Origin: Clostridia bacterium
GTDB lineage: Bacteria; Bacillota; Clostridia; Christensenellales; Aristaeellaceae
Assembly (NCBI GenBank): GCA_017938695.1
Contig: JAGBBA010000072.1
Coordinates: forward strand, 78,444-142,443
Direction: 5' to 3'
Length of the DNA: 64,000 bases
Below the pieces are notes generated by a model, which was given only the letters and a program-made list of their open reading frames with translations, did no database searches and was not told the DNA's origin. Shown piece after piece: positions 1 through 64,000 of the stretch. The stretch's first letter is position 1. Every line of letters begins with the position of its first letter. The position numbers and the translations under genes were made by a program.

Positions 1-2
1 TG

Positions 3-944
3 GAGGCTGGCGGCACCCTGAAATATGTGTACGATCCCGATCCCAACAAGGTGGCCCAGTTTGTGAAGACCTATCCCCAGGTGCAGGTGGCCCTTTCCGA
101 GCAGCAGGTGCTGGACGACAAGGAGACCCACATGATCTGCGGTGCCCACATCACCAGCGAGCGCGGCCCCTTCGGCCTTCGCGTGATGGGCGCAGGCAAG
201 GATTATTTCACCGATAAGGCTCCCTTTACCACCATGTCCCAGCTGAACGCTGCCAAGGAAATGGCCAAGGCTACCGGCCGCAAGTACATGGTGTACTATG
301 GCGAGCGCATCCACTGCCAGGCCGCTACCCTGGCTGGCGAAATGATCCAGGCTGGCGAGATCGGCCAGGTCGTCCATGTGGAAGGCTTCGGCCCCCACCG
401 CCTGATGGCCCACGCCCGTCCCGCCTGGTTCTTTGAAAAGGAAAAGTACGGCGGCATCCTGTGCGACATCGGCTCCCACCAGATCGAGCAGTACCTGTAC
501 TTCGCTGGCGAGGAAGAGGCCCAGGTGACCTACAGCCGCATCGGCAACTATGCCAACCCCGATCACCCCGAGCTGGACGACTTCGGCGACTGCAATATCG
601 TGGGCGAAAAGGGCACCACCAACTACTTCCGTGTGGACTGGTTCACCCCCGACGGCCTGCGCACCTGGGGCGACGGCCGCACGCTGATCATCGGCACCAA
701 GGGCTATATCGAGCTGCGCAAGTACGTCAACGTGGGCACCGACATGGAAGGCGGCGACCATGTGTACCTGGTCAACAGCCAGAAGGAACAGTACTTCAAT
801 GCCGACGGCGCGGGCTGCCCCTTCTTCGGTCAGCTGGTGCTGGACTGCCTCAACCGCACCGAGAACGCCATGACCCAGCACCATGCCTTCAAGGCTGCGG
901 AGCTGTGCCTGCAGGCCCAGGAAAAGGCCATCGTGATCAAATAA
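3..944 (+). CDS. Gfo/Idh/MocA-family NAD(P)-dependent oxidoreductase (5' truncated)
   Basis: The open frame runs in from the left edge without a start codon, so the gene is 5'-partial; 313 residues are present. The first residues look like the end of a Rossmann beta-alpha-beta unit with the acidic DPD that usually contacts the cofactor ribose. Further on are TDKAPFTTM, at the position of the family's EKP loop, and CDIGSHQIEQ, resembling the D-x-G-x-H-x-x-D substrate-binding helix. The family oxidises or reduces sugars, inositols or sugar acids. A GH105 gene lies two genes downstream, so a uronate- or rhamnose-related substrate is plausible but is inference. The protein has no signal peptide in the visible part and is probably cytosolic. 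Confidence 0.85.
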   Translation, partial: EAGGTLKYVYDPDPNKVAQFVKTYPQVQVALSEQQVLDDKETHMICGAHITSERGPFGLRVMGAGKDYFTDKAPFTTMSQLNAAKEMAKATGRKYMVYYGERIHCQAATLAGEMIQAGEIGQVVHVEGFGPHRLMAHARPAWFFEKEKYGGILCDIGSHQIEQYLYFAGEEEAQVTYSRIGNYANPDHPELDDFGDCNIVGEKGTTNYFRVDWFTPDGLRTWGDGRTLIIGTKGYIELRKYVNVGTDMEGGDHVYLVNSQKEQYFNADGAGCPFFGQLVLDCLNRTENAMTQHHAFKAAELCLQAQEKAIVIK

Positions 945-952
945 CATAACCT

Positions 953-983
953 GGCAGGCGGAGCTTTTCGCCTGCCGTTTTTA
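953..983 (+). terminator. Terminator-like hairpin inside the uronide operon
   Basis: GGCAGGCG (953-960) pairs with CGCCTGCC (969-976) around an 8-nt loop and is followed by GTTTTTAT. The ribosome site of the next gene starts about 5 nt later, so there is no room for a new promoter. It probably allows partial read-through or sets relative mRNA levels. Confidence 0.75.
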
Positions 984-1000
984 TCACAGGAGGAAAAAGC

Positions 1001-2953
1001 ATGGACAGACTGCAATACTTGAGCCAGGTTGTGGCTGCTGGCAAGGCGCATATGGCCCCCACAAAAGCAGAAGCCCTGAACGTGAAGGCTTACCATGGCG
1101 TGGATTCCTTCCAGGGGTTGTATCATGAACTGGCTGAAATGGAGCTGGCCGCTGCCGCAGGCACCGTGCCGCCCATCCGCGAGTACATCATCGACAAGGC
1201 CTTAGATCGCATCGACACCCGGCTGGATTGCGCCGATTTTGTGATCCCCGCCCTTTTGCGGATGCTCTTTGCCCACCGGGGTACGCCGCGCCTGCCAGAG
1301 GACATGGCCCAGCGCATGGAAAAGAGCCTGATCGGCTTCAAATACTGGCTGGATGAGCCGGGCACCATTCAGGCCTGTTTTTTCACCGAGAACCATCAGG
1401 TGTTGTTCCACAGTGCGGAATATCTGGTGGGCCAGCTGTTCCCCGATGCGGTGTTCCCCAACAACGGCATGACGGGCCGGGAGCACCAGGCCCACGGCGA
1501 GGCCTTCCTGCGCCGCTGGCTGGAGTGGCGCATCCGCTTTGGCTTTGCCGAGTGGCTCACCCAGGGCTACTACATGGATGACATTCTGGGACTGGTGAAC
1601 CTGATGGTCTACGCCAAGGATGAGGATATCCGCTTGAAGAGCCGCATGATCATCGACCAGCTGGTATTCGACCTGGCCATCCACGGCTTCCAGGGCCACC
1701 TGCCCACCACCCATGGCCGCGTGTATACCGATTTTATCATCGAGCCCGACCATGAGGATTGCTCCCACCTGATGCGATTCCTCTTCGACGAGGGCAGCAA
1801 CGAGGGCCTGTGCGGCGCGGCTGTCATGCTGGCGGCGGTGGATTACCGCATTCCCCAGGCCATTCTGAACGTGTACAGGCACAAGGAGCTCACCACCCGG
1901 CAGCGCATGAGCGTGGATGCCGCCGACGCCGCAGCCTTTGGCGTAGACCCCAAGGATTTTGACAACATCATGTTCTTCTGGGGTATGCAGACCTACTCCG
2001 ACCGGGTGTGCATCGACAACTCCATGAAGGTTTTCCCCCAGTGGAACTGGATGACCAACCGCATCCGCGCCTACAAGGAGCGTTACGACCTGTGCGACGA
2101 GGCAGGCGCACCCTGCCCCGACGCACCGGACTTTACCGCCATGACTCAGGTGGATATCCATACCCGCCGCACCGAGGACTATATCCTGTCCTGCGCCCAG
2201 GATTTCCGCAAGGGGCGCATGGGCTATCAGCAGCACCCCTGGACGGCTTCCCTGGGCGGCCGGGCGGTGATCTTCACCACCAACCCTGCCTCCCTGGAGT
2301 ATCAGAACCGTCCCAACCGCTGGGCGGGCAACCTGGTGCTGCCCAAGGCGGTACAGCATGAGAATGTGCTGTTCTGCATCTACCGCATCCTGCCGGATTT
2401 TGTGGATTTCCTCAACAGCCACCTGTATTTCCCCAAGCATGAGATGGACGAGGTCATCGAGAAGGATGGCTTCATCTTTGGCCGCAAGGGCAAGGGCTAC
2501 ATCGCCGTGACCGCCATCGGCGTGGGCGACAAGTACTGGGAGCCCAAGGATATCGCCATGTTCCGCCATGTGTATGGCGAAGAAGGCGACGCCCTGTACG
2601 AAAAGGCCCAGGACTATGAATACATGGTGCAGGGCCATGCCACGGTGTGGGCGGTGGAAATGGGCAGCGAGAAGGAGAATGGTTCCTTTGAGGCTTTTGT
2701 GAACAGCTTCAAGGCCGATGCGCTCCAGGGCGATACCCATGCCTTCACCTTCCACTCGCCCTCCCGGGGCCTGATGACCTGCGGCTGGGGCAAACCCCTG
2801 ACGGTGGCGGGCAAGGAGATCGCCATCCACGGCTACCAGCGGTATGACCATCCCTTCTGCCAGACGGACTTCGATGCCCGCCGCATGGACATCGTCTGCG
2901 GCGGTGCCCAGCTGCATTTCGACTTCGATGCGCTGACCCGCAGCGAAGCATAA
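1001..2953 (+). CDS. Uncharacterised 650-aa protein of a pectin/uronide operon
   Basis: I do not recognise the family. The ATG follows CACAGGAGGAAAAAGC, a good ribosome site. There is no signal peptide or membrane segment. The protein is rich in aromatic residues and helical-looking. Blocks such as TENHQVLFHSAEYLVGQLFP (around 127-146) and the WLTQGYYMDD region resemble all-alpha (alpha/alpha)-toroid carbohydrate enzymes, but no catalytic signature can be named. It sits between an oxidoreductase and a GH105 hydrolase, 9 nt before the latter, so it is probably co-translated with it and works on the same glycan. Possible roles are a cytosolic lyase, hydrolase or isomerase of unsaturated uronides; this is inference from position. 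Confidence 0.75.
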   Translation: MDRLQYLSQVVAAGKAHMAPTKAEALNVKAYHGVDSFQGLYHELAEMELAAAAGTVPPIREYIIDKALDRIDTRLDCADFVIPALLRMLFAHRGTPRLPEDMAQRMEKSLIGFKYWLDEPGTIQACFFTENHQVLFHSAEYLVGQLFPDAVFPNNGMTGREHQAHGEAFLRRWLEWRIRFGFAEWLTQGYYMDDILGLVNLMVYAKDEDIRLKSRMIIDQLVFDLAIHGFQGHLPTTHGRVYTDFIIEPDHEDCSHLMRFLFDEGSNEGLCGAAVMLAAVDYRIPQAILNVYRHKELTTRQRMSVDAADAAAFGVDPKDFDNIMFFWGMQTYSDRVCIDNSMKVFPQWNWMTNRIRAYKERYDLCDEAGAPCPDAPDFTAMTQVDIHTRRTEDYILSCAQDFRKGRMGYQQHPWTASLGGRAVIFTTNPASLEYQNRPNRWAGNLVLPKAVQHENVLFCIYRILPDFVDFLNSHLYFPKHEMDEVIEKDGFIFGRKGKGYIAVTAIGVGDKYWEPKDIAMFRHVYGEEGDALYEKAQDYEYMVQGHATVWAVEMGSEKENGSFEAFVNSFKADALQGDTHAFTFHSPSRGLMTCGWGKPLTVAGKEIAIHGYQRYDHPFCQTDFDARRMDIVCGGAQLHFDFDALTRSEA

Positions 2954-2962
2954 GGAGGCCCC

Positions 2963-4951
2963 ATGAGCTGCTATTTTCCTTCACAGGATAGTGCCGCCGC
3001 CCTGCTGGGCAGCAGCAAGGAGGCGGTGATCCGCCTGTTGGCTGACCGCTTTATGCAGGTGAATCCCCCCGCGCCCTTTGTGTGGCGCAGCTTTGACGAA
3101 GCCGGCATCCAGGCCGACAAAAAGGGCGGCTACCATTTCGATTTTGACGTGCGCTTTCCTGCCGCTGCGGTGGGGGATCGGGCCATTGCCGTGGGCAACC
3201 TGTACTGCCCCCAGGCGAAGGGCTCCCGGTTCAACCTGCGCTGCCACAACCCGGCGGAGGTGTACCTGAACGGCGAGCGCGTGTTTGTTTCCACCGGTGC
3301 TAAGGAGCGCAGCGGCGAGAACGATGTGTTCTCGGTCAGCCTGAACGAGGGCTTCAACCGCTTTGTGATCCTGGCGGAAAAGACGAAGATCGGCTTTTCC
3401 TGTGTGCTGCAAAATGCCATGCCCCAGTGGGAGCCCTGCAATTATGTGATGCCCTTTGCCCGGCGCGGGGGCGAGGCAGGCTTTGTGTACGCGCTGCTCC
3501 CTGCCGAACAGCCGCTGCCGGATGTGTGGGGCGACGATGAGCCCCTGCCCTTCCTGCTGGAACCCGTTGAAACGTCCCTGGCCCAGGCTGGCGAGTTCGC
3601 CGCCCTGGCCGCCTTTGACATGGCGGAGGCGGGCTGCATCGCCTGGCATAAGCCGCAGGGCGTGACCCTGTTGGTGGATGGCGGCGACCCGGCGGCATGC
3701 CTGGCCGCTGGCCCCCATCAGGTGATGATGCGTGGCTCCCTGGCTGATCTGGCCCAGGTGCAGGGCGAAGGCGTCGCGTTGCATCCGCCGGTGCCGGTGC
3801 ATGGCCGCTGCACGCCTTACCTGGTGTACGGGCCCGTGCAGGATGGGGAGATCCCTGCCCTGGGGCGCGTGGGTGCAGCAGGCACCTGGCGGCCCGCACT
3901 GCAGGGCATGGCCCTGCGCCCCTATGTGGAATCGGCCCTCTTTGGCCGCTGGACCTACCCCCTGGGCGTCACGCTGTACGGCATGCTCCGCGCTGGCGGC
4001 AGGCTGAACGCCGCCGACCTGACGGCCTATGTGCAGCAGCATGTGCAGCAGGTGACGGGCATCCATGAATACGCCGAATACGACACGGAACGCTACGGCT
4101 TTGCCGGGGTGAACCAGCAGATCTGCTGGCTGGACGCCCTGGACGACTGCGGCTCCTTCGGCGCGCTGATGCTCCGCTGCGACCCAACCGGTGCAGATCC
4201 CGACGTGCGCCGCATGGCCGACCGCATCGCCCATTACATGATGCAGGAGCAGCCCCGCACCGCCGAGGGTGCCTTCTGCCGCCGTGATGATACCATCTGG
4301 GCAGACGACATGTACATGTCCGTGCCCTTCCTGTGCCGGTATGCAGAGCTCACCGGCGACGAGGCTCCCCTGGACTTCGCCGCCGAACAAATGCTGCACT
4401 ACAAACAGCTGCTGTTCCTGCCGGAGAAGCAGGTGATGGCCCACATGCGCTGCCTGATCCACGGCGAGAACAACGGCATCCCCTGGAGCCGGGGCAACGG
4501 CTGGGTGATCTTCTCCCTGTCGGAATTGTTGCAGGTTTTGCCGCCGGAGCATCCCCGCAGGCCCGCGCTGTTGGATTTCTTCAACCAGCTGACCCAGGGC
4601 TACCTGGCCCTGCAGGACGAATGCGGATTGTGGCATCAGATCCTGGATGACCCGGAAAGCTATCTGGAGTCCAGTGCTACCGCCATGATGATCTGCGCCT
4701 TCTCCCGGGGCAAGAAATTCGGCTGGTACGACGAAGCCACCGCCCTCCGCGCCATGGCCGCCGCCCGCAAGGCCTGGCAGGGCCTGACGGAGATCGCCAT
4801 CGACCGGCAGGGCAACCTGTACGGCGTGTGCCAGGGGTCGGGGTTCTCCTTCTCCCGGGCATACTACCGCGCCCTGTCCTGGCGGTTCAACGACACCCAC
4901 GGCATCGGCATTGTAATGCTGGCCGGGGTGGAGCTGCTGGAAGCGGAATAA
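2963..4951 (+). CDS. Glycoside hydrolase family 105 (unsaturated rhamnogalacturonyl hydrolase) with N-terminal accessory domain
   Basis: A 662-aa protein starting at an ATG after AAGGAGGCCCC. The C-terminal half, about residues 345-660, is a GH88/GH105 (alpha/alpha)6 barrel. WADDMYMSVPFL (about 447-458) carries the catalytic Asp pair, followed by PWSRGNGW (about 506-513), ESSATAMM and the closing HGIGIVMLAGVE. These enzymes hydrate and remove the 4,5-unsaturated uronic acid left by pectate or rhamnogalacturonan lyases. The roughly 330-residue N-terminal part looks like beta-sandwich domains and is not usual for a minimal YteR-type enzyme. With no signal peptide, it likely acts in the cytosol on imported oligosaccharides. 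It is the last gene of its operon. Confidence 0.88.
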   Translation: MSCYFPSQDSAAALLGSSKEAVIRLLADRFMQVNPPAPFVWRSFDEAGIQADKKGGYHFDFDVRFPAAAVGDRAIAVGNLYCPQAKGSRFNLRCHNPAEVYLNGERVFVSTGAKERSGENDVFSVSLNEGFNRFVILAEKTKIGFSCVLQNAMPQWEPCNYVMPFARRGGEAGFVYALLPAEQPLPDVWGDDEPLPFLLEPVETSLAQAGEFAALAAFDMAEAGCIAWHKPQGVTLLVDGGDPAACLAAGPHQVMMRGSLADLAQVQGEGVALHPPVPVHGRCTPYLVYGPVQDGEIPALGRVGAAGTWRPALQGMALRPYVESALFGRWTYPLGVTLYGMLRAGGRLNAADLTAYVQQHVQQVTGIHEYAEYDTERYGFAGVNQQICWLDALDDCGSFGALMLRCDPTGADPDVRRMADRIAHYMMQEQPRTAEGAFCRRDDTIWADDMYMSVPFLCRYAELTGDEAPLDFAAEQMLHYKQLLFLPEKQVMAHMRCLIHGENNGIPWSRGNGWVIFSLSELLQVLPPEHPRRPALLDFFNQLTQGYLALQDECGLWHQILDDPESYLESSATAMMICAFSRGKKFGWYDEATALRAMAAARKAWQGLTEIAIDRQGNLYGVCQGSGFSFSRAYYRALSWRFNDTHGIGIVMLAGVELLEAE

Positions 4952-4964
4952 ATTGGAACACACC

Positions 4965-5003
4965 AAAAACAGCTGCGCATCACTACATGCGCAGCTGCTT
5001 TTT
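4965..5003. terminator. Bidirectional intrinsic terminator between convergent genes
   Basis: CAGCTGCGCAT (4970-4980) and ATGCGCAGCTG (4987-4997) form a perfect 11-bp stem with a 6-nt loop. It is flanked by CTTTTTG on the plus side and an A-run (4965-4969) that serves the minus-strand gene. Confidence 0.92.
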
Positions 5004-5029
5004 GATTCAAAAGGATATTGCCTGGCGGT

Positions 5030-7069
5030 TTACAGCTCCACCACTTCCACCCCAAAGGGAGGCAGGGCGATGGTGCCCTCCAGCACCTCGCCGGTGAGCA
5101 GCGAGGTGGCAGGCTGGTTGAAGGTAACAGGCTGGGACTGGTTCAGGTAGTTCAGCAGGAACAGGAAGGTGCGGCCGTCCTTTTCCCGGGGCACCAGTTC
5201 CACCCGCTCGGGAACCTCCACTGCGTGCTCCCAGGGGGAGAGGCAGCCTGCGTAGCACATCAGCAGCTTCAGGTTCGACAGGGAGAAGGCGCTGCCCAGG
5301 TGCAGCACTTTGCCCTTGCCCAGGGTGTTTTCCACCAGGGCGGGCTCGCCTGCGTAGTAGCTGGAGGCATACCGGGCCAGCACCTTGGCGCCGGGCAGGG
5401 CGGTGAGCACATCGTTGAAGATGGGCATATCGAGGGTCTCGCCAGCCCAGTCGGCGGTGACGGGAGGCTCGGCAGGGGAGCAAAAGGTGAACTCACTGAC
5501 CTCCGTGCCGGTGACGGGGGAGAGCAGTCCCGGCATGGGCTGCATCACGCAGTGGCCGTCGGGGTCCTTCTGCCCGGTGCGGCAGCCCACGATCAGCGTG
5601 CCGCCCTGCTCCACATAGGCGCGCAGGAGCTCGGCGCGACGGGGCTTCAACAGCACCGCGTGGGGGTCGATCAGCACGGGATAGCGCAGCAGCTCTTCCA
5701 GGGTGGTGGTTTCCTGCATGAACACCATGTCGAAAGGCGTGTGGGTACGCTGGGCAAATTCGAAGACGGCCTTCTCGCTGGCCTCGTGGAAGCGGCGGTG
5801 CCACACGTCGATCTCCATATCCCAGATGTTGTCAAAGTCCTTCACCATGGCGAAGGCGGCCTTGCTGTCGGCACCGGTGACGGGCTGGAGCTTCTCCATC
5901 AGGGCATGGACGTGCTTGACTTCCTTCAGGCGGCGGTTGTCCCGGTTGTCGTAGTCCAGGATGCCGTGCCAGTACATCTCCGTGCCGAAGGTGCAGGTGC
6001 GCCAGCGGAAGTAGCTGATGAAATCCGCGCCGTGGGCGATGGATTGCAGCGTCCACAGGGTCAGCTGGCCGGGCCGGGGGGCAGGGCCCTCCATGTGGCA
6101 GTGCCAGCCGTTGGAGCCGCTCTGCTGCTCCATAATGCCGAAGTGGGGGCAGATGGAGCGCACTTCCGTCAGGTGGCGGGACCACTTGCGGTCGTTGAGG
6201 GCATCGGGGTCATAGCTGCCGTCCAGGGGGAAGCCGAAGTTGGGGTAGGAGTCGTAGGTGTACACGTCCAGGCAGTCCCGGGTCAGCTTGTGGTTGTCGA
6301 TGTGGGCAAACATGCCGTTGGTGGTGATGTACACATCCTCGCCAATGTACTGGCGGAGGATCTCCACCTGCAGGGCGCAAAAGCTTTCCACGCTGGCGGC
6401 AATAAAGCGACGCCAGTCCATTTCCATGTGGGGGTTCTGGGCGTTGCCGGGGGTGGTGCGAGGTACATAGACCTGGCTCCACTCGGTGTAGTCCTGGTTC
6501 CAGAAGGCGGTGCCCCAGGCCCGGTTGAGGTTCTCCAGGGTGCCGTATTTCTCCTGCAAGAAGGTACGGAAGGCCACGGTGTCGGCCTCGGAGTGGAACT
6601 CGCAGGTTTCGCAGTTGAACTCGTTGTCGATCTGCCAGCCCACGATGGCCGGATGCTTGCCGATGTGCCGGGCCATCTGGGTGACCACCCGGGCGCACAG
6701 CTCCCGGTACTTGGGGGCGTTGTAGTTGTAGTGCCTGCGGGCACCGTGGCGCATCAGCGTGCCGTCGCGGAAGGCGTTGAGGCACTCGGGGTACTTGTCG
6801 GTCAGCCAGGCGGGGGGCGTGGCGGTGGGCGTGCCGAAAATGACCTGCATGCCCTCCTGCTGGCACAGGTCAAGGAAGCGGTCGAAGAAATCGAAGGTAA
6901 ATTCACCCTCGCGGGGTTCGAATTTATTCCAGGCAAATTCGCCAACGCGGACCACGGTGATGCCGGCGTCCTTCATGCGGCGCAGGTCGCTGAGCCACAG
7001 GGATTCGTCCCAGTGCTCGGGATAATAGCAGGTGCCCATGGTCAAACGGGGCCAGATCAGCTTGTTCAT
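5030..7069 (-). CDS. GH42 beta-galactosidase
   Basis: 679 aa from the ATG at 7069, which follows GAGGAGGACGAACAA; an upstream in-frame ATG lacks a ribosome site. MGTCYYPEHW near the N-terminus and WQIDNE (acid/base Glu150) are GH42 signatures, and GIMEQQSG contains the expected nucleophile Glu314. A beta/alpha barrel (1-390) is followed by a trimerisation domain and a short C-terminal beta domain, the normal GH42 length. The enzyme removes terminal beta-galactose, in gut bacteria often from galactan side chains or galacto-oligosaccharides. There is no signal peptide, so it is cytosolic. It is transcribed alone from the promoter at 7095-7123. Confidence 0.95.
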   Translation of the reverse strand: MNKLIWPRLTMGTCYYPEHWDESLWLSDLRRMKDAGITVVRVGEFAWNKFEPREGEFTFDFFDRFLDLCQQEGMQVIFGTPTATPPAWLTDKYPECLNAFRDGTLMRHGARRHYNYNAPKYRELCARVVTQMARHIGKHPAIVGWQIDNEFNCETCEFHSEADTVAFRTFLQEKYGTLENLNRAWGTAFWNQDYTEWSQVYVPRTTPGNAQNPHMEMDWRRFIAASVESFCALQVEILRQYIGEDVYITTNGMFAHIDNHKLTRDCLDVYTYDSYPNFGFPLDGSYDPDALNDRKWSRHLTEVRSICPHFGIMEQQSGSNGWHCHMEGPAPRPGQLTLWTLQSIAHGADFISYFRWRTCTFGTEMYWHGILDYDNRDNRRLKEVKHVHALMEKLQPVTGADSKAAFAMVKDFDNIWDMEIDVWHRRFHEASEKAVFEFAQRTHTPFDMVFMQETTTLEELLRYPVLIDPHAVLLKPRRAELLRAYVEQGGTLIVGCRTGQKDPDGHCVMQPMPGLLSPVTGTEVSEFTFCSPAEPPVTADWAGETLDMPIFNDVLTALPGAKVLARYASSYYAGEPALVENTLGKGKVLHLGSAFSLSNLKLLMCYAGCLSPWEHAVEVPERVELVPREKDGRTFLFLLNYLNQSQPVTFNQPATSLLTGEVLEGTIALPPFGVEVVEL

Positions 7070-7094
7070 TTGTTCGTCCTCCTCGTGTAGTATC

Positions 7095-7123
7095 AATGTA
7101 CCATATCGGGCAAAAGAAGGCAA
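7095..7123 (-). promoter_or_regulatory. Sigma-A promoter of the GH42 gene
   Basis: On the minus strand, TTGCCT (7123-7118), a 17-bp spacer and TACATT (7100-7095) lie just upstream of the ribosome site. Hexamer agreement is moderate and the spacing is ideal. Confidence 0.6.
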
Positions 7124-7173
7124 GCGGGAAACAGAAAATAAAAATCGGACGCATACCCGTCAAGGAAAAACGA

Positions 7174-7202
7174 TTGACTTTCCTGATGCGCCATGCTACG
7201 CT
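7174..7202 (+). promoter_or_regulatory. Candidate promoter of the ion-transporter gene
   Basis: TTGACT (7174-7179), a 17-bp spacer and TACGCT (7197-7202) precede the gene at 7261. The -35 is strong and the -10 is weak, so activation may be needed. Confidence 0.5.
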
Positions 7203-7260
7203 TTTATTTAGCGGCCTTGCATGACGGGGCTGCGCTGCGGCAAAAGAAAGGAAGAAACAC

Positions 7261-8529
7261 ATGGTTTTTGCACTGATCCTGTTTGTTGCGACCTATGTGC
7301 TGATGCTCACCTTCAGCAAATACCGCCCCTACATTGCGCTGGGCTCTGCGCTGATCTTTATCCTCACGGGCATGCTGCCCCTGAATGAGATCTGGCCCGC
7401 CATCGACCTGAACGTGATCCTGATGATCGCTGGTACCATGGGTCTGGTGGCGTTGTTTATCGAAAGCCGCATGCCTGAATTGCTGGCTGACCTGGTGATG
7501 GAAAAGGTGCCCAACGTGCAGTGGGCTGCTGTGGCACTTTCGCTGTTTGCGGGCGTGATCTCCGCCTTTGTGGACAATGTGGCCACCGTGCTGATGGTGG
7601 CTCCTGTGGCCCTGGAAATCTGCAAGAAGCTCAAGACCAACCCGGTGCCCTTCATTATTGGTGTTGCGGTCAGCTCCAACCTGCAGGGTGCGGCCACCCT
7701 GGTGGGCGACACCACGGCCATCATGCTGGGCTCTGCCCTGGACATGAGCTTTATGGATTTCTTCTGGTATCAGGGCAAGCCGGGCATCTTCTTTGCGGTG
7801 GAGCTGGGCGCATTGCTGGCTGCTGTGATCCTGTTCTTCATCTTCCGCAAGGAGAAGGGCCGCATTGAGAAGGGGGCTGCCCGCACCCCGGTGACGGACT
7901 ATGTGCCCACCATCCTGCTGGGTGGTGCCATCGTGCTGCTGATCCTGGCCTCCTTCATCCCCAACAAGCCTGCTACCACCAACGGCGGCATCTGCTGCAT
8001 TTTGTTTGTGGTGGGCCTGGTGTATAACTACATCAGAAAGAAGAGCTTTGCTGCCATCACCGAGCCCCTGAAGGGCATCGACTTCGAGACCATCGGCCTC
8101 TTGCTGGGCCTGTTCCTGATGATCGGCGGCATTTCCGCCCAGGGCGTGATCGACGCGGTGGCCGGCCTTTTGTCCAAGGCGGGCGGCGGCAATGTGCTGG
8201 TGCTGTACACGGTGATCGTGTGGGGCTCTGTGCTGATCTCTGCGTTCATCGACAACATCCCCTATGTGGCCACCATGATCCCCGTGATCGCCTCCCTGGC
8301 CAGCGGCCTGGGCGTGGACCCCACCCTGTTCTACTTCGGCCTGCTGTCCGGCGCGACCCTGGGCGGCAACCTGACCCCCATCGGTGCCTCGGCCAATATC
8401 ACCGGCATCGGCATCCTGCGCAAGGAAGGCTACGAGGTCAAGAACAGCGACTTCTTCAAGATCGGTATTCCCTTCACCCTGGCGGCCATCATTCCGGCCT
8501 ACATCTATTTCCTGATCTTCTACTATTGA
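7261..8529 (+). CDS. ArsB/NhaD/SLC13-type (ion transporter superfamily) permease
   Basis: 422 aa with about 11 hydrophobic segments; the start follows GAAAGGAAGAAACAC. The internal two-fold repeat is clear: AFVDNVATVLMVAP (first half) matches AFIDNIPYVATMIP (second half), and SSNLQGAATLVGDTT matches GGNLTPIGASANITG. These paired discontinuous-helix motifs define the IT superfamily (ArsB, NhaD, CitMHS, DASS). The substrate cannot be fixed from sequence; a Na+/H+ exchanger or an organic-acid or oxyanion carrier are all possible. It is an inner-membrane protein and appears to be transcribed alone, with a terminator just after it. Confidence 0.88.
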   Translation: MVFALILFVATYVLMLTFSKYRPYIALGSALIFILTGMLPLNEIWPAIDLNVILMIAGTMGLVALFIESRMPELLADLVMEKVPNVQWAAVALSLFAGVISAFVDNVATVLMVAPVALEICKKLKTNPVPFIIGVAVSSNLQGAATLVGDTTAIMLGSALDMSFMDFFWYQGKPGIFFAVELGALLAAVILFFIFRKEKGRIEKGAARTPVTDYVPTILLGGAIVLLILASFIPNKPATTNGGICCILFVVGLVYNYIRKKSFAAITEPLKGIDFETIGLLLGLFLMIGGISAQGVIDAVAGLLSKAGGGNVLVLYTVIVWGSVLISAFIDNIPYVATMIPVIASLASGLGVDPTLFYFGLLSGATLGGNLTPIGASANITGIGILRKEGYEVKNSDFFKIGIPFTLAAIIPAYIYFLIFYY

Positions 8530-8537
8530 TTTTTGTC

Positions 8538-8577
8538 ACGGGAGCGTGTGTCACTGCGGATGCACGTTCCTGTTTTT
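8538..8577 (+). terminator. Intrinsic terminator after the ion transporter
   Basis: ACGGGAGCGTG (8538-8548) pairs with CACGTTCCTGT (8563-8573), including three G-T pairs, followed by a T-run. It ends transcription of the gene closing at 8529. Confidence 0.8.
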
Positions 8578-8613
8578 CGTATGCGCCCTTTTCATTTGGC
8601 ACATTTTATGATA

Positions 8614-8622
8614 TGATATAAT
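8614..8622 (+). promoter_or_regulatory. Extended -10 promoter before the first DegV gene
   Basis: TGATATAAT (8614-8622) combines a consensus -10 (8617-8622) with the TGn extension. No good -35 is visible at 16-18 bp. It lies about 40 bp before the start codon. Confidence 0.6.
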
Positions 8623-8662
8623 GTGAGTGCAGCCGAGAGCCCTGCATTCAAAAGGAGAATAT

Positions 8663-9517
8663 ATGGAGAAGTTTGTACTTCTGGTGGAATCTGGTGCGGA
8701 TTTTCCTGCTGACCTGGCGGAACAGTACGGTGTCTGGACGGTGCCCATGCATGTGTCCTTCGGCACGGAAACCAAGGACGACGGTTCTTTCCCCATTGAG
8801 GATATTTACACCTACTTTGAGCAGACCGGCAACCTGACCAAGACCAGCGGCTGCACCCCCGAGGATTTTGCCAAGGTGTTTGCTGCCATCCGGGAAAAGG
8901 AGCCCCACAAGCATATCCTGCACCTGGCCTACTCAGCGGCGACCACCTGCTCCTATCAGAGTGCGCTGGTGGCGGCAGAGGGCCTGCTGGGCATCACCAG
9001 CATTGATACCAAGCACGTCACCGCTGGCCAGACCATGGTGACCCTGCTGCTGGCCCGCTACCTGGAAGAACATCCCGACTGTACGGCGGAAGAGGCTGCG
9101 GCCAAGGCCCAGGAGATTGCCGAGCGGTGCCGGATGGGTTTCTTCCCCGGTGATCTGGCCTACCTGCGCGCTGGCGGCCGTGTGAGCAACGCCGCTTACC
9201 TGGGCGCGAAGATCCTGCACCTCAATCCCCTGATCGAGCTGAAGGACGGCCACCTGACCGCCACCAAGAAGTATCAGGGCCGGATGGACAAGGTGGCCCT
9301 GAAACTGCTGGACGACTTTGTGGCTGCCAACCGCCTGGGGCGGGACATCATAGCCTTTGTTTATTCCAAGGGCCTGAGCGACAGCATCCACGAGGCGGCG
9401 GAGGCCCGGGCGAAGGAGCTTGGCTTTAAGGAGATTTTGTGGATCCAGACTGGCGGTGTGGTCACCACCCATTGCGGCCCCGGCGGCTTTGGCGTGTGCG
9501 GCATCGCAGAGGATTAA
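8663..9517 (+). CDS. DegV family fatty-acid-binding protein (first of tandem pair)
   Basis: 284 aa from the ATG at 8663 after AAAGGAGAATAT; an upstream in-frame ATG has no ribosome site. The family pattern is intact: an N-terminal SGADFP loop, LAYLRAGGRVSNAAYLG in the middle, and THCGPGGFGV near the C-terminus, which corresponds to the lipid-carboxylate-binding end. DegV (FakB-like) proteins hold a fatty acid and present it to the FakA kinase for acyl-phosphate formation. No FakA is in the window. The next gene, 23 nt downstream, is a second DegV, so the two probably form an operon with different chain preferences. Confidence 0.92.
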   Translation: MEKFVLLVESGADFPADLAEQYGVWTVPMHVSFGTETKDDGSFPIEDIYTYFEQTGNLTKTSGCTPEDFAKVFAAIREKEPHKHILHLAYSAATTCSYQSALVAAEGLLGITSIDTKHVTAGQTMVTLLLARYLEEHPDCTAEEAAAKAQEIAERCRMGFFPGDLAYLRAGGRVSNAAYLGAKILHLNPLIELKDGHLTATKKYQGRMDKVALKLLDDFVAANRLGRDIIAFVYSKGLSDSIHEAAEARAKELGFKEILWIQTGGVVTTHCGPGGFGVCGIAED

Positions 9518-9540
9518 GCGATTTTTATTCGGAGGAAGTC

Positions 9541-10380
9541 ATGATACGTATCATCACGGATTCGGCTGCGGATTTCGAGCCGGTTGAGATGGAACGCATG
9601 CAGGTCACCTGCATCCCGCTGACGGTGATGTTCGGCACGGCGGAGTATCAGGAAAACGTGAACCTGACCAAAGACCAGTTCTATAATTTGCTGAGGGAAT
9701 CCGGCGAGTTCCCCAAAACGGCCCAGGCGTCCCCCCAGGTGCTGACCGACCTGTTCAAGCAGGCCAGCGCCGCCGGGGACGAGGCCATCTATATCACCAT
9801 TTCCTCGGGCTTCAGCGGTACTTATCAGAATGCGGAGATGCTCCGCCAGAAGCTGAACCTGCCCGGCACCTATGTGGTGGACAGCGAGAACGGCACCGGC
9901 GGCCAGCGCATGGTGGTGGAATACGCCGTCCGCCTGCGCGACGAAGGCAAAACCGCCGCCGAGATCGTGGCTGCGCTGGAAGTGATGCGCAAGCGCGTGG
10001 TGCTGTACGCCTGCATGGACACCCTGGAGTATCTGTTCAAGGGTGGCCGCATCTCCGGCGTGGCCTACCGCGTGGGCTCCCTGGCGCAGATCAAGCCCAT
10101 CCTGCAGGTGGATGCTGATGGAAAGCTGGCCATCCCGGCCAAGGCTATGGGCATGAAGAAGGGCCAGGCCTTCATGTGCGACAAGGTGAAGGAGCTGCCC
10201 CCGGACGGCGATTTCCCCTTCTACGTGATGTACACCGACGACCGGGTGAACGGCCTTGCCCTGGCGGAGCGCATCCGGGCCATGGGCATCGACGTGCCGG
10301 AGGAGCGGGTGATCAACGTGGGTGCGGCCATCGGCACCCATGTGGGTCCCAAGGCCTGCGGACTGGTTTATGTGCATTAA
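9541..10380 (+). CDS. DegV family fatty-acid-binding protein (second of tandem pair)
   Basis: 279 aa; the ATG at 9541 follows TTCGGAGGAAGTC. Diagnostic segments are ITDSAADF at the N-terminus, TISSGFSGTYQNA around residue 85, TLEYLFKGGRISGVAYRVG around 161 and GTHVGPKACGLVYV at the end. The role is as for the preceding DegV: delivering exogenous fatty acids to phospholipid synthesis. The two neighbours are clearly paralogous but only distantly similar, so this is not a recent duplication. A terminator follows at once. Confidence 0.93.
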   Translation: MIRIITDSAADFEPVEMERMQVTCIPLTVMFGTAEYQENVNLTKDQFYNLLRESGEFPKTAQASPQVLTDLFKQASAAGDEAIYITISSGFSGTYQNAEMLRQKLNLPGTYVVDSENGTGGQRMVVEYAVRLRDEGKTAAEIVAALEVMRKRVVLYACMDTLEYLFKGGRISGVAYRVGSLAQIKPILQVDADGKLAIPAKAMGMKKGQAFMCDKVKELPPDGDFPFYVMYTDDRVNGLALAERIRAMGIDVPEERVINVGAAIGTHVGPKACGLVYVH

Positions 10381-10386
10381 GCAACA

Positions 10387-10408
10387 AGTGGCCTTCGGGC
10401 CGCTTTTT
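10387..10408 (+). terminator. Intrinsic terminator of the DegV operon
   Basis: AGTGGCC (10387-10393), a TTCG tetraloop and GGCCGCT (10398-10404), then TTTT. One G-T pair. Confidence 0.85.
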
Positions 10409-10470
10409 GCGTTGGGGCTAAAAGTGTGCATGGTATCATGAATAAAAAACCAGGTAAAGGAGCAATACCC

Positions 10471-10875
10471 ATGAGCAAATACATCCACCGCGCCCAGGAG
10501 CTGCGCGCCATCGTTACCCCCCACTACAACTGCGGCCAGGCGGTCATCCTGCCTTTTGCGGAGGAAATGGGCATTCCCACAGAGCTGGTGATGCGCTTTG
10601 CGGCAAACTTTGGCGGCGGCATGAAGACCGGCGCGCTGTGCGGTGCTGTGGCTGGCGGCGTGACGGTGCTGGCCCTCTACGGGCTGGACACGCCGGAATA
10701 TACCGCCGAGTACTACGCCCGCGTGCGGGAAAAGCACCCGGAGAGCATCGACTGCAAGCCGCTGCTGACCCGCAACGCCGAAATGGGCAACGAAAAGAAG
10801 CCCTTCTGCGACGGCCTGGTGTACGAGTGCATCGCCATTGCCGAGGATATGCTGCGCCAGGCCGGGAAGATCTGA
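10471..10875 (+). CDS. C_GCAxxG_C_C family (putative redox-active) protein
   Basis: 134 aa from the ATG at 10471 after AAAGGAGCAATACCC. Conserved cysteines occur as NCGQA, GALCGAVAGG, IDCKPLL and FCDGLVYECIA, the spacing that names the C_GCAxxG_C_C family. Members are thought to be redox-active or metal-binding, sometimes fused to oxidoreductases; no reaction is established. It is small, with no signal peptide and no membrane segment predicted, although the central Gly/Ala-rich helix is fairly hydrophobic. It is separated from its neighbours by a terminator before it and a new promoter after it. Confidence 0.85.
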   Translation: MSKYIHRAQELRAIVTPHYNCGQAVILPFAEEMGIPTELVMRFAANFGGGMKTGALCGAVAGGVTVLALYGLDTPEYTAEYYARVREKHPESIDCKPLLTRNAEMGNEKKPFCDGLVYECIAIAEDMLRQAGKI

Positions 10876-10885
10876 CCTGGAGAGG

Positions 10886-10914
10886 TTGACAAGTTGAACT
10901 GCGCGTGATATTCT
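10886..10914 (+). promoter_or_regulatory. Promoter of the RHH regulator
   Basis: Consensus TTGACA (10886-10891), a 17-bp spacer and TATTCT (10909-10914). The -10 box lies within the left arm of the palindrome at 10908-10947, so a bound repressor would block it. Confidence 0.85.
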
Positions 10915-10947
10915 ATATATACTCCAACCAGAGTATATATAGAATAT
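10908..10947. promoter_or_regulatory. 40-bp perfect palindrome, probable operator
   Basis: Arms of 17 bp (10908-10924 and 10931-10947) are exact reverse complements around a 6-bp centre, CAACCA. There is no T-run, so it is not a terminator. It overlaps the -10 box and the transcription start and lies directly before a ribbon-helix-helix gene, which fits an autoregulatory operator. Confidence 0.85.
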
Positions 10948-10960
10948 GGGGGTTGATACC

Positions 10961-11374
10961 ATGGCCAATGAAAACCTGTCTGAAAAGGTGTCGGTGAACA
11001 TCAACAGCTCCACGCTGTCCGCCATTGATCTATTGGTAGACAACGGCTACTACTCCAACCGAAGCGATTTCATCAATCAGGCCCTGCGCCGGGAAATCGA
11101 CCAGCAGCAGCGCACCATCGACCGGATCATCGAGCAGAACATCCGCACTTCCGCGCGCGATGACAACTGGTTTGTGGGCCTGTACGGCCTGGAGGAAAGC
11201 TACATCCGGGAGCTGCACCAACAGGGCCGCGCCATCACCCTGCGGGGTTACGGTGTGCTGTCCATCAGCAGCAAGGTGGAGCCGGAAATGCTCTACCAGG
11301 TGGTGAAAAGCATAACCATGAAGGGCCGCACCATTGCCCCGGATGAGATCAAGCAGCATTACGGGCTGAAATGA
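10961..11374 (+). CDS. CopG/Arc-type ribbon-helix-helix regulator with C-terminal domain
   Basis: 137 aa if started at the ATG at 10961, which has GGGGG at a suitable distance; an ATG at 10946 sits in the operator and has no ribosome site. Residues about 7-45 (KVSVNINSSTLSAIDLLV and following) form the beta-strand and two helices of an RHH DNA-binding domain. A charged linker of about 25 residues then leads to a C-terminal beta-rich part with ITLRGYGVLSISSKV, which may be a ligand or oligomerisation domain. RHH proteins bind palindromes as dimers of dimers, and the 40-bp palindrome in its own promoter suggests autorepression. No toxin gene follows, so an antitoxin role is unlikely. Confidence 0.85.
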   Translation: MANENLSEKVSVNINSSTLSAIDLLVDNGYYSNRSDFINQALRREIDQQQRTIDRIIEQNIRTSARDDNWFVGLYGLEESYIRELHQQGRAITLRGYGVLSISSKVEPEMLYQVVKSITMKGRTIAPDEIKQHYGLK

Positions 11375-11381
11375 GACGTAT

Positions 11382-11458
11382 TCCCCCTTTTGCAGCGTTG
11401 CATGTTGATACCTATGGTGGTATAATCATACAATACGCTGTGAAAGGGGGATTTTTTT
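11382..11458 (+). terminator. Long-stem terminator with a promoter in its loop
   Basis: CCCCCTTTTGCAGCG (11383-11397) pairs over 15 positions (two G-T) with CGCTGTGAAAGGGGG (11436-11450), with one more T-A pair outside, followed by seven T. The 38-nt loop carries the next gene's promoter, so only RNA coming from upstream contains both arms. Confidence 0.8.
11398..11426 (+). promoter_or_regulatory. Promoter of the nitrilase-Nudix-M50-MPE operon
   Basis: TTGCAT (11398-11403), a 17-bp spacer and perfect TATAAT (11421-11426). The expected start near 11433 excludes the left arm of the surrounding terminator, so new transcripts escape it. Confidence 0.8.
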
Positions 11459-11507
11459 CTGGATAGCCGTGCCCAGAAATCCCCAGGACGTGGAAAGAGG
11501 TGAGCGA

Positions 11508-12254
11508 ATGCCTGCTGAAAAGGATCGCAAGGTGGATAAAATCCGTGTTGCATTGGCCTCCAAACCCTTTGTGAACGGTGATATGCAGACCAATTTGCAA
11601 ACCATGCTGGCCGCCATGGCAGAAGCAGCGCAGCAGGACGCCGTGCTGATATGCTTCAGCGAGGCGTTTCTGCAAGGCTTTGACGGGCTGACCTGGCAAT
11701 GGGAACAGGACAAGGATATTGCGGTATCCCAGGCGCATGACGCGATTCTGCGCTTGCGCGATGCCAGCCGGGAACTGGGCATTGATGTGGCCTTCGGCTA
11801 TATCGAACGGGTGGAGGACAGGCTGTATTCCTCCTATATGCTGATCCAGCAGGGGGAGATCCACCACAATTTCCGCCGTATCTCCCGGGGCTGGAAAGAA
11901 TATACGCGCACCGATGACCATTACTGCGAAGGCACCCGGCCGGAAGTCTTTGCGTATCGCGGAAGAAAAATGACCATTGCCCTGTGCGGCGACCTGTGGG
12001 ACAAGCGCGAAGCCTTTTGCATCGGTGCGGAGGTGCTGCTGTGGCCTGTTTACTGCGACTATTCCATTGAAGAATGGCAGGGCGGCACCACACAGGAATA
12101 CGCGGAGCAGTGCCAGGGCGTGGCCGGTGTGACCTGTATGATCAACGCGATCTGTCCGCCGACGGGTTTCGGCGGTTGCTGGCAGTTTGCGGACGGCAAG
12201 GCGGTGCGTGAGCTGCGCCCGGGCTGTGATGGATTGCTGCTGGTGGAGGTATAA
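11508..12254 (+). CDS. Carbon-nitrogen hydrolase (nitrilase superfamily)
   Basis: 248 aa from the ATG at 11508 after AGAGGTGAGCGA. The nitrilase triad is readable: Glu in CFSEAF (about 48), Lys in RRISRGWKEY (about 128) and Cys in ALCGDLWD (about 162). The family cleaves amides or nitriles to acids and ammonia. The protein is near the short end for the family and the substrate is unknown. It is the first gene of a run that continues with Nudix, M50-like and phosphoesterase genes at spacings of 1-3 nt, suggesting one transcript for small-molecule house-cleaning or a linked regulatory function. Confidence 0.88.
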   Translation: MPAEKDRKVDKIRVALASKPFVNGDMQTNLQTMLAAMAEAAQQDAVLICFSEAFLQGFDGLTWQWEQDKDIAVSQAHDAILRLRDASRELGIDVAFGYIERVEDRLYSSYMLIQQGEIHHNFRRISRGWKEYTRTDDHYCEGTRPEVFAYRGRKMTIALCGDLWDKREAFCIGAEVLLWPVYCDYSIEEWQGGTTQEYAEQCQGVAGVTCMINAICPPTGFGGCWQFADGKAVRELRPGCDGLLLVEV

Positions 12255-12255
12255 C

Positions 12256-12768
12256 ATGCGCGACATTCTTTTCAAAGAGGACACCTTCGTCTTTTCCAGC
12301 CGGGTGTCAGGCATCCTGATCCACGATGGCCGGGTGCTGGTGCAGTGCCCGCCGGGCACCACGGAGCACACCTTCATCGGCGGCCATGTGATGGTGGGCG
12401 AAACGCAAAGCGAAGCCCTGGTGCGGGAATTCATGGAGGAGATCCATGCGCCCGTGACCCCGGTGAAGCTGCTGGCGGTGGGCGAGGTGTTCATCCCCTG
12501 GGGTAAGCGGCCTGCGCATCAGATCGGCCTGTACTACAAGGTGAAGCTGGACGACCTGACCGCCATTCCGCTGACGGGTACCTTCCGGGGCTATGACGAG
12601 CTGGGCGGCAAGCGCATCGACCTGGACTACAAGTGGATCCCCCTGGAAGAGCTGCCCGGGCTGGAGATCTATCCGCCGGACGTGGTGCCCTTCATCCTCA
12701 ACGAGCCGGAGGGCGCGGCGCATTTTGTTTATCGTGAAATCGGCAAAGATGCCTTTATGGAGGTCTGA
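12256..12768 (+). CDS. Nudix hydrolase
   Basis: 170 aa from the ATG at 12256, starting just after the nitrilase stop codon. The Nudix box is complete from about residue 40: GGHVMVGETQSEALVREF followed by MEEI, matching G-x5-E-x7-R-E-x-x-E-E. Nudix enzymes use Mg2+ to cleave a nucleoside diphosphate linked to another group; the exact substrate is not visible. The protein is cytosolic with no extra domain. The tight spacing indicates translational coupling. Confidence 0.93.
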   Translation: MRDILFKEDTFVFSSRVSGILIHDGRVLVQCPPGTTEHTFIGGHVMVGETQSEALVREFMEEIHAPVTPVKLLAVGEVFIPWGKRPAHQIGLYYKVKLDDLTAIPLTGTFRGYDELGGKRIDLDYKWIPLEELPGLEIYPPDVVPFILNEPEGAAHFVYREIGKDAFMEV

Positions 12769-12771
12769 CCT

Positions 12772-13983
12772 ATGGCTGAACAGAAGAAGAAGGGAAGGGC
12801 TTTGGCCCTGACTAACGAGGACAACGCTTGCGTTGGCCGAAGTGTAGCCGACACGCAGCCTTGCGCTGCGGGACGGCCGACAAAGAAGTTTCCATGGGGT
12901 ACGGTGATCTATATCCTGATCTGCGGCCTCATCGGCGGCGTGATCGGCGTGGTGCTGGGCGAAAGCGGTGCGGAGATGGATTTCACCATGATCCTGGGCA
13001 TTATGGTGCTGTTTGTCGTGATGATGTATGTGCACATCATCGTGCACGAGGCCGGCCACGCCCTGTTCGGCATGCTGACGGGGTATAAGTTCCTCAGCTA
13101 CCGGGTGGGCAGCTTCATGTGGGAAAAGGGCCCCGACGGCAAGCTGCGGCTCAGCCGGTTTTCCCTGGCCGGTACCGCCGGACAATGCCTGCTCAGCCCG
13201 CCGGATTACAACGGCGGCAACTACCCCTATGTGTGGTACAACCTGGGCGGCGCGCTGGTGAACATCCTGCTGGCGGTGCTGGCAGGGGCGGCACTGCTGC
13301 TATTCCCCATGGGTAAGTGGGCAACCACGGCCCTGGCTATGCTGGCACTCACCGGCGTGTTCCTGGGGCTGATGAACGGCCTGCCCCTGCCCGGCGGCAA
13401 GGTGAACAACGACGGCAGCAACATCGTGGCCATCAGCCGCAGCCCGGAAGCCAAGCGTGCCTTCTGGATGCAGATGAAGGTGAATGAGCAGATCGCCTGG
13501 GGTACCCGTCTGCGGGATCTGCCGGAAGAGTACTTCAAGCCCTTCCCGGAGGAAGCCCGGGCCAATGCCATGGTGGCGACCATGGATGTGATGGCCGCCA
13601 GCCGCCAGTTGGACGCCATGAAATTCGACGAGGCAGAGCGCATCATGCGCCCCCTGATGGAGGACAAGCATGTGCCGGGCATCTATCACCAGCTGATGAC
13701 CTTCGACCTGGCGTGGATCGAGCTGTACAAGGGCTGCCCCGGCGATATGACCGCCAAGCTGGAAGAGAAGGAAATGCAGCAGTTCGCCAAGGCCATGAAG
13801 AGCTTCCCCTCTGTGCTGCGCACCCAGTACGCGGTGGCACTGCTGAAGGACAAGGACGAGAAGAAGGCGACGGACATCCGGGCCAAGTTCGATAAGATGG
13901 CCGATCAGTATCCCCACGAGAGCGAGATCATCGGCGAGCGCGAGCTGATGACCCTGACGGAGCAGAAGGCGAAGGAGGCGTAA
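12772..13983 (+). CDS. M50-like membrane metalloprotease with a repeat element inserted in its N-terminus
   Basis: 403 aa. HEAGH at about residues 92-96, inside a transmembrane helix, is the HExxH zinc site of site-2-type proteases. A second element, NGLPLPGGKVNNDGSN around 203, corresponds to the NPxPxxDG ligand region. Hydrophobic segments lie at roughly 42-62, 72-100, 155-180 and 187-205. The C-terminal 190 residues are a cytosolic helical domain, possibly TPR-like. Codons about 9-40 are made of a structured repeat also found at 14946-15045, which keeps the frame and adds an odd Cys/Gly/Ala-rich tail before the first helix. The target is unknown. Confidence 0.85.
   Translation: MAEQKKKGRALALTNEDNACVGRSVADTQPCAAGRPTKKFPWGTVIYILICGLIGGVIGVVLGESGAEMDFTMILGIMVLFVVMMYVHIIVHEAGHALFGMLTGYKFLSYRVGSFMWEKGPDGKLRLSRFSLAGTAGQCLLSPPDYNGGNYPYVWYNLGGALVNILLAVLAGAALLLFPMGKWATTALAMLALTGVFLGLMNGLPLPGGKVNNDGSNIVAISRSPEAKRAFWMQMKVNEQIAWGTRLRDLPEEYFKPFPEEARANAMVATMDVMAASRQLDAMKFDEAERIMRPLMEDKHVPGIYHQLMTFDLAWIELYKGCPGDMTAKLEEKEMQQFAKAMKSFPSVLRTQYAVALLKDKDEKKATDIRAKFDKMADQYPHESEIIGERELMTLTEQKAKEA
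12796..12890 (+). repeat. Structured repeat element, copy inside the M50 gene
   Basis: Three consecutive hairpins: AGGGC-TTTG-GCCCT (12796-12809), CAACG-CTTG-CGTTG (12822-12835) and a GCAGC/GCTGC hairpin (12855-12869). They are joined by the linkers GACTAACG and AGTGTAGCC, and a tail with GGCCGACAAAGAAGTTTCC follows. The same linkers, order and CTTG loops occur in reverse orientation at 14946-15045, with the stems changed on both sides. Confidence 0.75.
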
Positions 13984-13986
13984 GCC

Positions 13987-14838
13987 ATGCGCATTGCGGT
14001 GATGGCGGATATCCACGGCAACCATGTGGCCCTGGAAACCTGCCTGGCCCATGCTGAAAGCCAGGGCGCGCAAGCCTATTGGTTCCTGGGGGACTACCTG
14101 GGCGAGCTGCCCTGCCCCCAGCGCACCATGGCCGCCCTGTACGCCTGGCAGGAAACCCACGACTGTACCTTCATCCGCGGCAACAAGGAAAACTACTGGC
14201 TGGGTGCGCTGGATACCTCGCCCTGGCGACGGGGGGATTCCACCACAGGCGTACTGTGGTACATGAACCAGCGCGTGACGGAAAAGGATAAAGCCTTCTT
14301 TGCCAGCCTGCCCATCGCCCGGGTGATGGAGCTGCCCGGTCTGCCTGCGGTGACCATCTGCCATGGCTCGCCCAGGGCTGTGGGAGAGTGCCTTGTGCCC
14401 CCGGGCGACACCACCTACGAAGCCATGGAGGCCGCCGAAACGCCGCTGATCCTGTGCGGCCACCGGCACCGCCAGGCCTTTGTAGAACACGCCGGCCGCC
14501 GGGCGGTGAACCCCGGCTCGGTAGGCGTCTCTTTGCAAAGCGGCGGTAAGGCGGAATACATGCTGCTGGACGACATCGGCGGCCAATGGCATGAAACCAT
14601 GATCCACCTGGACTACGACGTGGAGCAGGTCATCCGCGAAATGCAGGAGGAAGACCTGTTCAGCATCGCCCCCTGCTGGATGCGCGTTACCACAGGCGTG
14701 CTGCGGGGGCTAAACGTATCCCAGGCCTCCGTCCTGCGCCGCGCCATGGCCCTGTGCGAACAGGGCGAAGGCCACTGCGAATGGCCCTACATCCCCGAGC
14801 AATACTGGGAAGCCGCCTGCAACGAAGTGGGCGTGTGA
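13987..14838 (+). CDS. Calcineurin-like metallophosphoesterase
   Basis: 283 aa, starting 3 nt after the protease gene. The metal ligands are in order: ADIHGN (about 7-12), FLGDY (about 33), IRGNKE (about 66), CHGSPR (about 124) and GHRHRQ (about 159), the pattern of the YfcE/MJ0936 type of two-metal phosphodiesterases or phosphatases. The extra 70 C-terminal residues are helical and unassigned. The substrate is unknown. It is the last gene of the operon, which ends at two strong terminators. Confidence 0.9.
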   Translation: MRIAVMADIHGNHVALETCLAHAESQGAQAYWFLGDYLGELPCPQRTMAALYAWQETHDCTFIRGNKENYWLGALDTSPWRRGDSTTGVLWYMNQRVTEKDKAFFASLPIARVMELPGLPAVTICHGSPRAVGECLVPPGDTTYEAMEAAETPLILCGHRHRQAFVEHAGRRAVNPGSVGVSLQSGGKAEYMLLDDIGGQWHETMIHLDYDVEQVIREMQEEDLFSIAPCWMRVTTGVLRGLNVSQASVLRRAMALCEQGEGHCEWPYIPEQYWEAACNEVGV

Positions 14839-14841
14839 AAA

Positions 14842-14863
14842 AAAGACGGCGTGAGCCGTCTTT
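14842..14863 (+). terminator. Intrinsic terminator 1 of the nitrilase operon
   Basis: AAAGACGGC, a GTGA loop and GCCGTCTTT form a perfect 9-bp stem just after the stop codon. The same hairpin with an ATGA loop recurs at 15146-15167. Confidence 0.85.
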
Positions 14864-14870
14864 AGGCATC

Positions 14871-14895
14871 AAAAAAGTGGCGAAGCCACTTTTTT
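14871..14895. terminator. Intrinsic terminator 2 (A/T-flanked, bidirectional)
   Basis: AAAAAAGTGGC (14871-14881), a GAA loop and GCCACTTTTTT (14885-14895). The flanking runs would allow termination in both directions. Confidence 0.85.
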
Positions 14896-14945
14896 GAGAA
14901 TTGCGCTCCGTCACTGTTCGCTTCGCTCACGGTCGTTCCTACGCG

Positions 14946-15045
14946 TAAGGAAAGTTTTCGGTTTCGGCCATCACCGGGGCAAGCCCAGTGCTGGCTACAC
15001 TTGCCCATTGCAAGCAATGGGCTGCGTTAGTCAGGCTGAAGCCTG
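14946..15045 (-). repeat. Structured repeat element, intergenic copy
   Basis: Read on the minus strand: CAGGC-TTCA-GCCTG (15045-15032), linker ACTAACG, CCCATTG-CTTG-CAATGGG, linker CAAGTGTAGCC, a GGG-CTTG-CCC hairpin and a tail with GGCCGA and ACTTTCC. It is homologous to 12796-12890 with compensated stem changes. It may extend further towards 14896. Confidence 0.75.
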
Positions 15046-15145
15046 ACCTCACAGAGCTGAAAACACCCCGCCCCGTCGGCAAAGCCGCCGGATACGATTA
15101 CAGTCAGAGGCACTGCGGTGCCTCCGACACCTCCCATGGATTCTC

Positions 15146-15402
15146 AAAGACGGCATGAGCCGTCTTTTTTGCTTGCGCTGCGTCGCGTCGAGACTGAATG
15201 AAACGGGTCGAAGACCCCGCGCCGTGTCCCCAACAAAAGGAAAAACCCACTCTGCTCTCGCAGAATGGGTTTCGAAAGGGCCGAACGGCCCTTCGTGGGG
15301 TGTCCAGAGGGGCAACGCCCCTCTGGCGGGTTGTCAGGGCAGAGCCCTGACCAGGGGTTTCCAAAGGGGACAGAGTCCCCTTTGGTCGCCGAAGGCGAAA
15401 GG
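15146..15402. repeat. Hairpin-ladder repeat, copy 1, after the Gx-transporter gene
   Basis: This gene-free stretch begins with a terminator-like hairpin (15146-15170). It continues with a GCGTCGCGTCG...GCGCCGTG module (about 15180-15227) and then serial palindromes: AAAGGGCCGAACGGCCCTT, CAGAGGGGCAACGCCCCTCT, CAGGGCAGAGCCCTG and AAAGGGGACAGAGTCCCCTTT. It ends next to the stop codon of the minus-strand gene at 15408. A close relative lies at 28665-28845. The rest of the gap between 15046 and 15145 holds only small hairpins (for example AGGCAC-TGC-GGTGCCT) and no gene that I can support. Confidence 0.8.
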
Positions 15403-15407
15403 TTCTA

Positions 15408-15914
15408 TTACTTTCGTATCTTCTTCAGGTGCTTCATCACGCTGTCCGCGCAGACACCGGTGAGGGCACCGCAGGCGAGGCCGACGGCCATGAGGATGGC
15501 CATGTAGTAGAGGAGTTTGGGGGTGGCGAGCATGATCATGGCCAGGCCGACCTGGCCCACGTTGTGCATCAGGCCGCCGATCATGCTGACGACGATGACA
15601 TGCACGCCCTTGATGCGGCTGAGCAGGGCCATGAAGATCATGCTGACCAGGCCGCCGGCGAAGGCGTACATCATGGCACTGACGCCGCCGAACATCAGCC
15701 CGGACAGGACGACCTTGAGGATCATCAGCACAAAGGCGGTGGGGATGCCCAGCATGTAGATGGCGAAGATCAGCACGCCGTTGCTCAGGCCCAGCTTGAT
15801 GCCGGGAATGCCCGCTGCCACGGGGATGAGGCTTTCCACATAGCCCAGCACCAGCATCAGGGCCACCAGCAGGCCGGACAGGGCGATGCGCTGGGTTTTT
15901 TCACGGTTGGTCAT
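15408..15914 (-). CDS. Gx transporter family protein (Hpre_diP_synt_I family)
   Basis: 168 aa with five to six hydrophobic segments and the Gly-rich IPGIKLGLSNGVLIFAIY block typical of the family once called heptaprenyl diphosphate synthase component I, now regarded as an ECF-S-like membrane protein. Its start overlaps the stop of the NusG-II gene by 4 nt (ATGA), so the two are translationally coupled. This pairing is common in Clostridia and points to a joint membrane function, but the substrate is not known. The gene end abuts a hairpin-ladder repeat. Confidence 0.88.
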   Translation of the reverse strand: MTNREKTQRIALSGLLVALMLVLGYVESLIPVAAGIPGIKLGLSNGVLIFAIYMLGIPTAFVLMILKVVLSGLMFGGVSAMMYAFAGGLVSMIFMALLSRIKGVHVIVVSMIGGLMHNVGQVGLAMIMLATPKLLYYMAILMAVGLACGALTGVCADSVMKHLKKIRK

Positions 15915-16372
15915 GGGGCGGCTTCCTCCTTGATGGCGGCCATGAGCGCGTTCATTTCCTCCACGGTGTATAGCTCCAGGGTCACCTGGTGGGGCAGGCA
16001 GATGATCATATTGCCCAGCACGCGGTCGTCCATGGTGGAAAGGGACACCACGCCCTGCTCCACGCAGTCCTGATTATCGCAGGTGGAGGCGGCCATGTTG
16101 ACGCTGGTGGGGGTCACATGCACCACGTTGACCACATCGTCGGCTTGGGTGAGGGTGAACTCCCCCTCGGTATGCAGGCCGATGGGCTGGTAGGTGGTGC
16201 CGCCGATGGTGACCAGCAGATAGGCCTGGGGTTCGGCCCCGCCGGTGGTTTCAGGAAGGGTGATGCTTTCGCCGGATATCTCCGCCGGGGGCTGCACCAC
16301 GGCAGCCAGCAGGGCAACCAGGGCGATGACCAGCACCGCCGCAAGAATGATCCACAGGTTCTTGTTACGCAT
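15911..16372 (-). CDS. NusG domain II-containing membrane-anchored protein
   Basis: 153 aa. An N-terminal helix (about 6-27) anchors the protein, and the rest is extracellular. Residues about 40-140 match the NusG_II domain, with TCDNQDC and ICLPHQVTLEL as its clearest parts. The domain occurs outside NusG as a small beta-rich module of unknown function, usually next to a Gx transporter as here. The start is preceded by CAAGGAGCCATC. The protein possibly acts as an accessory subunit of that transporter (inference). Confidence 0.87.
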   Translation of the reverse strand: MRNKNLWIILAAVLVIALVALLAAVVQPPAEISGESITLPETTGGAEPQAYLLVTIGGTTYQPIGLHTEGEFTLTQADDVVNVVHVTPTSVNMAASTCDNQDCVEQGVVSLSTMDDRVLGNMIICLPHQVTLELYTVEEMNALMAAIKEEAAP

Positions 16373-16406
16373 GGATGGCTCCTTGAATCATGATGATAAC
16401 GGAATC

Positions 16407-16435
16407 ATCATACCCCAGAAACGGGGATGCGTCAA
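16407..16435 (-). promoter_or_regulatory. Promoter of the NusG-II/Gx-transporter operon
   Basis: Minus strand TTGACG (16435-16430), a 17-bp spacer and TATGAT (16412-16407). The spacer contains a small palindrome, CCCC...GGGG. Confidence 0.7.
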
Positions 16436-16476
16436 GCAGGGGCGGGGGACAAAAGGGCACTTACCAAGTCCTGCTT

Positions 16477-17787
16477 TTACTTGCTTGCAAGAAAATCCAG
16501 GGCCGCCTGATAGGCATCCTTGGAGGATGTTTCGATATCCGGCACCAGCATGCGGCTTTCCGTTTCGCCGGAGGGACGCAGGAAACGTTTGTGGGAAACG
16601 GACGCAAACAAATGGGAGTTCTCCAGTGCGACGAATGTGAGATCGCCATAGTGATTGGGCATGTTGGAGGATGCTTCGCCAATCAGGGTACCCAGATGAC
16701 CATCCCGGACATACACGCACAGCATGGTGGCGGAGGAATAGGTGAACCGGTCACACAAGACCACCAGATTCACTTTTTCATTCTGCCGGGCAGCGGGGTT
16801 GGGCTTCATCAGGCAGGTGCCGGAAGAACGCAGATAGCCCTTCTGTTCCTTTGCTTCCGGAGAATAGCGAACCAGCATGCCGTAAGCAGGTGCCTTCATA
16901 CCCATGGCGTTCAGCAGACGCTCGCAGGCGTTGGAGCTGCCGCCGCCGTTGCCCCGGGCATCAATGATCACTTTGGTGCAGCCGTTCTGCACTGCCTGCT
17001 TCAGTTCCTGGGCGATGGATTTCAGGTTGTCGTCGTCAACACATTCCACAAACTCCACCACGAAAATGTCGCCGTCCCATCGGGCTTTGTTGCCCCAGGG
17101 TTCGTTGGAAGGGGCGGATGCTTCCTCTGGCACAAACCAGGTGCATGCCCGGGTGCTGCCATCGGATAAGGTGACGGTGAACACATCTTTTTCCACGTTC
17201 ACCCCTGCCATTTTCAACAGGGTTTCAGACGTGAAATAGTTGTTGTAATTCTTGGCCACGGCCATTTCGTTTTCCGCCGGGAACAGGCTGTCGATGGTGG
17301 CAAGGATGTGCGTCATGGGCACGTCATCTACGGCGGTAATGGTCAATTCCGTCACGCCGGATTCGTCTGCAAAATGCATCTTTCCGTTCTGATAGCGGTG
17401 ATAGATAGCCACTTCATCGCCGTACTGCCAGCTCAGCCTGGTGTGCCCATCCCCGAAAACAGTGAGATACCGGGCGGAGGCACTCATGAAGGCATCCACG
17501 GTCATGGCGTTTGCTGTTTCGGCAAGGTAGGCTTCCTTTGCCGCAAGATAAGGGGCTTGGTCGCTGCCGTCCACAAAGAAGGGATGCACACTTTCCACAT
17601 AATCCATCAGCTGCTGACGGTCAGCCTGCACCTGCTCCGCAGTCAAAAGGGTATCGCCCGGCAGTGCGTCGGGCCTGTTCACCCCCACGCCGCCCAGGCT
17701 AAGAGGCAGGAAATACAGGGCAGCCCCTACGGCCAGCACAACCAAAAGAAGTATGATCGCGATGCTCCAAAGCAGCTTTTTCTTCAT
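16477..17787 (-). CDS. S41 family (tail-specific-like) peptidase, membrane-anchored
   Basis: 436 aa from the ATG at 17787, which follows AGGAGGATGCCGAT. Residues 5-28 form a signal-anchor helix, so the catalytic domain is outside. The S41 fold is seen in VIIDARGNGGGSSN (about 273-286) and CDRFTYSSATML (about 345-356), where Ser351 or Ser352 is the probable nucleophile, followed by GEASS at 370. No PDZ domain is clear; the middle region (about 140-240) is divergent. The likely role is cleavage of peptides or damaged envelope proteins. It is transcribed alone from a consensus promoter. Confidence 0.85.
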   Translation of the reverse strand: MKKKLLWSIAIILLLVVLAVGAALYFLPLSLGGVGVNRPDALPGDTLLTAEQVQADRQQLMDYVESVHPFFVDGSDQAPYLAAKEAYLAETANAMTVDAFMSASARYLTVFGDGHTRLSWQYGDEVAIYHRYQNGKMHFADESGVTELTITAVDDVPMTHILATIDSLFPAENEMAVAKNYNNYFTSETLLKMAGVNVEKDVFTVTLSDGSTRACTWFVPEEASAPSNEPWGNKARWDGDIFVVEFVECVDDDNLKSIAQELKQAVQNGCTKVIIDARGNGGGSSNACERLLNAMGMKAPAYGMLVRYSPEAKEQKGYLRSSGTCLMKPNPAARQNEKVNLVVLCDRFTYSSATMLCVYVRDGHLGTLIGEASSNMPNHYGDLTFVALENSHLFASVSHKRFLRPSGETESRMLVPDIETSSKDAYQAALDFLASK

Positions 17788-17818
17788 ATCGGCATCCTCC
17801 TTTTGTATACAATCTGGG

Positions 17819-17847
17819 ATTATAGCATATACCGCTTGTGCTGTCAA
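17819..17847 (-). promoter_or_regulatory. Consensus sigma-A promoter of the S41 peptidase
   Basis: Minus strand TTGACA (17847-17842), a 17-bp spacer and TATAAT (17824-17819). Both hexamers are perfect, so strong constitutive expression is expected. Confidence 0.92.
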
Positions 17848-17874
17848 AATGCGGGGCGGCTATCATCCGGCACA

Positions 17875-17937
17875 AAAAACCGCAGGTACGGTGTGACTGG
17901 AAGATGCGAGTCTTCCCAGTCCGACATACCTGCGGTT
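17875..17937 (-). terminator. Large intrinsic terminator of the flavin-reductase-like gene
   Basis: On the minus strand, ACCGCAGGTA pairs with TACCTGCGGT and encloses a second stem (GACTGG-AAGA with TCTT-CCAGTC). A T-run follows at about 17881-17875. Confidence 0.88.
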
Positions 17938-17954
17938 ATTGCTTCATGGATTCC

Positions 17955-18839
17955 TTATTTCCCCACGGCCTTGCGCAGCAGGGCGGTGAGCTCGCTGCGA
18001 ACGGCGGCGTTGGCGGCGGGGTCGCGGTTGACCTCCCAGAGCTTCTTCAGCTCCAGGGCGCGGGCTTCCTCGGCGGGGGTGATGTGCCCGTGGCCGACCT
18101 CGTCGTGAATCCATTGCTCAAAGGAGCCGATCCAGTCGGCATCGTAGCCGATATCCTCGGGGCAGCGTTCGATCTTGTCAAAGTCCAGGCGGTCGTAGTA
18201 GAGGCGGTAATTCTTGGTTTCGGGGGTGTTGCCGCTGGCGATCATCACCTCGAACACGGGGTCCATGGCCAGCATGCCGTAGCCAGCCAGGGGGCCGTGC
18301 TCATTGGCATCCACCAGGGACTTGTGCACCGTGCCGTAGACGACCTCGCAGATGAAGTTCACCCAGCGTTTGCCCAGCTTGTGCACATGGAGCACCTTGG
18401 CCTCCAGGTTGATGGGGCACTCGGCGATGCCGCAGGGCTTCACCACCTGGGAGGGAAGCTGGGTGCAGCCCATGACGTCGATCTCGCTGATGCCCTTGGG
18501 CACGGGACAGCCGGCGATCCAGCTCTCGCGCACCATGTCGTGGCCGTAGTAGCTGATCACGCACTCGGGCACTTCAAGCAGGTTGGCATAGCCCTGCTTG
18601 ATGCCGTCCATCCACTCGTTGTTGTCCTGATCCCACTCATCCTCGTTGACGTGGAGGTTGGACAGGGTGAAGGAGAAGAAATTGTGACCGATGCAGGTGC
18701 CCATGGTGACGGGGGTGGTGTTCATGTTGCCATAGCGGTCGCAGGTGGTGACGAAATAGGCGATCTGCGGCGGCTGGATAAACCGGTGGTGCAGGCCGTT
18801 CAGGTTGCCGTCTTCACAAAAATAGCGGACGAATTCCAT
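17955..18839 (-). CDS. Flavin reductase-like (FMN-binding split barrel) protein
   Basis: 294 aa; the start follows CATAGGAGGAACACC. The N-terminal 200 residues have the split-barrel layout of the Flavin_Reduct family, with TTCDRYGNMNTTPVTMGTC giving the SxxxDGxxN/AP-like loop and a C-terminal helical extension of about 80 residues. Such proteins bind FMN and act as flavoredoxins or flavin reductases. It is a single-gene unit with its own promoter (TTGTTG-17-TATACT upstream) and terminator. The electron partner is unknown. Confidence 0.82.
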   Translation of the reverse strand: MEFVRYFCEDGNLNGLHHRFIQPPQIAYFVTTCDRYGNMNTTPVTMGTCIGHNFFSFTLSNLHVNEDEWDQDNNEWMDGIKQGYANLLEVPECVISYYGHDMVRESWIAGCPVPKGISEIDVMGCTQLPSQVVKPCGIAECPINLEAKVLHVHKLGKRWVNFICEVVYGTVHKSLVDANEHGPLAGYGMLAMDPVFEVMIASGNTPETKNYRLYYDRLDFDKIERCPEDIGYDADWIGSFEQWIHDEVGHGHITPAEEARALELKKLWEVNRDPAANAAVRSELTALLRKAVGK

Positions 18840-18932
18840 GGTGTTCCTCCTATGCGGTTATAACGCGTGTTTGATGCCATCAGTATACCATGGGCGGAGG
18901 GGCGCAACAATTGGAATTCTGGCATTTTCTGC

Positions 18933-19478
18933 TTAGTGATTAGGCGAAAGATGCGCTTTTTCCAGTGCGAGAACGATGGCGGGCACCAGGATCAGGTGGA
19001 TCAGCGCGCCGATGGCGGTGGTGACGAAATAGCTGGAGATGAACATGGCGAAGGTGAAGCCGCTGCCGGTGATGCCCATCACGATGGCCTTGGCCGCGCC
19101 GCCCAGGATGCGCCCGGCCACCATGGAGATGATCATGCTCAGCAGTATGGCGGGGAAGTTCTTCATTTTGCGGCGCAGCGCACCGTAGCACAGCGCGGAT
19201 ACGGCGGCATAGGCAGCCAGCTCAAAGGCCATGGGGATGGCCACTGCCACCAGCGGCGGCATGCCGAAGACCACGCTGCGCAGAAGGGGCAGGATCACGC
19301 CCAGGGCAAGGCCCCAGCCCCAGCCGCAGGTGAGCCCGGCGATGAAGGCAGGGGTGTGCAGCGGGCTGATGGCCTGGCCGATGGCAGGGATCTGCCCGGT
19401 GAGGAAGGGCAGCACCATGCCCAGGGCCAGGAGGATCGCGGTGATTAGCAGCTTGTAAAGGTTGGAACGGCGGTTCAT
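18933..19478 (-). CDS. ECF transporter S component (substrate-binding membrane subunit)
   Basis: 181 aa with about five to six hydrophobic helices. The ATG at 19478 follows AGGAGGCCCCTT. HTPAFIAGLTCGWGWGLALG is the typical S-component loop-helix, and the Ala-rich first helix contacts EcfT. The vitamin or metal is not deducible. EcfA/T genes are not adjacent, so it probably uses a shared energising module (group II type). It is preceded by a leader made almost wholly of a terminator hairpin, which suggests transcription attenuation. Confidence 0.85.
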   Translation of the reverse strand: MNRRSNLYKLLITAILLALGMVLPFLTGQIPAIGQAISPLHTPAFIAGLTCGWGWGLALGVILPLLRSVVFGMPPLVAVAIPMAFELAAYAAVSALCYGALRRKMKNFPAILLSMIISMVAGRILGGAAKAIVMGITGSGFTFAMFISSYFVTTAIGALIHLILVPAIVLALEKAHLSPNH

Positions 19479-19497
19479 AAGGGGCCTCCTTTGTAAT

Positions 19498-19551
19498 AAA
19501 AAAGTTCCACGAAGAAAGCCGGAATTCATTCCGCGTGCTTCCTTCATGGAA
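19498..19551 (-). terminator. Leader terminator (possible attenuator) before the ECF S gene
   Basis: On the minus strand a 15-bp stem (19551-19537 with 19519-19505, two G-T pairs) has an inner CGGAAT/ATTCCG hairpin and a run of six T (19503-19498). It lies between the promoter at 19592-19564 and the ribosome site, so it could also end transcripts from the upstream membrane-protein gene. Confidence 0.75.
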
Positions 19552-19563
19552 ACGGTTGAATGC

Positions 19564-19592
19564 ATGATACCATAAACTGGGAAAAACGTCAA
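19564..19592 (-). promoter_or_regulatory. Promoter of the ECF S gene
   Basis: Minus strand TTGACG (19592-19587), a 17-bp spacer and TATCAT (19569-19564). The -35 overlaps the stop codon of the upstream gene. The expected start is near 19557, directly before the leader terminator. Confidence 0.65.
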
Positions 19593-20623
19593 GCCTGCTC
19601 TGTCTTTTTCGGGCTGGAGCGGAATCCGTTCACCACGGACACCACAGCACCCACGATCAGCGTGATGTAGTAGGTGAAGAACCGCCACAGGAGCAGGGCC
19701 ATCAGGCGGATGCCATCGGGGAAGACCTGGGAGTAGTACAGGGCAAAGACGCCTTCCTGGGCACCGGAGGCACCGGGCAGGGGTGTGTAGGCCGCGGAGG
19801 TGTACAGCATGATGCCCAGGGCGGTGATCTCGCCGTAGGTGGTGCCGGTCAGTTTGAAGGCGTGGTAGATGAAGAAGGTCACGGCCATCAGGCTGAGGAT
19901 CTGCAGGGTGGCGATCAGCAGCTGTATCACCAGGTCGATGGGGCGGCGGGTGATCATCATCACGCTGTTGTGGAAGGTGTCGATCACGTCCTCCCACTTG
20001 GCCTGGGTGGAGGCCGGGTCCTTGATCAGCCGCAGCTTGGCACCGGCCTTGATGAACAGCGTTACGAAGAAACGAACCAGCCGCTTGCTCATGGCCATCA
20101 TCAGCGTAAAGGCAACGATGACCACATTGTACACATAGCCCACGATCAGGATCCACATGTTGGAGCCCAGCTGCTGGGCGATGTAATCCTTGTAGATGAT
20201 CCAGAAAATGGTGCCCAGCACTGCCAGCATGAACTGGAAGGCAAACAGCTTTACTGTCAGCGCAGAGGTGCCGATGCCAATGGGTACGCTGCGCTTTTTG
20301 AGGTAATACACCTGCATGGGCTGGCCGCCGGTGGCACCGGGGGTGATGTTGGAGTAGTACATGCCGGAAATGGCGACGAACAGCGATGAGGCCAGCGAAA
20401 TGCCATGTCCCTGCCGTTTGAGGAAAAAGTGCATGCTCAGCGCATCAAACAGCAGGTAGGCAAACCAGGCCAGAACGCACAAAACGATCCAACCCGGGCC
20501 GATGCTTTTCAAGGCCTCAACAGCACCGGACATCTCCTGCCCGTTGAAGCCGATCAGCAGCACCACAGCCAGCGTGCCGAAGATGAAGGCGAAATTCAGA
20601 ATTTTTTTGGTACGAGGCTTCAT
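19589..20623 (-). CDS. Lysylphosphatidylglycerol synthase TM-region / flippase-like (YbhN-type) membrane protein
   Basis: 344 aa from the ATG at 20623 after ATAGGAGGACGT. It has eight or more hydrophobic helices with the LPG_synthase_TM pattern: SGMYYSNITPGATGGQ (about 92-107) and YTPLPGASGAQEG (about 282-294), the two conserved Pro/Gly loops. The soluble aminoacyl-transferase domain of MprF is absent, so it is likely a stand-alone lipid or glycolipid translocase-like protein. A promoter lies at 20684-20656. The substrate is unknown. Confidence 0.87.
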   Translation of the reverse strand: MKPRTKKILNFAFIFGTLAVVLLIGFNGQEMSGAVEALKSIGPGWIVLCVLAWFAYLLFDALSMHFFLKRQGHGISLASSLFVAISGMYYSNITPGATGGQPMQVYYLKKRSVPIGIGTSALTVKLFAFQFMLAVLGTIFWIIYKDYIAQQLGSNMWILIVGYVYNVVIVAFTLMMAMSKRLVRFFVTLFIKAGAKLRLIKDPASTQAKWEDVIDTFHNSVMMITRRPIDLVIQLLIATLQILSLMAVTFFIYHAFKLTGTTYGEITALGIMLYTSAAYTPLPGASGAQEGVFALYYSQVFPDGIRLMALLLWRFFTYYITLIVGAVVSVVNGFRSSPKKTEQA

Positions 20624-20655
20624 ACGTCCTCCTATGATAGCTCTATAACAACCAT

Positions 20656-20684
20656 AGTATATCATAGGATACAGAAGGGGGCAA
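20656..20684 (-). promoter_or_regulatory. Promoter of the flippase-like gene
   Basis: Minus strand TTGCCC (20684-20679), a 17-bp spacer and TATACT (20661-20656). Confidence 0.65.
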
Positions 20685-20699
20685 GTTAAAATGCCATAA

Positions 20700-20726
20700 G
20701 AAAAAGCCGGAGCGGTGTGCTCCGGC
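20700..20726 (-). terminator. Intrinsic terminator of the GH2 gene
   Basis: On the minus strand GCCGGAGC pairs with GCTCCGGC around a 5-nt loop and is followed by TTTTT (20705-20701). Confidence 0.9.
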
Positions 20727-20734
20727 CATATGGG

Positions 20735-23731
20735 TTACAGTGCCTTCATGGTAAAGGTGAGGGTATAGGGCTTGCTGGAGGGGTAGGTGAACTGCTCAAG
20801 CACCGGTGCGCCCCAGCTGTCGTCGCCGCCCACGCCCTTGCGGAACAGGGCCACGTCCAGCACGGTGCGGCAGGAACCCTGCAGTTCCTCGGGATGGGCA
20901 GCAGCCATCACTTCCTCGGGCAGGTAGGGCTGCACGCTGACCTCCAGGCCGTTGCCGGAAACCTCCACGCCGTGGCCGGTCTCGTCGGTGATGGCCATGC
21001 GGCGCACGCCCATGCGGTTGCCGCTTTCCTGGGGATTGCCATAGCGGGTCCAGCCGTCTTCCACCGCATAGGTGTAGGTGCCCAGCAGCGCGCCTTCCTT
21101 GCGGTCGGCGTAGTTCTCCTCGGGGCCGTAGCCGTAGTAGCACACCTTGTTCAGCCGGGGATCCAGCTGGAAGCTCAGGCCCAGGGCAGGCAGGTCGGGC
21201 TGGTTTTCCACGCCAGGCCAGCGGAGGGTGACCTCTATGGCATCGGGGGTGCGGATGGTGTAGGTCACGGTGATATCCGTGCCGGGCAGCACCGGCGCGG
21301 CATAGTGATAGGTGATGCTGAACACGCCGTTTTCGTACACGGGTTCATCGTTGTTGATGAAGGCGTAGCGGCTCACCGCATTCCAGATGCCCTGGCGGAT
21401 GGCGTCGCCGTTGCCGCGGTCGTTATCCGTGGGGGCGCGGAACAGGGACAGCTGCGGTGCGCGCAGCAGGCTTTCGCGGCCCAGCTTGTCCTTGATGGAG
21501 ATGATGCCAGCCTTGCCCTTCTGGAACAGCACGGACAGTTCGGGGGTGTGCATGCCCACGTTCACATCGCCGATGACGGGGGCAGGGGCGCAGGCAGGGG
21601 CTTCGGCCGGGGCGGCCTCGCGCAGAAGGGCCTGGCCCACGGCCATGATCTCGCCGTCGGGCAAGATAGCATGGCCCTTGTGCAGCAGCTGGCAGGTGGC
21701 TACCAGCAGGCCGGTTTCCGGCACCTCGCCGTAGGGCAGGTCCAGGTGGATGCTTTCGCCGGGGGCCACATTGGGCACCAGCAGGCCGCCAGCGCGCACC
21801 AGCTTGCCATCGCAGGCGATGCTCCACTTCAGCGTCAGGCCGGTGAGGGGGGCGAACAGGCGGCGGCTCTCCACCGTCACGCCGGTAGCGTCGGGGGTCA
21901 GGCGCACATCCTGGTACAGATAACGCACATCCTGGGCCTTGGGGGAAAGGCTGCGGTCGGCCATCACGATGCCGTTGCCGATGAATTCCCAGTCGGTGGG
22001 ACGGTCACCCCAGTCGCCGCCGATGGTCATGCGGGTGTGGCCGTTGGGGGCGGTGGTGCGCAGGAACTGATCCACATAGTCCCAGATGAAGCCGCCCTGG
22101 TACATGGGGTACTTGTCCTCCAGGTCGGTGTACAGTTTCATGCCGCCCAGGGAGTTGCCCATGGCGTGGATGTATTCGCAGTTGATAAAGGGCTTGTCGG
22201 GGTTATTGTTCAGGTACTTTTCAATGTCCACGGCCTTGCAGTACATCTGGCTGTGCACATCGGTGGTGGCGGCATAGCGGCCGTCCCAGGTCACGCCCTC
22301 GTAATGCACCAGACGGGTGTTGTCGCGCTGGCGGAAGAACTGGCTCAGCTCGTAGATGTTCTTGCCGCCCCAGCTTTCGTTGCCGCAGCTCCACAGCAGG
22401 ATGCAGGCGTGGTTCTTGTCGCGCTCCAGCATGCTGCGGCCGCGGTCAAGCACGGCGGACTGCCACTCGGGCACGTCGCAGGGCAGCACATACTTCTGGT
22501 GATACGCCCAGGTGCCGTGGGTCTCCATGTTGGTTTCGTCGATGATGTACAGGCCATAGCGGTCGCACAGCCGGTAGAACTCGGAGGTGTTGGGGTAGTG
22601 GCTGGTGCGGATGGCGTTGATGTTCATGGCCTTGCAGTTGCGGATGTCCTTGAGCATCAGATCGGTGGACATGACGCGGCCGGTATCGCAGTCGAACTCG
22701 TGGCGGTTCACGCCCCGGAACACGATGCGCTTGCCATTGAGGCACATGACCTTGTTGATCATCTCAAACTGGCGGAAGCCCACCTGCAGACGGGAAACCT
22801 CCACCACGTCGTCGTTATCATCGGTGATGGTGATGGTCAGGGCGTACAGGTTGGGCTCCTCGGCAGACCAGAGCTTCACGCCGGGCACTTCGCGGCAGAA
22901 ATGCAGCTGCTCAGCAGCAGGCTGGGTCTCCACCATCAGCACCTCGCCGGAAACGGACTGCAGCACGGCGGTCACATTGCCCTGGGGGCGGTGGATGGTC
23001 AGGTCGGCCTCCAGGTGGGCACGGGTGTAGTTGTCTGTCAGGGGCGTGCGGACGAAGATATCCGCCAGGTGCACCTTGGGCTCGAAGGTCAGGGTCACGC
23101 TGCGGTGAATGCCGCTGTAACGCCAGAAGTCCTGATCCTCCAGCCAGCTGCCGGAGCAACGCTTGAAGATGCGGGCCGCCAGGCGGTTGGCACCCTGCTG
23201 CACGAAGGGCGTTACATCAAAGTGATGGGGGGTGAAGCTATCCTCGCTGTAACCAACGAACTGGCCGTTGACATACAGGGCCAGGGCAGCCTCCACGCCG
23301 TTGAAGGTGAGCACCACCCTGCCGCAGTCCAGGTCTGCGGCGGAAAGGTCAAAGGTGCGGATGGCGGTCACCGTGGGGTTGTGGATATCCGACACCTGGG
23401 GCGGCACCAGGGCATCCTTGCCATCCCAGGGGTACTGCACATTGGCGTACTGAGGGCAATCCCAGTCGGGATTCTGCAGCTGGAACTCGCCGGGCACGGT
23501 GATCTCCGCCAGGGCGGCATCGCCATCACCGCAGGTCAGCAGGGCATCGGGGGCTTCGACCGGGCAGGCGGCGAAGTGGGCCTTCCAGATGCCGTCCAGG
23601 CTGCGCACCAGGGAGGACATGTCCGCATCCGCCTCGGGCGCAGTGCGGTAGATCTGATGATCCGAAACGGCAGGCAGACGGTTGACGGAGAAAATTTCGG
23701 GGTCGGAAAGCCAAGAGGTTTCGAAGGTCAT
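20735..23731 (-). CDS. GH2 beta-galactosidase (LacZ type, five-domain length)
   Basis: 998 aa from the ATG at 23731, preceded by GAGAGGAGCTTTGTC; a longer open frame upstream is repeat DNA without a start signal. LacZ motifs are complete: RTSHYP before the barrel strand, IIDETNMETHG, WSCGNES with acid/base Glu452, and INCEYIHAMGN with nucleophile Glu519. The length matches E. coli LacZ, with the jelly-roll, Ig-like, TIM-barrel, Ig-like and beta-supersandwich domains. No signal peptide is present, so it hydrolyses lactose or galactosides in the cytosol. It complements the GH42 enzyme at 5030-7069. Confidence 0.96.
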   Translation of the reverse strand: MTFETSWLSDPEIFSVNRLPAVSDHQIYRTAPEADADMSSLVRSLDGIWKAHFAACPVEAPDALLTCGDGDAALAEITVPGEFQLQNPDWDCPQYANVQYPWDGKDALVPPQVSDIHNPTVTAIRTFDLSAADLDCGRVVLTFNGVEAALALYVNGQFVGYSEDSFTPHHFDVTPFVQQGANRLAARIFKRCSGSWLEDQDFWRYSGIHRSVTLTFEPKVHLADIFVRTPLTDNYTRAHLEADLTIHRPQGNVTAVLQSVSGEVLMVETQPAAEQLHFCREVPGVKLWSAEEPNLYALTITITDDNDDVVEVSRLQVGFRQFEMINKVMCLNGKRIVFRGVNRHEFDCDTGRVMSTDLMLKDIRNCKAMNINAIRTSHYPNTSEFYRLCDRYGLYIIDETNMETHGTWAYHQKYVLPCDVPEWQSAVLDRGRSMLERDKNHACILLWSCGNESWGGKNIYELSQFFRQRDNTRLVHYEGVTWDGRYAATTDVHSQMYCKAVDIEKYLNNNPDKPFINCEYIHAMGNSLGGMKLYTDLEDKYPMYQGGFIWDYVDQFLRTTAPNGHTRMTIGGDWGDRPTDWEFIGNGIVMADRSLSPKAQDVRYLYQDVRLTPDATGVTVESRRLFAPLTGLTLKWSIACDGKLVRAGGLLVPNVAPGESIHLDLPYGEVPETGLLVATCQLLHKGHAILPDGEIMAVGQALLREAAPAEAPACAPAPVIGDVNVGMHTPELSVLFQKGKAGIISIKDKLGRESLLRAPQLSLFRAPTDNDRGNGDAIRQGIWNAVSRYAFINNDEPVYENGVFSITYHYAAPVLPGTDITVTYTIRTPDAIEVTLRWPGVENQPDLPALGLSFQLDPRLNKVCYYGYGPEENYADRKEGALLGTYTYAVEDGWTRYGNPQESGNRMGVRRMAITDETGHGVEVSGNGLEVSVQPYLPEEVMAAAHPEELQGSCRTVLDVALFRKGVGGDDSWGAPVLEQFTYPSSKPYTLTFTMKAL

Positions 23732-23750
23732 GACAAAGCTCCTCTCTGTG

Positions 23751-24263
23751 GAAATGATGAATGATAAATGCGGAATTCGGAATGCGGAATGCGGAATGAA
23801 ATGTGGCCCGGGCGAACGCAGTTCGCCCTTGCACTTTATCAATGCAGCGGCGTGGGTGATGCGGCAGGCAATCCCTCCGTCAGCCCTTTGGGCTGCCACC
23901 TCCCTTTGCACAAGGGAGGCTGCCCCTCTCAGTCGCCTGCGGCGACAGCTATCCGCAACCTCAATCATCGCACTCTCGCTCACGCTCGTTTGCTCGTTTC
24001 GGTTGATTCGCTCAGCTCGCTCTTTGTCGCCACTGGCGACGCTCGCATCGCTCACCCCCAAGGGGAGCCAAGTGCTGCTTGCACTGCGTCGCGGCGCGCC
24101 CGAATGAAACGGGTCGAAGACCCCGCACCGTGCCCCCAGCCCGGAGATCACCGTGCTGGGCATCCCCAAAAGGGAGTCCAGAGGGCCGAACGGCCCTTTG
24201 GTAGGGGAGTCCAGAGGGGACAACGTCCCCTCTGGTGGGGTCCAGGGGCAAAGCCCCTGGTCA
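23751..24263. repeat. Composite extragenic repeat, copy A
   Basis: This 529-bp gene-free gap holds, in order: a GAATGCG microsatellite (about 23751-23808); a GGGCGAAC-GCA-GTTCGCCC hairpin (23810-23828); a GGCAGGCAATCCCTCCGTCAGCC module with CCTCCCTT/AAGGGAGG arms (23863-23931); about 150 bp of unique GC-rich spacer; a GCGTCGCGGCGC...CCGTG module (about 24085-24132); and a ladder of three palindromes (24172-24260). The last one contributes the stop codon of the LRR gene. No gene is supported inside it. Confidence 0.85.
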
Positions 24264-25295
24264 CTCGAAGGGGATGTAGGTACGTGTGTCAAAGGATTCT
24301 TTCATGATGAAGTAGCGGGGGTGTTCGCGCCAGCCGGCCTCGGTGGACTTGACGGTTTGGGTTTCGATGACCAGGTTGGGCAGGGCAGCCTGAAGGGCGT
24401 CGATCTGCTCCTGGGGCAGGTGGTAGTTGCGGGAGATCCACAAGCGTTCCAGGTTGACGCAGGAGTGCAGGGGCGTGAGGTCGGTCACGTCGTTGTAGCA
24501 CAGGTTCAGGTCAAGGAGCTTGGTCTTTCCGGCCAGGGGGGAGATATCGGTGATGTTCTGCATGAACAGCTCGATGTACTCCAGGTCGTCCAGGTCGGCC
24601 AGGGGGGAGATGTCGGTAACGGGCTTGCGCGAGTCGATGCAGATCAGCCGCTTCAGGTCGGGCCAGTACTTGAGGAAGCTGAGGTCGGACACATTGTTGT
24701 GGCCCACGTCCAGGGCGACCAGGTTTTCGCAATACTTGAGGGCGTCCAGCATACCGGCGGTGTAGCGGGGATCCTGGCGGCCCTTGGCGGTGGAGAAGGC
24801 GGTGGAGTCAGACCGGATGAGATAGGTGTTGATGCGGATGGTCCAGTTGAACTTGATCTGGGGGAAGGCGGCCATGACGGCTTCCATTTCCTTGACGGAA
24901 TAGCGGTAGTTGTACATGGTCACTTCTTCCAGGCCGGAGAAGCAGCGCAGAATGTTTTGCAGCTTTTTGTGGCCCACTTTGTTGGGCAGGGCGTCCAGGT
25001 TGAGGTGGGCGGTGTGGTTATCCACCCTGCTCTGGTTGATGTCCACCTCCCAGTAGAAATCCACCTTGGGGCAGCTTTCCACCAGCTTCACCTGGGCATC
25101 CAGGGAGATTTTCACGCCGCGCAGGTCGCAGGCCTTGATGATGCCTGCGCTGTTGAGCAGGTTGGCCAGGTCGGCAACTTCGCTGTCCTTGACCTCCACG
25201 CGGTCGGTGAGGTCGGCCATGCCGGGGACGGTTTCCGCCAGGGCAGGCGCGGCCAGAAGCAGCAAGACGGACAGGATCAAAAGCAGCTTGCGCAT
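24261..25295 (-). CDS. Secreted leucine-rich-repeat protein
   Basis: 344 aa. MRKLLLILSVLLLLAAPALA is a signal peptide with an A-x-A cleavage site. After a divergent N-terminal part, about residues 175-290 hold four to five SDS22-type LRRs, with units such as NLVALDVGHNNVSDLSFL, LEYIELFMQNITDISPL and LLDLNLCYNDVTDLTPL. Such repeats bind proteins or glycans. There is no sortase motif or lipobox, so it is probably released or held non-covalently. The stop codon lies within a composite repeat. It is 16 nt after the NAGPA gene and probably co-transcribed with it. Confidence 0.87.
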   Translation of the reverse strand: MRKLLLILSVLLLLAAPALAETVPGMADLTDRVEVKDSEVADLANLLNSAGIIKACDLRGVKISLDAQVKLVESCPKVDFYWEVDINQSRVDNHTAHLNLDALPNKVGHKKLQNILRCFSGLEEVTMYNYRYSVKEMEAVMAAFPQIKFNWTIRINTYLIRSDSTAFSTAKGRQDPRYTAGMLDALKYCENLVALDVGHNNVSDLSFLKYWPDLKRLICIDSRKPVTDISPLADLDDLEYIELFMQNITDISPLAGKTKLLDLNLCYNDVTDLTPLHSCVNLERLWISRNYHLPQEQIDALQAALPNLVIETQTVKSTEAGWREHPRYFIMKESFDTRTYIPFE

Positions 25296-25311
25296 GGTGC
25301 TCCCCCTTTGG

Positions 25312-27198
25312 TTATTTGATCATATCGGTGTGGGTCTTTTCGGAGGTGCCCACGCCGAAGAGCTCGTGCTGGTTGCGGGGCTGGCCGATGCTGGTGCCCT
25401 TGCCGGTGAGGTTCAGCTTGGTGCCCATGAAGATCAGCACCGAGGTGCTGCCGCCGTCCAGGTTGAAGGCGTCGGTCACATTTTGCGTGTACATCAGCTT
25501 GGCCAGGTCGTTCATGTTCAGGCCGGGCGCGCCGCCCTTGGGCATGCGGCCCTCCACGGTGAGGATGCGGTAGTGCCCGGCTTCCACCATGCCGATGGCG
25601 GTGCGGGGTTCGGGCACCTCCCAGGAATAGCCGTCGTAGATGCGCAGCTTGCCGTCCCGGGCCAGGTAGGGGCCGAAGGACAGGGCGTCGTGCACGTCGC
25701 CGCGCTCTGCCAGGGCATAGGCACTGATCTCTTCGCCAGCGTAGACCTCCAGGGTGCCGTCGTCCAGCAAGGCCAGGGTGTCCAGGTTGGGGAAGGAGCG
25801 CTTGTTTTTATTGGCGTAGTTGTACAGCACGGAGTAGTTGCGCAGGATGTTGCCTGCGGCCTGGTTGCGGTCCAGGCGGTAGGGGTAATAGTCGCCGTTG
25901 ATGGCCAACACCAGGTTGGAGGTCTGGGCCAGGGTTTCGGGGTAGATCTGCTGGCCCACGAAGGAGGCCTTGGTGTAAACGTGCTGCTGGAATTTCTCCT
26001 GGTCGGGCTTGAACTTCACATCCGTCTGGAACCACACCCGGGGGATCTCCGGCTGCTCGTAGCGGACGATCTCCACCTGCACGCTAGAAGACAGGTAAGC
26101 CCACAGGCCCTGGTCGGGGTTCTCATAAACGAATTCGCCGGCCGGGAGATAGCCGTCCTCCTGCCGCTCAGCAGGGTAAGGGATGGCAGCGGTGTCGCTG
26201 TGCACAGCGGAGGCGAACTCCTGGGCACAGAAGGCGCGCAGGGCGTCGTAGCTCCGGGGAGCCAAAGCGGCGATGCGGGCAGGCACGTCATCGGCGGTGT
26301 CGCAGCTGTCAGGGGTGATCCACAGGCCATAGGCGGCAGCGTCGGCCACCTCAAAGTTGTAATCGCAGGCATTGGCGTTGGCCGTGGCAAAAACCTTGCG
26401 CACCGTGTCACCGTCGGTCACGGCCAGTAGCGGCTGATAATACCTTAGCCAGCTGGTGACGGTCTTGATGACCATGTTCTCGTGCCAGGCAGCGATGCGC
26501 TGGGTCACGCCGCCCTCCACAGGGCGGTAGCCGCCGTAGAGCGGGGCCACGCGCAGCCCGGCATCCCACAGGCCGTCGGTGAAGGTCAGGATATCCCCTT
26601 CGGGCTTCTCCAGGGCGCACAGGGCCACGGACTTCCCGGCCTCCACATAAGCGGCCAAGGCAGCGGTGTCCACTTCCTTCAGGGCGTCGGCCATCAGCAG
26701 CACATCGGCCTCATTGGCGGTGCGCCACTTGTGCAGGGAGGTGGGGATCACGCCGCGGCCGAACAGGCGGCACTCCTTCAGGTTCAGCTTGGTGTTCTTG
26801 CTGAAACGCACCACCAGGCGGATGGCACCGGTCACGGGCTCCTTGCTGCTGAGCACGAACTCCGGGCCGGGGCTGGCGATGCTGGCCACCGCCGTCCAAC
26901 GCTTGTTCATATCCTGGGTCTGGATCTCCACGGCGTCGGGCAGGGCGTTCATGCGCATAAACACCTGATACAGCGGCACTTCGTCGGAGATCTCGGTGGC
27001 GAAAACATAAGTGGCGGCAATGCGCGGATCATAGCCGGTGGTATCGCTGTTGTCCCTCAGGGCAGCAGGGTCCAGCTCGGTGCGGTTGTCCAGCAGCACC
27101 ACGTCCAGCTCCCGGGCGGCGGCGAAATCCTCCAGCCCGGCAAAGGCCGTCAGGGGCAGGAAAAGCAGGATAAGCAGCAGGCAGATAATGCGTTTCAT
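25312..27198 (-). CDS. Secreted phosphodiester glycosidase (NAGPA) domain protein, 628 aa
   Basis: The start follows TTGGAGGGTTTTT; residues 1-20 are a signal peptide. The C-terminal 220 residues form a NAGPA (phosphodiester glycosidase) domain with SFGPYLARDGKLRI, GGAPGLNMNDLAKLM and FNLDGGSTSVLIF as landmarks. The domain cleaves GlcNAc-1-phosphodiesters in eukaryotes and modifies cell-wall or exopolysaccharide glycans in bacteria. The N-terminal region about 25-150 looks like a discoidin-type beta-sandwich, followed by an unassigned alpha/beta segment (150-380). It is a likely envelope polysaccharide enzyme. A second NAGPA gene lies just upstream. Confidence 0.85.
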   Translation of the reverse strand: MKRIICLLLILLFLPLTAFAGLEDFAAARELDVVLLDNRTELDPAALRDNSDTTGYDPRIAATYVFATEISDEVPLYQVFMRMNALPDAVEIQTQDMNKRWTAVASIASPGPEFVLSSKEPVTGAIRLVVRFSKNTKLNLKECRLFGRGVIPTSLHKWRTANEADVLLMADALKEVDTAALAAYVEAGKSVALCALEKPEGDILTFTDGLWDAGLRVAPLYGGYRPVEGGVTQRIAAWHENMVIKTVTSWLRYYQPLLAVTDGDTVRKVFATANANACDYNFEVADAAAYGLWITPDSCDTADDVPARIAALAPRSYDALRAFCAQEFASAVHSDTAAIPYPAERQEDGYLPAGEFVYENPDQGLWAYLSSSVQVEIVRYEQPEIPRVWFQTDVKFKPDQEKFQQHVYTKASFVGQQIYPETLAQTSNLVLAINGDYYPYRLDRNQAAGNILRNYSVLYNYANKNKRSFPNLDTLALLDDGTLEVYAGEEISAYALAERGDVHDALSFGPYLARDGKLRIYDGYSWEVPEPRTAIGMVEAGHYRILTVEGRMPKGGAPGLNMNDLAKLMYTQNVTDAFNLDGGSTSVLIFMGTKLNLTGKGTSIGQPRNQHELFGVGTSEKTHTDMIK

Positions 27199-27213
27199 AA
27201 AAACCCTCCAACA

Positions 27214-27564
27214 TGGAATGCGGAATGATGAATTATGAATTGTGAATTATGAATTATGAATTATGAATTAAGTGTGGGCCGGGCGAATGTGGTTCGCCCC
27301 TACATTTTCATAAAGTTGCGCCATGGGGGATGCGGCAGGCAATCCCTCCGTCAGCCGCAAGCGGCTGCCACCTCCCTTTGCACAAGGGAGGCTTTGTGCC
27401 TTGCGTCGCGGCGCGACCGTACTCGCGCCGTGACCCCTACTCGGAGATCACCCAGCTATGCTATCCCCGAACGGGAGTCCAGAGGGCCGAATGGCCCTTT
27501 GGTAGGGGAGTCCAGAGGGGACAACGTCCCCTCTGGTGGGGTCCAGGGGCAAAGCCCTTGGTCA
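27214..27564. repeat. Composite extragenic repeat, copy B
   Basis: The 363-bp gap repeats the module order of copy A without its long spacer: a GAATTAT/GAATGCG microsatellite (27214-27272), a GGGCGAAT-GTG-GTTCGCCC hairpin (27281-27299), the GGCAGGCAATCCCTCCGTCAGCC module (27333-27392), GCGTCGCGGCGC...GCGCCGTGACCCC (27402-27437), and the same three-palindrome ladder (27473-27561). The next bases complement the TGA stop codon of the following minus-strand gene. No gene is seen. Confidence 0.85.
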
Positions 27565-28422
27565 CTCAGAGCGGAGGGTAGCGAAGTAGATGATGTCGCC
27601 CACGGCGCGGTTGTCGGACTCGGGGGCATTGATGCGGCGGCCGCCCAGGAGGATGGTGGTGGAGTTGCCGCCATCCAGGTTATAGGCGTGCTTGACGCCC
27701 TTGGCGACCAGGAGCTCGGTGAGCTCGGGGATGGACAGGCCGGCGTTCTTGTCCTGCTCGGGGCCCTCGGTGGCAACGATGAGGTAGGAGAGGGCGTCCA
27801 TCTGGCAGAAGGCCAGTCGCTGGGCGGGGGTGGGGTAGCCGCAGGAGGTCTTCTTTTTGTAATTGAACTCCTGCACCACGCCGTCGATGATCAGCGCGGG
27901 GCCGAAGGAGAAGGCCTCGCGGGCAGTTCCGGTGTAGGCCTCCCAGTTTTCTTTGGTGACAGGGATGATGAATTCAAAATCGCCCTTGTCGTTGATGATC
28001 AGCATATCGCGGCCGTAGGATTTGCTGCTGGTGTTGTTGCGCAGCAGCTCGCCGCTGCGGACGATCACGCCCTCGGAATGGTAGGAGAAAAAGTCGCCGT
28101 TGATGGCCAGCACGGCGTTATTGCGCAGGGCCATGAGCGGCACGGTTTGCGTCTGCTTGGAGGGATACTTGGCCGCCAGGGCGGTGCGCAGCTGGCTGGG
28201 ATCGGTGATGGTGACATAAACATAGGTGATCTTGGTATCGAAGGCCACGTCCTGCTCGATGCGGATGGACAGGGTGCCGTCGTCATAGGAGAGGCCGTCC
28301 TCGGAGAAGGCGTCGGCGATGGCGGTATAGGGGGCGGGCCCGCCCAGGGGCAGGGGTTCTGCGGCCGTGGCCAGGGTGGGCAGCAGGAGAAGAACGCACA
28401 TAAGGGCGATGATTCGCTTCAT
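27562..28422 (-). CDS. Secreted phosphodiester glycosidase (NAGPA) domain protein, 286 aa
   Basis: The ATG at 28422 follows CGGAGCGATCCCCTC; a possible start at 28452 sits right against the -10 box and is rejected. The N-terminus MKRIIALMCVLLLLPTLATA is a signal peptide. The NAGPA domain fills the rest: VLAINGDFFSY, FSFGPALIIDG and YNLDGGNSTTILL. Unlike its neighbour it has no N-terminal accessory domains. It probably trims or links envelope glycans outside the cell. A strong promoter lies 40 bp upstream. Confidence 0.88.
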   Translation of the reverse strand: MKRIIALMCVLLLLPTLATAAEPLPLGGPAPYTAIADAFSEDGLSYDDGTLSIRIEQDVAFDTKITYVYVTITDPSQLRTALAAKYPSKQTQTVPLMALRNNAVLAINGDFFSYHSEGVIVRSGELLRNNTSSKSYGRDMLIINDKGDFEFIIPVTKENWEAYTGTAREAFSFGPALIIDGVVQEFNYKKKTSCGYPTPAQRLAFCQMDALSYLIVATEGPEQDKNAGLSIPELTELLVAKGVKHAYNLDGGNSTTILLGGRRINAPESDNRAVGDIIYFATLRSE

Positions 28423-28459
28423 GAGGGGATCGCTCCGATCGTATAAAGTCATATCCTAT

Positions 28460-28488
28460 ATTATACTCTGTTGGGCGTGGGTTGGCAA
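28460..28488 (-). promoter_or_regulatory. Promoter of the NAGPA/LRR gene set
   Basis: Minus strand TTGCCA (28488-28483), a 17-bp spacer and perfect TATAAT (28465-28460). Confidence 0.82.
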
Positions 28489-28560
28489 GATGGGAGGGGC
28501 GGTTTTGCTAATTGTGGTGGAGGGGATGGGTTTCTCCCAGCTTGACGTTGCCTTAAGGCT

Positions 28561-28845
28561 GTACTTTTCTTCGCGGCGAAAAGTACCAAAAGCCGCCCGG
28601 GGCCTCGTATCTGAGCATGCGGCGGTTGGATCGTGCTGGGAGGGAAGCAAGGTGCGCTGCGGTTACCGCGTCGCGGCGCATCCGTTATGCGCCGTGACCC
28701 CTGCAAAGGGAAAAACCACCCTGTATGCTATCTCAGGATGGGTTTCGAAAGGGCTGAAAGCCCTTCGTGGGGTGCAGGGGCAAAGCCCCTGCCCAGGGGT
28801 TTCCAAAGGGGACGGAGTCCCCTTTGGCCGCCGGAGGCGAAAGTT
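28561..28845. repeat. Hairpin-ladder repeat, copy 2, between divergent genes
   Basis: The gap between 28423 and 28909 contains a GTACTTTTC/GAAAAGTAC hairpin (28561-28586), a GCGTCGCGGCGC...GCGCCGTGACCCC module (about 28667-28700) and a ladder: AAAGGGCTGAAAGCCCTT, CAGGGGCAAAGCCCCTG and AAAGGGGACGGAGTCCCCTTT, ending GGCGAAAG. It matches 15236-15402, with stem changes that preserve pairing and one palindrome fewer. Unlike the other copies it lies upstream of both neighbours. No gene is seen. Confidence 0.8.
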
Positions 28846-28877
28846 TGAAACCGCAGGTTTCATTTCCGTGACTCTTG

Positions 28878-28886
28878 TGGTATAAT
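28878..28886 (+). promoter_or_regulatory. Extended -10 promoter of radA
   Basis: TGGTATAAT (28878-28886) is a consensus -10 with the TGn extension. The -35 region (TTTCAT at 28858) is poor, as usual for extended -10 promoters. Confidence 0.75.
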
Positions 28887-28909
28887 AGGCGAATATTGGA
28901 GGTGGAAGC

Positions 28910-30274
28910 GTGGCGAAGGAAAAGACGATGTTTGCGTGCACGTCCTGCGGGTATGAAACGTCCAGGTGGATTGGCAAGTGTCCGGGGTGCGGCGCGTGGA
29001 ACACGCTGGAGGAAACGGTGGCGGCAGCGGCGGCTCCGGTGAAGGCGGCCAAGCAGCGGCCTGGCACGGGCGCGGTGGCGATGCTGCTGAAGGATATCCC
29101 CGAGGATGTGACGCTGCGCATTTCTACCGGCATTGGTGAACTGGACCGTGTGCTGGGCGGCGGTATTGTGGAGGGCGGGCTGATGCTCATCGGCGGCGAC
29201 CCGGGCATTGGCAAGTCCACGCTGCTTTTGCAGGTGTGCGCGAATCTGTGCCAGCAGGGCAAGCGTGTGCTGTATGTGAGCGGCGAGGAATCCGCCAAAC
29301 AGCTGAAGCTGCGGGCCAAGCGGCTGAAGATTGATGTGCCGAATCTGTATGTGTTGGCGGAAAACTCGCTGGACGGCGTGGAGGAAAAGCTGCGGGAAAT
29401 TCAGCCGGATGTGGCGGTGGTGGACTCCATCCAGACCATGTACCGGCCGGAAATGGCCTCGGCTCCCGGCAGCGTGAGCCAGATCCGCGAGAGCACCAGC
29501 CTGCTGATGCGCCTGGCCAAGGAGAGCGGCACGGCCATCTTTTTGGTGGGCCATGTGACCAAGGAGGGAGCCATCGCCGGCCCCCGAATGCTGGAGCACA
29601 TGGTGGACGTGGTGCTGTATTTTGAGGGCGACCGCCAGCAGGAATACCGGCTGCTGCGCGCGGTGAAGAACCGCTTTGGCTCGGTGAACGAGCTGGGCGT
29701 GTTCCAGATGACCGAAAAGGGCATGCAGGTGGTGACAAACCCCAGCGAGCAGCTGCTGAGCCACCGCGCCAAGGGCGCCAGCGGCTCGGTGGTGTTCTGC
29801 GGTATGGAGGGCTCGCGGCCCCTATTGTGCGACGTGCAGGCACTGACTTCCCAAAGCTACTTCGGCACGCCCCGGCGCACCGTGGGCGGCGCGGATACCG
29901 GCCGCGTTGCACTTTTGCTGGCGGTGCTGGAAAAGCGCGCCGGGCAGAAAACCTACAACCAGGATGTGTACATCAACGTGGCTGGCGGCCTGGAGCTGTC
30001 CGAGCCTGCGGCTGACCTGGCCCTGTGCGTGGCGGTGGCCTCGTCCCTGAAGGACGAAAGCGTGGGCGCGGATGTGGCCGTGATGGGCGAGGTGGGCCTG
30101 GCTGGCGAGGTGCGTGCCATCCCCCAGTGTGAACGCCGCATTGCCGAGTGCCAGCGGCTGGGCTTCAACACGATTATGATCCCCAAAGAAAACATGAAGC
30201 GCATCGCTCCGCCCGAGGGCGTGAGGCTGCTGGGCGTGGACACGGTGATGCAGGCCCTGAGCGTTTTATTCTGA
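28910..30274 (+). CDS. radA: DNA repair protein RadA (Sms)
   Basis: 454 aa from a GTG start after TTGGAGGTGGAAGC. The zinc finger is Cys10, Cys13, Cys24 and Cys27. The RecA-like core has Walker A GGDPGIGKST (about 95-104), VAVVDSIQT as Walker B, and the RadA-specific KNRFGS (about 253-258). The C-terminal 170 residues are a Lon-protease-like domain without the catalytic Ser-Lys function. RadA is a hexameric helicase that extends recombination intermediates. As often in Bacillota, a PIN/TRAM protein follows at once. Confidence 0.97.
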   Translation: MAKEKTMFACTSCGYETSRWIGKCPGCGAWNTLEETVAAAAAPVKAAKQRPGTGAVAMLLKDIPEDVTLRISTGIGELDRVLGGGIVEGGLMLIGGDPGIGKSTLLLQVCANLCQQGKRVLYVSGEESAKQLKLRAKRLKIDVPNLYVLAENSLDGVEEKLREIQPDVAVVDSIQTMYRPEMASAPGSVSQIRESTSLLMRLAKESGTAIFLVGHVTKEGAIAGPRMLEHMVDVVLYFEGDRQQEYRLLRAVKNRFGSVNELGVFQMTEKGMQVVTNPSEQLLSHRAKGASGSVVFCGMEGSRPLLCDVQALTSQSYFGTPRRTVGGADTGRVALLLAVLEKRAGQKTYNQDVYINVAGGLELSEPAADLALCVAVASSLKDESVGADVAVMGEVGLAGEVRAIPQCERRIAECQRLGFNTIMIPKENMKRIAPPEGVRLLGVDTVMQALSVLF

Positions 30275-30294
30275 CGAGGAGTTGACTTTATTTG

Positions 30295-31398
30295 ATGAGA
30301 TCCAAGGTGATTCAGCAGCTGCTCAGGTGGCTGATCGCCCTGCTGGGCGCAGGCCTGGGCGTGGCGGTGACCCTGGGCGCATTGCAGATTTATGGCATGG
30401 TGCAGCCCAATCAGCCCCTGCCCCTGGGGGTGCTGCTGATGGCGTATATCGGCACGGCGGCACTGTTCGGGCTGATTTTCTATTTCCTCAGCCCGAAGAT
30501 CATCGCCCTGTGCGTGGAGGGCGGCACGGCCCTGGAAAAGCGGCTGGACCACATGAGCTTCGGCCAGGTGGTGAGCTGCACCAGCGGTCTGATCGCCGGG
30601 CTGATGATCGCTGCGCTGGTGTCGCAGATCTTCCGGTTTATGGGCGAGAGCATGTTCACCACGGTGCTGGCGGCCATCACCTATGTGGTGCTGGGCGTAA
30701 CGGGCATCACCGTGGGCTGGAAGCGCGCCGGGGATGTGACGGCCCTATTGGAACGCATGCCGGGCAAACTGTCCCGGCGGCACAAGAAGGGCGAGGATGA
30801 ACCCCGCTTGCGCCTGAAGTTGCTGGACACCTCGGTGCTGATCGACGGGCGCATCCTGGATGTGTGCCGCGCCGGCTTTGTGGAGGGCGAAGTGGTGGTG
30901 CCTGCCTTTGTGCTGGGCGAACTGATGCACATTGCCGACTCCGCCGATGCGGTGAAGCGCGGCCGGGGCAAGCGCGGCCTGGACATGCTGGACAAGCTGC
31001 GCAAGGAAGGGAAAGTTCCTGTACGCATGGACGAAACCGACTACGACGACCTGACTGGCGCGGAGGTGAAGCTCCTTCGCCTGGCCCAGGAAACGGAGGG
31101 CGTGATCATCACCGGTGACGGCAGCCTGCAAAAAGCCGCAGCGGTGGCCGGGGTCACTGCCTGGAACCTGAACGAGCTGGCAGCCATTCTCCGCCCGGCA
31201 GTGATGCAGGGCGAGGAAATGCAGGTGCAGATCGTGAAGGAAGGCAAGGAGCCCGGCCAGGGCATCGGCTATATGCCCGACGGCACCATGATCGTGGTGG
31301 ACGGCGGCCGCAAGCTTCTGGGCGAAACCGCCAGCGTGGTGGTGGCCAACGTGATGCAGACCAGCGCAGGCCGGATGATCTTTGCGAAGGTGAAATGA
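30295..31398 (+). CDS. PIN/TRAM domain membrane protein (YacL family)
   Basis: 367 aa taking the ATG at 30295; an adjacent TTG codon at 30292 is an alternative. GAGGAG lies 13 nt upstream, slightly far. About four transmembrane helices occupy residues 1-145. A PIN nuclease domain follows with LLDTSVLIDGRI (about 180) and the acidic residues GELMHI and IITGDGSL. A TRAM RNA-binding domain is at the C-terminus, with EPGQGIGYMPDGTMIVV. The family is a predicted membrane-bound RNase or RNA-binding protein adjacent to radA/disA in many Gram-positives. Confidence 0.92.
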   Translation: MRSKVIQQLLRWLIALLGAGLGVAVTLGALQIYGMVQPNQPLPLGVLLMAYIGTAALFGLIFYFLSPKIIALCVEGGTALEKRLDHMSFGQVVSCTSGLIAGLMIAALVSQIFRFMGESMFTTVLAAITYVVLGVTGITVGWKRAGDVTALLERMPGKLSRRHKKGEDEPRLRLKLLDTSVLIDGRILDVCRAGFVEGEVVVPAFVLGELMHIADSADAVKRGRGKRGLDMLDKLRKEGKVPVRMDETDYDDLTGAEVKLLRLAQETEGVIITGDGSLQKAAAVAGVTAWNLNELAAILRPAVMQGEEMQVQIVKEGKEPGQGIGYMPDGTMIVVDGGRKLLGETASVVVANVMQTSAGRMIFAKVK

Positions 31399-31413
31399 CA
31401 TAAGGAGGCCGTT

Positions 31414-32145
31414 ATGAAAGAAACCTGGGCAGTGCTGGAAACGGAGCACTATACCTTCCACTATCAGGAAGGCTCGCTGGCGGCAAAGGAGATAGGCCAG
31501 ATCGCGGCTGAACAGGAAGACTGCCATCGGCAGATTACCGAAAAGCTAGTCTTTACGCCTCGCAGCAAGATAACATACTGGCTTTGTGCCACCAGAAAAG
31601 ACCTTATGGAGCAGAGCAAGTTTGACTTTGAAACGAACGGGGTCACCTTCACCGATCCTGATGATCCCCAGATTTACGCTGTGTACAATGACGAATGCAA
31701 ATGCACAGGCTTCCATGAGGACGTGCATGCCATCATGTGCCAGTATGCTAACCCGAGCTCCAGTGCGGTGGTGGAAGGCCTGGCCATGTATTTCGACCGG
31801 GTGTGGTGGGGCATTCCCAACGACCGGTGCACTCGCGTGTATCTGGAAGACGGAAAATATGAAAAGGTAGAGAAGATGATCACCGATAATGATTTTTTCT
31901 ATTATCAGGTGTCGGATATCATTTCCTATCCCATCGTTGGTGCATTTACGGCCTTCCTGGTGGAAGCCTACGGGATAGAAAAGTATAAGAAGCTGTATCA
32001 TGAGAGCGATGATATGGCCGCCACATTTGCGCAGATATATGGGAAAAGCCTGACGGAAGCAGAAGACGAATTCGTTAAAGAGATCATGGGCAGAACGTAT
32101 TCTGCCGAGGAAATGGCCCAGGCAAGAAAAGAACTCTATTCGTAA
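31414..32145 (+). CDS. Putative zinc metallopeptidase (MA-like gluzincin)
   Basis: 243 aa; the start follows TAAGGAGGCCGTT. HEDVH at about residues 100-104 is an HExxH zinc site, and VEGLAMYF about 16 residues later supplies the Glu ligand, the gluzincin arrangement of peptidase MA-like proteins. No signal peptide or membrane helix is present, which is unusual because many relatives are secreted; a cytosolic role or a non-peptidase role is possible. It is the last gene after radA and the PIN/TRAM gene, and its codon use looks somewhat more AT-rich. Confidence 0.75.
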   Translation: MKETWAVLETEHYTFHYQEGSLAAKEIGQIAAEQEDCHRQITEKLVFTPRSKITYWLCATRKDLMEQSKFDFETNGVTFTDPDDPQIYAVYNDECKCTGFHEDVHAIMCQYANPSSSAVVEGLAMYFDRVWWGIPNDRCTRVYLEDGKYEKVEKMITDNDFFYYQVSDIISYPIVGAFTAFLVEAYGIEKYKKLYHESDDMAATFAQIYGKSLTEAEDEFVKEIMGRTYSAEEMAQARKELYS

Positions 32146-32156
32146 AACGGGGCAAT

Positions 32157-32186
32157 AAAAAAGGCAAGCAGACGCTTGCCTTTTTT
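32157..32186. terminator. Bidirectional terminator
   Basis: AAAAAAGGCAAGC (32157-32169), an AGAC loop and GCTTGCCTTTTTT (32174-32186) serve the convergent genes ending at 32145 and 32196. Confidence 0.95.
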
Positions 32187-32195
32187 GTATGCTGC

Positions 32196-32606
32196 TTACC
32201 CCTTCACCCTTCTCACAGCCTCCTGCACGGCGGCGTCCACGGCCTCGGCCATGGACATGCCGGGGGTGCCGGCCACGGTGACCTGGCAGCGGCTCACCGG
32301 TACCAGGATCTTATGCGCCTTGCTGCGGCCGATGGCCAGGGCCATGCCCTCGGTCACCTCGCCCAGCATGGCGTCGCACAAAACCAGGCCGATGGGCCCT
32401 AAGATCAAGTCCGCCTGGGCGGCGCAGACCTTCACCGCGTTTTCACCGGTGGCACCCTGGTCAGCACCGGCCTTCAGCATGGCGGCGGTGGCCAGGGCGT
32501 TGGTGCCCACGGCGATGATTTTCTGCCCGGGCAGGGCGCGCTTGAGCTGCTCCACCAGCATCTTGCCCATGCCGCCGCCCTGGGCGTCCATCACGATTAC
32601 ATTCAT
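32196..32606 (-). CDS. DUF3842 family protein
   Basis: 136 aa. The N-terminus MNVIVMDAQGGGMGK is a Rossmann-like nucleotide-binding loop, and LGPIGLVLCDAMLGEVTEGM in the middle is characteristic of DUF3842. No function is established for the family. The start overlaps the stop of the ROK kinase by 4 nt (ATGA), so translation is coupled. The protein is cytosolic. It is the last of four genes on the minus strand (HAD, P-type ATPase, ROK, DUF3842). Confidence 0.87.
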   Translation of the reverse strand: MNVIVMDAQGGGMGKMLVEQLKRALPGQKIIAVGTNALATAAMLKAGADQGATGENAVKVCAAQADLILGPIGLVLCDAMLGEVTEGMALAIGRSKAHKILVPVSRCQVTVAGTPGMSMAEAVDAAVQEAVRRVKG

Positions 32607-33481
32607 GCGTTAAGGGCCTCCTTTGCCAGCAGGTACGCGCCCATCACGCCGCTGTTCACGCCCAGCCCCGGGGGAACGATGTAGTCCTCCAGGCCGTTGT
32701 CCACCACGCGGTGGCACAGGTAGCCGCCCAGCATGTCGAGGGTCTTGCGGCGGATGACGGGGAACAGGAACATCTGCTGCATCACGCCGCCGCCCAGGAT
32801 GATCTTCTCCGGGGAGAAGCTCATGATGGCGTTGTGGCACATCTGGGCCAGGTAGGTGGTTTCCACGTCCCAGGCCGGGTGCTCCGGGGGCAGCTGGGGC
32901 GCAGGGGTGTTCCACCGCTTGCCGATGGCCGGGCCGGAGGCAAGGCCCTCCAGGCAGTGCTTGTGATAGGGGCAGAAGCCCTCGGGGGCAGGGTCGTTGG
33001 CGGCAGGCTTCATCAGCTGGTGGCCGATTTCCGGGTGCACCAGGCCGTGCACCGGCTGGCCGCCGATGATCAGTCCGCCGCCGATGCCCGTGCCGATGGT
33101 CATGTACAGGCAGCTGCCCAGGCCCTTGGCTGCGCCCAGCCGGGCTTCCGCCAGGGCGGCAGCGTTCACGTCGGTATCCATGCCCACGGGGATGCCCAGG
33201 GCCTGCTGGAACTCCGGCAGGATGGGGTAGTGCCGCCAGGCCAGCTTGGGCGTGGCGGTGATGTGCCCGTAGGTGGGGGAAGCCGGGTTCAGGTCCAGAG
33301 GGCCGAAGCAGCCGATGCCCAGTGCAGCCACGGGATGCTCCCGGAAGAACCGGATCATGGCAGGCATGGTGATAGAGGGATCCTCCGTGGGGATGGAGCT
33401 GCGCTCCAGCATGGTTCCGTTTTCGTCTAAAAGGCTCAGCACCATTTTGGTGCCGCCAGCCTCCAGTGCGCCGAAATACAT
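32603..33481 (-). CDS. ROK family sugar kinase (fructokinase-like)
   Basis: 292 aa, choosing the ATG at 33481, which is 7 nt after GCGAGG; an ATG at 33487 is too close to it. ALEAGGTKMV is the N-terminal phosphate loop, and DTDVNAAALAEA and YMTIGTGIGGGLI carry the catalytic Asp region and second phosphate loop. HPEIGHQLM...CPYHKHCLEGLASG supplies the His/Cys3 zinc site that marks bacterial ROK fructokinases such as B. subtilis GmuE/YdhR. It likely phosphorylates fructose or mannose. It begins 19 nt after the ATPase gene. Confidence 0.92.
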   Translation of the reverse strand: MYFGALEAGGTKMVLSLLDENGTMLERSSIPTEDPSITMPAMIRFFREHPVAALGIGCFGPLDLNPASPTYGHITATPKLAWRHYPILPEFQQALGIPVGMDTDVNAAALAEARLGAAKGLGSCLYMTIGTGIGGGLIIGGQPVHGLVHPEIGHQLMKPAANDPAPEGFCPYHKHCLEGLASGPAIGKRWNTPAPQLPPEHPAWDVETTYLAQMCHNAIMSFSPEKIILGGGVMQQMFLFPVIRRKTLDMLGGYLCHRVVDNGLEDYIVPPGLGVNSGVMGAYLLAKEALNA

Positions 33482-33500
33482 GGTCATACCTCGCTTTGCA

Positions 33501-35876
33501 TCAGGCCTGGGCCTGGTGGTGATGGTCGATCTGCCGGTGCAGGAGCTTGCGCATCAGGAACAGCGCGGCCGCGCCCAGCACATACAGGGCGCAGAGGGAA
33601 AGCAGCTGCACCAGGTTGAGGGGTTCGAAGAAGAAGATATCGCCCAGCAGCAGCACCGCCAGGGTGAAGCCGGTGATCATGGCTGCCATCAGCCCGGCCC
33701 GCATGGGGGAGAAGGGCCAGCACACCGTGCCCAGCACCATCAGGCCGATGCCGCCCGCGGACAGCGTGGCCAGGGTGGAGGCCACGGATACCGGCCAGCC
33801 CAGGTGCTCCGCCGCCATGGAAAGGGCAGCGCACAGGGCCACCGCCGACGCGCCCGGAATAGCCCGGGTGAGCACCGTTTCCAGGAAGGAGCCGCGGATG
33901 CGCTCCCGGTTGGGCTCCAGTGCCAGGAAGAAGGAGGGCGTGCCGATGGTCATGGTGCTGACCAGGGTCAGTTGGATGGGCTGGAAAGGGTAGGACATGG
34001 GCAGGAACAGCATCAGTACGCTCAGGGCGAAGGAATACAGGGTCTTCACCAGGAACAGGGAGGCGGCACGGGCAATGTTGTTGATCACCCGGCGGCCCTC
34101 GCCCACCACCAGGGGCAGGCAGGCGAAATCGGCAGTGAGCAGGGTCAATTGCGCGGCGTGCTTGGCCGCATCAGAGCCACCGGCCATGGCGATGGAGCAG
34201 TCCGCCGCCTTCAGGGCAGGGATGTCGTTCACGCCGTCGCCGGTCATGGCCACGCTGTGCCCGGCCTTTTTCAATGCCTTGACCAGCTGCTTCTTCTGGC
34301 TGGGGGTCACCCGGCCGAAAACCGTATACTTTTCGCAGGCGGCGGCAATGTCTTCGTCGGTTTGCAGGGTGGTGGCGTCCACCCACTTGTCCCAGCCGGG
34401 AAGCTCTACGCGCTGGGCAATGGCGGACACGGTTTGCGGATGATCGCCGCTGATGACCTTCACTGTCACGCCCTGCTCCTGGAAGTAGCGCAGGGTTTCG
34501 GCGGCGTTGGGGCGCAGGGTGTCGCTGAGGATGATCAGCCCCAGGGTGCGGGTCACGGGGGGCGCATCGGTTTCGGTGACGCAGCCCTCGGCCTCTGCCA
34601 ATACCAGCACGCGGCTGCCAGCCACGGCCTCCAGTTCGGCCAGACGCTGCACATCGCCGGTGTAAGCATCACCCAAAACGATGGCCGGAGCACCCAGGAT
34701 CAGGGTTTTGCCGTCGGCAAAGGAGGCGGCGGATTTCTTCCGCTGGGAGGAAAAGGGCAGCACTGCCACGGGCTTTTCCGTGCCGGGGGCAGCGCGGTCC
34801 GCCAGGGCCTTCAGCGTGCCGGAGGTCATTTCAAAGCAGCCCAGGAACCGGGACAGCGCAAAGGTGAAAGCGGCTTCGTCCCCGTCCAGGGGGTAGAGCT
34901 TGTCCACCGCCATCTCGCCGGTGGTGATGGTACCGGTCTTGTCCAGGCAGAGCACATCCGCCCGGGCCAGGGTTTCGATGCCGTAGAGCTCCTGCACCAG
35001 GGTATCGTGGCGGCCCAGCTTCACCACGCCCACAGCCATGGCCACGCTGGTGAGCAGGATGAGCCCCTCGGGGATCATGCCCAGCATGGCGGCCACGGTG
35101 GAGGGCACAGCCTGGTTCAGCGGATCGCCAGCCAGGAAGTACTGCTTGCAGAAAAGCAGCAGGCCCAGGGGCAGAAGGATCGCGCTGACCAGCTTGAGCA
35201 GCTTGTTCAGGTCAGTCATCAGGGCGGACTTGGGCCGCTTGATCTTCCTTGCTGAGCGGGTGAGCTGGTTGGCGTAGCTGTTGTCGCCCACGCGCTGCAG
35301 CTGGGCAACAAAGCGGCCCTCTACAATATAGCTGCCGGACATAAGCCAGTCGTCCTGGTGCTTCATCACGGCGTTGCTTTCGCCGGTGAGCAGCGATTCG
35401 TTGGCTGCGCCGGAGCCTTCCCTCACGATGGCGTCGGCGCAGACCTGGTCGCCTGCGCGAAGGATCACCAGGTCGCCCAGCACCAGGTCATCCGGGTGGC
35501 AGGCGAGCTCCTGGCCGTCGCGCAGCACATGAGCGGTGGGCGCGCTGAGCACCTGCAGTTTGCGGATGGTGTGCCGGGCGCGCAGCTCCTGGATGGTGCC
35601 GATCAGCGTGTTGGACACCACCACGCCCATGAACAGCATGTTGCGGTAGCTGCCCACGGCCAGCAGGCAGGCCGCCAGGATCAGGTTCAGCAGGTTGAAC
35701 AGGGTGAAAAGGTTCTCCCGGAGGATCTGCCATAGCGTTTTGCCGTCATCCACCTTGGAGGCGTTGCTCAGGCCATCTTCGGCCCGGCGGCGGGCTTCTT
35801 CCTGGGAAAGACCCTGGGGCGGTGTGGGCTGGAAATCCTCCGGCAAACCCTGGGGGATGGAAAGATCGTCGTTCAT
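33501..35876 (-). CDS. P-type cation-transporting ATPase (CtpE-like)
   Basis: 791 aa from the ATG at 35876 after GAGGGACACGCAC. Core motifs: LTGESN in the actuator domain, MIPEGLILLTS in helix M4, CLDKTGTITTGE with the phosphorylated Asp, and MTGDGVNDIPALKAAD at the hinge. No heavy-metal-binding domain or CPC motif is present. The PEGLILLTS form of M4 resembles mycobacterial CtpE, linked to Ca2+ handling, rather than SERCA-type pumps; ion identity is inference. Six membrane helices in the C-terminal part complete it. It lies 11 nt after a HAD phosphatase gene. Confidence 0.9.
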   Translation of the reverse strand: MNDDLSIPQGLPEDFQPTPPQGLSQEEARRRAEDGLSNASKVDDGKTLWQILRENLFTLFNLLNLILAACLLAVGSYRNMLFMGVVVSNTLIGTIQELRARHTIRKLQVLSAPTAHVLRDGQELACHPDDLVLGDLVILRAGDQVCADAIVREGSGAANESLLTGESNAVMKHQDDWLMSGSYIVEGRFVAQLQRVGDNSYANQLTRSARKIKRPKSALMTDLNKLLKLVSAILLPLGLLLFCKQYFLAGDPLNQAVPSTVAAMLGMIPEGLILLTSVAMAVGVVKLGRHDTLVQELYGIETLARADVLCLDKTGTITTGEMAVDKLYPLDGDEAAFTFALSRFLGCFEMTSGTLKALADRAAPGTEKPVAVLPFSSQRKKSAASFADGKTLILGAPAIVLGDAYTGDVQRLAELEAVAGSRVLVLAEAEGCVTETDAPPVTRTLGLIILSDTLRPNAAETLRYFQEQGVTVKVISGDHPQTVSAIAQRVELPGWDKWVDATTLQTDEDIAAACEKYTVFGRVTPSQKKQLVKALKKAGHSVAMTGDGVNDIPALKAADCSIAMAGGSDAAKHAAQLTLLTADFACLPLVVGEGRRVINNIARAASLFLVKTLYSFALSVLMLFLPMSYPFQPIQLTLVSTMTIGTPSFFLALEPNRERIRGSFLETVLTRAIPGASAVALCAALSMAAEHLGWPVSVASTLATLSAGGIGLMVLGTVCWPFSPMRAGLMAAMITGFTLAVLLLGDIFFFEPLNLVQLLSLCALYVLGAAALFLMRKLLHRQIDHHHQAQA

Positions 35877-35887
35877 GTGCGTGTCCC

Positions 35888-36517
35888 TCATACGTTCAGG
35901 GTGGGGTAAAGCTGGCTGAGCTGCTGCAATACGGGCACGCCCGTGGCCTGCAGCACAGACTCCTGCTGGTGTCCGCCGCAGATCAGACAGCACTTGCAGC
36001 CGATGGCGGCAGCCACCTCGGCATCGTGGTCGGTGTCGCCCAGGAAAAGGGCCTCCGCCGGGTCGATACCGCTGCGGGCCAGGTAGTCCTTGGCCAATTG
36101 TACCTTGCTCACGGCGTAGTGGTCGCTCAGGCCCAGCACCTCGTCAAACATGCCTTCCAGTTCGGGGAACTGCTTCACCTGCACCCGCAGCTGATCCTGC
36201 TGGGAGGCGGAGATGATCACCTGATGGAACCCGGCCTGGTGAAAGCGGTGCACGGTTTCGGCCACTTGGCTCTTCAGCGGCACCTGATGGAACGCCGCCA
36301 CAAAGCCTGCATTCCACTCCTTGGCAATCAGGCGGAAGTCCTCGTCCGTCACGCCCAGGGCGCGGTAATATTCAATAACGGGAAAACGGAACAGGCGACG
36401 GTACTCCTCCGCCGTGGTGGGGGCGTAGCCGTGCCGGGCAAACACCTGGTTGTTCACCTGCACCACGGTATCCACATCGTCCACCAGGGTGCCGTTCCAG
36501 TCCCAGAAGATGGTCAT
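35888..36517 (-). CDS. HAD superfamily hydrolase (phosphoglycolate-phosphatase-like)
   Basis: 209 aa from the ATG at 36517 after TGGAGGAATATACCT. HAD motif I appears as WDWNGTLVDD, with Asn in place of the usual second Asp-adjacent residue as in many phosphatases. Motif II is IISASQQ, motif III is the Lys in VSKVQLAKD and motif IV is FLGDTDHD. A helical C1-type cap lies between motifs I and II. The substrate is unknown. It is the first gene of the HAD-ATPase-ROK-DUF3842 unit. Confidence 0.9.
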   Translation of the reverse strand: MTIFWDWNGTLVDDVDTVVQVNNQVFARHGYAPTTAEEYRRLFRFPVIEYYRALGVTDEDFRLIAKEWNAGFVAAFHQVPLKSQVAETVHRFHQAGFHQVIISASQQDQLRVQVKQFPELEGMFDEVLGLSDHYAVSKVQLAKDYLARSGIDPAEALFLGDTDHDAEVAAAIGCKCCLICGGHQQESVLQATGVPVLQQLSQLYPTLNV

Positions 36518-36632
36518 AGGTATATTCCTCCATTCTGCTACCATGATACCCTGCCAGGGGAGTGCTGTCAAGAAAAAGGACAATCCGCCCCGGATGGAGA
36601 ATATCCAAACATCCCATTTCCGGAGGTGCCCC

Positions 36633-37127
36633 ATGACCGACTGGCTTGCACACATCACCCCCCTCACCGAGGATGACGCCCCTGCCATGTATGCCCTGAT
36701 GCAGGATATGTTCATCCATCTGCCCGATCAGCGGTGGTATTACGGCAGCACCCAGGAGGAGCTGGCGGAGCAGGCACGGCTTGGCAATGCGGTGGGCATC
36801 TGGCAGGAAGGGCGGCTGGTGGCCATGAACATTCTGGTGCCGGCCGCCATCGCCCACGACGGCGGCTATGCGGCCATCCTGGGTCTGGACGACCCGGACA
36901 GCCTGAATTTCGAGGATGTGGTGGTGGTCCATGACTACCAGCGGCAGGGCATCCACAGCGCTTTCTTGCACCGGGCCAGCACGCTGGGGTACAAGACCAT
37001 TTATGCTACGGTGGATCCGGATAACCTGCCCAGCCTGCGATCCTTTGAAAAGGCGGGGTATCAGCGCATTGCGCAGAAGATCGTCTACGACGGGCGGCCA
37101 AGGGTGTTTGTGCGGCTTTGCCTGTAA
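36633..37127 (+). CDS. GNAT family N-acetyltransferase
   Basis: 164 aa from the ATG at 36633 after CGGAGGTGCCCC. The acetyl-CoA-binding part is VVVHDYQRQGIHSAFL (about 98-113), equivalent to the R/Q-x-x-G-x-G/A loop, and is followed by ATVDPDNLPSLRSFEKAGY, the usual final helix-strand. The N-terminal 60 residues define the acceptor site and are not assignable. It is a single gene, divergent from the HAD operon, ending in a bidirectional terminator. Confidence 0.9.
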   Translation: MTDWLAHITPLTEDDAPAMYALMQDMFIHLPDQRWYYGSTQEELAEQARLGNAVGIWQEGRLVAMNILVPAAIAHDGGYAAILGLDDPDSLNFEDVVVVHDYQRQGIHSAFLHRASTLGYKTIYATVDPDNLPSLRSFEKAGYQRIAQKIVYDGRPRVFVRLCL

Positions 37128-37130
37128 AAC

Positions 37131-37168
37131 AAAACAGCTGACCGGTTCAACATCGGTCAGCTGTTTTT
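37131..37168. terminator. Bidirectional terminator
   Basis: AAAACAGCTGACCG (37131-37144) pairs with CGGTCAGCTGTTTT (37154-37167). It serves the convergent acetyltransferase and acyltransferase genes. Confidence 0.92.
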
Positions 37169-37169
37169 G

Positions 37170-38330
37170 TTATTTCACCGGGGGCAGCATGGGCTGGCGT
37201 GGGTGCAGCACTTTGCGCAAAAGCAGCGCAGAGGGCAGGGCGCAGGCAGCCACCACCAGCACATACAGGAACACATTCTTGATGTAATACAGGCTGGGCA
37301 GCACATCGAAGAAGTTGAAGCCGAACAGATCGACGAACAGGCCGTGGATCAGGTAGAACTCCAGGGTGATGCCGCTCATGAAGCGCAGGGCTTTGTTGCC
37401 GATTCTGACCTTCAGCCCCAGCATGATGGTGAAGAACACGAAGGGCAGCGCGGCCGCGTGCTGGGAGAAGGCGCACACGAACCGGCGCAGCGTGCGTTCG
37501 CCCAGGGAGGGCACCCATTCGCAGTAGTAGCTGAAGGTGTTCTGGGTGATTTCCGACCAGCGGTACAAGCCGTAGCCCAGCACCACCGCCAGCACCATGT
37601 AGATGACGTAATGCTTCTTCACACCGGTTACGATGCGCTGTTCAAACTTGGCGAAGAACAGCCCCAGGGGGAAGAACAGGGCGGTGTTGTACCACCATTC
37701 GCCCTTCATCCACCAGTCGTTATGATCGCAGGCGCAGCCGATCAGCACCCAGCAAAGGATCAGCACGGTGAGGCTGGTGAGGGCCAGGGCTTCCTTTTTG
37801 AACAGGCGGAAACTGAAATAGAACGCCATGTAGAAGATGGGCAGGGCCATCACGAACCAGGCGTTGGGGTTGGCCTGCTGCAGGCCAATCACGTCGTAGA
37901 TGATTTGCTGGGTGCTCATTTTCTCACCCATGATCAGCCGCACAGCCAGGAAGAGCAGCTCCGTCACATAGAAGGTGACCACCAGGGGCAGTACGCGCTT
38001 TTTCACAAAGCCGTGGAGGTAGTTCTCCTTGGTTTTCCAACTGCGGTACAGACCGTAGCCGGAGCACACGAAAAACACCGCCACAAAGAAATAACCGATG
38101 GGTACAAAGAACTCCAGCCCGGGGATGATATACCGCTTTGGCAGCCAGTGGGCGCAGGTTTTTTGCGCCGTGTGGTGCAGCAGGATACACACCGCAAAAA
38201 AGCCCTGCCAGGCCTTGCTTTGCGAAAGGGAGAAGTAGCCGTCGTTCCACTGGCCGCGGCCCATCCATTTCGAGCCCCAGAACAAAAGCACCAGCACCAG
38301 CGGATAGTAAAGATAAACCAGCTTGTCCAT
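37170..38330 (-). CDS. Acyltransferase family 3 membrane protein
   Basis: 386 aa from the ATG at 38330 after AAAGGAGATCCCTTGC. About ten hydrophobic helices are visible. KAWQGFFAVCILLHHTAQK carries the conserved His pair near the N-terminus, and FFVAVFFVCSGYGL follows, as in the AT3 (OafA/WecH) family that O-acylates surface glycans. No SGNH domain is fused. It lies downstream of the feo operon but is separated from it by a terminator, so a link with iron is not implied. Confidence 0.87.
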   Translation of the reverse strand: MDKLVYLYYPLVLVLLFWGSKWMGRGQWNDGYFSLSQSKAWQGFFAVCILLHHTAQKTCAHWLPKRYIIPGLEFFVPIGYFFVAVFFVCSGYGLYRSWKTKENYLHGFVKKRVLPLVVTFYVTELLFLAVRLIMGEKMSTQQIIYDVIGLQQANPNAWFVMALPIFYMAFYFSFRLFKKEALALTSLTVLILCWVLIGCACDHNDWWMKGEWWYNTALFFPLGLFFAKFEQRIVTGVKKHYVIYMVLAVVLGYGLYRWSEITQNTFSYYCEWVPSLGERTLRRFVCAFSQHAAALPFVFFTIMLGLKVRIGNKALRFMSGITLEFYLIHGLFVDLFGFNFFDVLPSLYYIKNVFLYVLVVAACALPSALLLRKVLHPRQPMLPPVK

Positions 38331-38410
38331 GCAAGGGATCTCCTTTGTCAAAACATGGCACCATTATATCACGCCGGAAATTTTTATCAAGCAAAAGCCA
38401 AAGGAAAGAC

Positions 38411-38438
38411 AAAACCCCGTACCAATGCGGTACGGGGT
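38411..38438 (-). terminator. Terminator of the feo operon
   Basis: On the minus strand ACCCCGTACC pairs with GGTACGGGGT around a 5-nt loop, then TTTTG. Confidence 0.88.
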
Positions 38439-38445
38439 GATGCTA

Positions 38446-38610
38446 TTATGCGTCCTTCTGGCCGCAGGTGCAGCCGTGGCCGGAGGAGGAGCAGGTTTTG
38501 CTGTAAGGGCAGCCGATGCACTTCTGGCCGCGCTTTTTTGCCTTGATGATATACCCGGCGGCCAGGCCGATAAGGGCCAGCAGTACAGCAATGATCATGA
38601 TATCGGTCAT
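38446..38610 (-). CDS. FeoB-associated Cys-rich membrane protein
   Basis: A 54-aa gene that is easily missed. The start follows AAAGGAGTCCCCGTT. MTDIMIIAVLLALIGLAAGY is a single membrane helix, followed by a basic stretch and a tail with CIGCPYSKTCSS and HGCTCG (five Cys, one His). This layout, 20 nt after feoB, is that of the FeoB-associated Cys-rich family in Clostridia and Bacteroidota. It may accept or buffer Fe2+ at the FeoB cytoplasmic exit (inference). Confidence 0.92.
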   Translation of the reverse strand: MTDIMIIAVLLALIGLAAGYIIKAKKRGQKCIGCPYSKTCSSSGHGCTCGQKDA

Positions 38611-38630
38611 AACGGGGACTCCTTTGGGGG

Positions 38631-40637
38631 TCAGGCCTGCGCCTTCAGGTCATACTCGGATTGCAGCCGGGCATTGGTGCGGCGGATCAGGAAGATGATG
38701 GTGGCAACGATGGCAGCCACAACGATCAGGCCGGGGATGAAGCCAGCACCCAGGGTGCCGGTGGTGATCAGGGTGCCGATCTGGTATACAGCGAAGCCGA
38801 TGGTGAAGCCCACAGCTAACTGGAAGCCAATGCCGCCCCACAGCCACTTGCTGCTCTTCATCTCGGAGTTCATGGCACCAATGGCCGCGAAGCAGGGGGG
38901 ACTGAAGAGGTTGAACATCAGGTAGGCCAGGGCAGCCACCTTGGTGATGGCCATAATACCGGCGATTTCAGCACCAGCACCTTCCATCATGGCCAGTTCT
39001 TCGGTGTCGATCAGGTTCTCCAGGCCAACGAAGCACACAGCCAGGGTGCCCACCACGTTCTCCTTGGCAATGAAGCCGGTCACAGCGGCGGCGGCCAGCT
39101 GCCAGCTCAGCACACCCACGATGGGTACCAGTACGTAGGCGAAGGGCTGGGCGATGGAAGCCAGGATGGAAGCATCAGCGGTTTCGGCGGGCTGGAAGTT
39201 CCAGGCGAAGGTCTGCATGATCTGCACCACGGTGTTGCACAGAAGGATGATGGTGCCAGCCTTGACGATGTAGGCCCAGCCGCGGGAGCACATGGACAGG
39301 AAGGCACGCTTCAGGCTGGGGAGCTTATACTCAGGTAGCTCGATGATGAAGAAGGACTTGCGGGCTTTGTAGCCGGTGATCTTGTTGATCAGCAGCGCGC
39401 CGAAGAAGATGATCACGATGCCCATGAAGTACATCATGGGGCCCACCCAGCTGGCGTCGGAGAAGAATGCACCGGCGAACAGGGCGATGACGGGCAGCTT
39501 GGCACCGCAGGGCATGAAGGGCGTCAGCATGGCGGTGGCGCGGCGTTCACGCTCATTGCGGATGGTGCGGCAGGCCATCACGCCGGGGATGGCGCAGCCG
39601 GTGCCGATAACGAAGGGGATCACGGACTTGCCGGAGAGGCCTACCTTCTTGAAGATGGGGTCAAGCACCACAGAGGCACGGGCCATGTAGCCGCAGTCTT
39701 CCAGCAGGGCGATGAGGAAGTACATCACCATCACCAGGGGCAGGAAGCCCAGCACGGCACCCACGCCGCCAACGATGCCGTCCACCAGCAGGGCCTGCAG
39801 GATGGGGGAGGCGTTCTCCACCAGGCCGGAGATCCACTCGGTCACAACTTCCATCCAGCCTTCCAGCACACCGGCCAGCCAGATGCCCAGGCCGCCTTCA
39901 GCCTGAGAGACCCAGAACACGCCGAACATGATGGCGGCGAAGATGATCAGGCCCAGCACAGGGTGGGTGACCACAGTGTCGATCTTGTCCTGATAATTCT
40001 TGTCCTTGGTGAAGACCTTGCGGGTCTCCACTTCCTTGACGATGTTGTTCACAAAGGAGAAACGGGCACGGTCGGCCTTTTCCACTTCGGCCTTGCTGGT
40101 CAGGTCGATGCTGCCCTGGTTGTAGGGGGCCTTTTGCACCTTGCCCACCTGGGCCACAGCGGCGTCGATCACGTTTTTCAGGCCGGCACTGTTGGTGGAA
40201 ATGGTGTCCACCACGGGGCAGCCCAGCTTGGCAGACAGGGCGGCGGAATCGATCTTGGTCTGCTTCTTCTCGTTCACGTCGGCCTTGTTCAGGGCGACCA
40301 CCATGGGGATGCCCAGCTCCAGCAGCTGGGTGGTGAAGAACAGGCTGCGGCTGAGATTGGTGGCGTCCACGATGTTCACGATCACGTCGGGGTGCTCGTT
40401 GCGCACATAGCCGCTGGTGATACTCTCTTCAGACGTGAAGGGGGACATGGAGTAAGCACCGGGAAGGTCGACGGCGATCAGCTCCTGGGGGCCGGTGCAG
40501 TAGGCCTTCTTGATGGGGTGCTCCTTCTTTTCAACGGTTACGCCTGCCCAGTTGCCGACCTTTTCGTTCCGACCGGTCAGGGCATTGTACATGGTGGTTT
40601 TGCCGCTGTTCGGGTTGCCTGTCAGTGCAATTCGCAT
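38631..40637 (-). CDS. feoB: Ferrous iron transport protein B
   Basis: 668 aa from the ATG at 40637 after AAGGAGGAAGTTCCCC. The GTPase domain holds GNPNSGKTT (7-15), VDLPGAYS (about 60) and NKAD (about 121). Helical linker and Gate regions follow, with GTGCAIPGVMACRTIRNERE and PCGAKLPVIAL, containing the conserved Cys of the Fe2+ path. Nine to ten membrane helices follow. The length is slightly short for FeoB but normal for Clostridia. It imports Fe2+ under low oxygen. It is co-transcribed with feoA, 111 nt upstream, with a DtxR-like box between them. Confidence 0.97.
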   Translation of the reverse strand: MRIALTGNPNSGKTTMYNALTGRNEKVGNWAGVTVEKKEHPIKKAYCTGPQELIAVDLPGAYSMSPFTSEESITSGYVRNEHPDVIVNIVDATNLSRSLFFTTQLLELGIPMVVALNKADVNEKKQTKIDSAALSAKLGCPVVDTISTNSAGLKNVIDAAVAQVGKVQKAPYNQGSIDLTSKAEVEKADRARFSFVNNIVKEVETRKVFTKDKNYQDKIDTVVTHPVLGLIIFAAIMFGVFWVSQAEGGLGIWLAGVLEGWMEVVTEWISGLVENASPILQALLVDGIVGGVGAVLGFLPLVMVMYFLIALLEDCGYMARASVVLDPIFKKVGLSGKSVIPFVIGTGCAIPGVMACRTIRNERERRATAMLTPFMPCGAKLPVIALFAGAFFSDASWVGPMMYFMGIVIIFFGALLINKITGYKARKSFFIIELPEYKLPSLKRAFLSMCSRGWAYIVKAGTIILLCNTVVQIMQTFAWNFQPAETADASILASIAQPFAYVLVPIVGVLSWQLAAAAVTGFIAKENVVGTLAVCFVGLENLIDTEELAMMEGAGAEIAGIMAITKVAALAYLMFNLFSPPCFAAIGAMNSEMKSSKWLWGGIGFQLAVGFTIGFAVYQIGTLITTGTLGAGFIPGLIVVAAIVATIIFLIRRTNARLQSEYDLKAQA

Positions 40638-40674
40638 GGGGAACTTCCTCCTTAGATCCAACCTGTGTCCTTTG

Positions 40675-40690
40675 GTTAGCTTTGCTTAAC
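40675..40690. promoter_or_regulatory. DtxR-type box candidate between feoA and feoB
   Basis: GTTA-N8-TAAC (GTTAGCTTTGCTTAAC). The 4-8-4 spacing equals that of the TTAGG...CCTAA half-sites of DtxR/IdeR boxes and of the two sites upstream of feoA. Confidence 0.45.
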
Positions 40691-40748
40691 TATCGGCCAA
40701 ATGAATGGCGGCAGGCAATGCCGTGCCGCAATGGGAGATGCCGGGGGA

Positions 40749-40967
40749 TCAGACAATGATGGCCTGGGCCAGCTGGTTGTCGATGCTGTAGCGGGCATCC
40801 TTAACGGAAATGACGCAGCCGCTTCGCTTTTGTGCGATCACGGTGATGGGTTCGCCGGAGTAGCAGCCCAACGAGAAGAGGAAGGAGTTCATCTCTTCGT
40901 CATCGGTGTCGATGCGGCGGATCACATACTCCACGCCTTCCTTGGCGTTCAGCAGGGTCGTTTCCAT
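40749..40967 (-). CDS. feoA: Ferrous iron transport protein A
   Basis: 72 aa; METTLLNAKEG begins 9 nt after ACAGGAGG. It is an SH3-like small protein with LGCYSGEPITVI (middle) and GCVISVKDARYSIDNQLA, which match FeoA. It supports FeoB assembly or GTPase regulation in the cytosol. It is the first gene of the feo operon behind a strong promoter with overlapping DtxR-like boxes. Confidence 0.93.
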   Translation of the reverse strand: METTLLNAKEGVEYVIRRIDTDDEEMNSFLFSLGCYSGEPITVIAQKRSGCVISVKDARYSIDNQLAQAIIV

Positions 40968-40986
40968 TTCATCAAGCCTCCTGTCG

Positions 40987-41002
40987 GTTAGGAATGCATA
41001 AC
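40987..41002. promoter_or_regulatory. DtxR-type box candidate in the feoA leader
   Basis: GTTA-N8-TAAC (GTTAGGAATGCATAAC), between the promoter and the feoA ribosome site. It has the same 4-8-4 layout as 40675-40690. Confidence 0.45.
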
Positions 41003-41028
41003 TTGCTTGCTGAAGATGAGCCACACCT

Positions 41029-41044
41029 ATTAGATGCGGCTAAC
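41029..41044. promoter_or_regulatory. DtxR-type box overlapping the feo transcription start
   Basis: ATTAG-N6-CTAAC, the most symmetrical of the three sites (TTAG/CTAA). It sits just downstream of the -10 box, where an iron-loaded repressor would block initiation. Confidence 0.6.
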
Positions 41045-41046
41045 TA

Positions 41047-41075
41047 TATATAACACCTTTTCCCTCATTTGTCAA
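41047..41075 (-). promoter_or_regulatory. feoA: Promoter of the feo operon
   Basis: Minus strand TTGACA (41075-41070), a 17-bp spacer and TATATA (41052-41047). Confidence 0.85.
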
Positions 41076-41122
41076 CAGGGAAAACGCAATTTTTTCACAA
41101 AGTCCGGTGAAAGGCAGCGGTA

Positions 41123-41152
41123 TTGACTTGATTGCATCTGCCGTGCTACAAT
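41123..41152 (+). promoter_or_regulatory. Promoter of the B12-riboswitch operon
   Basis: TTGACT (41123-41128), an 18-bp spacer and TACAAT (41147-41152). The expected start near 41159 coincides with the first riboswitch stem. Confidence 0.8.
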
Positions 41153-41163
41153 GATCCCGACAA

Positions 41164-41366
41164 TTGAATCATCAAGAAGGCGCGGTTCGAAAGGCGCAGG
41201 CTGAGTAGAAGCAAAAGGGAATCCGGTTGGAATCCGGAACAACCGCCATTACTGTATTTGACCAGACAGGAGCGCATATCCATTGAAGCGTTGCTTTGAG
41301 AAGGGTGCTCCCCCGCAGGCAGCGGCCTGCGCTGGCATAAGTCAGGATACCTGCCGCGTGATTCAG
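41164..41366 (+). ncRNA. Cobalamin (adenosylcobalamin-type) riboswitch
   Basis: The closing stem is TTGAATCA (41164-41171) with TGATTCAG (41359-41366). The core GGGAATCCGGTTGGAATCCG (41217-41236), then GAACAACCGCCATTACTGTA (41237-41256), matches the conserved cobalamin aptamer. GAAGGGTGC (41300-41308) corresponds to the GGGAAGGC region, and AAGTCAGGATACCTGCC (41339-41355) is the B12 box. The aptamer binds a cobalamin and, with the terminator at 41475-41510, would switch off the genes downstream when B12 is plentiful. Confidence 0.95.
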
Positions 41367-41474
41367 GTTCAACATGATTTGGTGTGAAGAGTGCAACCGG
41401 TCGCTCGCCGCAGGGCGGGTGTGCTTTTTGCATTCTTTGTGAAAGGCAATCCCTGCGTGTGTTTGATCTGTTGT

Positions 41475-41510
41475 GCTCTTTTGACCAGACCGTCAAAAGA
41501 GCTTTTTATT
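41475..41510 (+). terminator. Terminator of the cobalamin riboswitch (expression platform)
   Basis: GCTCTTTTGAC (41475-41485) and GTCAAAAGAGC (41492-41502) form a perfect 11-bp stem, followed by TTTTTATT. It ends just 12 nt before the first start codon, so termination would silence the whole operon. Confidence 0.92.
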
Positions 41511-41522
41511 TGGGTGATGGAC

Positions 41523-41783
41523 ATGGCACTGGATGAAAAAAAGCAATGGGCGATCCTGCAATTGCAGGAGAAGCAGCGCAGACTGGGCCGTTTGCCGAAA
41601 AAGGACGACTTTGACGAAACAGACCGCGCCCGCATCAAGGCGTTTCTGGGCCCCTGGCCCCGTGCGCTGGAGGCAGCGGGTCTGAAGGAAGCCAAGCCAA
41701 AGCCGCCCAAGCCCCACAAACGGAAGAAGGCTGCCAACACAGCCGGAAACCATCCGGAAAAAGAAAGGGAGTCATTAGAATGA
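41523..41783 (+). CDS. Small HNH-repeat-like (homing-endonuclease-associated repeat) protein, first gene of the B12 operon
   Basis: 86 aa from the ATG at 41523 with GGGTG 6 nt upstream; an ATG at 41517 is possible. Residues about 20-50, LGRLPKKDDFD...IKAFLGPWPRALEAAGL, match the homing-endonuclease-associated repeat (a small helical DNA-binding unit), present once. No HNH nuclease residues exist. The C-terminus is a basic Pro/Lys-rich tail. It is coupled to the next gene by an ATGA overlap and is the first gene after the riboswitch. It may be a small DNA- or RNA-binding regulator, but this is inference. Confidence 0.75.
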   Translation: MALDEKKQWAILQLQEKQRRLGRLPKKDDFDETDRARIKAFLGPWPRALEAAGLKEAKPKPPKPHKRKKAANTAGNHPEKERESLE

Positions 41784-42457
41784 AAAAGTTCCTGTCCTTG
41801 CTGCTGGTGCTGCTGATGAGCACCGTTCCTGCCCTGGCAGAGGACGCGCAGGTGTATGTGTCCATTTCCGACGATACCGGCGCCCTGGTACTGGCCTATG
41901 AAGCCATTGCCGTCACCGATGCGGATGCCGACGGCGCACTGACCATCTACGACGCGTTGGCCTGTGCCCATGCGGCTAAGCATGAAAACGGCGCAGAGGC
42001 ATTCCTGGCAGAGGAAACGGAGTATGGGCTGTCCCTGATGAAGCTGTGGGGCGTGGAGAATGGCGGCAGCTACGGCTACTACCTGAACGATGCCTCCGCC
42101 TGGAGCCTGCTGGATCCCGTTCAGCCCGGCGACCATGTGAAGTCCTATGCCTTTACCGACCTGGCGGCCTGGTCGGATGCCTACAGCTTTTTTGCGGCCC
42201 CTGCGGCGGAGGCGACCGTGGGTGCAGAAGTGGCGTTGTGCCTTTCCGCTGCCGGGTATGACGAAGCCTGGAACCCCGTGACGCTGGCGGTGGAGGGTGC
42301 CTCCATCACCGTGAACGGTGAAGCCTGCGGCGTAGTGACCGATGCCGAGGGCAAGGCTGTTTTGACCTTTGACCAGCCCGGCGTATATGTGGTCAGCGCG
42401 GTCAGTGAAAACCAGACCCTGGTGCCGCCGGTGTGCCGGGTGACCGTAGCGGAGTAA
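41780..42457 (+). CDS. Secreted DUF4430 (transcobalamin C-terminal-like) protein
   Basis: 225 aa. MKKFLSLLLVLLMSTVPALA is a signal peptide (A-x-A). Residues about 22-128 form a DUF4430 domain: DGALTIYDALACAH, GGSYGYYLNDASAW and PVQPGDHVKSYAFTD. The domain is named for its likeness to the beta domain of transcobalamin and intrinsic factor, which contacts B12. Residues about 140-225 look like an Ig-like bacterial beta-sandwich (GVYVVSAVSENQT). No lipobox or anchor is present. Given the riboswitch and ECF genes, it probably captures corrinoids outside the cell. Confidence 0.88.
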   Translation: MKKFLSLLLVLLMSTVPALAEDAQVYVSISDDTGALVLAYEAIAVTDADADGALTIYDALACAHAAKHENGAEAFLAEETEYGLSLMKLWGVENGGSYGYYLNDASAWSLLDPVQPGDHVKSYAFTDLAAWSDAYSFFAAPAAEATVGAEVALCLSAAGYDEAWNPVTLAVEGASITVNGEACGVVTDAEGKAVLTFDQPGVYVVSAVSENQTLVPPVCRVTVAE

Positions 42458-42460
42458 AGC

Positions 42461-43948
42461 ATGAAGAGATTATGTGCACTGCTGCTGTGCCTGATGATGT
42501 GCAGCACCGCCTGGGCGGAAGCACCCGACCGGGTGGGGGACATTATTGAGGATATTTTGTCCTATGAAATGAACAAAGCCGGTGTGGATTCCATCCAAGC
42601 CTGGATGGACGGCCCCCTGGCCGACGCCGCCGGGAAAAGTGCCGAGTGGTATGTGATCGCTCTGAGCCAGTGGGGGACATACGACTTCACCGCCTATCAG
42701 GCCAAGCTGCGCACCTACCTGGCGGAAACGACCGTGCGGGGTGCAGTCACCCGGCAGAAGTACGCCCTGGCCCTGCGTGCCACTGGCGCGGCGGATGCGT
42801 ACATCCAGGCTGTGATGGAGGATTCCATCGGCCAGCAGGGCATCATGAGCTGGGCCTACGGTCTGCACCTGATGAACCTCGGCTGCACCAGCAAGAGAAC
42901 CTCGGCGGACACGATCATCGAGCAACTTTTGTCCCTTCAATTGCCCGATGGCGGCTGGGCACTAAACGGCGCGGTCAGCGATGTAGACGTGACAGCGATG
43001 GTGTTACAAGCACTTGCGCCCCACGCGCAGCGGGAGGATGTATCCGCCGCCGTGGCTGATGCACTGCAACGATTGTCCCAATGCCAGCTGGACGGCGGCG
43101 GCTTTGCCAGCTACGGCACGCCCAACCCGGAAAGTGCCGCCCAGGTGATGATCGCCCTGTGCGCGCTGGGTATCGACCCCTTGCAGGATGTGCGGTTCAT
43201 CAAAAAAGGCCATACCATTCTGGATGGCATGGCCCGGTATCAGCTGCCGGAGGGGGCATTCAGCCACACCCTGGGCGGTGCGGCCAATGGGAATGCAACG
43301 GTGCAGGTGCTGGGTGCGCTGACGGGGTATCAGCGGATGCTTGGGGCTCAACCGGCTCAGGGCGAATTGCCTGCCCCCCTGGGTTACAAGCCGGTGGCCG
43401 TTGCGGCGATTATGCTCCTCGCCCTGCTGGCCTGCGGCGTTCTGCTGCTGAAAGGCAAACGCCACCCGAAGAACTTCCTGGCGGTGGGCATTCTGGCAGG
43501 GTTACTGGTGGCTGGGGTGCTGCTGACGGACTTCCAGTCCGCAGAGGAATACTACGGCGGTACGCCAGTGGAAAAGCCCAACGCCGTCGGTACGGTAACC
43601 ATGGAGATCCGCTGCGATACGGTGGCTGGCCGGGCGGCGCACATCCCGGCGGATGGTGTGCTGCTGCCGCAAACGGCTTTTGCCATCGCGGAGGGCGACA
43701 CGGTCTACGACATCCTGACGGAAGCGGCGCAGCAGTACAGCCTGCACATGGAAAGCTCCGGTGCGCCGGGGATGATCTACATTGCCGGGCTGGGGCATGT
43801 GTACGAGTTCGACTTCGGCGACCTGTCCGGCTGGATGGTGTTTGTGAACGGAGAATCCCTTTCGGCGGGGTGTGATCAGTATCAGCTGGCCGACGGGGAC
43901 AGCATCCGGTGGCTGTACAGCTGCGACATGGGCAGCGACCTGAAATAA
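42461..43948 (+). CDS. Membrane-tethered intrinsic-factor-like protein: alpha/alpha-barrel, helical hairpin, DUF4430
   Basis: 495 aa, 3 nt after the preceding gene. Residues 1-19 are a signal peptide. Residues about 25-295 form a squalene-cyclase/prenyltransferase-type alpha/alpha barrel with repeats QLPDGGWALNG (160-170), QLDGGGFASYG (209-219) and QLPEGAFSHTLGG (261-273). Two membrane helices (about 310-330 and 338-355) flank a basic loop, KGKRHPK, placing both ends outside. Residues about 376-495 are DUF4430 with LSGWMVFVNGESLSAGC (455-471). Barrel plus beta domain is the architecture of intrinsic factor/transcobalamin, here tethered beside an ECF transporter. Confidence 0.87.
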   Translation: MKRLCALLLCLMMCSTAWAEAPDRVGDIIEDILSYEMNKAGVDSIQAWMDGPLADAAGKSAEWYVIALSQWGTYDFTAYQAKLRTYLAETTVRGAVTRQKYALALRATGAADAYIQAVMEDSIGQQGIMSWAYGLHLMNLGCTSKRTSADTIIEQLLSLQLPDGGWALNGAVSDVDVTAMVLQALAPHAQREDVSAAVADALQRLSQCQLDGGGFASYGTPNPESAAQVMIALCALGIDPLQDVRFIKKGHTILDGMARYQLPEGAFSHTLGGAANGNATVQVLGALTGYQRMLGAQPAQGELPAPLGYKPVAVAAIMLLALLACGVLLLKGKRHPKNFLAVGILAGLLVAGVLLTDFQSAEEYYGGTPVEKPNAVGTVTMEIRCDTVAGRAAHIPADGVLLPQTAFAIAEGDTVYDILTEAAQQYSLHMESSGAPGMIYIAGLGHVYEFDFGDLSGWMVFVNGESLSAGCDQYQLADGDSIRWLYSCDMGSDLK

Positions 43949-43970
43949 GTGGAAGCAAGGAGGGAGAACC

Positions 43971-44840
43971 ATGCGGGGCTTTGCCGATTACAACCCCATT
44001 GCGGCGGCGGTGTATTTCCTGGCGGTGACAGGCATCGCCATGTTCTGCATGGATCCCGTGATCCTTGCATTGTCGCTGGCAGGCGCGCTGGTGACCTTCG
44101 CGCTGCTCTGCGGCCAGGGGGGACGCGCCCACTGGTACACCCTGGGGTTGTTCCTGGTGATGGCACTGATCAATCCGCTGGTGTCCCACAACGGCGTGAC
44201 GGTATTGTTTGTGATGAACCACAATCCCGTGACCCTGGAGGCCCTGCTCTACGGCGTTGCTGCGGCGGCCATGGTGGTGGCGGTGCTGTACTGGTTCCGC
44301 TGCTTTTCCTGCATCATGACCAGCGACAAGCTGCTGTACATTTTCGGCGGATTGTCGCCCCGGCTGGCGTTGATCCTGTCCATGACGCTGCGGTATGTGC
44401 CGCTGTTCGGCCAGCAGGCGAAGAAGGTGAAGCAGGCGCAGACGGCTCTGGGATTATATAAGGAAGACAACCTGATCGACAGCTTCCGGGGCGGCATGCG
44501 GGTGTTCTCGGTGATGGTCACCTGGGCGTTGGAGAACGGCATCATCACCGCCGACAGCATGACTGCCCGGGGCTACGGCCTGGGCAAGCGCAGCCGGTTC
44601 CGGCTGTTCCGCTGGCGGGCCGGGGATGTGCTTTTGCTGACCGGTTCGCTTTTGCTGGCAGGCCTTGCGCTCATGGGCGTGCATGCCCGGGCTTTCACCT
44701 GGTATCCGGCCATCGCGGCGGCACCCATGGATGCCCTGGCCATTGCAGGCTACGGGGCATACGGCGTACTGACGCTGCTGCCCGCCATCATTCACGCAAA
44801 GGAGGCGATTAAATGGCACTGCTTGATATCCAGCATGTGA
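43971..44840 (+). CDS. ecfT: ECF transporter transmembrane component EcfT
   Basis: 289 aa; the start follows AGGAGGGAGAACC. It has five to six hydrophobic helices and the long coupling-helix region LSPRLALILSMTLRYVPLFG, then SMTARGYGLG with the A-R-G motif that docks in the ATPase groove. It transfers ATPase movements to the S component. It overlaps the EcfA gene by 28 nt. Its presence within the riboswitch operon implies a dedicated (group I) ECF complex for a corrinoid. Confidence 0.93.
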   Translation: MRGFADYNPIAAAVYFLAVTGIAMFCMDPVILALSLAGALVTFALLCGQGGRAHWYTLGLFLVMALINPLVSHNGVTVLFVMNHNPVTLEALLYGVAAAAMVVAVLYWFRCFSCIMTSDKLLYIFGGLSPRLALILSMTLRYVPLFGQQAKKVKQAQTALGLYKEDNLIDSFRGGMRVFSVMVTWALENGIITADSMTARGYGLGKRSRFRLFRWRAGDVLLLTGSLLLAGLALMGVHARAFTWYPAIAAAPMDALAIAGYGAYGVLTLLPAIIHAKEAIKWHCLISSM

Positions 44841-46432
44841 GCTTTACCTATCCCGGGCAAACGCGGCCTGCTTTGCAGGACGTGTGCTTTTCGGTGCATG
44901 CAGGCGAAATGCTGGCGGTGTGCGGTGCCACCGGCAGCGGAAAATCCACGCTGCTGCGCCTGTTGAAGCGTGAGCTGGCCCCTTTGGGCGAAAAGACGGG
45001 CCGCATCCTGATGAACGGCGTGCCCCAGGAGGATGTGCCGGAGGCAGAAGCAGCCTATCAGGTGGGGTATGTGATGCAGCGGCCGGAGCAGCAGATCGTG
45101 ACCGACAAGGTGTGGCACGAGCTGGCTTTCGGCCTGGAAAACATGGCTTTGCCCCAGCCGGTGATCGCCCGGCGGGTGGCGGAGATGGCTGCCTATTTCG
45201 GCATGGAGGACTGGTACGACAAGCCGGTGAGCAGCCTCTCCGGCGGCCAGAAGCAGCTGTTGAATCTGGCGGCGGTGATGGTAATGCAGCCCTCGCTGCT
45301 CATCCTGGACGAACCCACCGCCCAGCTGGATCCCATTGCAGCGGCGGAATTCATCGCCACGGTGCGCAAGCTGAACCAGGATACGGGCCTGACGGTGATC
45401 ATCACCGAGCACCGGCTGGAGGAGGTCATCCCCCTGTGCGACCGGTTGCTGGTGCTGGAGCAGGGCCGGGTGCTGGCCTGCGATGAGCCCCGGCAGGTGA
45501 TCGCCAAGCTCCATGACCGGCCGGAACTGCTCTGCGCCATGCCTGCGGCGGCACGGCTGTACCATGCCCTGGGGGCGGACGGCGTGTGCCCCCTCAGCGT
45601 CCGGGAAGGTCGAATGCTGGTGGAGAACTGCCGCGGCCGGGGGCGCGGCCTGCCTGAGGAAGAATGCACCCCTGGCACCCCTGCGCTGGAATGCAAGGAG
45701 GTGTTCTTCCGCTATGACCGCCATGGCCCCGATGTGCTGCAAGGCCTGAACCTGACGGTGCATGAAGGGGAGATCTGCTGCGTTCTGGGGGGCAACGGCT
45801 CCGGCAAGACCACCATGCTCACCGTGGCGGCAGGGCTGAACAAACCCTGCGGCGGCGCGGTGAAGGTGTTCGGCAAAAAGATCAAGGACTACAAGAACCA
45901 GTCGCTGTACCGGGAGTGCCTCACCCTGCTGCCCCAGGACGTGCAGACGGTGTTCCTGTGCAACACCGTGGAGGAGGAGCTGGCCGACGCCCAGGCCGGG
46001 GTGGACATGCTGCCCTTTGACCTGCGTCCGCTGATGCACCAGCATCCCTACGATCTTTCCGGCGGCGAGCAGCAGCTGGTGGCCCTGGCCAAGGTGCTGG
46101 CCACCAAGCCCCGATTGCTCCTGCTGGACGAACCCACCAAGGGCGTGGATGCTGCTGCCAAGGGCAAGCTGATCGGCATACTGAAAGAGCTGAAGGCCCG
46201 GGGCCTGACCATCGTCATCGTGACCCATGATGTGGAGTTCGCGGCCCTGTGCGCTGACCGCTGCGCCATGTTCTTCCGGGGGAGCGTCGTTTCCACCGGT
46301 GCGCCCAGGACGTTCTTCAGCCAGAACAGCTTCTACACCACAGCCGTCAGCCGCATGACCCGGGGCTGGTTCCGCAACGCCGTTACCGTGGAGGACGCGG
46401 CGGCCCTTTGCAGACAGGGGGGCGCGGAATGA
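44813..46432 (+). CDS. ecfA: Fused double ECF ATPase (EcfA-EcfA')
   Basis: 539 aa holding two full ABC domains. Domain 1 has Walker A GATGSGKST (about 38-46), signature LSGGQKQLL and Walker B LLILDEPTAQ. Domain 2 begins near residue 290, with Walker A GGNGSGKTT (about 325), signature LSGGEQQLV and LLLLDEPTKG. Cobalt/ECF ATPases are more often two genes; here both are fused, fixing 1:1 stoichiometry. It drives B12 (inferred) import together with EcfT and the S component, whose start overlaps its stop by 4 nt. Confidence 0.95.
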   Translation: MALLDIQHVSFTYPGQTRPALQDVCFSVHAGEMLAVCGATGSGKSTLLRLLKRELAPLGEKTGRILMNGVPQEDVPEAEAAYQVGYVMQRPEQQIVTDKVWHELAFGLENMALPQPVIARRVAEMAAYFGMEDWYDKPVSSLSGGQKQLLNLAAVMVMQPSLLILDEPTAQLDPIAAAEFIATVRKLNQDTGLTVIITEHRLEEVIPLCDRLLVLEQGRVLACDEPRQVIAKLHDRPELLCAMPAAARLYHALGADGVCPLSVREGRMLVENCRGRGRGLPEEECTPGTPALECKEVFFRYDRHGPDVLQGLNLTVHEGEICCVLGGNGSGKTTMLTVAAGLNKPCGGAVKVFGKKIKDYKNQSLYRECLTLLPQDVQTVFLCNTVEEELADAQAGVDMLPFDLRPLMHQHPYDLSGGEQQLVALAKVLATKPRLLLLDEPTKGVDAAAKGKLIGILKELKARGLTIVIVTHDVEFAALCADRCAMFFRGSVVSTGAPRTFFSQNSFYTTAVSRMTRGWFRNAVTVEDAAALCRQGGAE

Positions 46433-47115
46433 TCGTGATCAAAAACAGCCGGGTGCGGCAGATGCTGCGCTGGGTGATTCCGCTTTTGGCCATCCCTGCC
46501 TTGGTGGCTCTGGGGGCGGCGGTGCTGCCGGAAAAGCAGCATCTGCTGGTGTCCCTGGGGGTGGCCGTGCTGGCGGTGGTGCTGTTCCTCACGGGCTTTG
46601 AGCAGAAAAAAACCGGCGCGCGCCGGATGGTCATCGTATCAGTGATGGTGGCACTGTGCATCGTGGGCCGGATGATTCCCCTGTTCAAGCCGGTGACCGC
46701 ACTGACCATCATCATCGCCATGTATCTGGGGGGTGAGGCCGGGTTCCTCACCGGCGCGCTGGCGGCGGTACTGTCGAACTTCTATTTCGGCCAGGGCCCC
46801 TGGACGCCCTTTCAGATGCTGGCCTGGGGGCTCATCGGCCTGATGGCCGGGTACCTTGCGCCGCTGCTCAAAAAAAGCCGCGCTCTGCTGCTGATCTTCG
46901 GTGTGCTGGCAGGGGCGGCCTATTCCATGGTGATGGACGTGTGGACGGTGCTGTGGTACGACGGCGGCTTCAACCCTGCCCTGTACCTGACGGCCGTGGC
47001 GGCGGCATTGCCCCACACGGCGGTGTATGCACTGTCGAATTTCGCTTTTCTGTGGTTCCTGGCCAGGCCCTTCGGCGAAAAGCTGGAAAGGGTCCGGGTC
47101 AAGTATGGTGTGTGA
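46429..47115 (+). CDS. ECF transporter S component, probable cobalamin-specific
   Basis: 228 aa from the ATG at 46429, which overlaps the EcfA stop (ATGA). Two N-terminal helices (about 9-55) precede an S-component core of six helices with YLGGEAGFLTGALAAVLSNF and FGQGPWTPFQM (about 105-140), typical of the S-component loop-helix transition. Relatives of this type include CbrT-like B12 subunits, but the substrate is inferred mainly from the riboswitch and DUF4430 genes in the operon. It is the last gene, with no terminator before the convergent SDR. Confidence 0.88.
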   Translation: MIVIKNSRVRQMLRWVIPLLAIPALVALGAAVLPEKQHLLVSLGVAVLAVVLFLTGFEQKKTGARRMVIVSVMVALCIVGRMIPLFKPVTALTIIIAMYLGGEAGFLTGALAAVLSNFYFGQGPWTPFQMLAWGLIGLMAGYLAPLLKKSRALLLIFGVLAGAAYSMVMDVWTVLWYDGGFNPALYLTAVAAALPHTAVYALSNFAFLWFLARPFGEKLERVRVKYGV

Positions 47116-47118
47116 GGA

Positions 47119-47829
47119 TCATTCCTCCAGCGACCAGCCGTGGTCGCCGTGGTAGATCATCTGCCGGGTCATGCCGCCGTCGATACAGATGTTTTCGCCG
47201 GTGATGAACCCGGCTTTTTCTGTGCACAGAAACATGACCATGTGGGCGATATCCATGGGATGGCCCACCCGGCCCGCAGGCTGCTGGGTCGCATCCGACC
47301 CGTGATAGACGGTGTAGGCGGTGTCGATCCACCCGGGGGAGATGGAGTTCACGCGCACTTTGCCAGCCAGGGATACCGCCAGCGCGTGGGTCAGCGCGGC
47401 GATGCCGCCCTTGGCAGCGGTGTAGCTTTCGGTTTGGGGCTGGCTCATGCGGTCGCGGCTGGAGGACAGGTTGATCACGCTGGCCCCGGGGGTAAAGTGG
47501 GGCATGAACAGCTTGGTGAGGTAAAACGCCGCCGTGACGCCCACGTTCAGCGCGTGGGTGAAGTCCTCCCAGGTGCACTGGTCGATGCCCTTCATGGCCG
47601 GGGGCGCATTGTTAATGAGCACATCCACCCGGCCGTGCTGGCTGATGACTTGCTGTGCAAAAGCCTCCAGGGTGGCCTTGTCGCCGATGTCGCCCCGGAA
47701 GGTGCAGCCCTCCTGGATGTCGATGGAACAAACGGTGGCTCCGGCCTTTTCAAAGCATTCGCACAAGCAGCGGCCGATGCCCTGGGCACCGCCGGTAATG
47801 ACCACGACCTTCTGGTCAAAGCGTTCCAT
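47119..47829 (-). CDS. Short-chain dehydrogenase/reductase (classical SDR)
   Basis: 236 aa from the ATG at 47829 after AAAGGAGCGCAAACC. It shows the NAD(P) loop TGGAQGIG (about 13-20), NNAPP, the catalytic Ser in NLSSSRD, and YTAAK (Tyr-x3-Lys). ENICIDGGMT is the usual C-terminal element. It likely oxidises or reduces a sugar or sugar-derived alcohol. It lies 30 nt after the GH3 gene on the same strand and is probably co-transcribed. Its stop codon is 3 nt from that of the convergent B12 operon. Confidence 0.93.
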   Translation of the reverse strand: MERFDQKVVVITGGAQGIGRCLCECFEKAGATVCSIDIQEGCTFRGDIGDKATLEAFAQQVISQHGRVDVLINNAPPAMKGIDQCTWEDFTHALNVGVTAAFYLTKLFMPHFTPGASVINLSSSRDRMSQPQTESYTAAKGGIAALTHALAVSLAGKVRVNSISPGWIDTAYTVYHGSDATQQPAGRVGHPMDIAHMVMFLCTEKAGFITGENICIDGGMTRQMIYHGDHGWSLEE

Positions 47830-47859
47830 GGTTTGCGCTCCTTTCTGCATGGCCGGGCA

Positions 47860-50751
47860 TCAGTTGGCGATGCCCAGGCGGATCTTCCTTTCGCCGGGGG
47901 TGGTGCGGGCCTGCATAAAGCTCACCTGCACGTCGCCGGAAAGCAGCAGGGTGATACTGCCCTGGACGGCATCCTCGGGAAGAAGGAAGTCGATGTCTTC
48001 CCAAATGGGCTGGCGTTCGCGGGCGCGGGCCTCGATATCCCGATAGGCGTAGCGATCCATGGGCGGTGCGCTGCGGTGCTCGCAGGTGCGGGTGTCGCCC
48101 TGCCACTGGCCGATCTCCTGACCGTTCAGCAGCACGGTGATGCTGCCGCCGGTGCGGCTCATCACCCGAAGGGAGAGCAGGCCATGCTCCGGGTCGAACT
48201 GGCAGTCCCGGTAGGTGACGCTGGCCTGGGGCGCATCCAGCCTGGGGCTCACGCAGGTGTAGCCCAGGGTGCCCTGCAAAAGGGTGATGTGCTCACAGTC
48301 GTCATAATGATCCGCCGGGGTGATGCGCTGCATATCGCGCAGGCCGGTGGTTTCGCCGGGGATGTGGCACCGGGCCCGGGCGGCTTCCTCCGCGCTGGAG
48401 GGCCCGGCAAAGAAGCGGTACTCGCCCTCTTCCACCATCAGGCGGCGGCTGATCACATCGTAGAAGCGCAGCTCCGCCACCGGGGCGGTGAGGTGCACGG
48501 TGCGCTTTTCACCGGGCTGCATATCGTGCAGACGCGTGAAGGCCAGCAGCTGGCGCAGGGGCTTTTGCACCCGGCTGGCCGGGGCGATGCCGTACACCTG
48601 GGCCACCTCGTCGCTGGCGGCAGGGCCGGTGTTTTCCACCGTGAAGGTAAAGTGCAGCTGGCCGTCTTCGCAGGCGACATGCAGATCATGGTAGGCAAAG
48701 CTGGTATAGGTGCAGCCGTGGCCGAAGGGGTAGAGCACCTGGCCGTCAAAATAGCGGTAGGTGCGTTTGCCGCGGATGATGTCATAATCGTCGATATCCG
48801 GCAGCTGGTCGTCGCTGCGGTACCAGGTCATGTTCAGGCGGCCGGCAGGGGCAGCCAGGCCGTAAAGGGTGTTGGCGACGGCCTGGCCCATGCTCTGGGC
48901 ACCGGTGGCACTGAGCAGCACGGCAGGCAGGTTGTCCTTGGCGTAGGGGATGGCATAGGGGTAGTTGGTCATCAGCACCAGGGCGGTGCGGGGATTGGCC
49001 TGGTGCACGCATTCCAGCAGGCACTGCTGCTGGGGCGGCAGGCAGATGGTGTGGCGATCCAGCTCCTCCTTGGCAGGGATCATGGGCGAGTTGCCCAGGG
49101 CCAGCACCACGGTATCGGCCTGTTTGGCCAGGGAAACGGCCCGGGTGATGCCGCTCTCCACCACCTCGATGGTCAGGGGCGCACCGGTAAAGCTGCTGCC
49201 GGAAACCAGCTGGCCGTCCTGCACATCCACCGGCCAGTGGAAGCGGTTGAGCAGGTGGTCGCCTTCGATGTGGAAGACCTCCAGCACAAACCAGTTGAAG
49301 GGGTGCTCGCGCTGGGCCCCCAGGGGATTGTGCTGGGTGGAGGGCCCGCCGGGCATGGTCATGCACAGGTACTTGCCGGTGCGCACGCAGCGGAAGGTGT
49401 AGGCGTTGTCGCCCCAATCCTCCATGATGAACACGTCCGGCTCGTCGGACAGGGAAACGGAGCCGTCGTCATTCACCCGTGCGCCCTTGTCGGCGAAGCG
49501 GAGGATCACCCGGTCCCAGCCGTCGCAGTGCTCATAGGGGGCATGCAGCTGATCCAGGCCGTCCTTCAGGGTGACGCGGCAGGGCGGCTCGCCGCCGTAC
49601 CAGTCCTGGAACCAGCGGTCGGCCATGGGGCCGATGAGGGCCACCTTCCGGCTTTTGTCCAGGGGCAAAAGGCCGTCGTTCTGCAGCAGCACCAGGGATT
49701 CCTCCGCAGCCCTCAAGGCCAGGGCGGAGGCGGCGTCGGTGCACAGGTCGGCCTCAGTCACATGGCTGTAAGGGTTGGCGTCGCCGTCGTAATGTCCCAA
49801 GCGCATGGCCACCAGCAGCTTATTGCGGATGGCCCGATCCAGGTCGGCTTCGGTGATGAGCCCCTGCTCCCAGGCATCCTGGGCGGCGCGTTCCACCATG
49901 GCCGGATTGTCGCTCATGCCGTCCACACCGGCTTTGAGGGCATCGGCGATGGCCTGGGCGTGGTTGCCGTAATAATGCTGACCGCTGACCACCAGGTTCA
50001 GCGCGCCGCCGTCGCCCACGGCGTGGTTCAGGCCGTACTGCTCCTTGAGGATGGCGGTCACCTCGTCATTGAGGATGCCCACCTTGCCGTTGATGCGGTT
50101 ATAGGCAGTCATGATGCCCTGGGCATGGCTGTCCTCAATGCAGCGGCGGAAGGGCTCCAGGTACAGCTCGTATTTGTTCCGGGGATCCACGTCGGCGTTT
50201 TTCCAGGCGCGGCCTTCCTCGGTATTGTTGGCGTAGAAATGCTTCAGGGTGGCGGCGGTGCGGATGTACTTTTCATCATCGCCCTGCATGCCGCGGATAT
50301 ACGCCCCGGCCATGCAGCCGGTGAGCAGGGGATCCTCGCCGTAGCCCTCTTCGTTGCGGCCCCAGCGGGGGTCGCGCTCCAGGTCAACGGTGGGGGCCCA
50401 GCGGCTTAGCCCCCGTCCGGGGTGCCGCTGGCTGACCACCCGAGCCTCCACGCCCACCACTTCACCACAGGCGCGGATCAGTTCTGGGTCCCAGGTGGCA
50501 CTCATGCCGATGGGCTGGGGGAAGGAGGTGGTGATGTCCGGTGCGCCCAGGCCGTTCTGGTCGTTGCGGGCCTCCACGCCATGGGCTGCCTCGCCGCCCA
50601 GGCCGAAAGGCGCGATGCCCAGCCGCTCGCAGGCGGGCATGAGGGAGGACAGCCAGGAGAGCTTCTCCTGGCAGGTCAGGTTGTCGAGCAGCCAGCTGAT
50701 ACGCTCCTCAAACGGGCGGGAGGCATCAAACAGGATGTTGGTATGCGCCAT
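47860..50751 (-). CDS. GH3 beta-glycosidase with internal and C-terminal extra domains
   Basis: 963 aa from the ATG at 50751 after AAAGGACGTTTCAT. The (beta/alpha)8 domain (1-300) shows RWGRNEEGYGED (130-140), KHF (170-172) and nucleophile Asp247 in AVGDGGA. The alpha/beta sandwich follows and is split by an insert (about 440-530, with YTFRCVRTGKYLC) resembling a beta-trefoil or fascin-like module. A fibronectin-III-like domain (LYPFGHGCTYTSF onward) and a C-terminal carbohydrate-binding-like segment complete it. There is no signal peptide. It is a beta-glucosidase or beta-xylosidase; the sugar cannot be fixed. Confidence 0.92.
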   Translation of the reverse strand: MAHTNILFDASRPFEERISWLLDNLTCQEKLSWLSSLMPACERLGIAPFGLGGEAAHGVEARNDQNGLGAPDITTSFPQPIGMSATWDPELIRACGEVVGVEARVVSQRHPGRGLSRWAPTVDLERDPRWGRNEEGYGEDPLLTGCMAGAYIRGMQGDDEKYIRTAATLKHFYANNTEEGRAWKNADVDPRNKYELYLEPFRRCIEDSHAQGIMTAYNRINGKVGILNDEVTAILKEQYGLNHAVGDGGALNLVVSGQHYYGNHAQAIADALKAGVDGMSDNPAMVERAAQDAWEQGLITEADLDRAIRNKLLVAMRLGHYDGDANPYSHVTEADLCTDAASALALRAAEESLVLLQNDGLLPLDKSRKVALIGPMADRWFQDWYGGEPPCRVTLKDGLDQLHAPYEHCDGWDRVILRFADKGARVNDDGSVSLSDEPDVFIMEDWGDNAYTFRCVRTGKYLCMTMPGGPSTQHNPLGAQREHPFNWFVLEVFHIEGDHLLNRFHWPVDVQDGQLVSGSSFTGAPLTIEVVESGITRAVSLAKQADTVVLALGNSPMIPAKEELDRHTICLPPQQQCLLECVHQANPRTALVLMTNYPYAIPYAKDNLPAVLLSATGAQSMGQAVANTLYGLAAPAGRLNMTWYRSDDQLPDIDDYDIIRGKRTYRYFDGQVLYPFGHGCTYTSFAYHDLHVACEDGQLHFTFTVENTGPAASDEVAQVYGIAPASRVQKPLRQLLAFTRLHDMQPGEKRTVHLTAPVAELRFYDVISRRLMVEEGEYRFFAGPSSAEEAARARCHIPGETTGLRDMQRITPADHYDDCEHITLLQGTLGYTCVSPRLDAPQASVTYRDCQFDPEHGLLSLRVMSRTGGSITVLLNGQEIGQWQGDTRTCEHRSAPPMDRYAYRDIEARARERQPIWEDIDFLLPEDAVQGSITLLLSGDVQVSFMQARTTPGERKIRLGIAN

Positions 50752-50929
50752 ATGAAACGTCCTTTCCATGATTCATGGATACTTGTTTACATGATATGGA
50801 AGTTTTTTCGCCCTGTCAAGGGACAAAAAACATTCTTTGGCAATGGCTTGCATCTTTTTCCAGATTGTGCTATCCTTGCGGCAGCGAGCATCGTTTGACA
50901 ATATATCCATCACAAGGAGGACTGTTTGC

Positions 50930-51910
50930 ATGATTATTTTTATGACCGGCGGCACCGGCAACATCGGCCAGTATGTGACCAAGGCTCTCCTGGCGCGCGG
51001 CCATCACATCCGCCTGCTCACCCGCACCCCGGAGCGTGTGCCTGCCTACCTGACCATGGAGAACGTGGAGGTCATCGGCGGCAACATGAACAATCTGCAG
51101 GTGCTGGAAGACAGCCTGCAGGGCTGCGACGCGGTGATCCACATCGCCCTGGGCTGGGGCAATGATCCCGTGGAAATGCTGGATAACGACACCCGGGTGA
51201 CTGCCTTCCTGCTCAATGCCGCAGAAAAGGCCGGGGTCAAAAACTTTATCTACACCAGCTCCACCGCTGCCATGGGCCCCCTGCGCAGCGGCATGGACGA
51301 AACCGCCCTGCGCATGCCTACCGATCTCTACGGCTCCACCAAGGCAGCCTCCGAGCTCTATCTGCTGGGCTTTAGGCAGTATTACAGCCGCCAGGGCGGC
51401 TACGGCGACAAGGTGACCATGCGCCGCAATGTGATCCGCCCCGGCTACACCTATTCCAATCCGGCGGTGCCCGGCGGCGCATCCCAGTCCGACGTGCGGT
51501 TCAAGAAGATCGCCGAGGCCATCGTGAACAACGAGGACCTGTCCTTCTCCCTGAACGACGGCACCCAGTTCCTGTCCTCCCGGCAGATCGCCCAGCTGTA
51601 TGTGAAGCTGGTGGAAAGCGACCTGGACGAGGAGATCTTCTTTGCGCTGAGCCGCAACTTTGTTTCCTGGCACGACATCGCCTGTGCCGCCAAGGAAATG
51701 ATGCCTGAGTCCACCAGCCGCATCATCGCCACCGATGAGGAGGGCGAGCACAGCTACTACTGCGTGGACAAGATGCAGCGGGTGTTCGGCCTGTCCTTCG
51801 ACGCATGGGAGGACATGCGCGAGCACATCGCCTGGAACCTGGAGCGCGCCAAAGCTGCCAAGGCCGGGGAGAAGCTCCACGGCGTGGTGCACGAGTGGTC
51901 GGGGGAATAA
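50930..51910 (+). CDS. NAD-dependent epimerase/dehydratase (extended SDR)
   Basis: 326 aa from the ATG at 50930 after ACAAGGAGGACTGTTTGC. MTGGTGNIGQYV gives the Gly-rich loop, YTSSTAAMG carries the Ser/Thr, and YGSTKAASE contains the catalytic Tyr-x3-Lys. The substrate is probably a nucleotide sugar or a free sugar acid. It is transcribed divergently from the GH3 gene, with its own promoter (TTGCAT-17-TATCCT) upstream and a terminator after it. Confidence 0.9.
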   Translation: MIIFMTGGTGNIGQYVTKALLARGHHIRLLTRTPERVPAYLTMENVEVIGGNMNNLQVLEDSLQGCDAVIHIALGWGNDPVEMLDNDTRVTAFLLNAAEKAGVKNFIYTSSTAAMGPLRSGMDETALRMPTDLYGSTKAASELYLLGFRQYYSRQGGYGDKVTMRRNVIRPGYTYSNPAVPGGASQSDVRFKKIAEAIVNNEDLSFSLNDGTQFLSSRQIAQLYVKLVESDLDEEIFFALSRNFVSWHDIACAAKEMMPESTSRIIATDEEGEHSYYCVDKMQRVFGLSFDAWEDMREHIAWNLERAKAAKAGEKLHGVVHEWSGE

Positions 51911-51919
51911 GAAAAATAG

Positions 51920-51955
51920 AAAGGAACACCACCTGGTGACGGGTGGTGTTCCTTT
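51920..51955. terminator. Bidirectional terminator
   Basis: AAAGGAACACCACC (51920-51933) pairs with GGTGGTGTTCCTTT (51942-51955). It lies between the convergent epimerase and MATE genes. Confidence 0.88.
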
Positions 51956-51976
51956 GATGTTGAGGCTCATCGGTGC

Positions 51977-53338
51977 TTATTTGGCAAACCCGTGCATCCA
52001 CGTTTTCCGCTTCAAGCGGATGGTGCACCACACGGTTTTGATGATATAGTCGATTTTCAGAAGGGTGTAGATCCAGAAGGGGGACAGGTGCCACACATAC
52101 CCGGCCAGGAAGCCCAGGGGAATGGAGGCCAGCCACATGAAGGCGATGTCCGCCACCATCAGGAAGCGGGTGTCGCCGCCGTTGCGCAGAACGCCCTTGG
52201 TCAGCATGGACTGGGTGGCCTGGAAGATCACCATCACCGAGATGGCGTACATCAGCTGGTAGGCGATGTCCTTGGTTTCCTGCTGGATGTTGTAGGCCTC
52301 GATCACCGGCGGGCACACTGCCAGGATGATCACGGCGGCCAGGATGCCCATCAGCACGCTGAGCATCAGGAAGGTCACGCCCTGGCGATAGGCCTTGTCG
52401 GTTTCGCCACGGCCCAGGGTGTTGCCGGTCATCACGCCGCCGGCGTTGGAAATGCCCTGGTTCATCACCGTGGACAGCCGCACCGTTTGCGACACGATGG
52501 CGTTGGCGGAAACAAAGCTGGCGCCCAGGTGGCCGATCACGATGGACACCATGGTGTTGCCCAGGCCCAGCAGGAAGTCGGAGATGATCACCGGCACGCT
52601 GTAACGCAGGTAGGGGCGGAGCATATCGCCGCAGCGGCCCAGCAGGTGCTTGAAGCGCAGCTGGATGCGCTGATCCACCTTGAGCAGATACACCAGGATG
52701 ATGGTGGCTTCGATTACGCGGGAGATCACCGTGGCCAGGGCGGCACCGGCGATCTGCATCTCCGGGAAACCCAGGTGGCCGAAAATCAGGATGTAGTTCA
52801 AAACCAGGTTGCAGCCGAAGGAGATCATGGAGGCTACCAGGGGCAGCTTCACCTGGCGCACAGAGCGCAAGACCACCGTGGCCGGGGTGATGATGCCCGT
52901 TAAAAGGAACGTGGGCGCGCTGATGCGGAAGTACAATACGCCTGCGTCGATGACCTCCTGCTCGCTGGCGTAAATGCGCATGATGGCATCGGGTATGATC
53001 AGCGTGGCGGCCATGAACAGCGCGGCGATGGCCAGGCTGACGCGAAGCATCAGGGTGATGACGCGGCGCACCGCGCTCACATCCCCTGCGCCCCAGTACT
53101 GGGAGGTGAGCACCGCCGCGCCGCCGCCGATGCCCAGGCACAGGATCTGGTACAGGGAGATAAACTCGTTGGCCAGCGACGAGCCGGACAGCTGGATCTC
53201 GCCATAAGCACCCAGCATAATGGTGTCCAGCATGTTCACGCCGATGGTGATCACGTTTTGCAGGATCACGGGAAAGGCCAGCAGCATCACGGTTTGATAA
53301 AACTGCTTGTCCCGGACGAATAATTTGCCCACAGGCAT
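51977..53338 (-). CDS. MATE family efflux transporter
   Basis: 453 aa from the ATG at 53338, preceded by AAAGGAGGCA. Twelve hydrophobic segments fall in two related halves. MLLAFPVILQN in helix 1 and GGGAAVLTSQYWGAGD (about 70-85) in the first half, with GVMTGNTLGRGE in the second, are typical of NorM/DinF-like MATE proteins. It exports cationic compounds with H+ or Na+; the substrate is unknown. It is divergent from the CE12 gene, so a link to glycan use is not obvious. Confidence 0.93.
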   Translation of the reverse strand: MPVGKLFVRDKQFYQTVMLLAFPVILQNVITIGVNMLDTIMLGAYGEIQLSGSSLANEFISLYQILCLGIGGGAAVLTSQYWGAGDVSAVRRVITLMLRVSLAIAALFMAATLIIPDAIMRIYASEQEVIDAGVLYFRISAPTFLLTGIITPATVVLRSVRQVKLPLVASMISFGCNLVLNYILIFGHLGFPEMQIAGAALATVISRVIEATIILVYLLKVDQRIQLRFKHLLGRCGDMLRPYLRYSVPVIISDFLLGLGNTMVSIVIGHLGASFVSANAIVSQTVRLSTVMNQGISNAGGVMTGNTLGRGETDKAYRQGVTFLMLSVLMGILAAVIILAVCPPVIEAYNIQQETKDIAYQLMYAISVMVIFQATQSMLTKGVLRNGGDTRFLMVADIAFMWLASIPLGFLAGYVWHLSPFWIYTLLKIDYIIKTVWCTIRLKRKTWMHGFAK

Positions 53339-53467
53339 TGCCTCCTTTTGCACAAACAGAAGAAATATTCGGCGAAAGCACCGTGAAATCCTGCCCGGAA
53401 CCCATCTTGACAGGGGCTGCGTGCAGGGTTTATCATGACCTGGATAAGACCCGAGGGAGGGATAAAC

Positions 53468-54121
53468 ATGACGATCTATATCTGCGGCGATTCCACGGCC
53501 GCATCCTATGCGCCGGAGCGCGCGCCCATCACCGGCTGGGGCCAGCTGCTGGAAAGCATGCTGCCCGGCGTCCGTGTGGTGAACAAGGCCATGGCTGGCC
53601 GCAGCTCCAAGTCTTACCTGGCGGAAGGGCGGCTGGTGGACATCGAAAAGGAGATCCAGCCCGGCGATCTTTTGCTGATCCAGTTCACCCACAACGACAC
53701 CAGCAGCCTGGTGTGGCGGCATACAGAGCCGAATACATCCTTTATCAACACCCTGTCCATTTTTGTGGATACTGCCCGTTTGTACGGCGCGGTGCCGGTG
53801 CTGCTGACGCCCATCCCCGGCCGCAGCTGGAAGGACGGCGAACTGCAGGAAACCCACGGCACCTACCCGGATGCCATCCGCCGCCTGGCCATGCTGAAAA
53901 ACGTGCCGCTGGTGGAGGTGTATCACCAGGGCACGGCGTATCTGCGTAGAATCGGCGAGGAAGACAGCCGCAGGCTCTTCATGCACGTGAAGGGCGGCGA
54001 GTATCCGGACTACCCCAATGATCATCAGGACGACGTGCACACCCGGGAGGCCGGGGCGGAGGTCTTTGCCCGCATCGTGGCAGAGGGCCTCAAGGCTCAG
54101 CGGCTGGTGAAGGAGGCATAA
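53468..54121 (+). CDS. Rhamnogalacturonan acetylesterase-like SGNH hydrolase (CE12)
   Basis: 217 aa from the ATG at 53468 after GAGGGAGGGATAAAC. SGNH blocks: Ser9 in CGDSTA, Gly44 in AMAGRSS, Asn76 in THND, and Asp188/His191 in DDVH. This CE12 arrangement removes acetyl groups from rhamnogalacturonan I. No signal peptide is present, so it acts on imported oligosaccharides. It is followed 2 nt later by a gene carrying a second CE12 domain, giving the operon two deacetylases. Confidence 0.92.
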   Translation: MTIYICGDSTAASYAPERAPITGWGQLLESMLPGVRVVNKAMAGRSSKSYLAEGRLVDIEKEIQPGDLLLIQFTHNDTSSLVWRHTEPNTSFINTLSIFVDTARLYGAVPVLLTPIPGRSWKDGELQETHGTYPDAIRRLAMLKNVPLVEVYHQGTAYLRRIGEEDSRRLFMHVKGGEYPDYPNDHQDDVHTREAGAEVFARIVAEGLKAQRLVKEA

Positions 54122-54123
54122 GC

Positions 54124-55743
54124 ATGTATATCGTAGCCAAGGACGGCTCGGGGGATTTTACCTCCATCCAGGCAGCCATCGATGCCATCCCCATGGGCAA
54201 CCGCGCGCCCACCATTGTGCTGGTGCGTATGGAAACCTATCAGGAGCGGGTCATCGTCAACAAGGACAATGTGCGTATCATCGGAGAAGCCCGGGACAGG
54301 ACCATCATCACCCACAGCGGCTGTGCCAAGGACCTGAACGAGGAGGGCCAGGAGAAGGGCACCTTCCTCAGCTATACCTTCCTGGTGACCGGCAACAATG
54401 TGGAGGTGGAGAACATCACCATCCGCAACGATGCCGGCGATGGCCGCCAGGTGGGCCAGGCAGTGGCAGTGTATGCCGCCGGCGACCGGGGCACCTGGCG
54501 CAATGTGAAGATGATCGCCTGCCAGGACACCCTGTTCTGCGGGCCCACCATGCCCAAGGTGGCCAGGGACGCGCTGCCCCGTATCATTCCCGAGGGCGTG
54601 AGCTCCGTGGGCGACTGTCCGCCGGTGTGGGGACGGCAGTATTTTGAGGATTGCTACATCCAGGGCGATGTGGATTTTATCTTCGGCCCCTACCGCTGCT
54701 GGTTTGAAAACTGCACCCTGTTCATGAACAAGCGCGGCGGCTACTACACCGCCGCCAACACGCCGGAGGCGATGCCTCACGGCATGGTGTTCCACCGCTG
54801 CCGCCTCACCGGCGAGTGCGAGGCGGGCGCGGCCTACCTGGGCCGCCCCTGGCGTGCCTATGCCAGAACGGTGTTCCTGCACTGCGACATGGATGCCTGC
54901 GTCAGCCCCCAGGGCTTCCAGGACTGGGGTGAAAAGCCGGTGACGGAGCGTTGCGGCGAGTATGCCACCACCGGCGCACGGGCGGATCAGTCCACCCGGC
55001 ATCCCGGCCAGTGCCGCCTGACGGACGAGCAGGCAGCCCTGCTGACCCTGCCGGAGGTCATCGGCGGCTATGACCACTGGGATCCCCGGCACCGCACACC
55101 CACCTGGTTCCTCTGCGGCGATTCCACCATGTGCGACTATGCCCCCCATGAGGCACCCCGCACCGGCTGGGGTCAGGCACTGAAGAGCCTGGTCAGCGGC
55201 GTATTTGTGGAGAATTGCGCCATGTCGGGCCGGTCCAGCAAGTCCTTTGTGGCGGAGAAGCGGCTGGGCATGGTGGAGCTGTGCCTGCGCAAGGGCGACA
55301 AGCTGCTGATCCAGTTTGGCCATAACGACGAAAAGCCGGATGTGGAGCGCGCCACCGCCGCCCGGGTAACCTATCCGGAATACCTGGGCATGTACATCGA
55401 CGCAGCCCGGGAGCAGGGAGCGGAGCCCATTCTGCTCACCTCCATCGCCCGGCGGCATTTTGATGAAAACGGCCAGCTGAAGCACACCCACGGGGATTAT
55501 CCCCAGGCCATGCGCGACCTGGCCGTGCAGCGCGGCGTGAAGCTCATCGACATGGAAAAGGCCACGGAAGAACTGCTGCAAACCCTGGGGGACGAGCCCT
55601 CCAAGCGGCTGTTCAACTGGCAGGAGAAGGGCCACCCCAACTACCCCGACGGCGAGCAGGACAACACCCACCTGTGCCTGGAGGGCGCGGTGCGCCTGGC
55701 GCAGATCGCCCTGAAGCTGCTGAAGGAAGCAGGCGTATATTGA
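54124..55743 (+). CDS. Pectin methylesterase (CE8) fused to a second CE12 acetylesterase
   Basis: 539 aa. Residues 1-318 are a beta-helix pectinesterase: CQDTLF (Asp135, acid/base), GDVDFIFG (Asp184, nucleophile) and GRPW (Arg241). Residues about 327-539 are a CE12 SGNH domain: CGDSTM (Ser334), AMSGRSS, GHND (Asn401) and DNTHL (Asp-x-x-His). The protein would demethylate and deacetylate pectic oligomers. Both catalytic sets look intact. It has no signal peptide and the ribosome site AAGGAGGCATAAGC overlaps the preceding stop. The fusion is unusual because the neighbouring gene already encodes a free CE12. Confidence 0.93.
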   Translation: MYIVAKDGSGDFTSIQAAIDAIPMGNRAPTIVLVRMETYQERVIVNKDNVRIIGEARDRTIITHSGCAKDLNEEGQEKGTFLSYTFLVTGNNVEVENITIRNDAGDGRQVGQAVAVYAAGDRGTWRNVKMIACQDTLFCGPTMPKVARDALPRIIPEGVSSVGDCPPVWGRQYFEDCYIQGDVDFIFGPYRCWFENCTLFMNKRGGYYTAANTPEAMPHGMVFHRCRLTGECEAGAAYLGRPWRAYARTVFLHCDMDACVSPQGFQDWGEKPVTERCGEYATTGARADQSTRHPGQCRLTDEQAALLTLPEVIGGYDHWDPRHRTPTWFLCGDSTMCDYAPHEAPRTGWGQALKSLVSGVFVENCAMSGRSSKSFVAEKRLGMVELCLRKGDKLLIQFGHNDEKPDVERATAARVTYPEYLGMYIDAAREQGAEPILLTSIARRHFDENGQLKHTHGDYPQAMRDLAVQRGVKLIDMEKATEELLQTLGDEPSKRLFNWQEKGHPNYPDGEQDNTHLCLEGAVRLAQIALKLLKEAGVY

Positions 55744-55803
55744 GCATGGAAAAGGCCATCCGCTTGGCAGGAGAATGCTAAGGGGTCGGTTTATCCAATC
55801 ATG

Positions 55804-55842
55804 ACAAGCGAGCATCCGGTGATGTGCCGGATGCTCGTTTGT
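55804..55842. terminator. Strong hairpin between convergent genes (possible terminator)
   Basis: ACAAGCGAGCATCCGG (55804-55819) pairs with CCGGATGCTCGTTTGT (55827-55842), a 16-bp stem with one G-T. A clean T-run is lacking on both sides, so termination may be partial. Confidence 0.6.
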
Positions 55843-55868
55843 CTTATGGGTTTGCATAAACACCTTGC

Positions 55869-57533
55869 TTATACGTTGGTAATTAGCGTGGTCAGAGATT
55901 TTCTTTGGCCTTCGGTAGGCTCCTTTAATTTGCCGTTCTTCAGCAGTGTTGTGATGCAGTGTACCAGGAACCATCCATCAGCGTGGAATACAAACTGCAA
56001 TTCATACTCTTTTATCTTTTTGAGATGTGCAGGAACCGATTCCAGTACAGCTTCAACATAAGGAGCCTTCAGTGCATCAAAGTCGGCCTGATACTTTACC
56101 TTGATTCGCTCACCAATGGCAAGAAGCTCGTCTTGGATCTCTTTGCTTGCGAGAACAACGATCTGCCATGCGGATTTGAAGTGCCCATCATAATCGCCGT
56201 TAGTCTTGATGTACCCACGTTCTGCAAGCCATGCATATTCATCCTTTGAGAGACGTTCCTCAAGTTCTCTTTTATAGAGATTGAGAACACGTTGGGCATT
56301 TTCAGAATACTGGAAGCCATGATGCTCACCACGGTCAGACCACTCGCTGTCGATCTGCCAAAGAATGCGCTCACCATTGCCATTCCACATAGGGCCGCAC
56401 CAACTCCTCATGTACACATAGTCATCCGGAAGTACCATGTCATCCGGCACAACTGCGGCATGGCAAATATTATGCGCACCATCCGGGCGAAGCGTAGCAA
56501 CTTCTTCAAAGGAAATACGCTCATCCATCAGTTTCTCGCCAGACTGAGCAGCGATGTAAGGAATCAGCGACCACAGGATGAAATTACGATCCGCTTTGGG
56601 AGAAGCGGCCAGAGAGATGGGCAGATCAGTCTGTTCGCACCAAATATCCGGATCATCAAGAATACCGGAAGAAGTCAACGTATCATACAAATCATTTGCA
56701 AACAGTTCAGCAGCACGCTTGTACATATCGTTCTGCATGGTAAGCAGTTCAACGGTGGGTTCGCTGATGATGAAGTTGACAATGTATTTATCCTTTTGCG
56801 CCTGCAGGAAGCCGTATTCTTCAAGAAATTCTACTTCAGGTTCCACATACACAGGGGAAACACCCAGGTCATCGGCAATCTCGTTCATGGTCTTGGCAGT
56901 ATTACGTACACAGTAGCAGATGTTCTGTGACAGCGTGGAGCGGAAAAACTCATCGAGAGACTTTTTGCCTGCGGAACCGTTGATGCCACAGGAGTGGAAC
57001 TTGATCGGGTTAAACTTAAGGTTACTTGTTTTTCTCATCGTTTCCATACCCCGTTTCAATTCTTTTTTAGCTTCAAACAAGTGCCACTTGACAGTGCCGA
57101 GAGGAATCCCCAGTTCCTGAGCAATATTTGCCTGCTTGCGATTCTCAAAGTAATACGCAATGACTATTCTTCTTTGCAACTTAGAAAGGTAAGCAATCTC
57201 CGTCTGGAGGCGATGGATGGCTTCTGTATCGTCGTCGGTATCCAGCCCGGCGTATGGATCTGCTAGCAGCTCCGCCACCTCATCCATAGAAACACCGATC
57301 ATGCTTTTCGCACTGTCACGATAGTAGTTGCTTAGCGTGTTATGGGCAACAGTCCAGATGAACTTTCCCATGTCCGCAATATCGTCCTTGACAAGGAGCG
57401 CACGGAACGCTCTTATTGCAATCTCTTGCGACAGATCCTCTGCATCGAGGATGCTTTTACACCTCTTCAGCGCAAAGCCGAATATGGGTCTCAGATATTC
57501 AGTTATGGTTTTCTCTACGTCTTGCCTGTTCAC
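55869..57533 (-). CDS. Sigma-70 family (ECF-like) sigma factor with a large C-terminal extension
   Basis: 554 aa from a GTG at 57533, 7 nt after GAGGTG; a TTG at 57548 is possible but poorly spaced. Residues about 12-77 are sigma region 2 (LDAEDLSQEIAIRAFRALL), and about 112-162 region 4 (ELGIPLGTVKWHLFEAKKEL). A second winged-helix-like unit (about 205-260, NEIADDLGVSPVYVEPEVEF) and some 290 further residues follow, with many Trp and Tyr. No anti-sigma gene is adjacent. The gene is visibly more AT-rich than its neighbours, suggesting transfer. The extension may sense a ligand. Confidence 0.82.
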   Translation of the reverse strand: MNRQDVEKTITEYLRPIFGFALKRCKSILDAEDLSQEIAIRAFRALLVKDDIADMGKFIWTVAHNTLSNYYRDSAKSMIGVSMDEVAELLADPYAGLDTDDDTEAIHRLQTEIAYLSKLQRRIVIAYYFENRKQANIAQELGIPLGTVKWHLFEAKKELKRGMETMRKTSNLKFNPIKFHSCGINGSAGKKSLDEFFRSTLSQNICYCVRNTAKTMNEIADDLGVSPVYVEPEVEFLEEYGFLQAQKDKYIVNFIISEPTVELLTMQNDMYKRAAELFANDLYDTLTSSGILDDPDIWCEQTDLPISLAASPKADRNFILWSLIPYIAAQSGEKLMDERISFEEVATLRPDGAHNICHAAVVPDDMVLPDDYVYMRSWCGPMWNGNGERILWQIDSEWSDRGEHHGFQYSENAQRVLNLYKRELEERLSKDEYAWLAERGYIKTNGDYDGHFKSAWQIVVLASKEIQDELLAIGERIKVKYQADFDALKAPYVEAVLESVPAHLKKIKEYELQFVFHADGWFLVHCITTLLKNGKLKEPTEGQRKSLTTLITNV

Positions 57534-57688
57534 TTGTTTGCACCTCAATGAAAGCTTTCACCCATATAGACACGCATATTTTGAAAAGGTTGGGGGTTAA
57601 ATCAAAAGTTTTTGAGTGCGTATACTGTATCGGTAACCGTTCAACCGGCCTGCTCAATCTGATTGCTTTCATTCTATCACAGCAGCAC

Positions 57689-57720
57689 AAAAAACCGCAA
57701 GCCAGCCAAGGCCTGCGGTT
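57689..57720 (-). terminator. Intrinsic terminator of the secreted SGNH hydrolase gene
   Basis: On the minus strand ACCGCAGGCC pairs with GGCTTGCGGT (one G-T) around a 6-nt loop and is followed by TTTTT. Confidence 0.88.
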
Positions 57721-57733
57721 CCATCTTTTATAT

Positions 57734-58912
57734 TCACTTAGCAGAAACCGTAACATCCAGCAGGTTGAAATTCTTGCGTTCATGCCCCTCGGACATGCGG
57801 ATTTCCACCGTGTGGGGCTCATTGGCACCCAGCACGATCAGCTCGGTGACCACATTGCCCCAGGCGTTGTCGGCATAGCCGTTGAGGGTCAGCTTCAGCA
57901 CGCCGTCCACCCATACCTCCGCCTTGCCGCACATGGTATTCTTCTCCTGCTTGAAGGCCAGGGTCATGTGGGTGCCGGTGAGCTCCAGGATCAAGGGCTC
58001 GGTGCCGCCCTTCACGGCCTGGTGCCGCCAACCCTGGGTGTAGGAGTAGCAGCTCACCGCGCCGTAGGGGAAGGAGCCCTCGCTGATGATGGCCGCATCC
58101 CCGGGGTGGATGTTCACCAGATTCTCCAGGGATTTGTCGTAGAAGGCAAACTTGGGCAGGGTGTAATCTTCCGCCGGGGTGGCAGCGGCCTGGTCGAAAT
58201 AGTGGCCGATGAGTTCCGCAATGAAGGCATGGCCCTCGGTGGTGGGGTGGGCGTAGTCGCCGGAGTAGTCGCTCCAGGCCATTTTGCCTTCCTTGATCTG
58301 GGGCTGCACGGCGTCGTGGACGGAAACCATGCCCAGCTTGTAGTGCTTGCCGATCTTCTTCATGTGATCCTGGGCGGAGTAGCCGCTGCTCATGGTGGTG
58401 AAGAGCAGGATCACGGCAGGCTGAGTCTCGCTGTTCAGCAGCTTGCGCACCAGGGATTCATACGCCATGCGGCCCAGGGGATCGGAACTGTCGTTGACGG
58501 CAAACTCCACAAACACGATATCCGGCTGATGGGCCAGCACGTCCTGCTGGCAGCGGGTGATGCCCAGCAGCGAGGGCGTGCCGGAAATGCCGGCGTTGTG
58601 GTATTGCAGCTTGCCGGGGTCGGCCATGAATTTCTCGGCAAACAGCTGGGCGGAAAGATAGGCGTAGCACTTGGTCGTCCGGGGCTGGGCAGCGGCACCC
58701 TCAGTAATGGAACCGCCCAGGTACACGATGGAAACCGCCTCGCCCTTTTGTGCCTTGTCGATGGCGCGGTGCAGCCGCTGGGTGTTGCCCACGGCGGTGA
58801 GGGAACGCTCCACCATCTCCTGGGTGAAGACGGATTCCTCCGCAGCGGCGGTGGAAAACAGTATCGCACCGGACAGGGCCAGGGTCAGCAGCCGGGAAAA
58901 GAACTTGTTCAT
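57734..58912 (-). CDS. Secreted SGNH/GDSL hydrolase
   Basis: 392 aa; the start follows AAAGGAGCATATGA. The N-terminus (about 1-24, ending TAAAE) is a signal peptide. SGNH blocks: YLGGSITEG (Ser), NAGISGTP (Gly), FAVNDSSD (Asn) and DYAHPTTEGH (Asp-x-x-His). The C-terminal 130 residues form a beta-sandwich-like domain. It is a likely acetyl- or carbohydrate esterase acting outside the cell, in contrast to the cytosolic CE12 proteins nearby. It is transcribed alone. Confidence 0.9.
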   Translation of the reverse strand: MNKFFSRLLTLALSGAILFSTAAAEESVFTQEMVERSLTAVGNTQRLHRAIDKAQKGEAVSIVYLGGSITEGAAAQPRTTKCYAYLSAQLFAEKFMADPGKLQYHNAGISGTPSLLGITRCQQDVLAHQPDIVFVEFAVNDSSDPLGRMAYESLVRKLLNSETQPAVILLFTTMSSGYSAQDHMKKIGKHYKLGMVSVHDAVQPQIKEGKMAWSDYSGDYAHPTTEGHAFIAELIGHYFDQAAATPAEDYTLPKFAFYDKSLENLVNIHPGDAAIISEGSFPYGAVSCYSYTQGWRHQAVKGGTEPLILELTGTHMTLAFKQEKNTMCGKAEVWVDGVLKLTLNGYADNAWGNVVTELIVLGANEPHTVEIRMSEGHERKNFNLLDVTVSAK

Positions 58913-59049
58913 TCATATGCTCCTTTGCAAAGGGATGGGAATATCATACCACCGCATGGGGTGGGGCGCAAGCAAAAATGCCAGCATGTGCAGGGTTTGG
59001 CAAAGCTGGAACGTATATAAAGTAAGGAATCATACAGGAGGCCAACGGG

Positions 59050-60159
59050 ATGAAGAAACTCGCTTTGTTATTGCTGGCACTGCTCTTGTGCTGCGGCGCG
59101 GCCCTGGCGGAAATGCCGGAGGAAGCCGGATATTATGCGGCGGAAAACTACCCTGGCTATGAACTGGAGGACTATCTGACCGTGGAGGGCACCTCCATGG
59201 GGGATCACGGGCTGATGCTGATCCGGCACGAGGGTCAGCGCAGGCTGCTGTGCTTCCGCCAGCTGAAGGGCCAGTGGGTCTGCTGGCTGGACAATGCCGA
59301 AGCTGTGCCCCAGGACGAAAACCCGGCGCGGCTGGGCAGCCATCCGGCAGGGTTGTCCCTCACCCGGCTGTGGGATCCCGATGAAAAGAACAACTACCTT
59401 TCCGACGGGCTGAACTTCTATGCGTATACCTCCGACGGGGAAATGAGCATCCAGGCGGTGGGCTACCACTGGCAGGGGGACGGCTTCCGGCTGCTGGGGT
59501 ATCAGCATGATGCCGGGGAGTATGTGGACGTGATGGACGACCAGTTGATCTTCTACGACATCGGCTCGGGCATGACGGGCCGGGCAAGGATCGGCGATCT
59601 GGATACCAGCCTGGGCGGCACGGCGTTTGACCAGCTGCCATCCTCGCCGGAGGATGTGCAGGGCCGGAATGAGCTGATCCCTTACAGCACGCTGGAAGTG
59701 ATGCATGACTATGACAACACCTTCGAGCCGGATCTGCGCTTCCCGGTGTACATGGGGCCGGGCAAGGGCTACGGCCGCAGCGGCAATGGCAAGGCGGTGG
59801 TGAGCACCAACGACTGGATCGAGGTGTACGGCTCCTGGGGTGACTGGCTGCTGATCCACTATTCCATTGACGGGGATAAGTGCCGCTTCGGGTGGATCAC
59901 CGCCGATGCGCTGCTGGAAGAGGTACCTGCCGCACCCCTTCGGGAGTTCATGTGGTTCCAGGTGGATGAGGATTGCACCCTGACGGATGATCCCATGGGC
60001 AGGCAAGGGGCACTGTGCCAGGTGCCTGCCGGGGCCGAGGTGGAACGCCTGGCCTATCTGGGGGACGACTGGTGCTATATCCGCTATGAAAGCAAAGGAC
60101 AAACCTGGTGGGGGTTCATCCCCAGCAGCTTGATCACCAAGCACCTGGGCAACGGGTAA
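59050..60159 (+). CDS. Secreted protein with C-terminal SH3-like domains
   Basis: 369 aa; the start follows ACAGGAGGCCAACGGG. MKKLALLLLALLLCCGAALA is a signal peptide. Residues about 25-215 are unassigned and beta-rich. Two bacterial SH3-like modules follow: about 230-295, with PGKGYGRSGNGKA and IEVYGSWGDWLLIHY, and about 300-365, with YLGDDWCYIRYESKG. Such modules bind cell-wall peptides or proteins. No catalytic motif is visible. It is a single gene ending at an intrinsic terminator. Confidence 0.83.
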   Translation: MKKLALLLLALLLCCGAALAEMPEEAGYYAAENYPGYELEDYLTVEGTSMGDHGLMLIRHEGQRRLLCFRQLKGQWVCWLDNAEAVPQDENPARLGSHPAGLSLTRLWDPDEKNNYLSDGLNFYAYTSDGEMSIQAVGYHWQGDGFRLLGYQHDAGEYVDVMDDQLIFYDIGSGMTGRARIGDLDTSLGGTAFDQLPSSPEDVQGRNELIPYSTLEVMHDYDNTFEPDLRFPVYMGPGKGYGRSGNGKAVVSTNDWIEVYGSWGDWLLIHYSIDGDKCRFGWITADALLEEVPAAPLREFMWFQVDEDCTLTDDPMGRQGALCQVPAGAEVERLAYLGDDWCYIRYESKGQTWWGFIPSSLITKHLGNG

Positions 60160-60185
60160 CACCCAATTTTAGTAAAATTTTCGTG

Positions 60186-60217
60186 GCACAAGGGCGGCGT
60201 ACGTCCTTGTGCTTTTT
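60186..60217 (+). terminator. Intrinsic terminator of the SH3-like gene
   Basis: GCACAAGG (60186-60193) pairs with CCTTGTGC (60205-60212), then TTTTT. Its right arm contains the -35 of the next promoter. Confidence 0.85.
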
Positions 60218-60235
60218 GCGTGACTGTGGTAGAAT
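60207..60235 (+). promoter_or_regulatory. Promoter of the GH9-like gene
   Basis: TTGTGC (60207-60212), a 17-bp spacer and TAGAAT (60230-60235). It overlaps the preceding terminator. Confidence 0.7.
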
Positions 60236-60288
60236 GCAAACCAATAACAGGGAACGATTCTGCACAACAAGCAATGTGAGGAAGCACC

Positions 60289-62781
60289 ATGTGCAAGACA
60301 GAGAATCATATGTATCAGCTGGATCCCCAAACGGGTTATTTCCGGTGCCACGGCGTGGACGTGATGGCCTTTGACGATATTTTTCCTGCCGGGCATCAGA
60401 GCGGTGTAAGCATGCTGATGCACGGCCACCGCGTGGCCACCAACGGCGATTTGCGCTTTGAGCAGACCCCCGGCCAGTGGCAGCCCCTGCCCAAGCAGCT
60501 GGAACGCCAGGTGGACGCGGAAAACAACGCCATCGTCACCAGCCTTCGTTATCCCGACATGGACGGGCACCTGCGGGGCTTTAACCCCATGATCTACCCG
60601 GACTACGCCTTTGAATACACCGTGACCGTGCAGGGCGAGGACGGGTGCGTTCGGGTGACGGTTGACCTGGACAGGCCCATTCCCCGGGAATATGTGGGGA
60701 AGATGTGCTTCAACCTGGAGCTGTTCCCCGGCGAACTGGTGGGCAAGCCCTGGATCATGGACGGGCAGCAGGGGATTTTCCCGGCGCAGCCCAACGGCCC
60801 CACCCTGACCCTGCCCAGCAACTATGCACACACCGCCACGCTGGCCCCGAAGGATGGCATCACCGCCGACAGAAAACGGCTTTCCGGAGACGGTCAGGGG
60901 TATAACCCCATCATTGCCGATGATATCATCGCCCTGCCCTATGCCGCGGGCCGCCGGTTCACCGTCCGCCCGGACGACGCGCTGCGCCGCTTCACCATCG
61001 AAAGCCTGCAGGGCGAACTGAAGCTCTACGACGGCCGCATGAACCACAACAACGGCTGGTTCGTCATCAGCAGCGAGGTGCCGGCAGGCCGGGACAAGGC
61101 TGCGGTGGAGTGGATCATCACCCCCAGCGTGGTGGAGGAGTGGCGTTATGCCCCCGTGGTGCAGACCTCCCAGGTGGGCTATATGCCCCATCAGCCCAAG
61201 GTGGCCCTGGTGGAGCTTGACCGCCGGGATGAGCCCTGCGGCCAGGTGGAACTGTACCGCATCGGCGAAAACGGCCCGGAGTTGCTCCGCTCCGGGGAAG
61301 GCAAGCAGTGGGGGCAGTTCCTGCGCTACAACTATCTGCAATTTGATTTCAGCGATGTGACCGAGCCCGGCCTGTACCAGGTGTGCTATGGAGCATCGAA
61401 GTCCTCGGTGTTCCGCATCGGCGAGGATGTGTACGACCGGGGCGTGTGGCAGCCGGTGCTGGAGTACTTCCTGCCGGTGCAGATGTGCCACATGCGCGTC
61501 AGCGAAAAGTACCGGGTGTGGCATGGATTGTGCCATAACGACGATGCCCGGATGGCCCCGGTGAACTGCAACCATTTCGACGGGTACATCCAGGGGCCGT
61601 CCACCCTGACCAAGTACCAGAGCGGCGAGCATGTTCCCGGCCTGAATGTGGGCGGCTGGCACGATGCAGGCGATTTTGACCTGCGGGTGGAATCCCAGAT
61701 CGGCGAGGCGTATATCCTTACCATGGCCTACGAGGCCTTCGGCGTTGACTATGACGCCACCACCATCGACCAGGAGAAGAAGATCACCGAGATCCACCAG
61801 CCTGACGGCAAGAACGACATTTTGCAGCAGATCGAGCACGGTGCGCTCACCGTGGTGGGTGGCTACCGGGCCCTGGGGCGGCTGTACCGGGGCATCATCT
61901 GCGGCGATCTGCGGCAGTATGTGCTGCTGGGCGATGCTTCCACTATGACCAACGGCATCAAGGGCGATGCGGATGACCGCTGGGTGTTCACCGAGGATAA
62001 TCCGCCCCGGGAGCTGACCAGCGCGGCGCAATTGGCGGCGGTATCCCGTGCATTGAAGGGCTTCAACGACGAGCTTTCCGCCCAGGCCCTGGAAGCAGCG
62101 CAGGAGCTGTACGCCGTTACCGACAGCACCCGGAACGACCATGCCCGGGCAGCCAAGGTGCATGCGGCGGCGGAGCTGCTGATCACCACCGGCGAGGAGC
62201 AGTACCGCCAGCACATCCTGGCGGAAACGCCGTTCATTCTCAAGGGCATCGGGCATATGGGCTGGATCATGGCCCGCGTCCTGCCCCATGTGCAGGATGA
62301 AGGCTTTACCGCCGCCATCCGCGAAGGCATGGTGCAGGTCAAGGCCGGCATGGAGAAAATGAGCCGGGAGACCCCCTACGGCATCCCGTACCGGCCCCAC
62401 ATCTGGGGCGCAGGCTGGCAGATCCAGCGCATGGGCTTTGAGTATTACTACCTACACAAGGCCTTCCCGGATCTGTTCGAGCCGGAGATGCTCTTCAGCG
62501 CACTGAACTTTGTGCTGGGGTGCCATCCCGGCAGCAACACGGCGTCCTTTGCCTCCGGCGTGGGCGCGGTGTCTGCCACCACGGCCTATGGTGCCAACCG
62601 GGCGGATCACTCCTACGTCCCCGGCGGTGTGATCTCCGGCACGGCGCTCATCCGCCCGGACTTCCCGGAGCTATTGGTATGGCCCTACCTGTGGCAGCAG
62701 ACCGAGTATGTAATGAACGGGGGTTCGTCTCACTACATGTTCCTGGTGCTGGCGGCCCGCCAGCTGCTGGGGCGCAAATAA
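60289..62781 (+). CDS. GH9-family (cellulase-like) enzyme without signal peptide
   Basis: 830 aa; GAGGAAGCACC precedes the start. An unassigned beta-rich region (1-290) is followed by a CelD_N-type Ig-like domain (about 295-385, VVQTSQVGYMPHQPKVALV) and the GH9 (alpha/alpha)6 barrel. The barrel has GGWHDAGDFD (about 455-464, catalytic Asp459/Asp462) and VLGCHPGSNTASF. Near the C-terminus the canonical N-E of the acid region reads EYVMNGGSSHYMF, so the usual general-acid Glu is absent or displaced. Without a signal peptide it likely acts on imported beta-glucan or related oligomers. Confidence 0.86.
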   Translation: MCKTENHMYQLDPQTGYFRCHGVDVMAFDDIFPAGHQSGVSMLMHGHRVATNGDLRFEQTPGQWQPLPKQLERQVDAENNAIVTSLRYPDMDGHLRGFNPMIYPDYAFEYTVTVQGEDGCVRVTVDLDRPIPREYVGKMCFNLELFPGELVGKPWIMDGQQGIFPAQPNGPTLTLPSNYAHTATLAPKDGITADRKRLSGDGQGYNPIIADDIIALPYAAGRRFTVRPDDALRRFTIESLQGELKLYDGRMNHNNGWFVISSEVPAGRDKAAVEWIITPSVVEEWRYAPVVQTSQVGYMPHQPKVALVELDRRDEPCGQVELYRIGENGPELLRSGEGKQWGQFLRYNYLQFDFSDVTEPGLYQVCYGASKSSVFRIGEDVYDRGVWQPVLEYFLPVQMCHMRVSEKYRVWHGLCHNDDARMAPVNCNHFDGYIQGPSTLTKYQSGEHVPGLNVGGWHDAGDFDLRVESQIGEAYILTMAYEAFGVDYDATTIDQEKKITEIHQPDGKNDILQQIEHGALTVVGGYRALGRLYRGIICGDLRQYVLLGDASTMTNGIKGDADDRWVFTEDNPPRELTSAAQLAAVSRALKGFNDELSAQALEAAQELYAVTDSTRNDHARAAKVHAAAELLITTGEEQYRQHILAETPFILKGIGHMGWIMARVLPHVQDEGFTAAIREGMVQVKAGMEKMSRETPYGIPYRPHIWGAGWQIQRMGFEYYYLHKAFPDLFEPEMLFSALNFVLGCHPGSNTASFASGVGAVSATTAYGANRADHSYVPGGVISGTALIRPDFPELLVWPYLWQQTEYVMNGGSSHYMFLVLAARQLLGRK

Positions 62782-62817
62782 AGTAACTGAATCATCCAAC
62801 TAAAGGAGGACGTTTTT

Positions 62818-63837
62818 ATGAAGGCATTGTTTATCGGCGGTACCGGCACCATCAGTATGGCTATCACCCGTCAGCTGGCGCAGAATCCCGACTGGGAGCT
62901 GTACCTGCTCAACCGCGGCACCCGTGCCACGGAACTGCCCGAAGGTGTGAAGACCATCACCGCGGACATCAACAACGAGGAACAGGCTGCCAAGGCCCTG
63001 GAGGGCATGAGCTTCGACTGCGTGTGCGATTTCATCGGCTTCGTGCCTGCCCAGCTGGAGCGGGACTTCCGCCTGTTCAAGGGCAAGACCAAGCAGTTTA
63101 TGTACATTTCCTCTGCCTCGGCATACCAGAAGCCCCTGGCGGATTACAAGATCACCGAGAGCACGCCCCTGCACAACCCCTACTGGGAGTACTCCCGCAA
63201 CAAGATCGCCTGCGAGGAATACCTGATGAAGCAGTACCGGGAGAACGGCTTCCCGGTGACCATCATCCGCCCCAGCCACACCTATGACGAGCGCAACGTG
63301 CCCGTGGGTGCCCATGGCGACAAGGGCTCCTGGCAGGTGCTCAAGCGCATGATGGAAGGCAAGCCCGTGCTGATCCAGGGCGACGGCACCACCCTGTGGA
63401 CCATCACCTTCAACACCGACTTTGCCAAGGCGTTCATCGGCCTGATGGGCAACGTGCATGCCATCGGCGAAGCGTACCACATCACCAGCGACGAATCCGT
63501 GACCTGGAACCAGATCTACGCCATCATCGCCGACGAGCTGGGCGTGGAGCTGAAGCCCTACTATGTGCCCTCTGATTTCCTGGATGCGGTGGGCAAGTAT
63601 GATTACCGCGGCGGCCTGATTGGCGACAAGTCCAATACGGTGGTGTTTGACAACAGCAAGGTGAAGCGCGCTGTGCCTGGCTTTACCTGCACCGTCCGGG
63701 CCGACCAGGGCCTGCGCAAAACGGTGCGCCACATGCTGGCCACCCCTGAGCTGCAGCAGGACGACCCCGAGTTTGACCAGTGGTGCGACAAGGTGATCGC
63801 CGCCATGGAAGCCGCGAAGGAAGCCATTCTGAAATAA
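62818..63837 (+). CDS. NAD-dependent epimerase/dehydratase family protein
   Basis: 339 aa; the start follows TAAAGGAGGACGTTTTT. FIGGTGTISMAI (about 5-16) is the nucleotide loop, followed by ISSASAY and YWEYSRNKIA with the catalytic Tyr-x3-Lys. The mid part GDGTTLWTITFNTDFAKA is seen in sugar-nucleotide epimerase-like proteins, some of which act as RNA-binding chloroplast homologues in plants. It lies 36 nt after the GH9-like gene with no terminator between, so it is likely co-transcribed and acts on the released sugar or its nucleotide form. Confidence 0.9.
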   Translation: MKALFIGGTGTISMAITRQLAQNPDWELYLLNRGTRATELPEGVKTITADINNEEQAAKALEGMSFDCVCDFIGFVPAQLERDFRLFKGKTKQFMYISSASAYQKPLADYKITESTPLHNPYWEYSRNKIACEEYLMKQYRENGFPVTIIRPSHTYDERNVPVGAHGDKGSWQVLKRMMEGKPVLIQGDGTTLWTITFNTDFAKAFIGLMGNVHAIGEAYHITSDESVTWNQIYAIIADELGVELKPYYVPSDFLDAVGKYDYRGGLIGDKSNTVVFDNSKVKRAVPGFTCTVRADQGLRKTVRHMLATPELQQDDPEFDQWCDKVIAAMEAAKEAILK

Positions 63838-64000
63838 GCAAAACGACTCCCCCGTCCAACGCGTTATTATGTAGAGGAAGGTTTACCCCTCCTCGTCATG
63901 AGTCGCGGGAAATACAAGAAATTCAAGCAGTTATGGCTTGAAGGGAAACCTTCAAGTACATAGCTGCTTTTTCTATTGCAGCAGAAAGCGAGGATACCCC
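63838..64000 (+). other. Unassigned 3' end of the window
   Basis: 163 bp with no clear gene. A 21-codon open frame (63898-63963, MSRGKYKKFKQLW...) begins at an ATG but lacks a good ribosome site. No terminator for the preceding gene is visible before the edge. Confidence 0.4.

Follow-up and report, generated by a model that had tools for sequence, protein, structure and literature searches.

How might a bacterium that probably depends on external corrinoid catch it outside the cell and carry it across the membrane? This question is raised by an operon in the window, a 64,000-nucleotide stretch from the draft genome of a gut-type Clostridia bacterium, in which six plus-strand genes, packed or overlapping, lie downstream of a cobalamin riboswitch and a terminator (Table 1). 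We consider it probable that the whole is an operon for corrinoid uptake, repressed by B12, in a probable auxotroph, and that in it a tethered receptor composed of an alpha/alpha toroid and an SLBB (beta-grasp) domain feeds an ECF pump of its own.

Leader, transporter and genome background

The initial annotation had described a promoter-like site, a cobalamin aptamer, a terminator and six tightly spaced genes, each of which was seen again. The aptamer scores above the gathering threshold of RF00174 and stands upstream of a B12-related operon; it is the sole Rfam match at gathering within the window and the single copy found across the draft genome. The terminator that follows is the probable expression platform of the riboswitch.

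Table 1. Features of the operon and its leader, in positions of the window
Feature	Position	Strand	Evidence
Sigma-70-like promoter, TTGACT-18 nt-TACAAT	41123..41152	+	Consensus match only; 1 found vs 1.7 expected in shuffled region
Cobalamin riboswitch aptamer, RF00174	41166..41372	+	69.2 bits, E 5.5e-15; gathering score 31.5
GC-rich hairpin 3' of aptamer	41402..41421	+	z -2.3
Intrinsic terminator, perfect 11-bp stem + TTTTT	41475..41502	+	z -4.95
HNH-repeat protein, 86 aa, basic tail (operon gene 1)	41523..41783 (incl. stop)	+	PF18780 38.2 bits, cut-off 26
225-aa secreted protein, probable divergent SLBB + Ig-like/CarboxypepD_reg-like C-terminal domain	41780..42457	+	
495-aa toroid/2-TM/DUF4430 protein	42461..43948	+	DUF4430 (PF14478) 58.6 bits, cut-off 23.8
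EcfT	43971..44840	+	CbiQ PF02361 28.8 bits, cut-off 25
Fused double EcfA ATPase	44813..46432	+	TIGR04520 347 bits, two ABC stretches
CbrT-like ECF S component, extra N-terminal hydrophobic segments	46429..47115	+	PF07155, PF12822

The last three genes form an ECF module, as had been annotated; with an EcfT, two EcfA ATPase domains and a CbrT-related S component, the module is of the CbrT type. Compared with the PDB, the S-component profile (A3) finds CbrT itself at the top (6fnp_A, E 2.4e-17, profile positions 61-227 of 228), followed by 4hzu_S at E 1.5e-4. For the S component, ATG 46429 is a more probable start codon than TTG 46408 and yields 228 aa, the length found in most relatives.

The genome carries a MetH-like gene (L049), and members of the B12-synthesis and adenosylation families CbiJ, CbiD, PduO and BtuR were not found in the draft. 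Because the draft is 87.5% complete, these absences are not proof of auxotrophy, and the host is described here as a probable corrinoid auxotroph. The proposed link to B12 is supported by the riboswitch, the CbrT-like S component and the auxotroph-like genome, and corrinoid uptake as the function of the operon is, at the level of sequence, well supported.

Receptor candidate and companion proteins

The 495-aa protein is organized as a signal peptide (read from the sequence), an alpha/alpha toroid at about residues 30-300, a two-helix membrane hairpin at about 312-357, and a DUF4430/SLBB domain at 412-487. A positive loop joins the two hairpin helices and, with the signal peptide, bears out the earlier prediction that both halves are extracellular. 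The toroid is N-terminal to the beta-grasp domain, both being predicted to be secreted, which is the order found in intrinsic factor (IF) and transcobalamin (TC). A post-helix motif is present in its strict pattern in 20 of 39 rows.

Kinship of the C-terminal domain with the IF/TC beta domain had been asserted in the initial annotation and is upheld by profile comparison. The SLBB domain of the 495-aa family aligns with the beta domain of IF, haptocorrin (HC) and TC at 96.65% in hhalign (E 4.7e-10), with a score of 57.5 against a peak of 19.0 in 60 column shuffles; together with the DUF4430 score, this places the protein in the transcobalamin-like SLBB clade, its C-terminal domain being homologous to the IF/TC beta domain by these profile criteria. 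Searched directly against the PDB, the SLBB profile returned chance kinesin matches only and no transcobalamin, and IF itself reaches 18.4 bits on DUF4430 (positions 1-71 of 72), under the cut-off of 23.8.

The barrel had likewise been called IF-like, a claim that survives as to superfamily; as to type, the profiles do not single out IF. In the PDB, the toroid profile matches squalene-hopene cyclases best (E ~1e-13). The Prenyltrans toroid score of the window protein, 23.4 bits, lies under the cut-off of 26.5, and against the IF toroid hhalign gives a weak 10% (score 29.1 vs a shuffle maximum of 18.0). By sequence, the domain belongs to the alpha/alpha toroid superfamily, with squalene-hopene cyclases nearest. 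The toroid of the IF/TC family is PF01122, to which Pfam gave no match in the 495-aa protein of the window, whereas one relative (L042) unites PF01122 (eukaryotic cobalamin-binding, 1e-13), DUF4430 and a 225-aa-like region in a single riboswitch-led protein. The animal carriers IF, TC and HC are soluble, whereas the candidate receptor of the operon has a membrane hairpin; common to it and the known structures (2pmv, 2bb5, 4kki) are the succession of toroid and beta-grasp domain and the homology of the latter.

Other branches encode toroid-TM and TM-SLBB proteins in separate adjoining genes, so that the hairpin protein resembles a fusion of two such genes whose products both lie outside the membrane. 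In the tree, all 38 fused proteins fall inside one 43-row branch (SH-aLRT 96), and the split neighbours and this confinement of the fused form jointly indicate, from gene arrangement and phylogeny, that the toroid and SLBB halves belong together. Hairpin topology and fusion history are both well supported.

The 225-aa protein had been annotated as a secreted DUF4430 protein, or beta half, a reading with indirect support, Pfam making no DUF4430 call in it; DUF4430 is also absent among the families listed (25 of 36) for 34 members of its family. Direct hhalign comparison of the family with DUF4430/SLBB is weak (16%, score 24.2 vs a shuffle maximum of 20.8; 3% when the alignments used for the two families were small), and its profile finds weak matches only in the PDB. 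An intermediate sequence, L044, bridges the two: the 225-aa profile hits it at residues 264-470 (1.3e-29) and DUF4430 at residues ~289-365 (41.9 bits). By way of this bridge, the 225-aa protein can be regarded as a probable further SLBB protein of divergent sequence. The window protein has no wall anchor, and an LPXTG-type anchor match is found in 10 of 34 family members.

The first gene encodes the small HNH-repeat protein, in which PF18780 is the lone Pfam match at E <= 1. No HNH nuclease domain was found by Pfam at that threshold, nor any PHROGs match at E <= 0.01, and in all 23 copies in these loci (among relatives, 17 of 46 in a first set and 5 of 36 in an order survey) the gene starts 110-303 nt 3' of a B12 riboswitch. 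The missing nuclease domain, the missing PHROGs match and the constant place after B12 riboswitches make a homing element or homing endonuclease an unlikely identity. Among 13 further class-level matches, 5 had no B12 neighbour. The protein may play a role in corrinoid uptake, and it raises a separate question of B12 regulation. A fuller proposal joins an ECF transporter and its dedicated anchored receptor, with an IF-homologous beta half and an origin by fusion of two anchored proteins, to a nucleic-acid-binding HNH-repeat regulator of corrinoid uptake that is made first under scarcity; this we put forward tentatively, as possible but somewhat doubtful.

Related loci and competing explanations

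Gene order is conserved across related loci. Among the 46 relatives of the first set, RF00174 is matched at gathering in 20, and a custom model (R1) raises this to 34, always on the strand of the gene; ECF genes adjoin 33, and 37 have a homologue of the 225-aa protein. Across the order, 33 of 396 genomes, host included, carry the toroid, and the 36 other matches show ECF genes within ~5 kb in 22, a riboswitch in 27, either in 29 and neither in 7 within the limits used, these counts including one probably false match (L116, 22 bits, many hydrophobic segments). The suggested co-occurrence of barrel and DUF4430 genes with B12 riboswitches and ECF genes is common, with either present at 41 of 46 and 29 of 36 loci, and it is not invariable, as 5 of 46 in the first set also have neither within the limits used. 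Three relatives (L005, L012, L016) encode the fused protein behind a riboswitch with no ECF genes in ~8, 2 and 2.5 kb downstream; a neighbouring ECF module is thus not a constant partner. A further five (L022, L037, L039-L041) keep the toroid-TM part without the SLBB half, and no adjoining ECF genes were seen there.

Could the toroid instead be an extracellular enzyme, perhaps terpene-cyclase-like or corrinoid-modifying, rather than a binding shell? Its closest structures point that way, as does the aligned stretch, DVDVTAM, which is near the cyclase DXDD motif. Class II terpene cyclases are marked by DXDD, however, and the motif appears in 0 of 38 toroid rows, on which ground the terpene-cyclase reading is rejected; moreover, there is a single toroid only, it is secreted, and dozens of loci tie it to SLBB, ECF genes and B12 riboswitches. 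An enzymatic role is very improbable. It is also improbable, if a little less so, that the SLBB proteins act chiefly as adhesins for wall or polysaccharide and that the ECF transporter imports B12 unaided, in the manner of CbrT in Lactobacillus. SLH and Ig-like domains occur in some relatives, and in the available part of the ECF-CbrT report (eLife 2018, PMC5997447) the S component is itself the substrate-binding protein; against this reading are the homology of SLBB to the IF beta domain, the fused toroid partner and the shared control by B12 riboswitches.

Somewhat better placed, though still unlikely, is a module that imports something corrinoid-related other than complete B12, namely cobalt, cobinamide or a lower-ligand base, with the surface proteins serving that substrate. 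The EcfT and EcfA genes match families named for cobalt, and the accessible parts of three reports describe control of a C. difficile ECF transporter for cobalt by B12 riboswitches (PMC11477304), B12 transporters of both known families that take B12 and cobinamide (PMC6593275), and cobalamin riboswitches that recognise several corrinoids (PMC9600662). The S component, however, is CbrT-like with no CbiM-type match, and importing cobalt for B12 synthesis makes little sense in a draft genome that yielded neither CbiD nor CbiJ; these absences render a cobalt transporter unlikely. Cobinamide as substrate would be a variant of the corrinoid-uptake explanation.

Under the favoured explanation, corrinoid uptake through a tethered receptor, scarcity of corrinoid would let the riboswitch permit transcription of the operon. 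The central hairpin would hold the 495-aa protein in the membrane with toroid and SLBB outside, where the two would clamp one corrinoid as in IF and TC, and the other SLBB protein, secreted here and anchored to the wall in some relatives, may aid in catching it. We infer that the corrinoid is then handed to the CbrT-like S component and pumped inward by the EcfT and EcfAA of the operon, mainly to serve the methionine synthase MetH.

Known systems and biological meaning

The literature matches listed contain no experimental description of such a two-part capture device in Gram-positive bacteria, in agreement with the initial annotation, and its novelty is tempered by an existing prediction. According to the available text of Burroughs, Balaji, Iyer and Aravind (2007; PMC1796856), SLBB and toroid proteins in CbiO/CbiQ operons were predicted to be B12 scavengers in bacteria where key enzymes of B12 synthesis are usually missing, and the animal carrier was proposed to have been acquired from Gram-positive bacteria. 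Those systems and the present operon share SLBB with an alpha/alpha toroid, a second extracellular SLBB protein (a probable one in the present operon), CbiO/CbiQ genes and, in some members, wall anchors; the B12 riboswitch, the S component, the membrane hairpin between the halves, the fusion history and the HNH-repeat protein are found only here, as far as that text extends. What appears to be added to the 2007 prediction is the connection to the riboswitch and to CbrT, the fusion with its membrane anchor, and the HNH-repeat companion.

Judging from the accessible part of its description, ECF-CbrT of Lactobacillus delbrueckii (6fnp, PMC5997447) shares with the operon a homologous S component, EcfT and two ATPase domains, whereas the operon has a dedicated ECF module, a single-chain double EcfA, a longer N-terminal part of S and putative extracellular capture proteins. 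BtuG and BtuH of Bacteroides, as presented in portions of two reports (PMC6143338, PMC8941943), capture B12 at the surface of gut bacteria; the likeness drawn here is one of proposed function, and envelope and transporter differ.

For the route of B12 uptake in many gut and rumen Clostridia, the operon offers a candidate. Should corrinoid bind to the receptor, intrinsic factor would have a counterpart in bacteria, which would bear on the proposal, in the available text of the 2007 paper, of a Gram-positive origin of the animal carrier. Such binding would also mean that ECF transporters, although their S component binds the substrate itself, can have an outer capture protein.

Cobalamin-linked operon and its genomic setting

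The architecture recorded in the initial annotation, namely a promoter-like site, a riboswitch, and a terminator followed by six packed genes, is confirmed; Rfam identifies the riboswitch, and Pfam and NCBIfam the genes. The six genes are tightly packed downstream of the terminator, and the S component probably starts at the ATG at 46429.

Features of the operon and its flanks in the window
Feature	Position	Strand	Evidence or remark
FeoA and FeoB genes	38631-41024	-	Opposite strand, immediately upstream of the operon
Promoter-like site	41123-41152	+	Found in the window sequence
Cobalamin riboswitch, full	41166-41372	+	RF00174, 69.2 bits
GC-rich hairpin	Between riboswitch and terminator	+	
Terminator	41475-41502	+	Perfect 11-bp stem, then TTTTT
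HNH_repeat protein	Operon gene 1	+	Pfam
225-aa protein		+	Weak Ig-like/CarboxypepD_reg-like matches only (Pfam/NCBIfam)
495-aa protein		+	Toroid-like stretch, 23.4 bits (below cut-off, 26.5); two hydrophobic helices; DUF4430, 58.6 bits
EcfT, then double EcfA, then ECF S component		+	Pfam and NCBIfam
Putative short-chain dehydrogenase-like and large glycosidase-like genes	47119-50769	-	Convergent with operon end

The riboswitch is the sole RF00174 element found in a genome-wide search of the draft host genome. When a profile of the S component (n = 24) is compared with solved structures, the top match is CbrT, a B12-specific S component (6fnp_A, E 2.4e-17), followed by 4hzu_S (1.5e-4). Elsewhere in the genome, a MetH-like B12-dependent methionine synthase adjoins a homoserine acyltransferase-like gene (locus L049; functions read from sequence), a second B12-binding protein is present (L050), and the four families searched, CbiJ, CbiD, PduO, and BtuR, give no match. 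B12 auxotrophy of the host is likely, short of proven because the assembly is a draft with 87.5% completeness.

Partial kinship to intrinsic factor and a probable domain fusion

The initial annotation had likened the 495-aa protein to animal intrinsic factor and transcobalamin, a likeness that holds for the beta half and, for the toroid, at the level of the superfamily. In hhalign comparisons, 73 SLBB domains match the beta domains of intrinsic factor, haptocorrin, and transcobalamin at 96.65% (E 4.7e-10, 87 columns, score 57.5), against a maximum of 19.0 in 60 column shuffles, and we take the domains to be homologous on this profile likeness. Intrinsic factor scores 18.4 bits on the DUF4430 model (E 0.0029, below cut-off), and an hmmsearch of the PDB with A4, a narrower SLBB profile, does not recover transcobalamin. 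For the other half, 77 toroids align with animal toroids, setting DVDVTAM against NVDTGAM, with a score of 29.1 versus a shuffle maximum of 18.0 (0/60) and a probability of 10%; control mispairings give 17.0 for toroid versus beta domain (shuffle maximum 17.7) and 12.6 for SLBB versus animal toroid. Among solved structures, the toroid comes nearest to squalene-hopene cyclases (E ~1e-13). Residues D174, D176, T178, A179, M180, S225, and Q228 are invariant in 38/38 toroid rows, and DXDD occurs in none of the 38. The window toroid thus belongs to the right superfamily, and its assignment to the specific intrinsic factor type stays putative.

One relative, L042, encodes PF01122 (the eukaryotic cobalamin-binding family; 1e-13), DUF4430, and a 225-aa-like region in a single 1395-aa protein downstream of a B12 riboswitch, which makes it a near bacterial counterpart of intrinsic factor. 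It is of S-layer type (L042:3414-7598), also with Ig-like and SLH domains.

Pfam finds no DUF4430 in the window's 225-aa protein, nor is DUF4430 among the 25 commonest of the 36 families matched over 34 members of its family. A predicted bridge between this family and DUF4430 is the L044 protein, residues 264-470 of which match the 225-aa profile (1.3e-29) and within them residues ~289-365 match DUF4430 (41.9 bits); direct comparison of the 225-aa family with SLBB is weak (24.2 versus 20.8, the maximum of 60 shuffles). An LPXTG anchor is matched in 10/34 members (E <= 0.1). The window copy stops short of this position, which would leave it free or retained by partner proteins. At L037, L040, and L041, a toroid-TM gene adjoins a 225-aa homologue, with a riboswitch in L037 and L041, which suggests that the toroid can partner with this second, probable SLBB protein.

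The membrane hairpin of the 495-aa protein looks like the product of a gene fusion of toroid-TM and TM-SLBB, judging from its sequence relatives. In other branches toroid and SLBB domain are encoded by adjacent genes, and in many of these a toroid whose C-terminus carries a helix and basic tail precedes an SLBB protein that has a helix or lipobox-like signal at its N-terminus. Near their N-termini, the SLBB proteins of L087, L088, L089, L091, L093, L095, and L096 carry KKD-helix-K(I/F)QS(V/P)(D/E)(D/E)YY (in L089, L095, and L096 after extending the open frame upstream); the window protein has KNF-helix-DFQSAEEYY at the equivalent place. When 74 toroid rows are placed in a tree (quick search, midpoint root), all 38 fused proteins fall within one 43-member branch (SH-aLRT 96). 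The remaining five keep the toroid-TM and lack the SLBB half, for which later loss is the simple reading, their exact placement being poorly resolved. With helices called from hydropathy alone, the inter-helix loop exceeds either flank in basicity in 26/32 A1 proteins with two helices found (mean net charge +3.7, versus +1.3 and -1.8), which argues that both domains lie outside.

Distribution among relatives

Scanning the 495-aa protein against one genome per species (84,980 species) yielded 46 related loci, nearly all draft genomes by their titles and many from rumen and gut samples. RF00174 reaches gathering score at 20/46. Short (~130-nt) cobalamin riboswitch variants, slightly above that score, lie upstream at L014, L018, L020, L028, L032, and L037. 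The covariance model built from these six (R1, E <= 1e-3) recovers 14 loci missed by Rfam at gathering, bringing the total to 34/46, every one on the gene's strand. R1 barely scores the window's riboswitch (11.4 bits) and therefore covers a different variant. Among the 12 loci without a riboswitch, the contigs of L034, L039, and L043 start at or within the operon. ECF genes adjoin 33/46 loci, an S component 26/46, and a 225-aa homologue 37/46; L005, L012, and L016 have the fused protein and riboswitch, with ECF genes absent from ~8, 2, and 2.5 kb downstream, respectively.

Profile A5 detects the toroid in 33/396 genomes of the window's order, its own counted, and in neither of the two same-genus genomes listed. 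Outside the window's genome there are 36 matches, 22 with ECF genes within ~5 kb and 27 with a riboswitch upstream on the same strand: 18 of 28 Rfam-scanned regions, four by R1 over all 36 (two of them just under RF00174 gathering), and five from running RF00174 over 17 entire genomes chosen mostly for absence of an earlier match. ECF genes or a riboswitch accompany 41/46 and 29/36 loci in the first and second sets; neither is seen at five (L022, L036, L039, L040, L047) and seven (L091, at a contig end, L101, L105, L108, L112, L114, L116). L108 and L114 have riboswitches ~8-10 kb upstream; L116 is probably a false match.

HNH-repeat copies occur at 17/46 and 5/36 loci plus the window, and 23/23 start 110-303 nt downstream of a same-strand B12 riboswitch, a count in which most sequences also went into the profile, A8, that found them. 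The window protein matches 10 of the 396 order genomes, its own counted; eight also have the toroid, and the remaining two hold L128, with riboswitch, HNH-repeat, SLBB, and ECF genes in that order, and L127. At L127:4757-5955 (genome G193, without a toroid match), a B12 riboswitch leads into an HNH-repeat gene and one for a YitT-family membrane protein (PF02588 and DUF2179), which may have a B12-related role at this locus. At L129:5537-6274 (G181), flanked by genes for the ECF ATPase and a CbrT-like S component, the HNH-repeat domain is joined in one protein to DUF2284, which is predicted to bind metal; there is no same-strand riboswitch. In L130 (G266, contig C22), a riboswitch is followed by HNH-repeat and SLBB genes, then by a LolD-like ATPase and a MacB-like gene (ABC names read from sequence), and last by a toroid protein of 1416 aa; this B12 locus may thus encode a transporter of non-ECF type. 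Across 391 class genomes, A8 matches 14 including the window's own, some weakly, two with internal stop codons, and one (G031, L154) shared with the order survey; eight of the 13 further matches have a riboswitch or SLBB genes as neighbours (L148, L150-L154, L157, L158) and five have neither (L149, L155, L156, L159, L160). The single paper listed for PF18780 concerns repeat-protein modelling; our guess for the HNH-repeat protein is a nucleic-acid-binding regulator.

Precedent and proposed function

Burroughs et al. (2007; PMC1796856) have already published the central idea, predicting that SLBB-plus-toroid proteins in CbiO/CbiQ operons scavenge B12. Among the open-licence papers listed, none describes experiments on a bacterial protein of this kind, in agreement with the initial annotation, which knew of no experimental description. 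As far as searched, the link to the riboswitch, the assignment to CbrT, and the fusion history with its outward-facing hairpin are new, as are the proposal that the 225-aa family is SLBB and the putative HNH-repeat companion. The interpretation first put forward is upheld in part: corrinoid uptake is the likely function of the operon, and we infer that the two halves would clamp the corrinoid and hand it over to the transporter.
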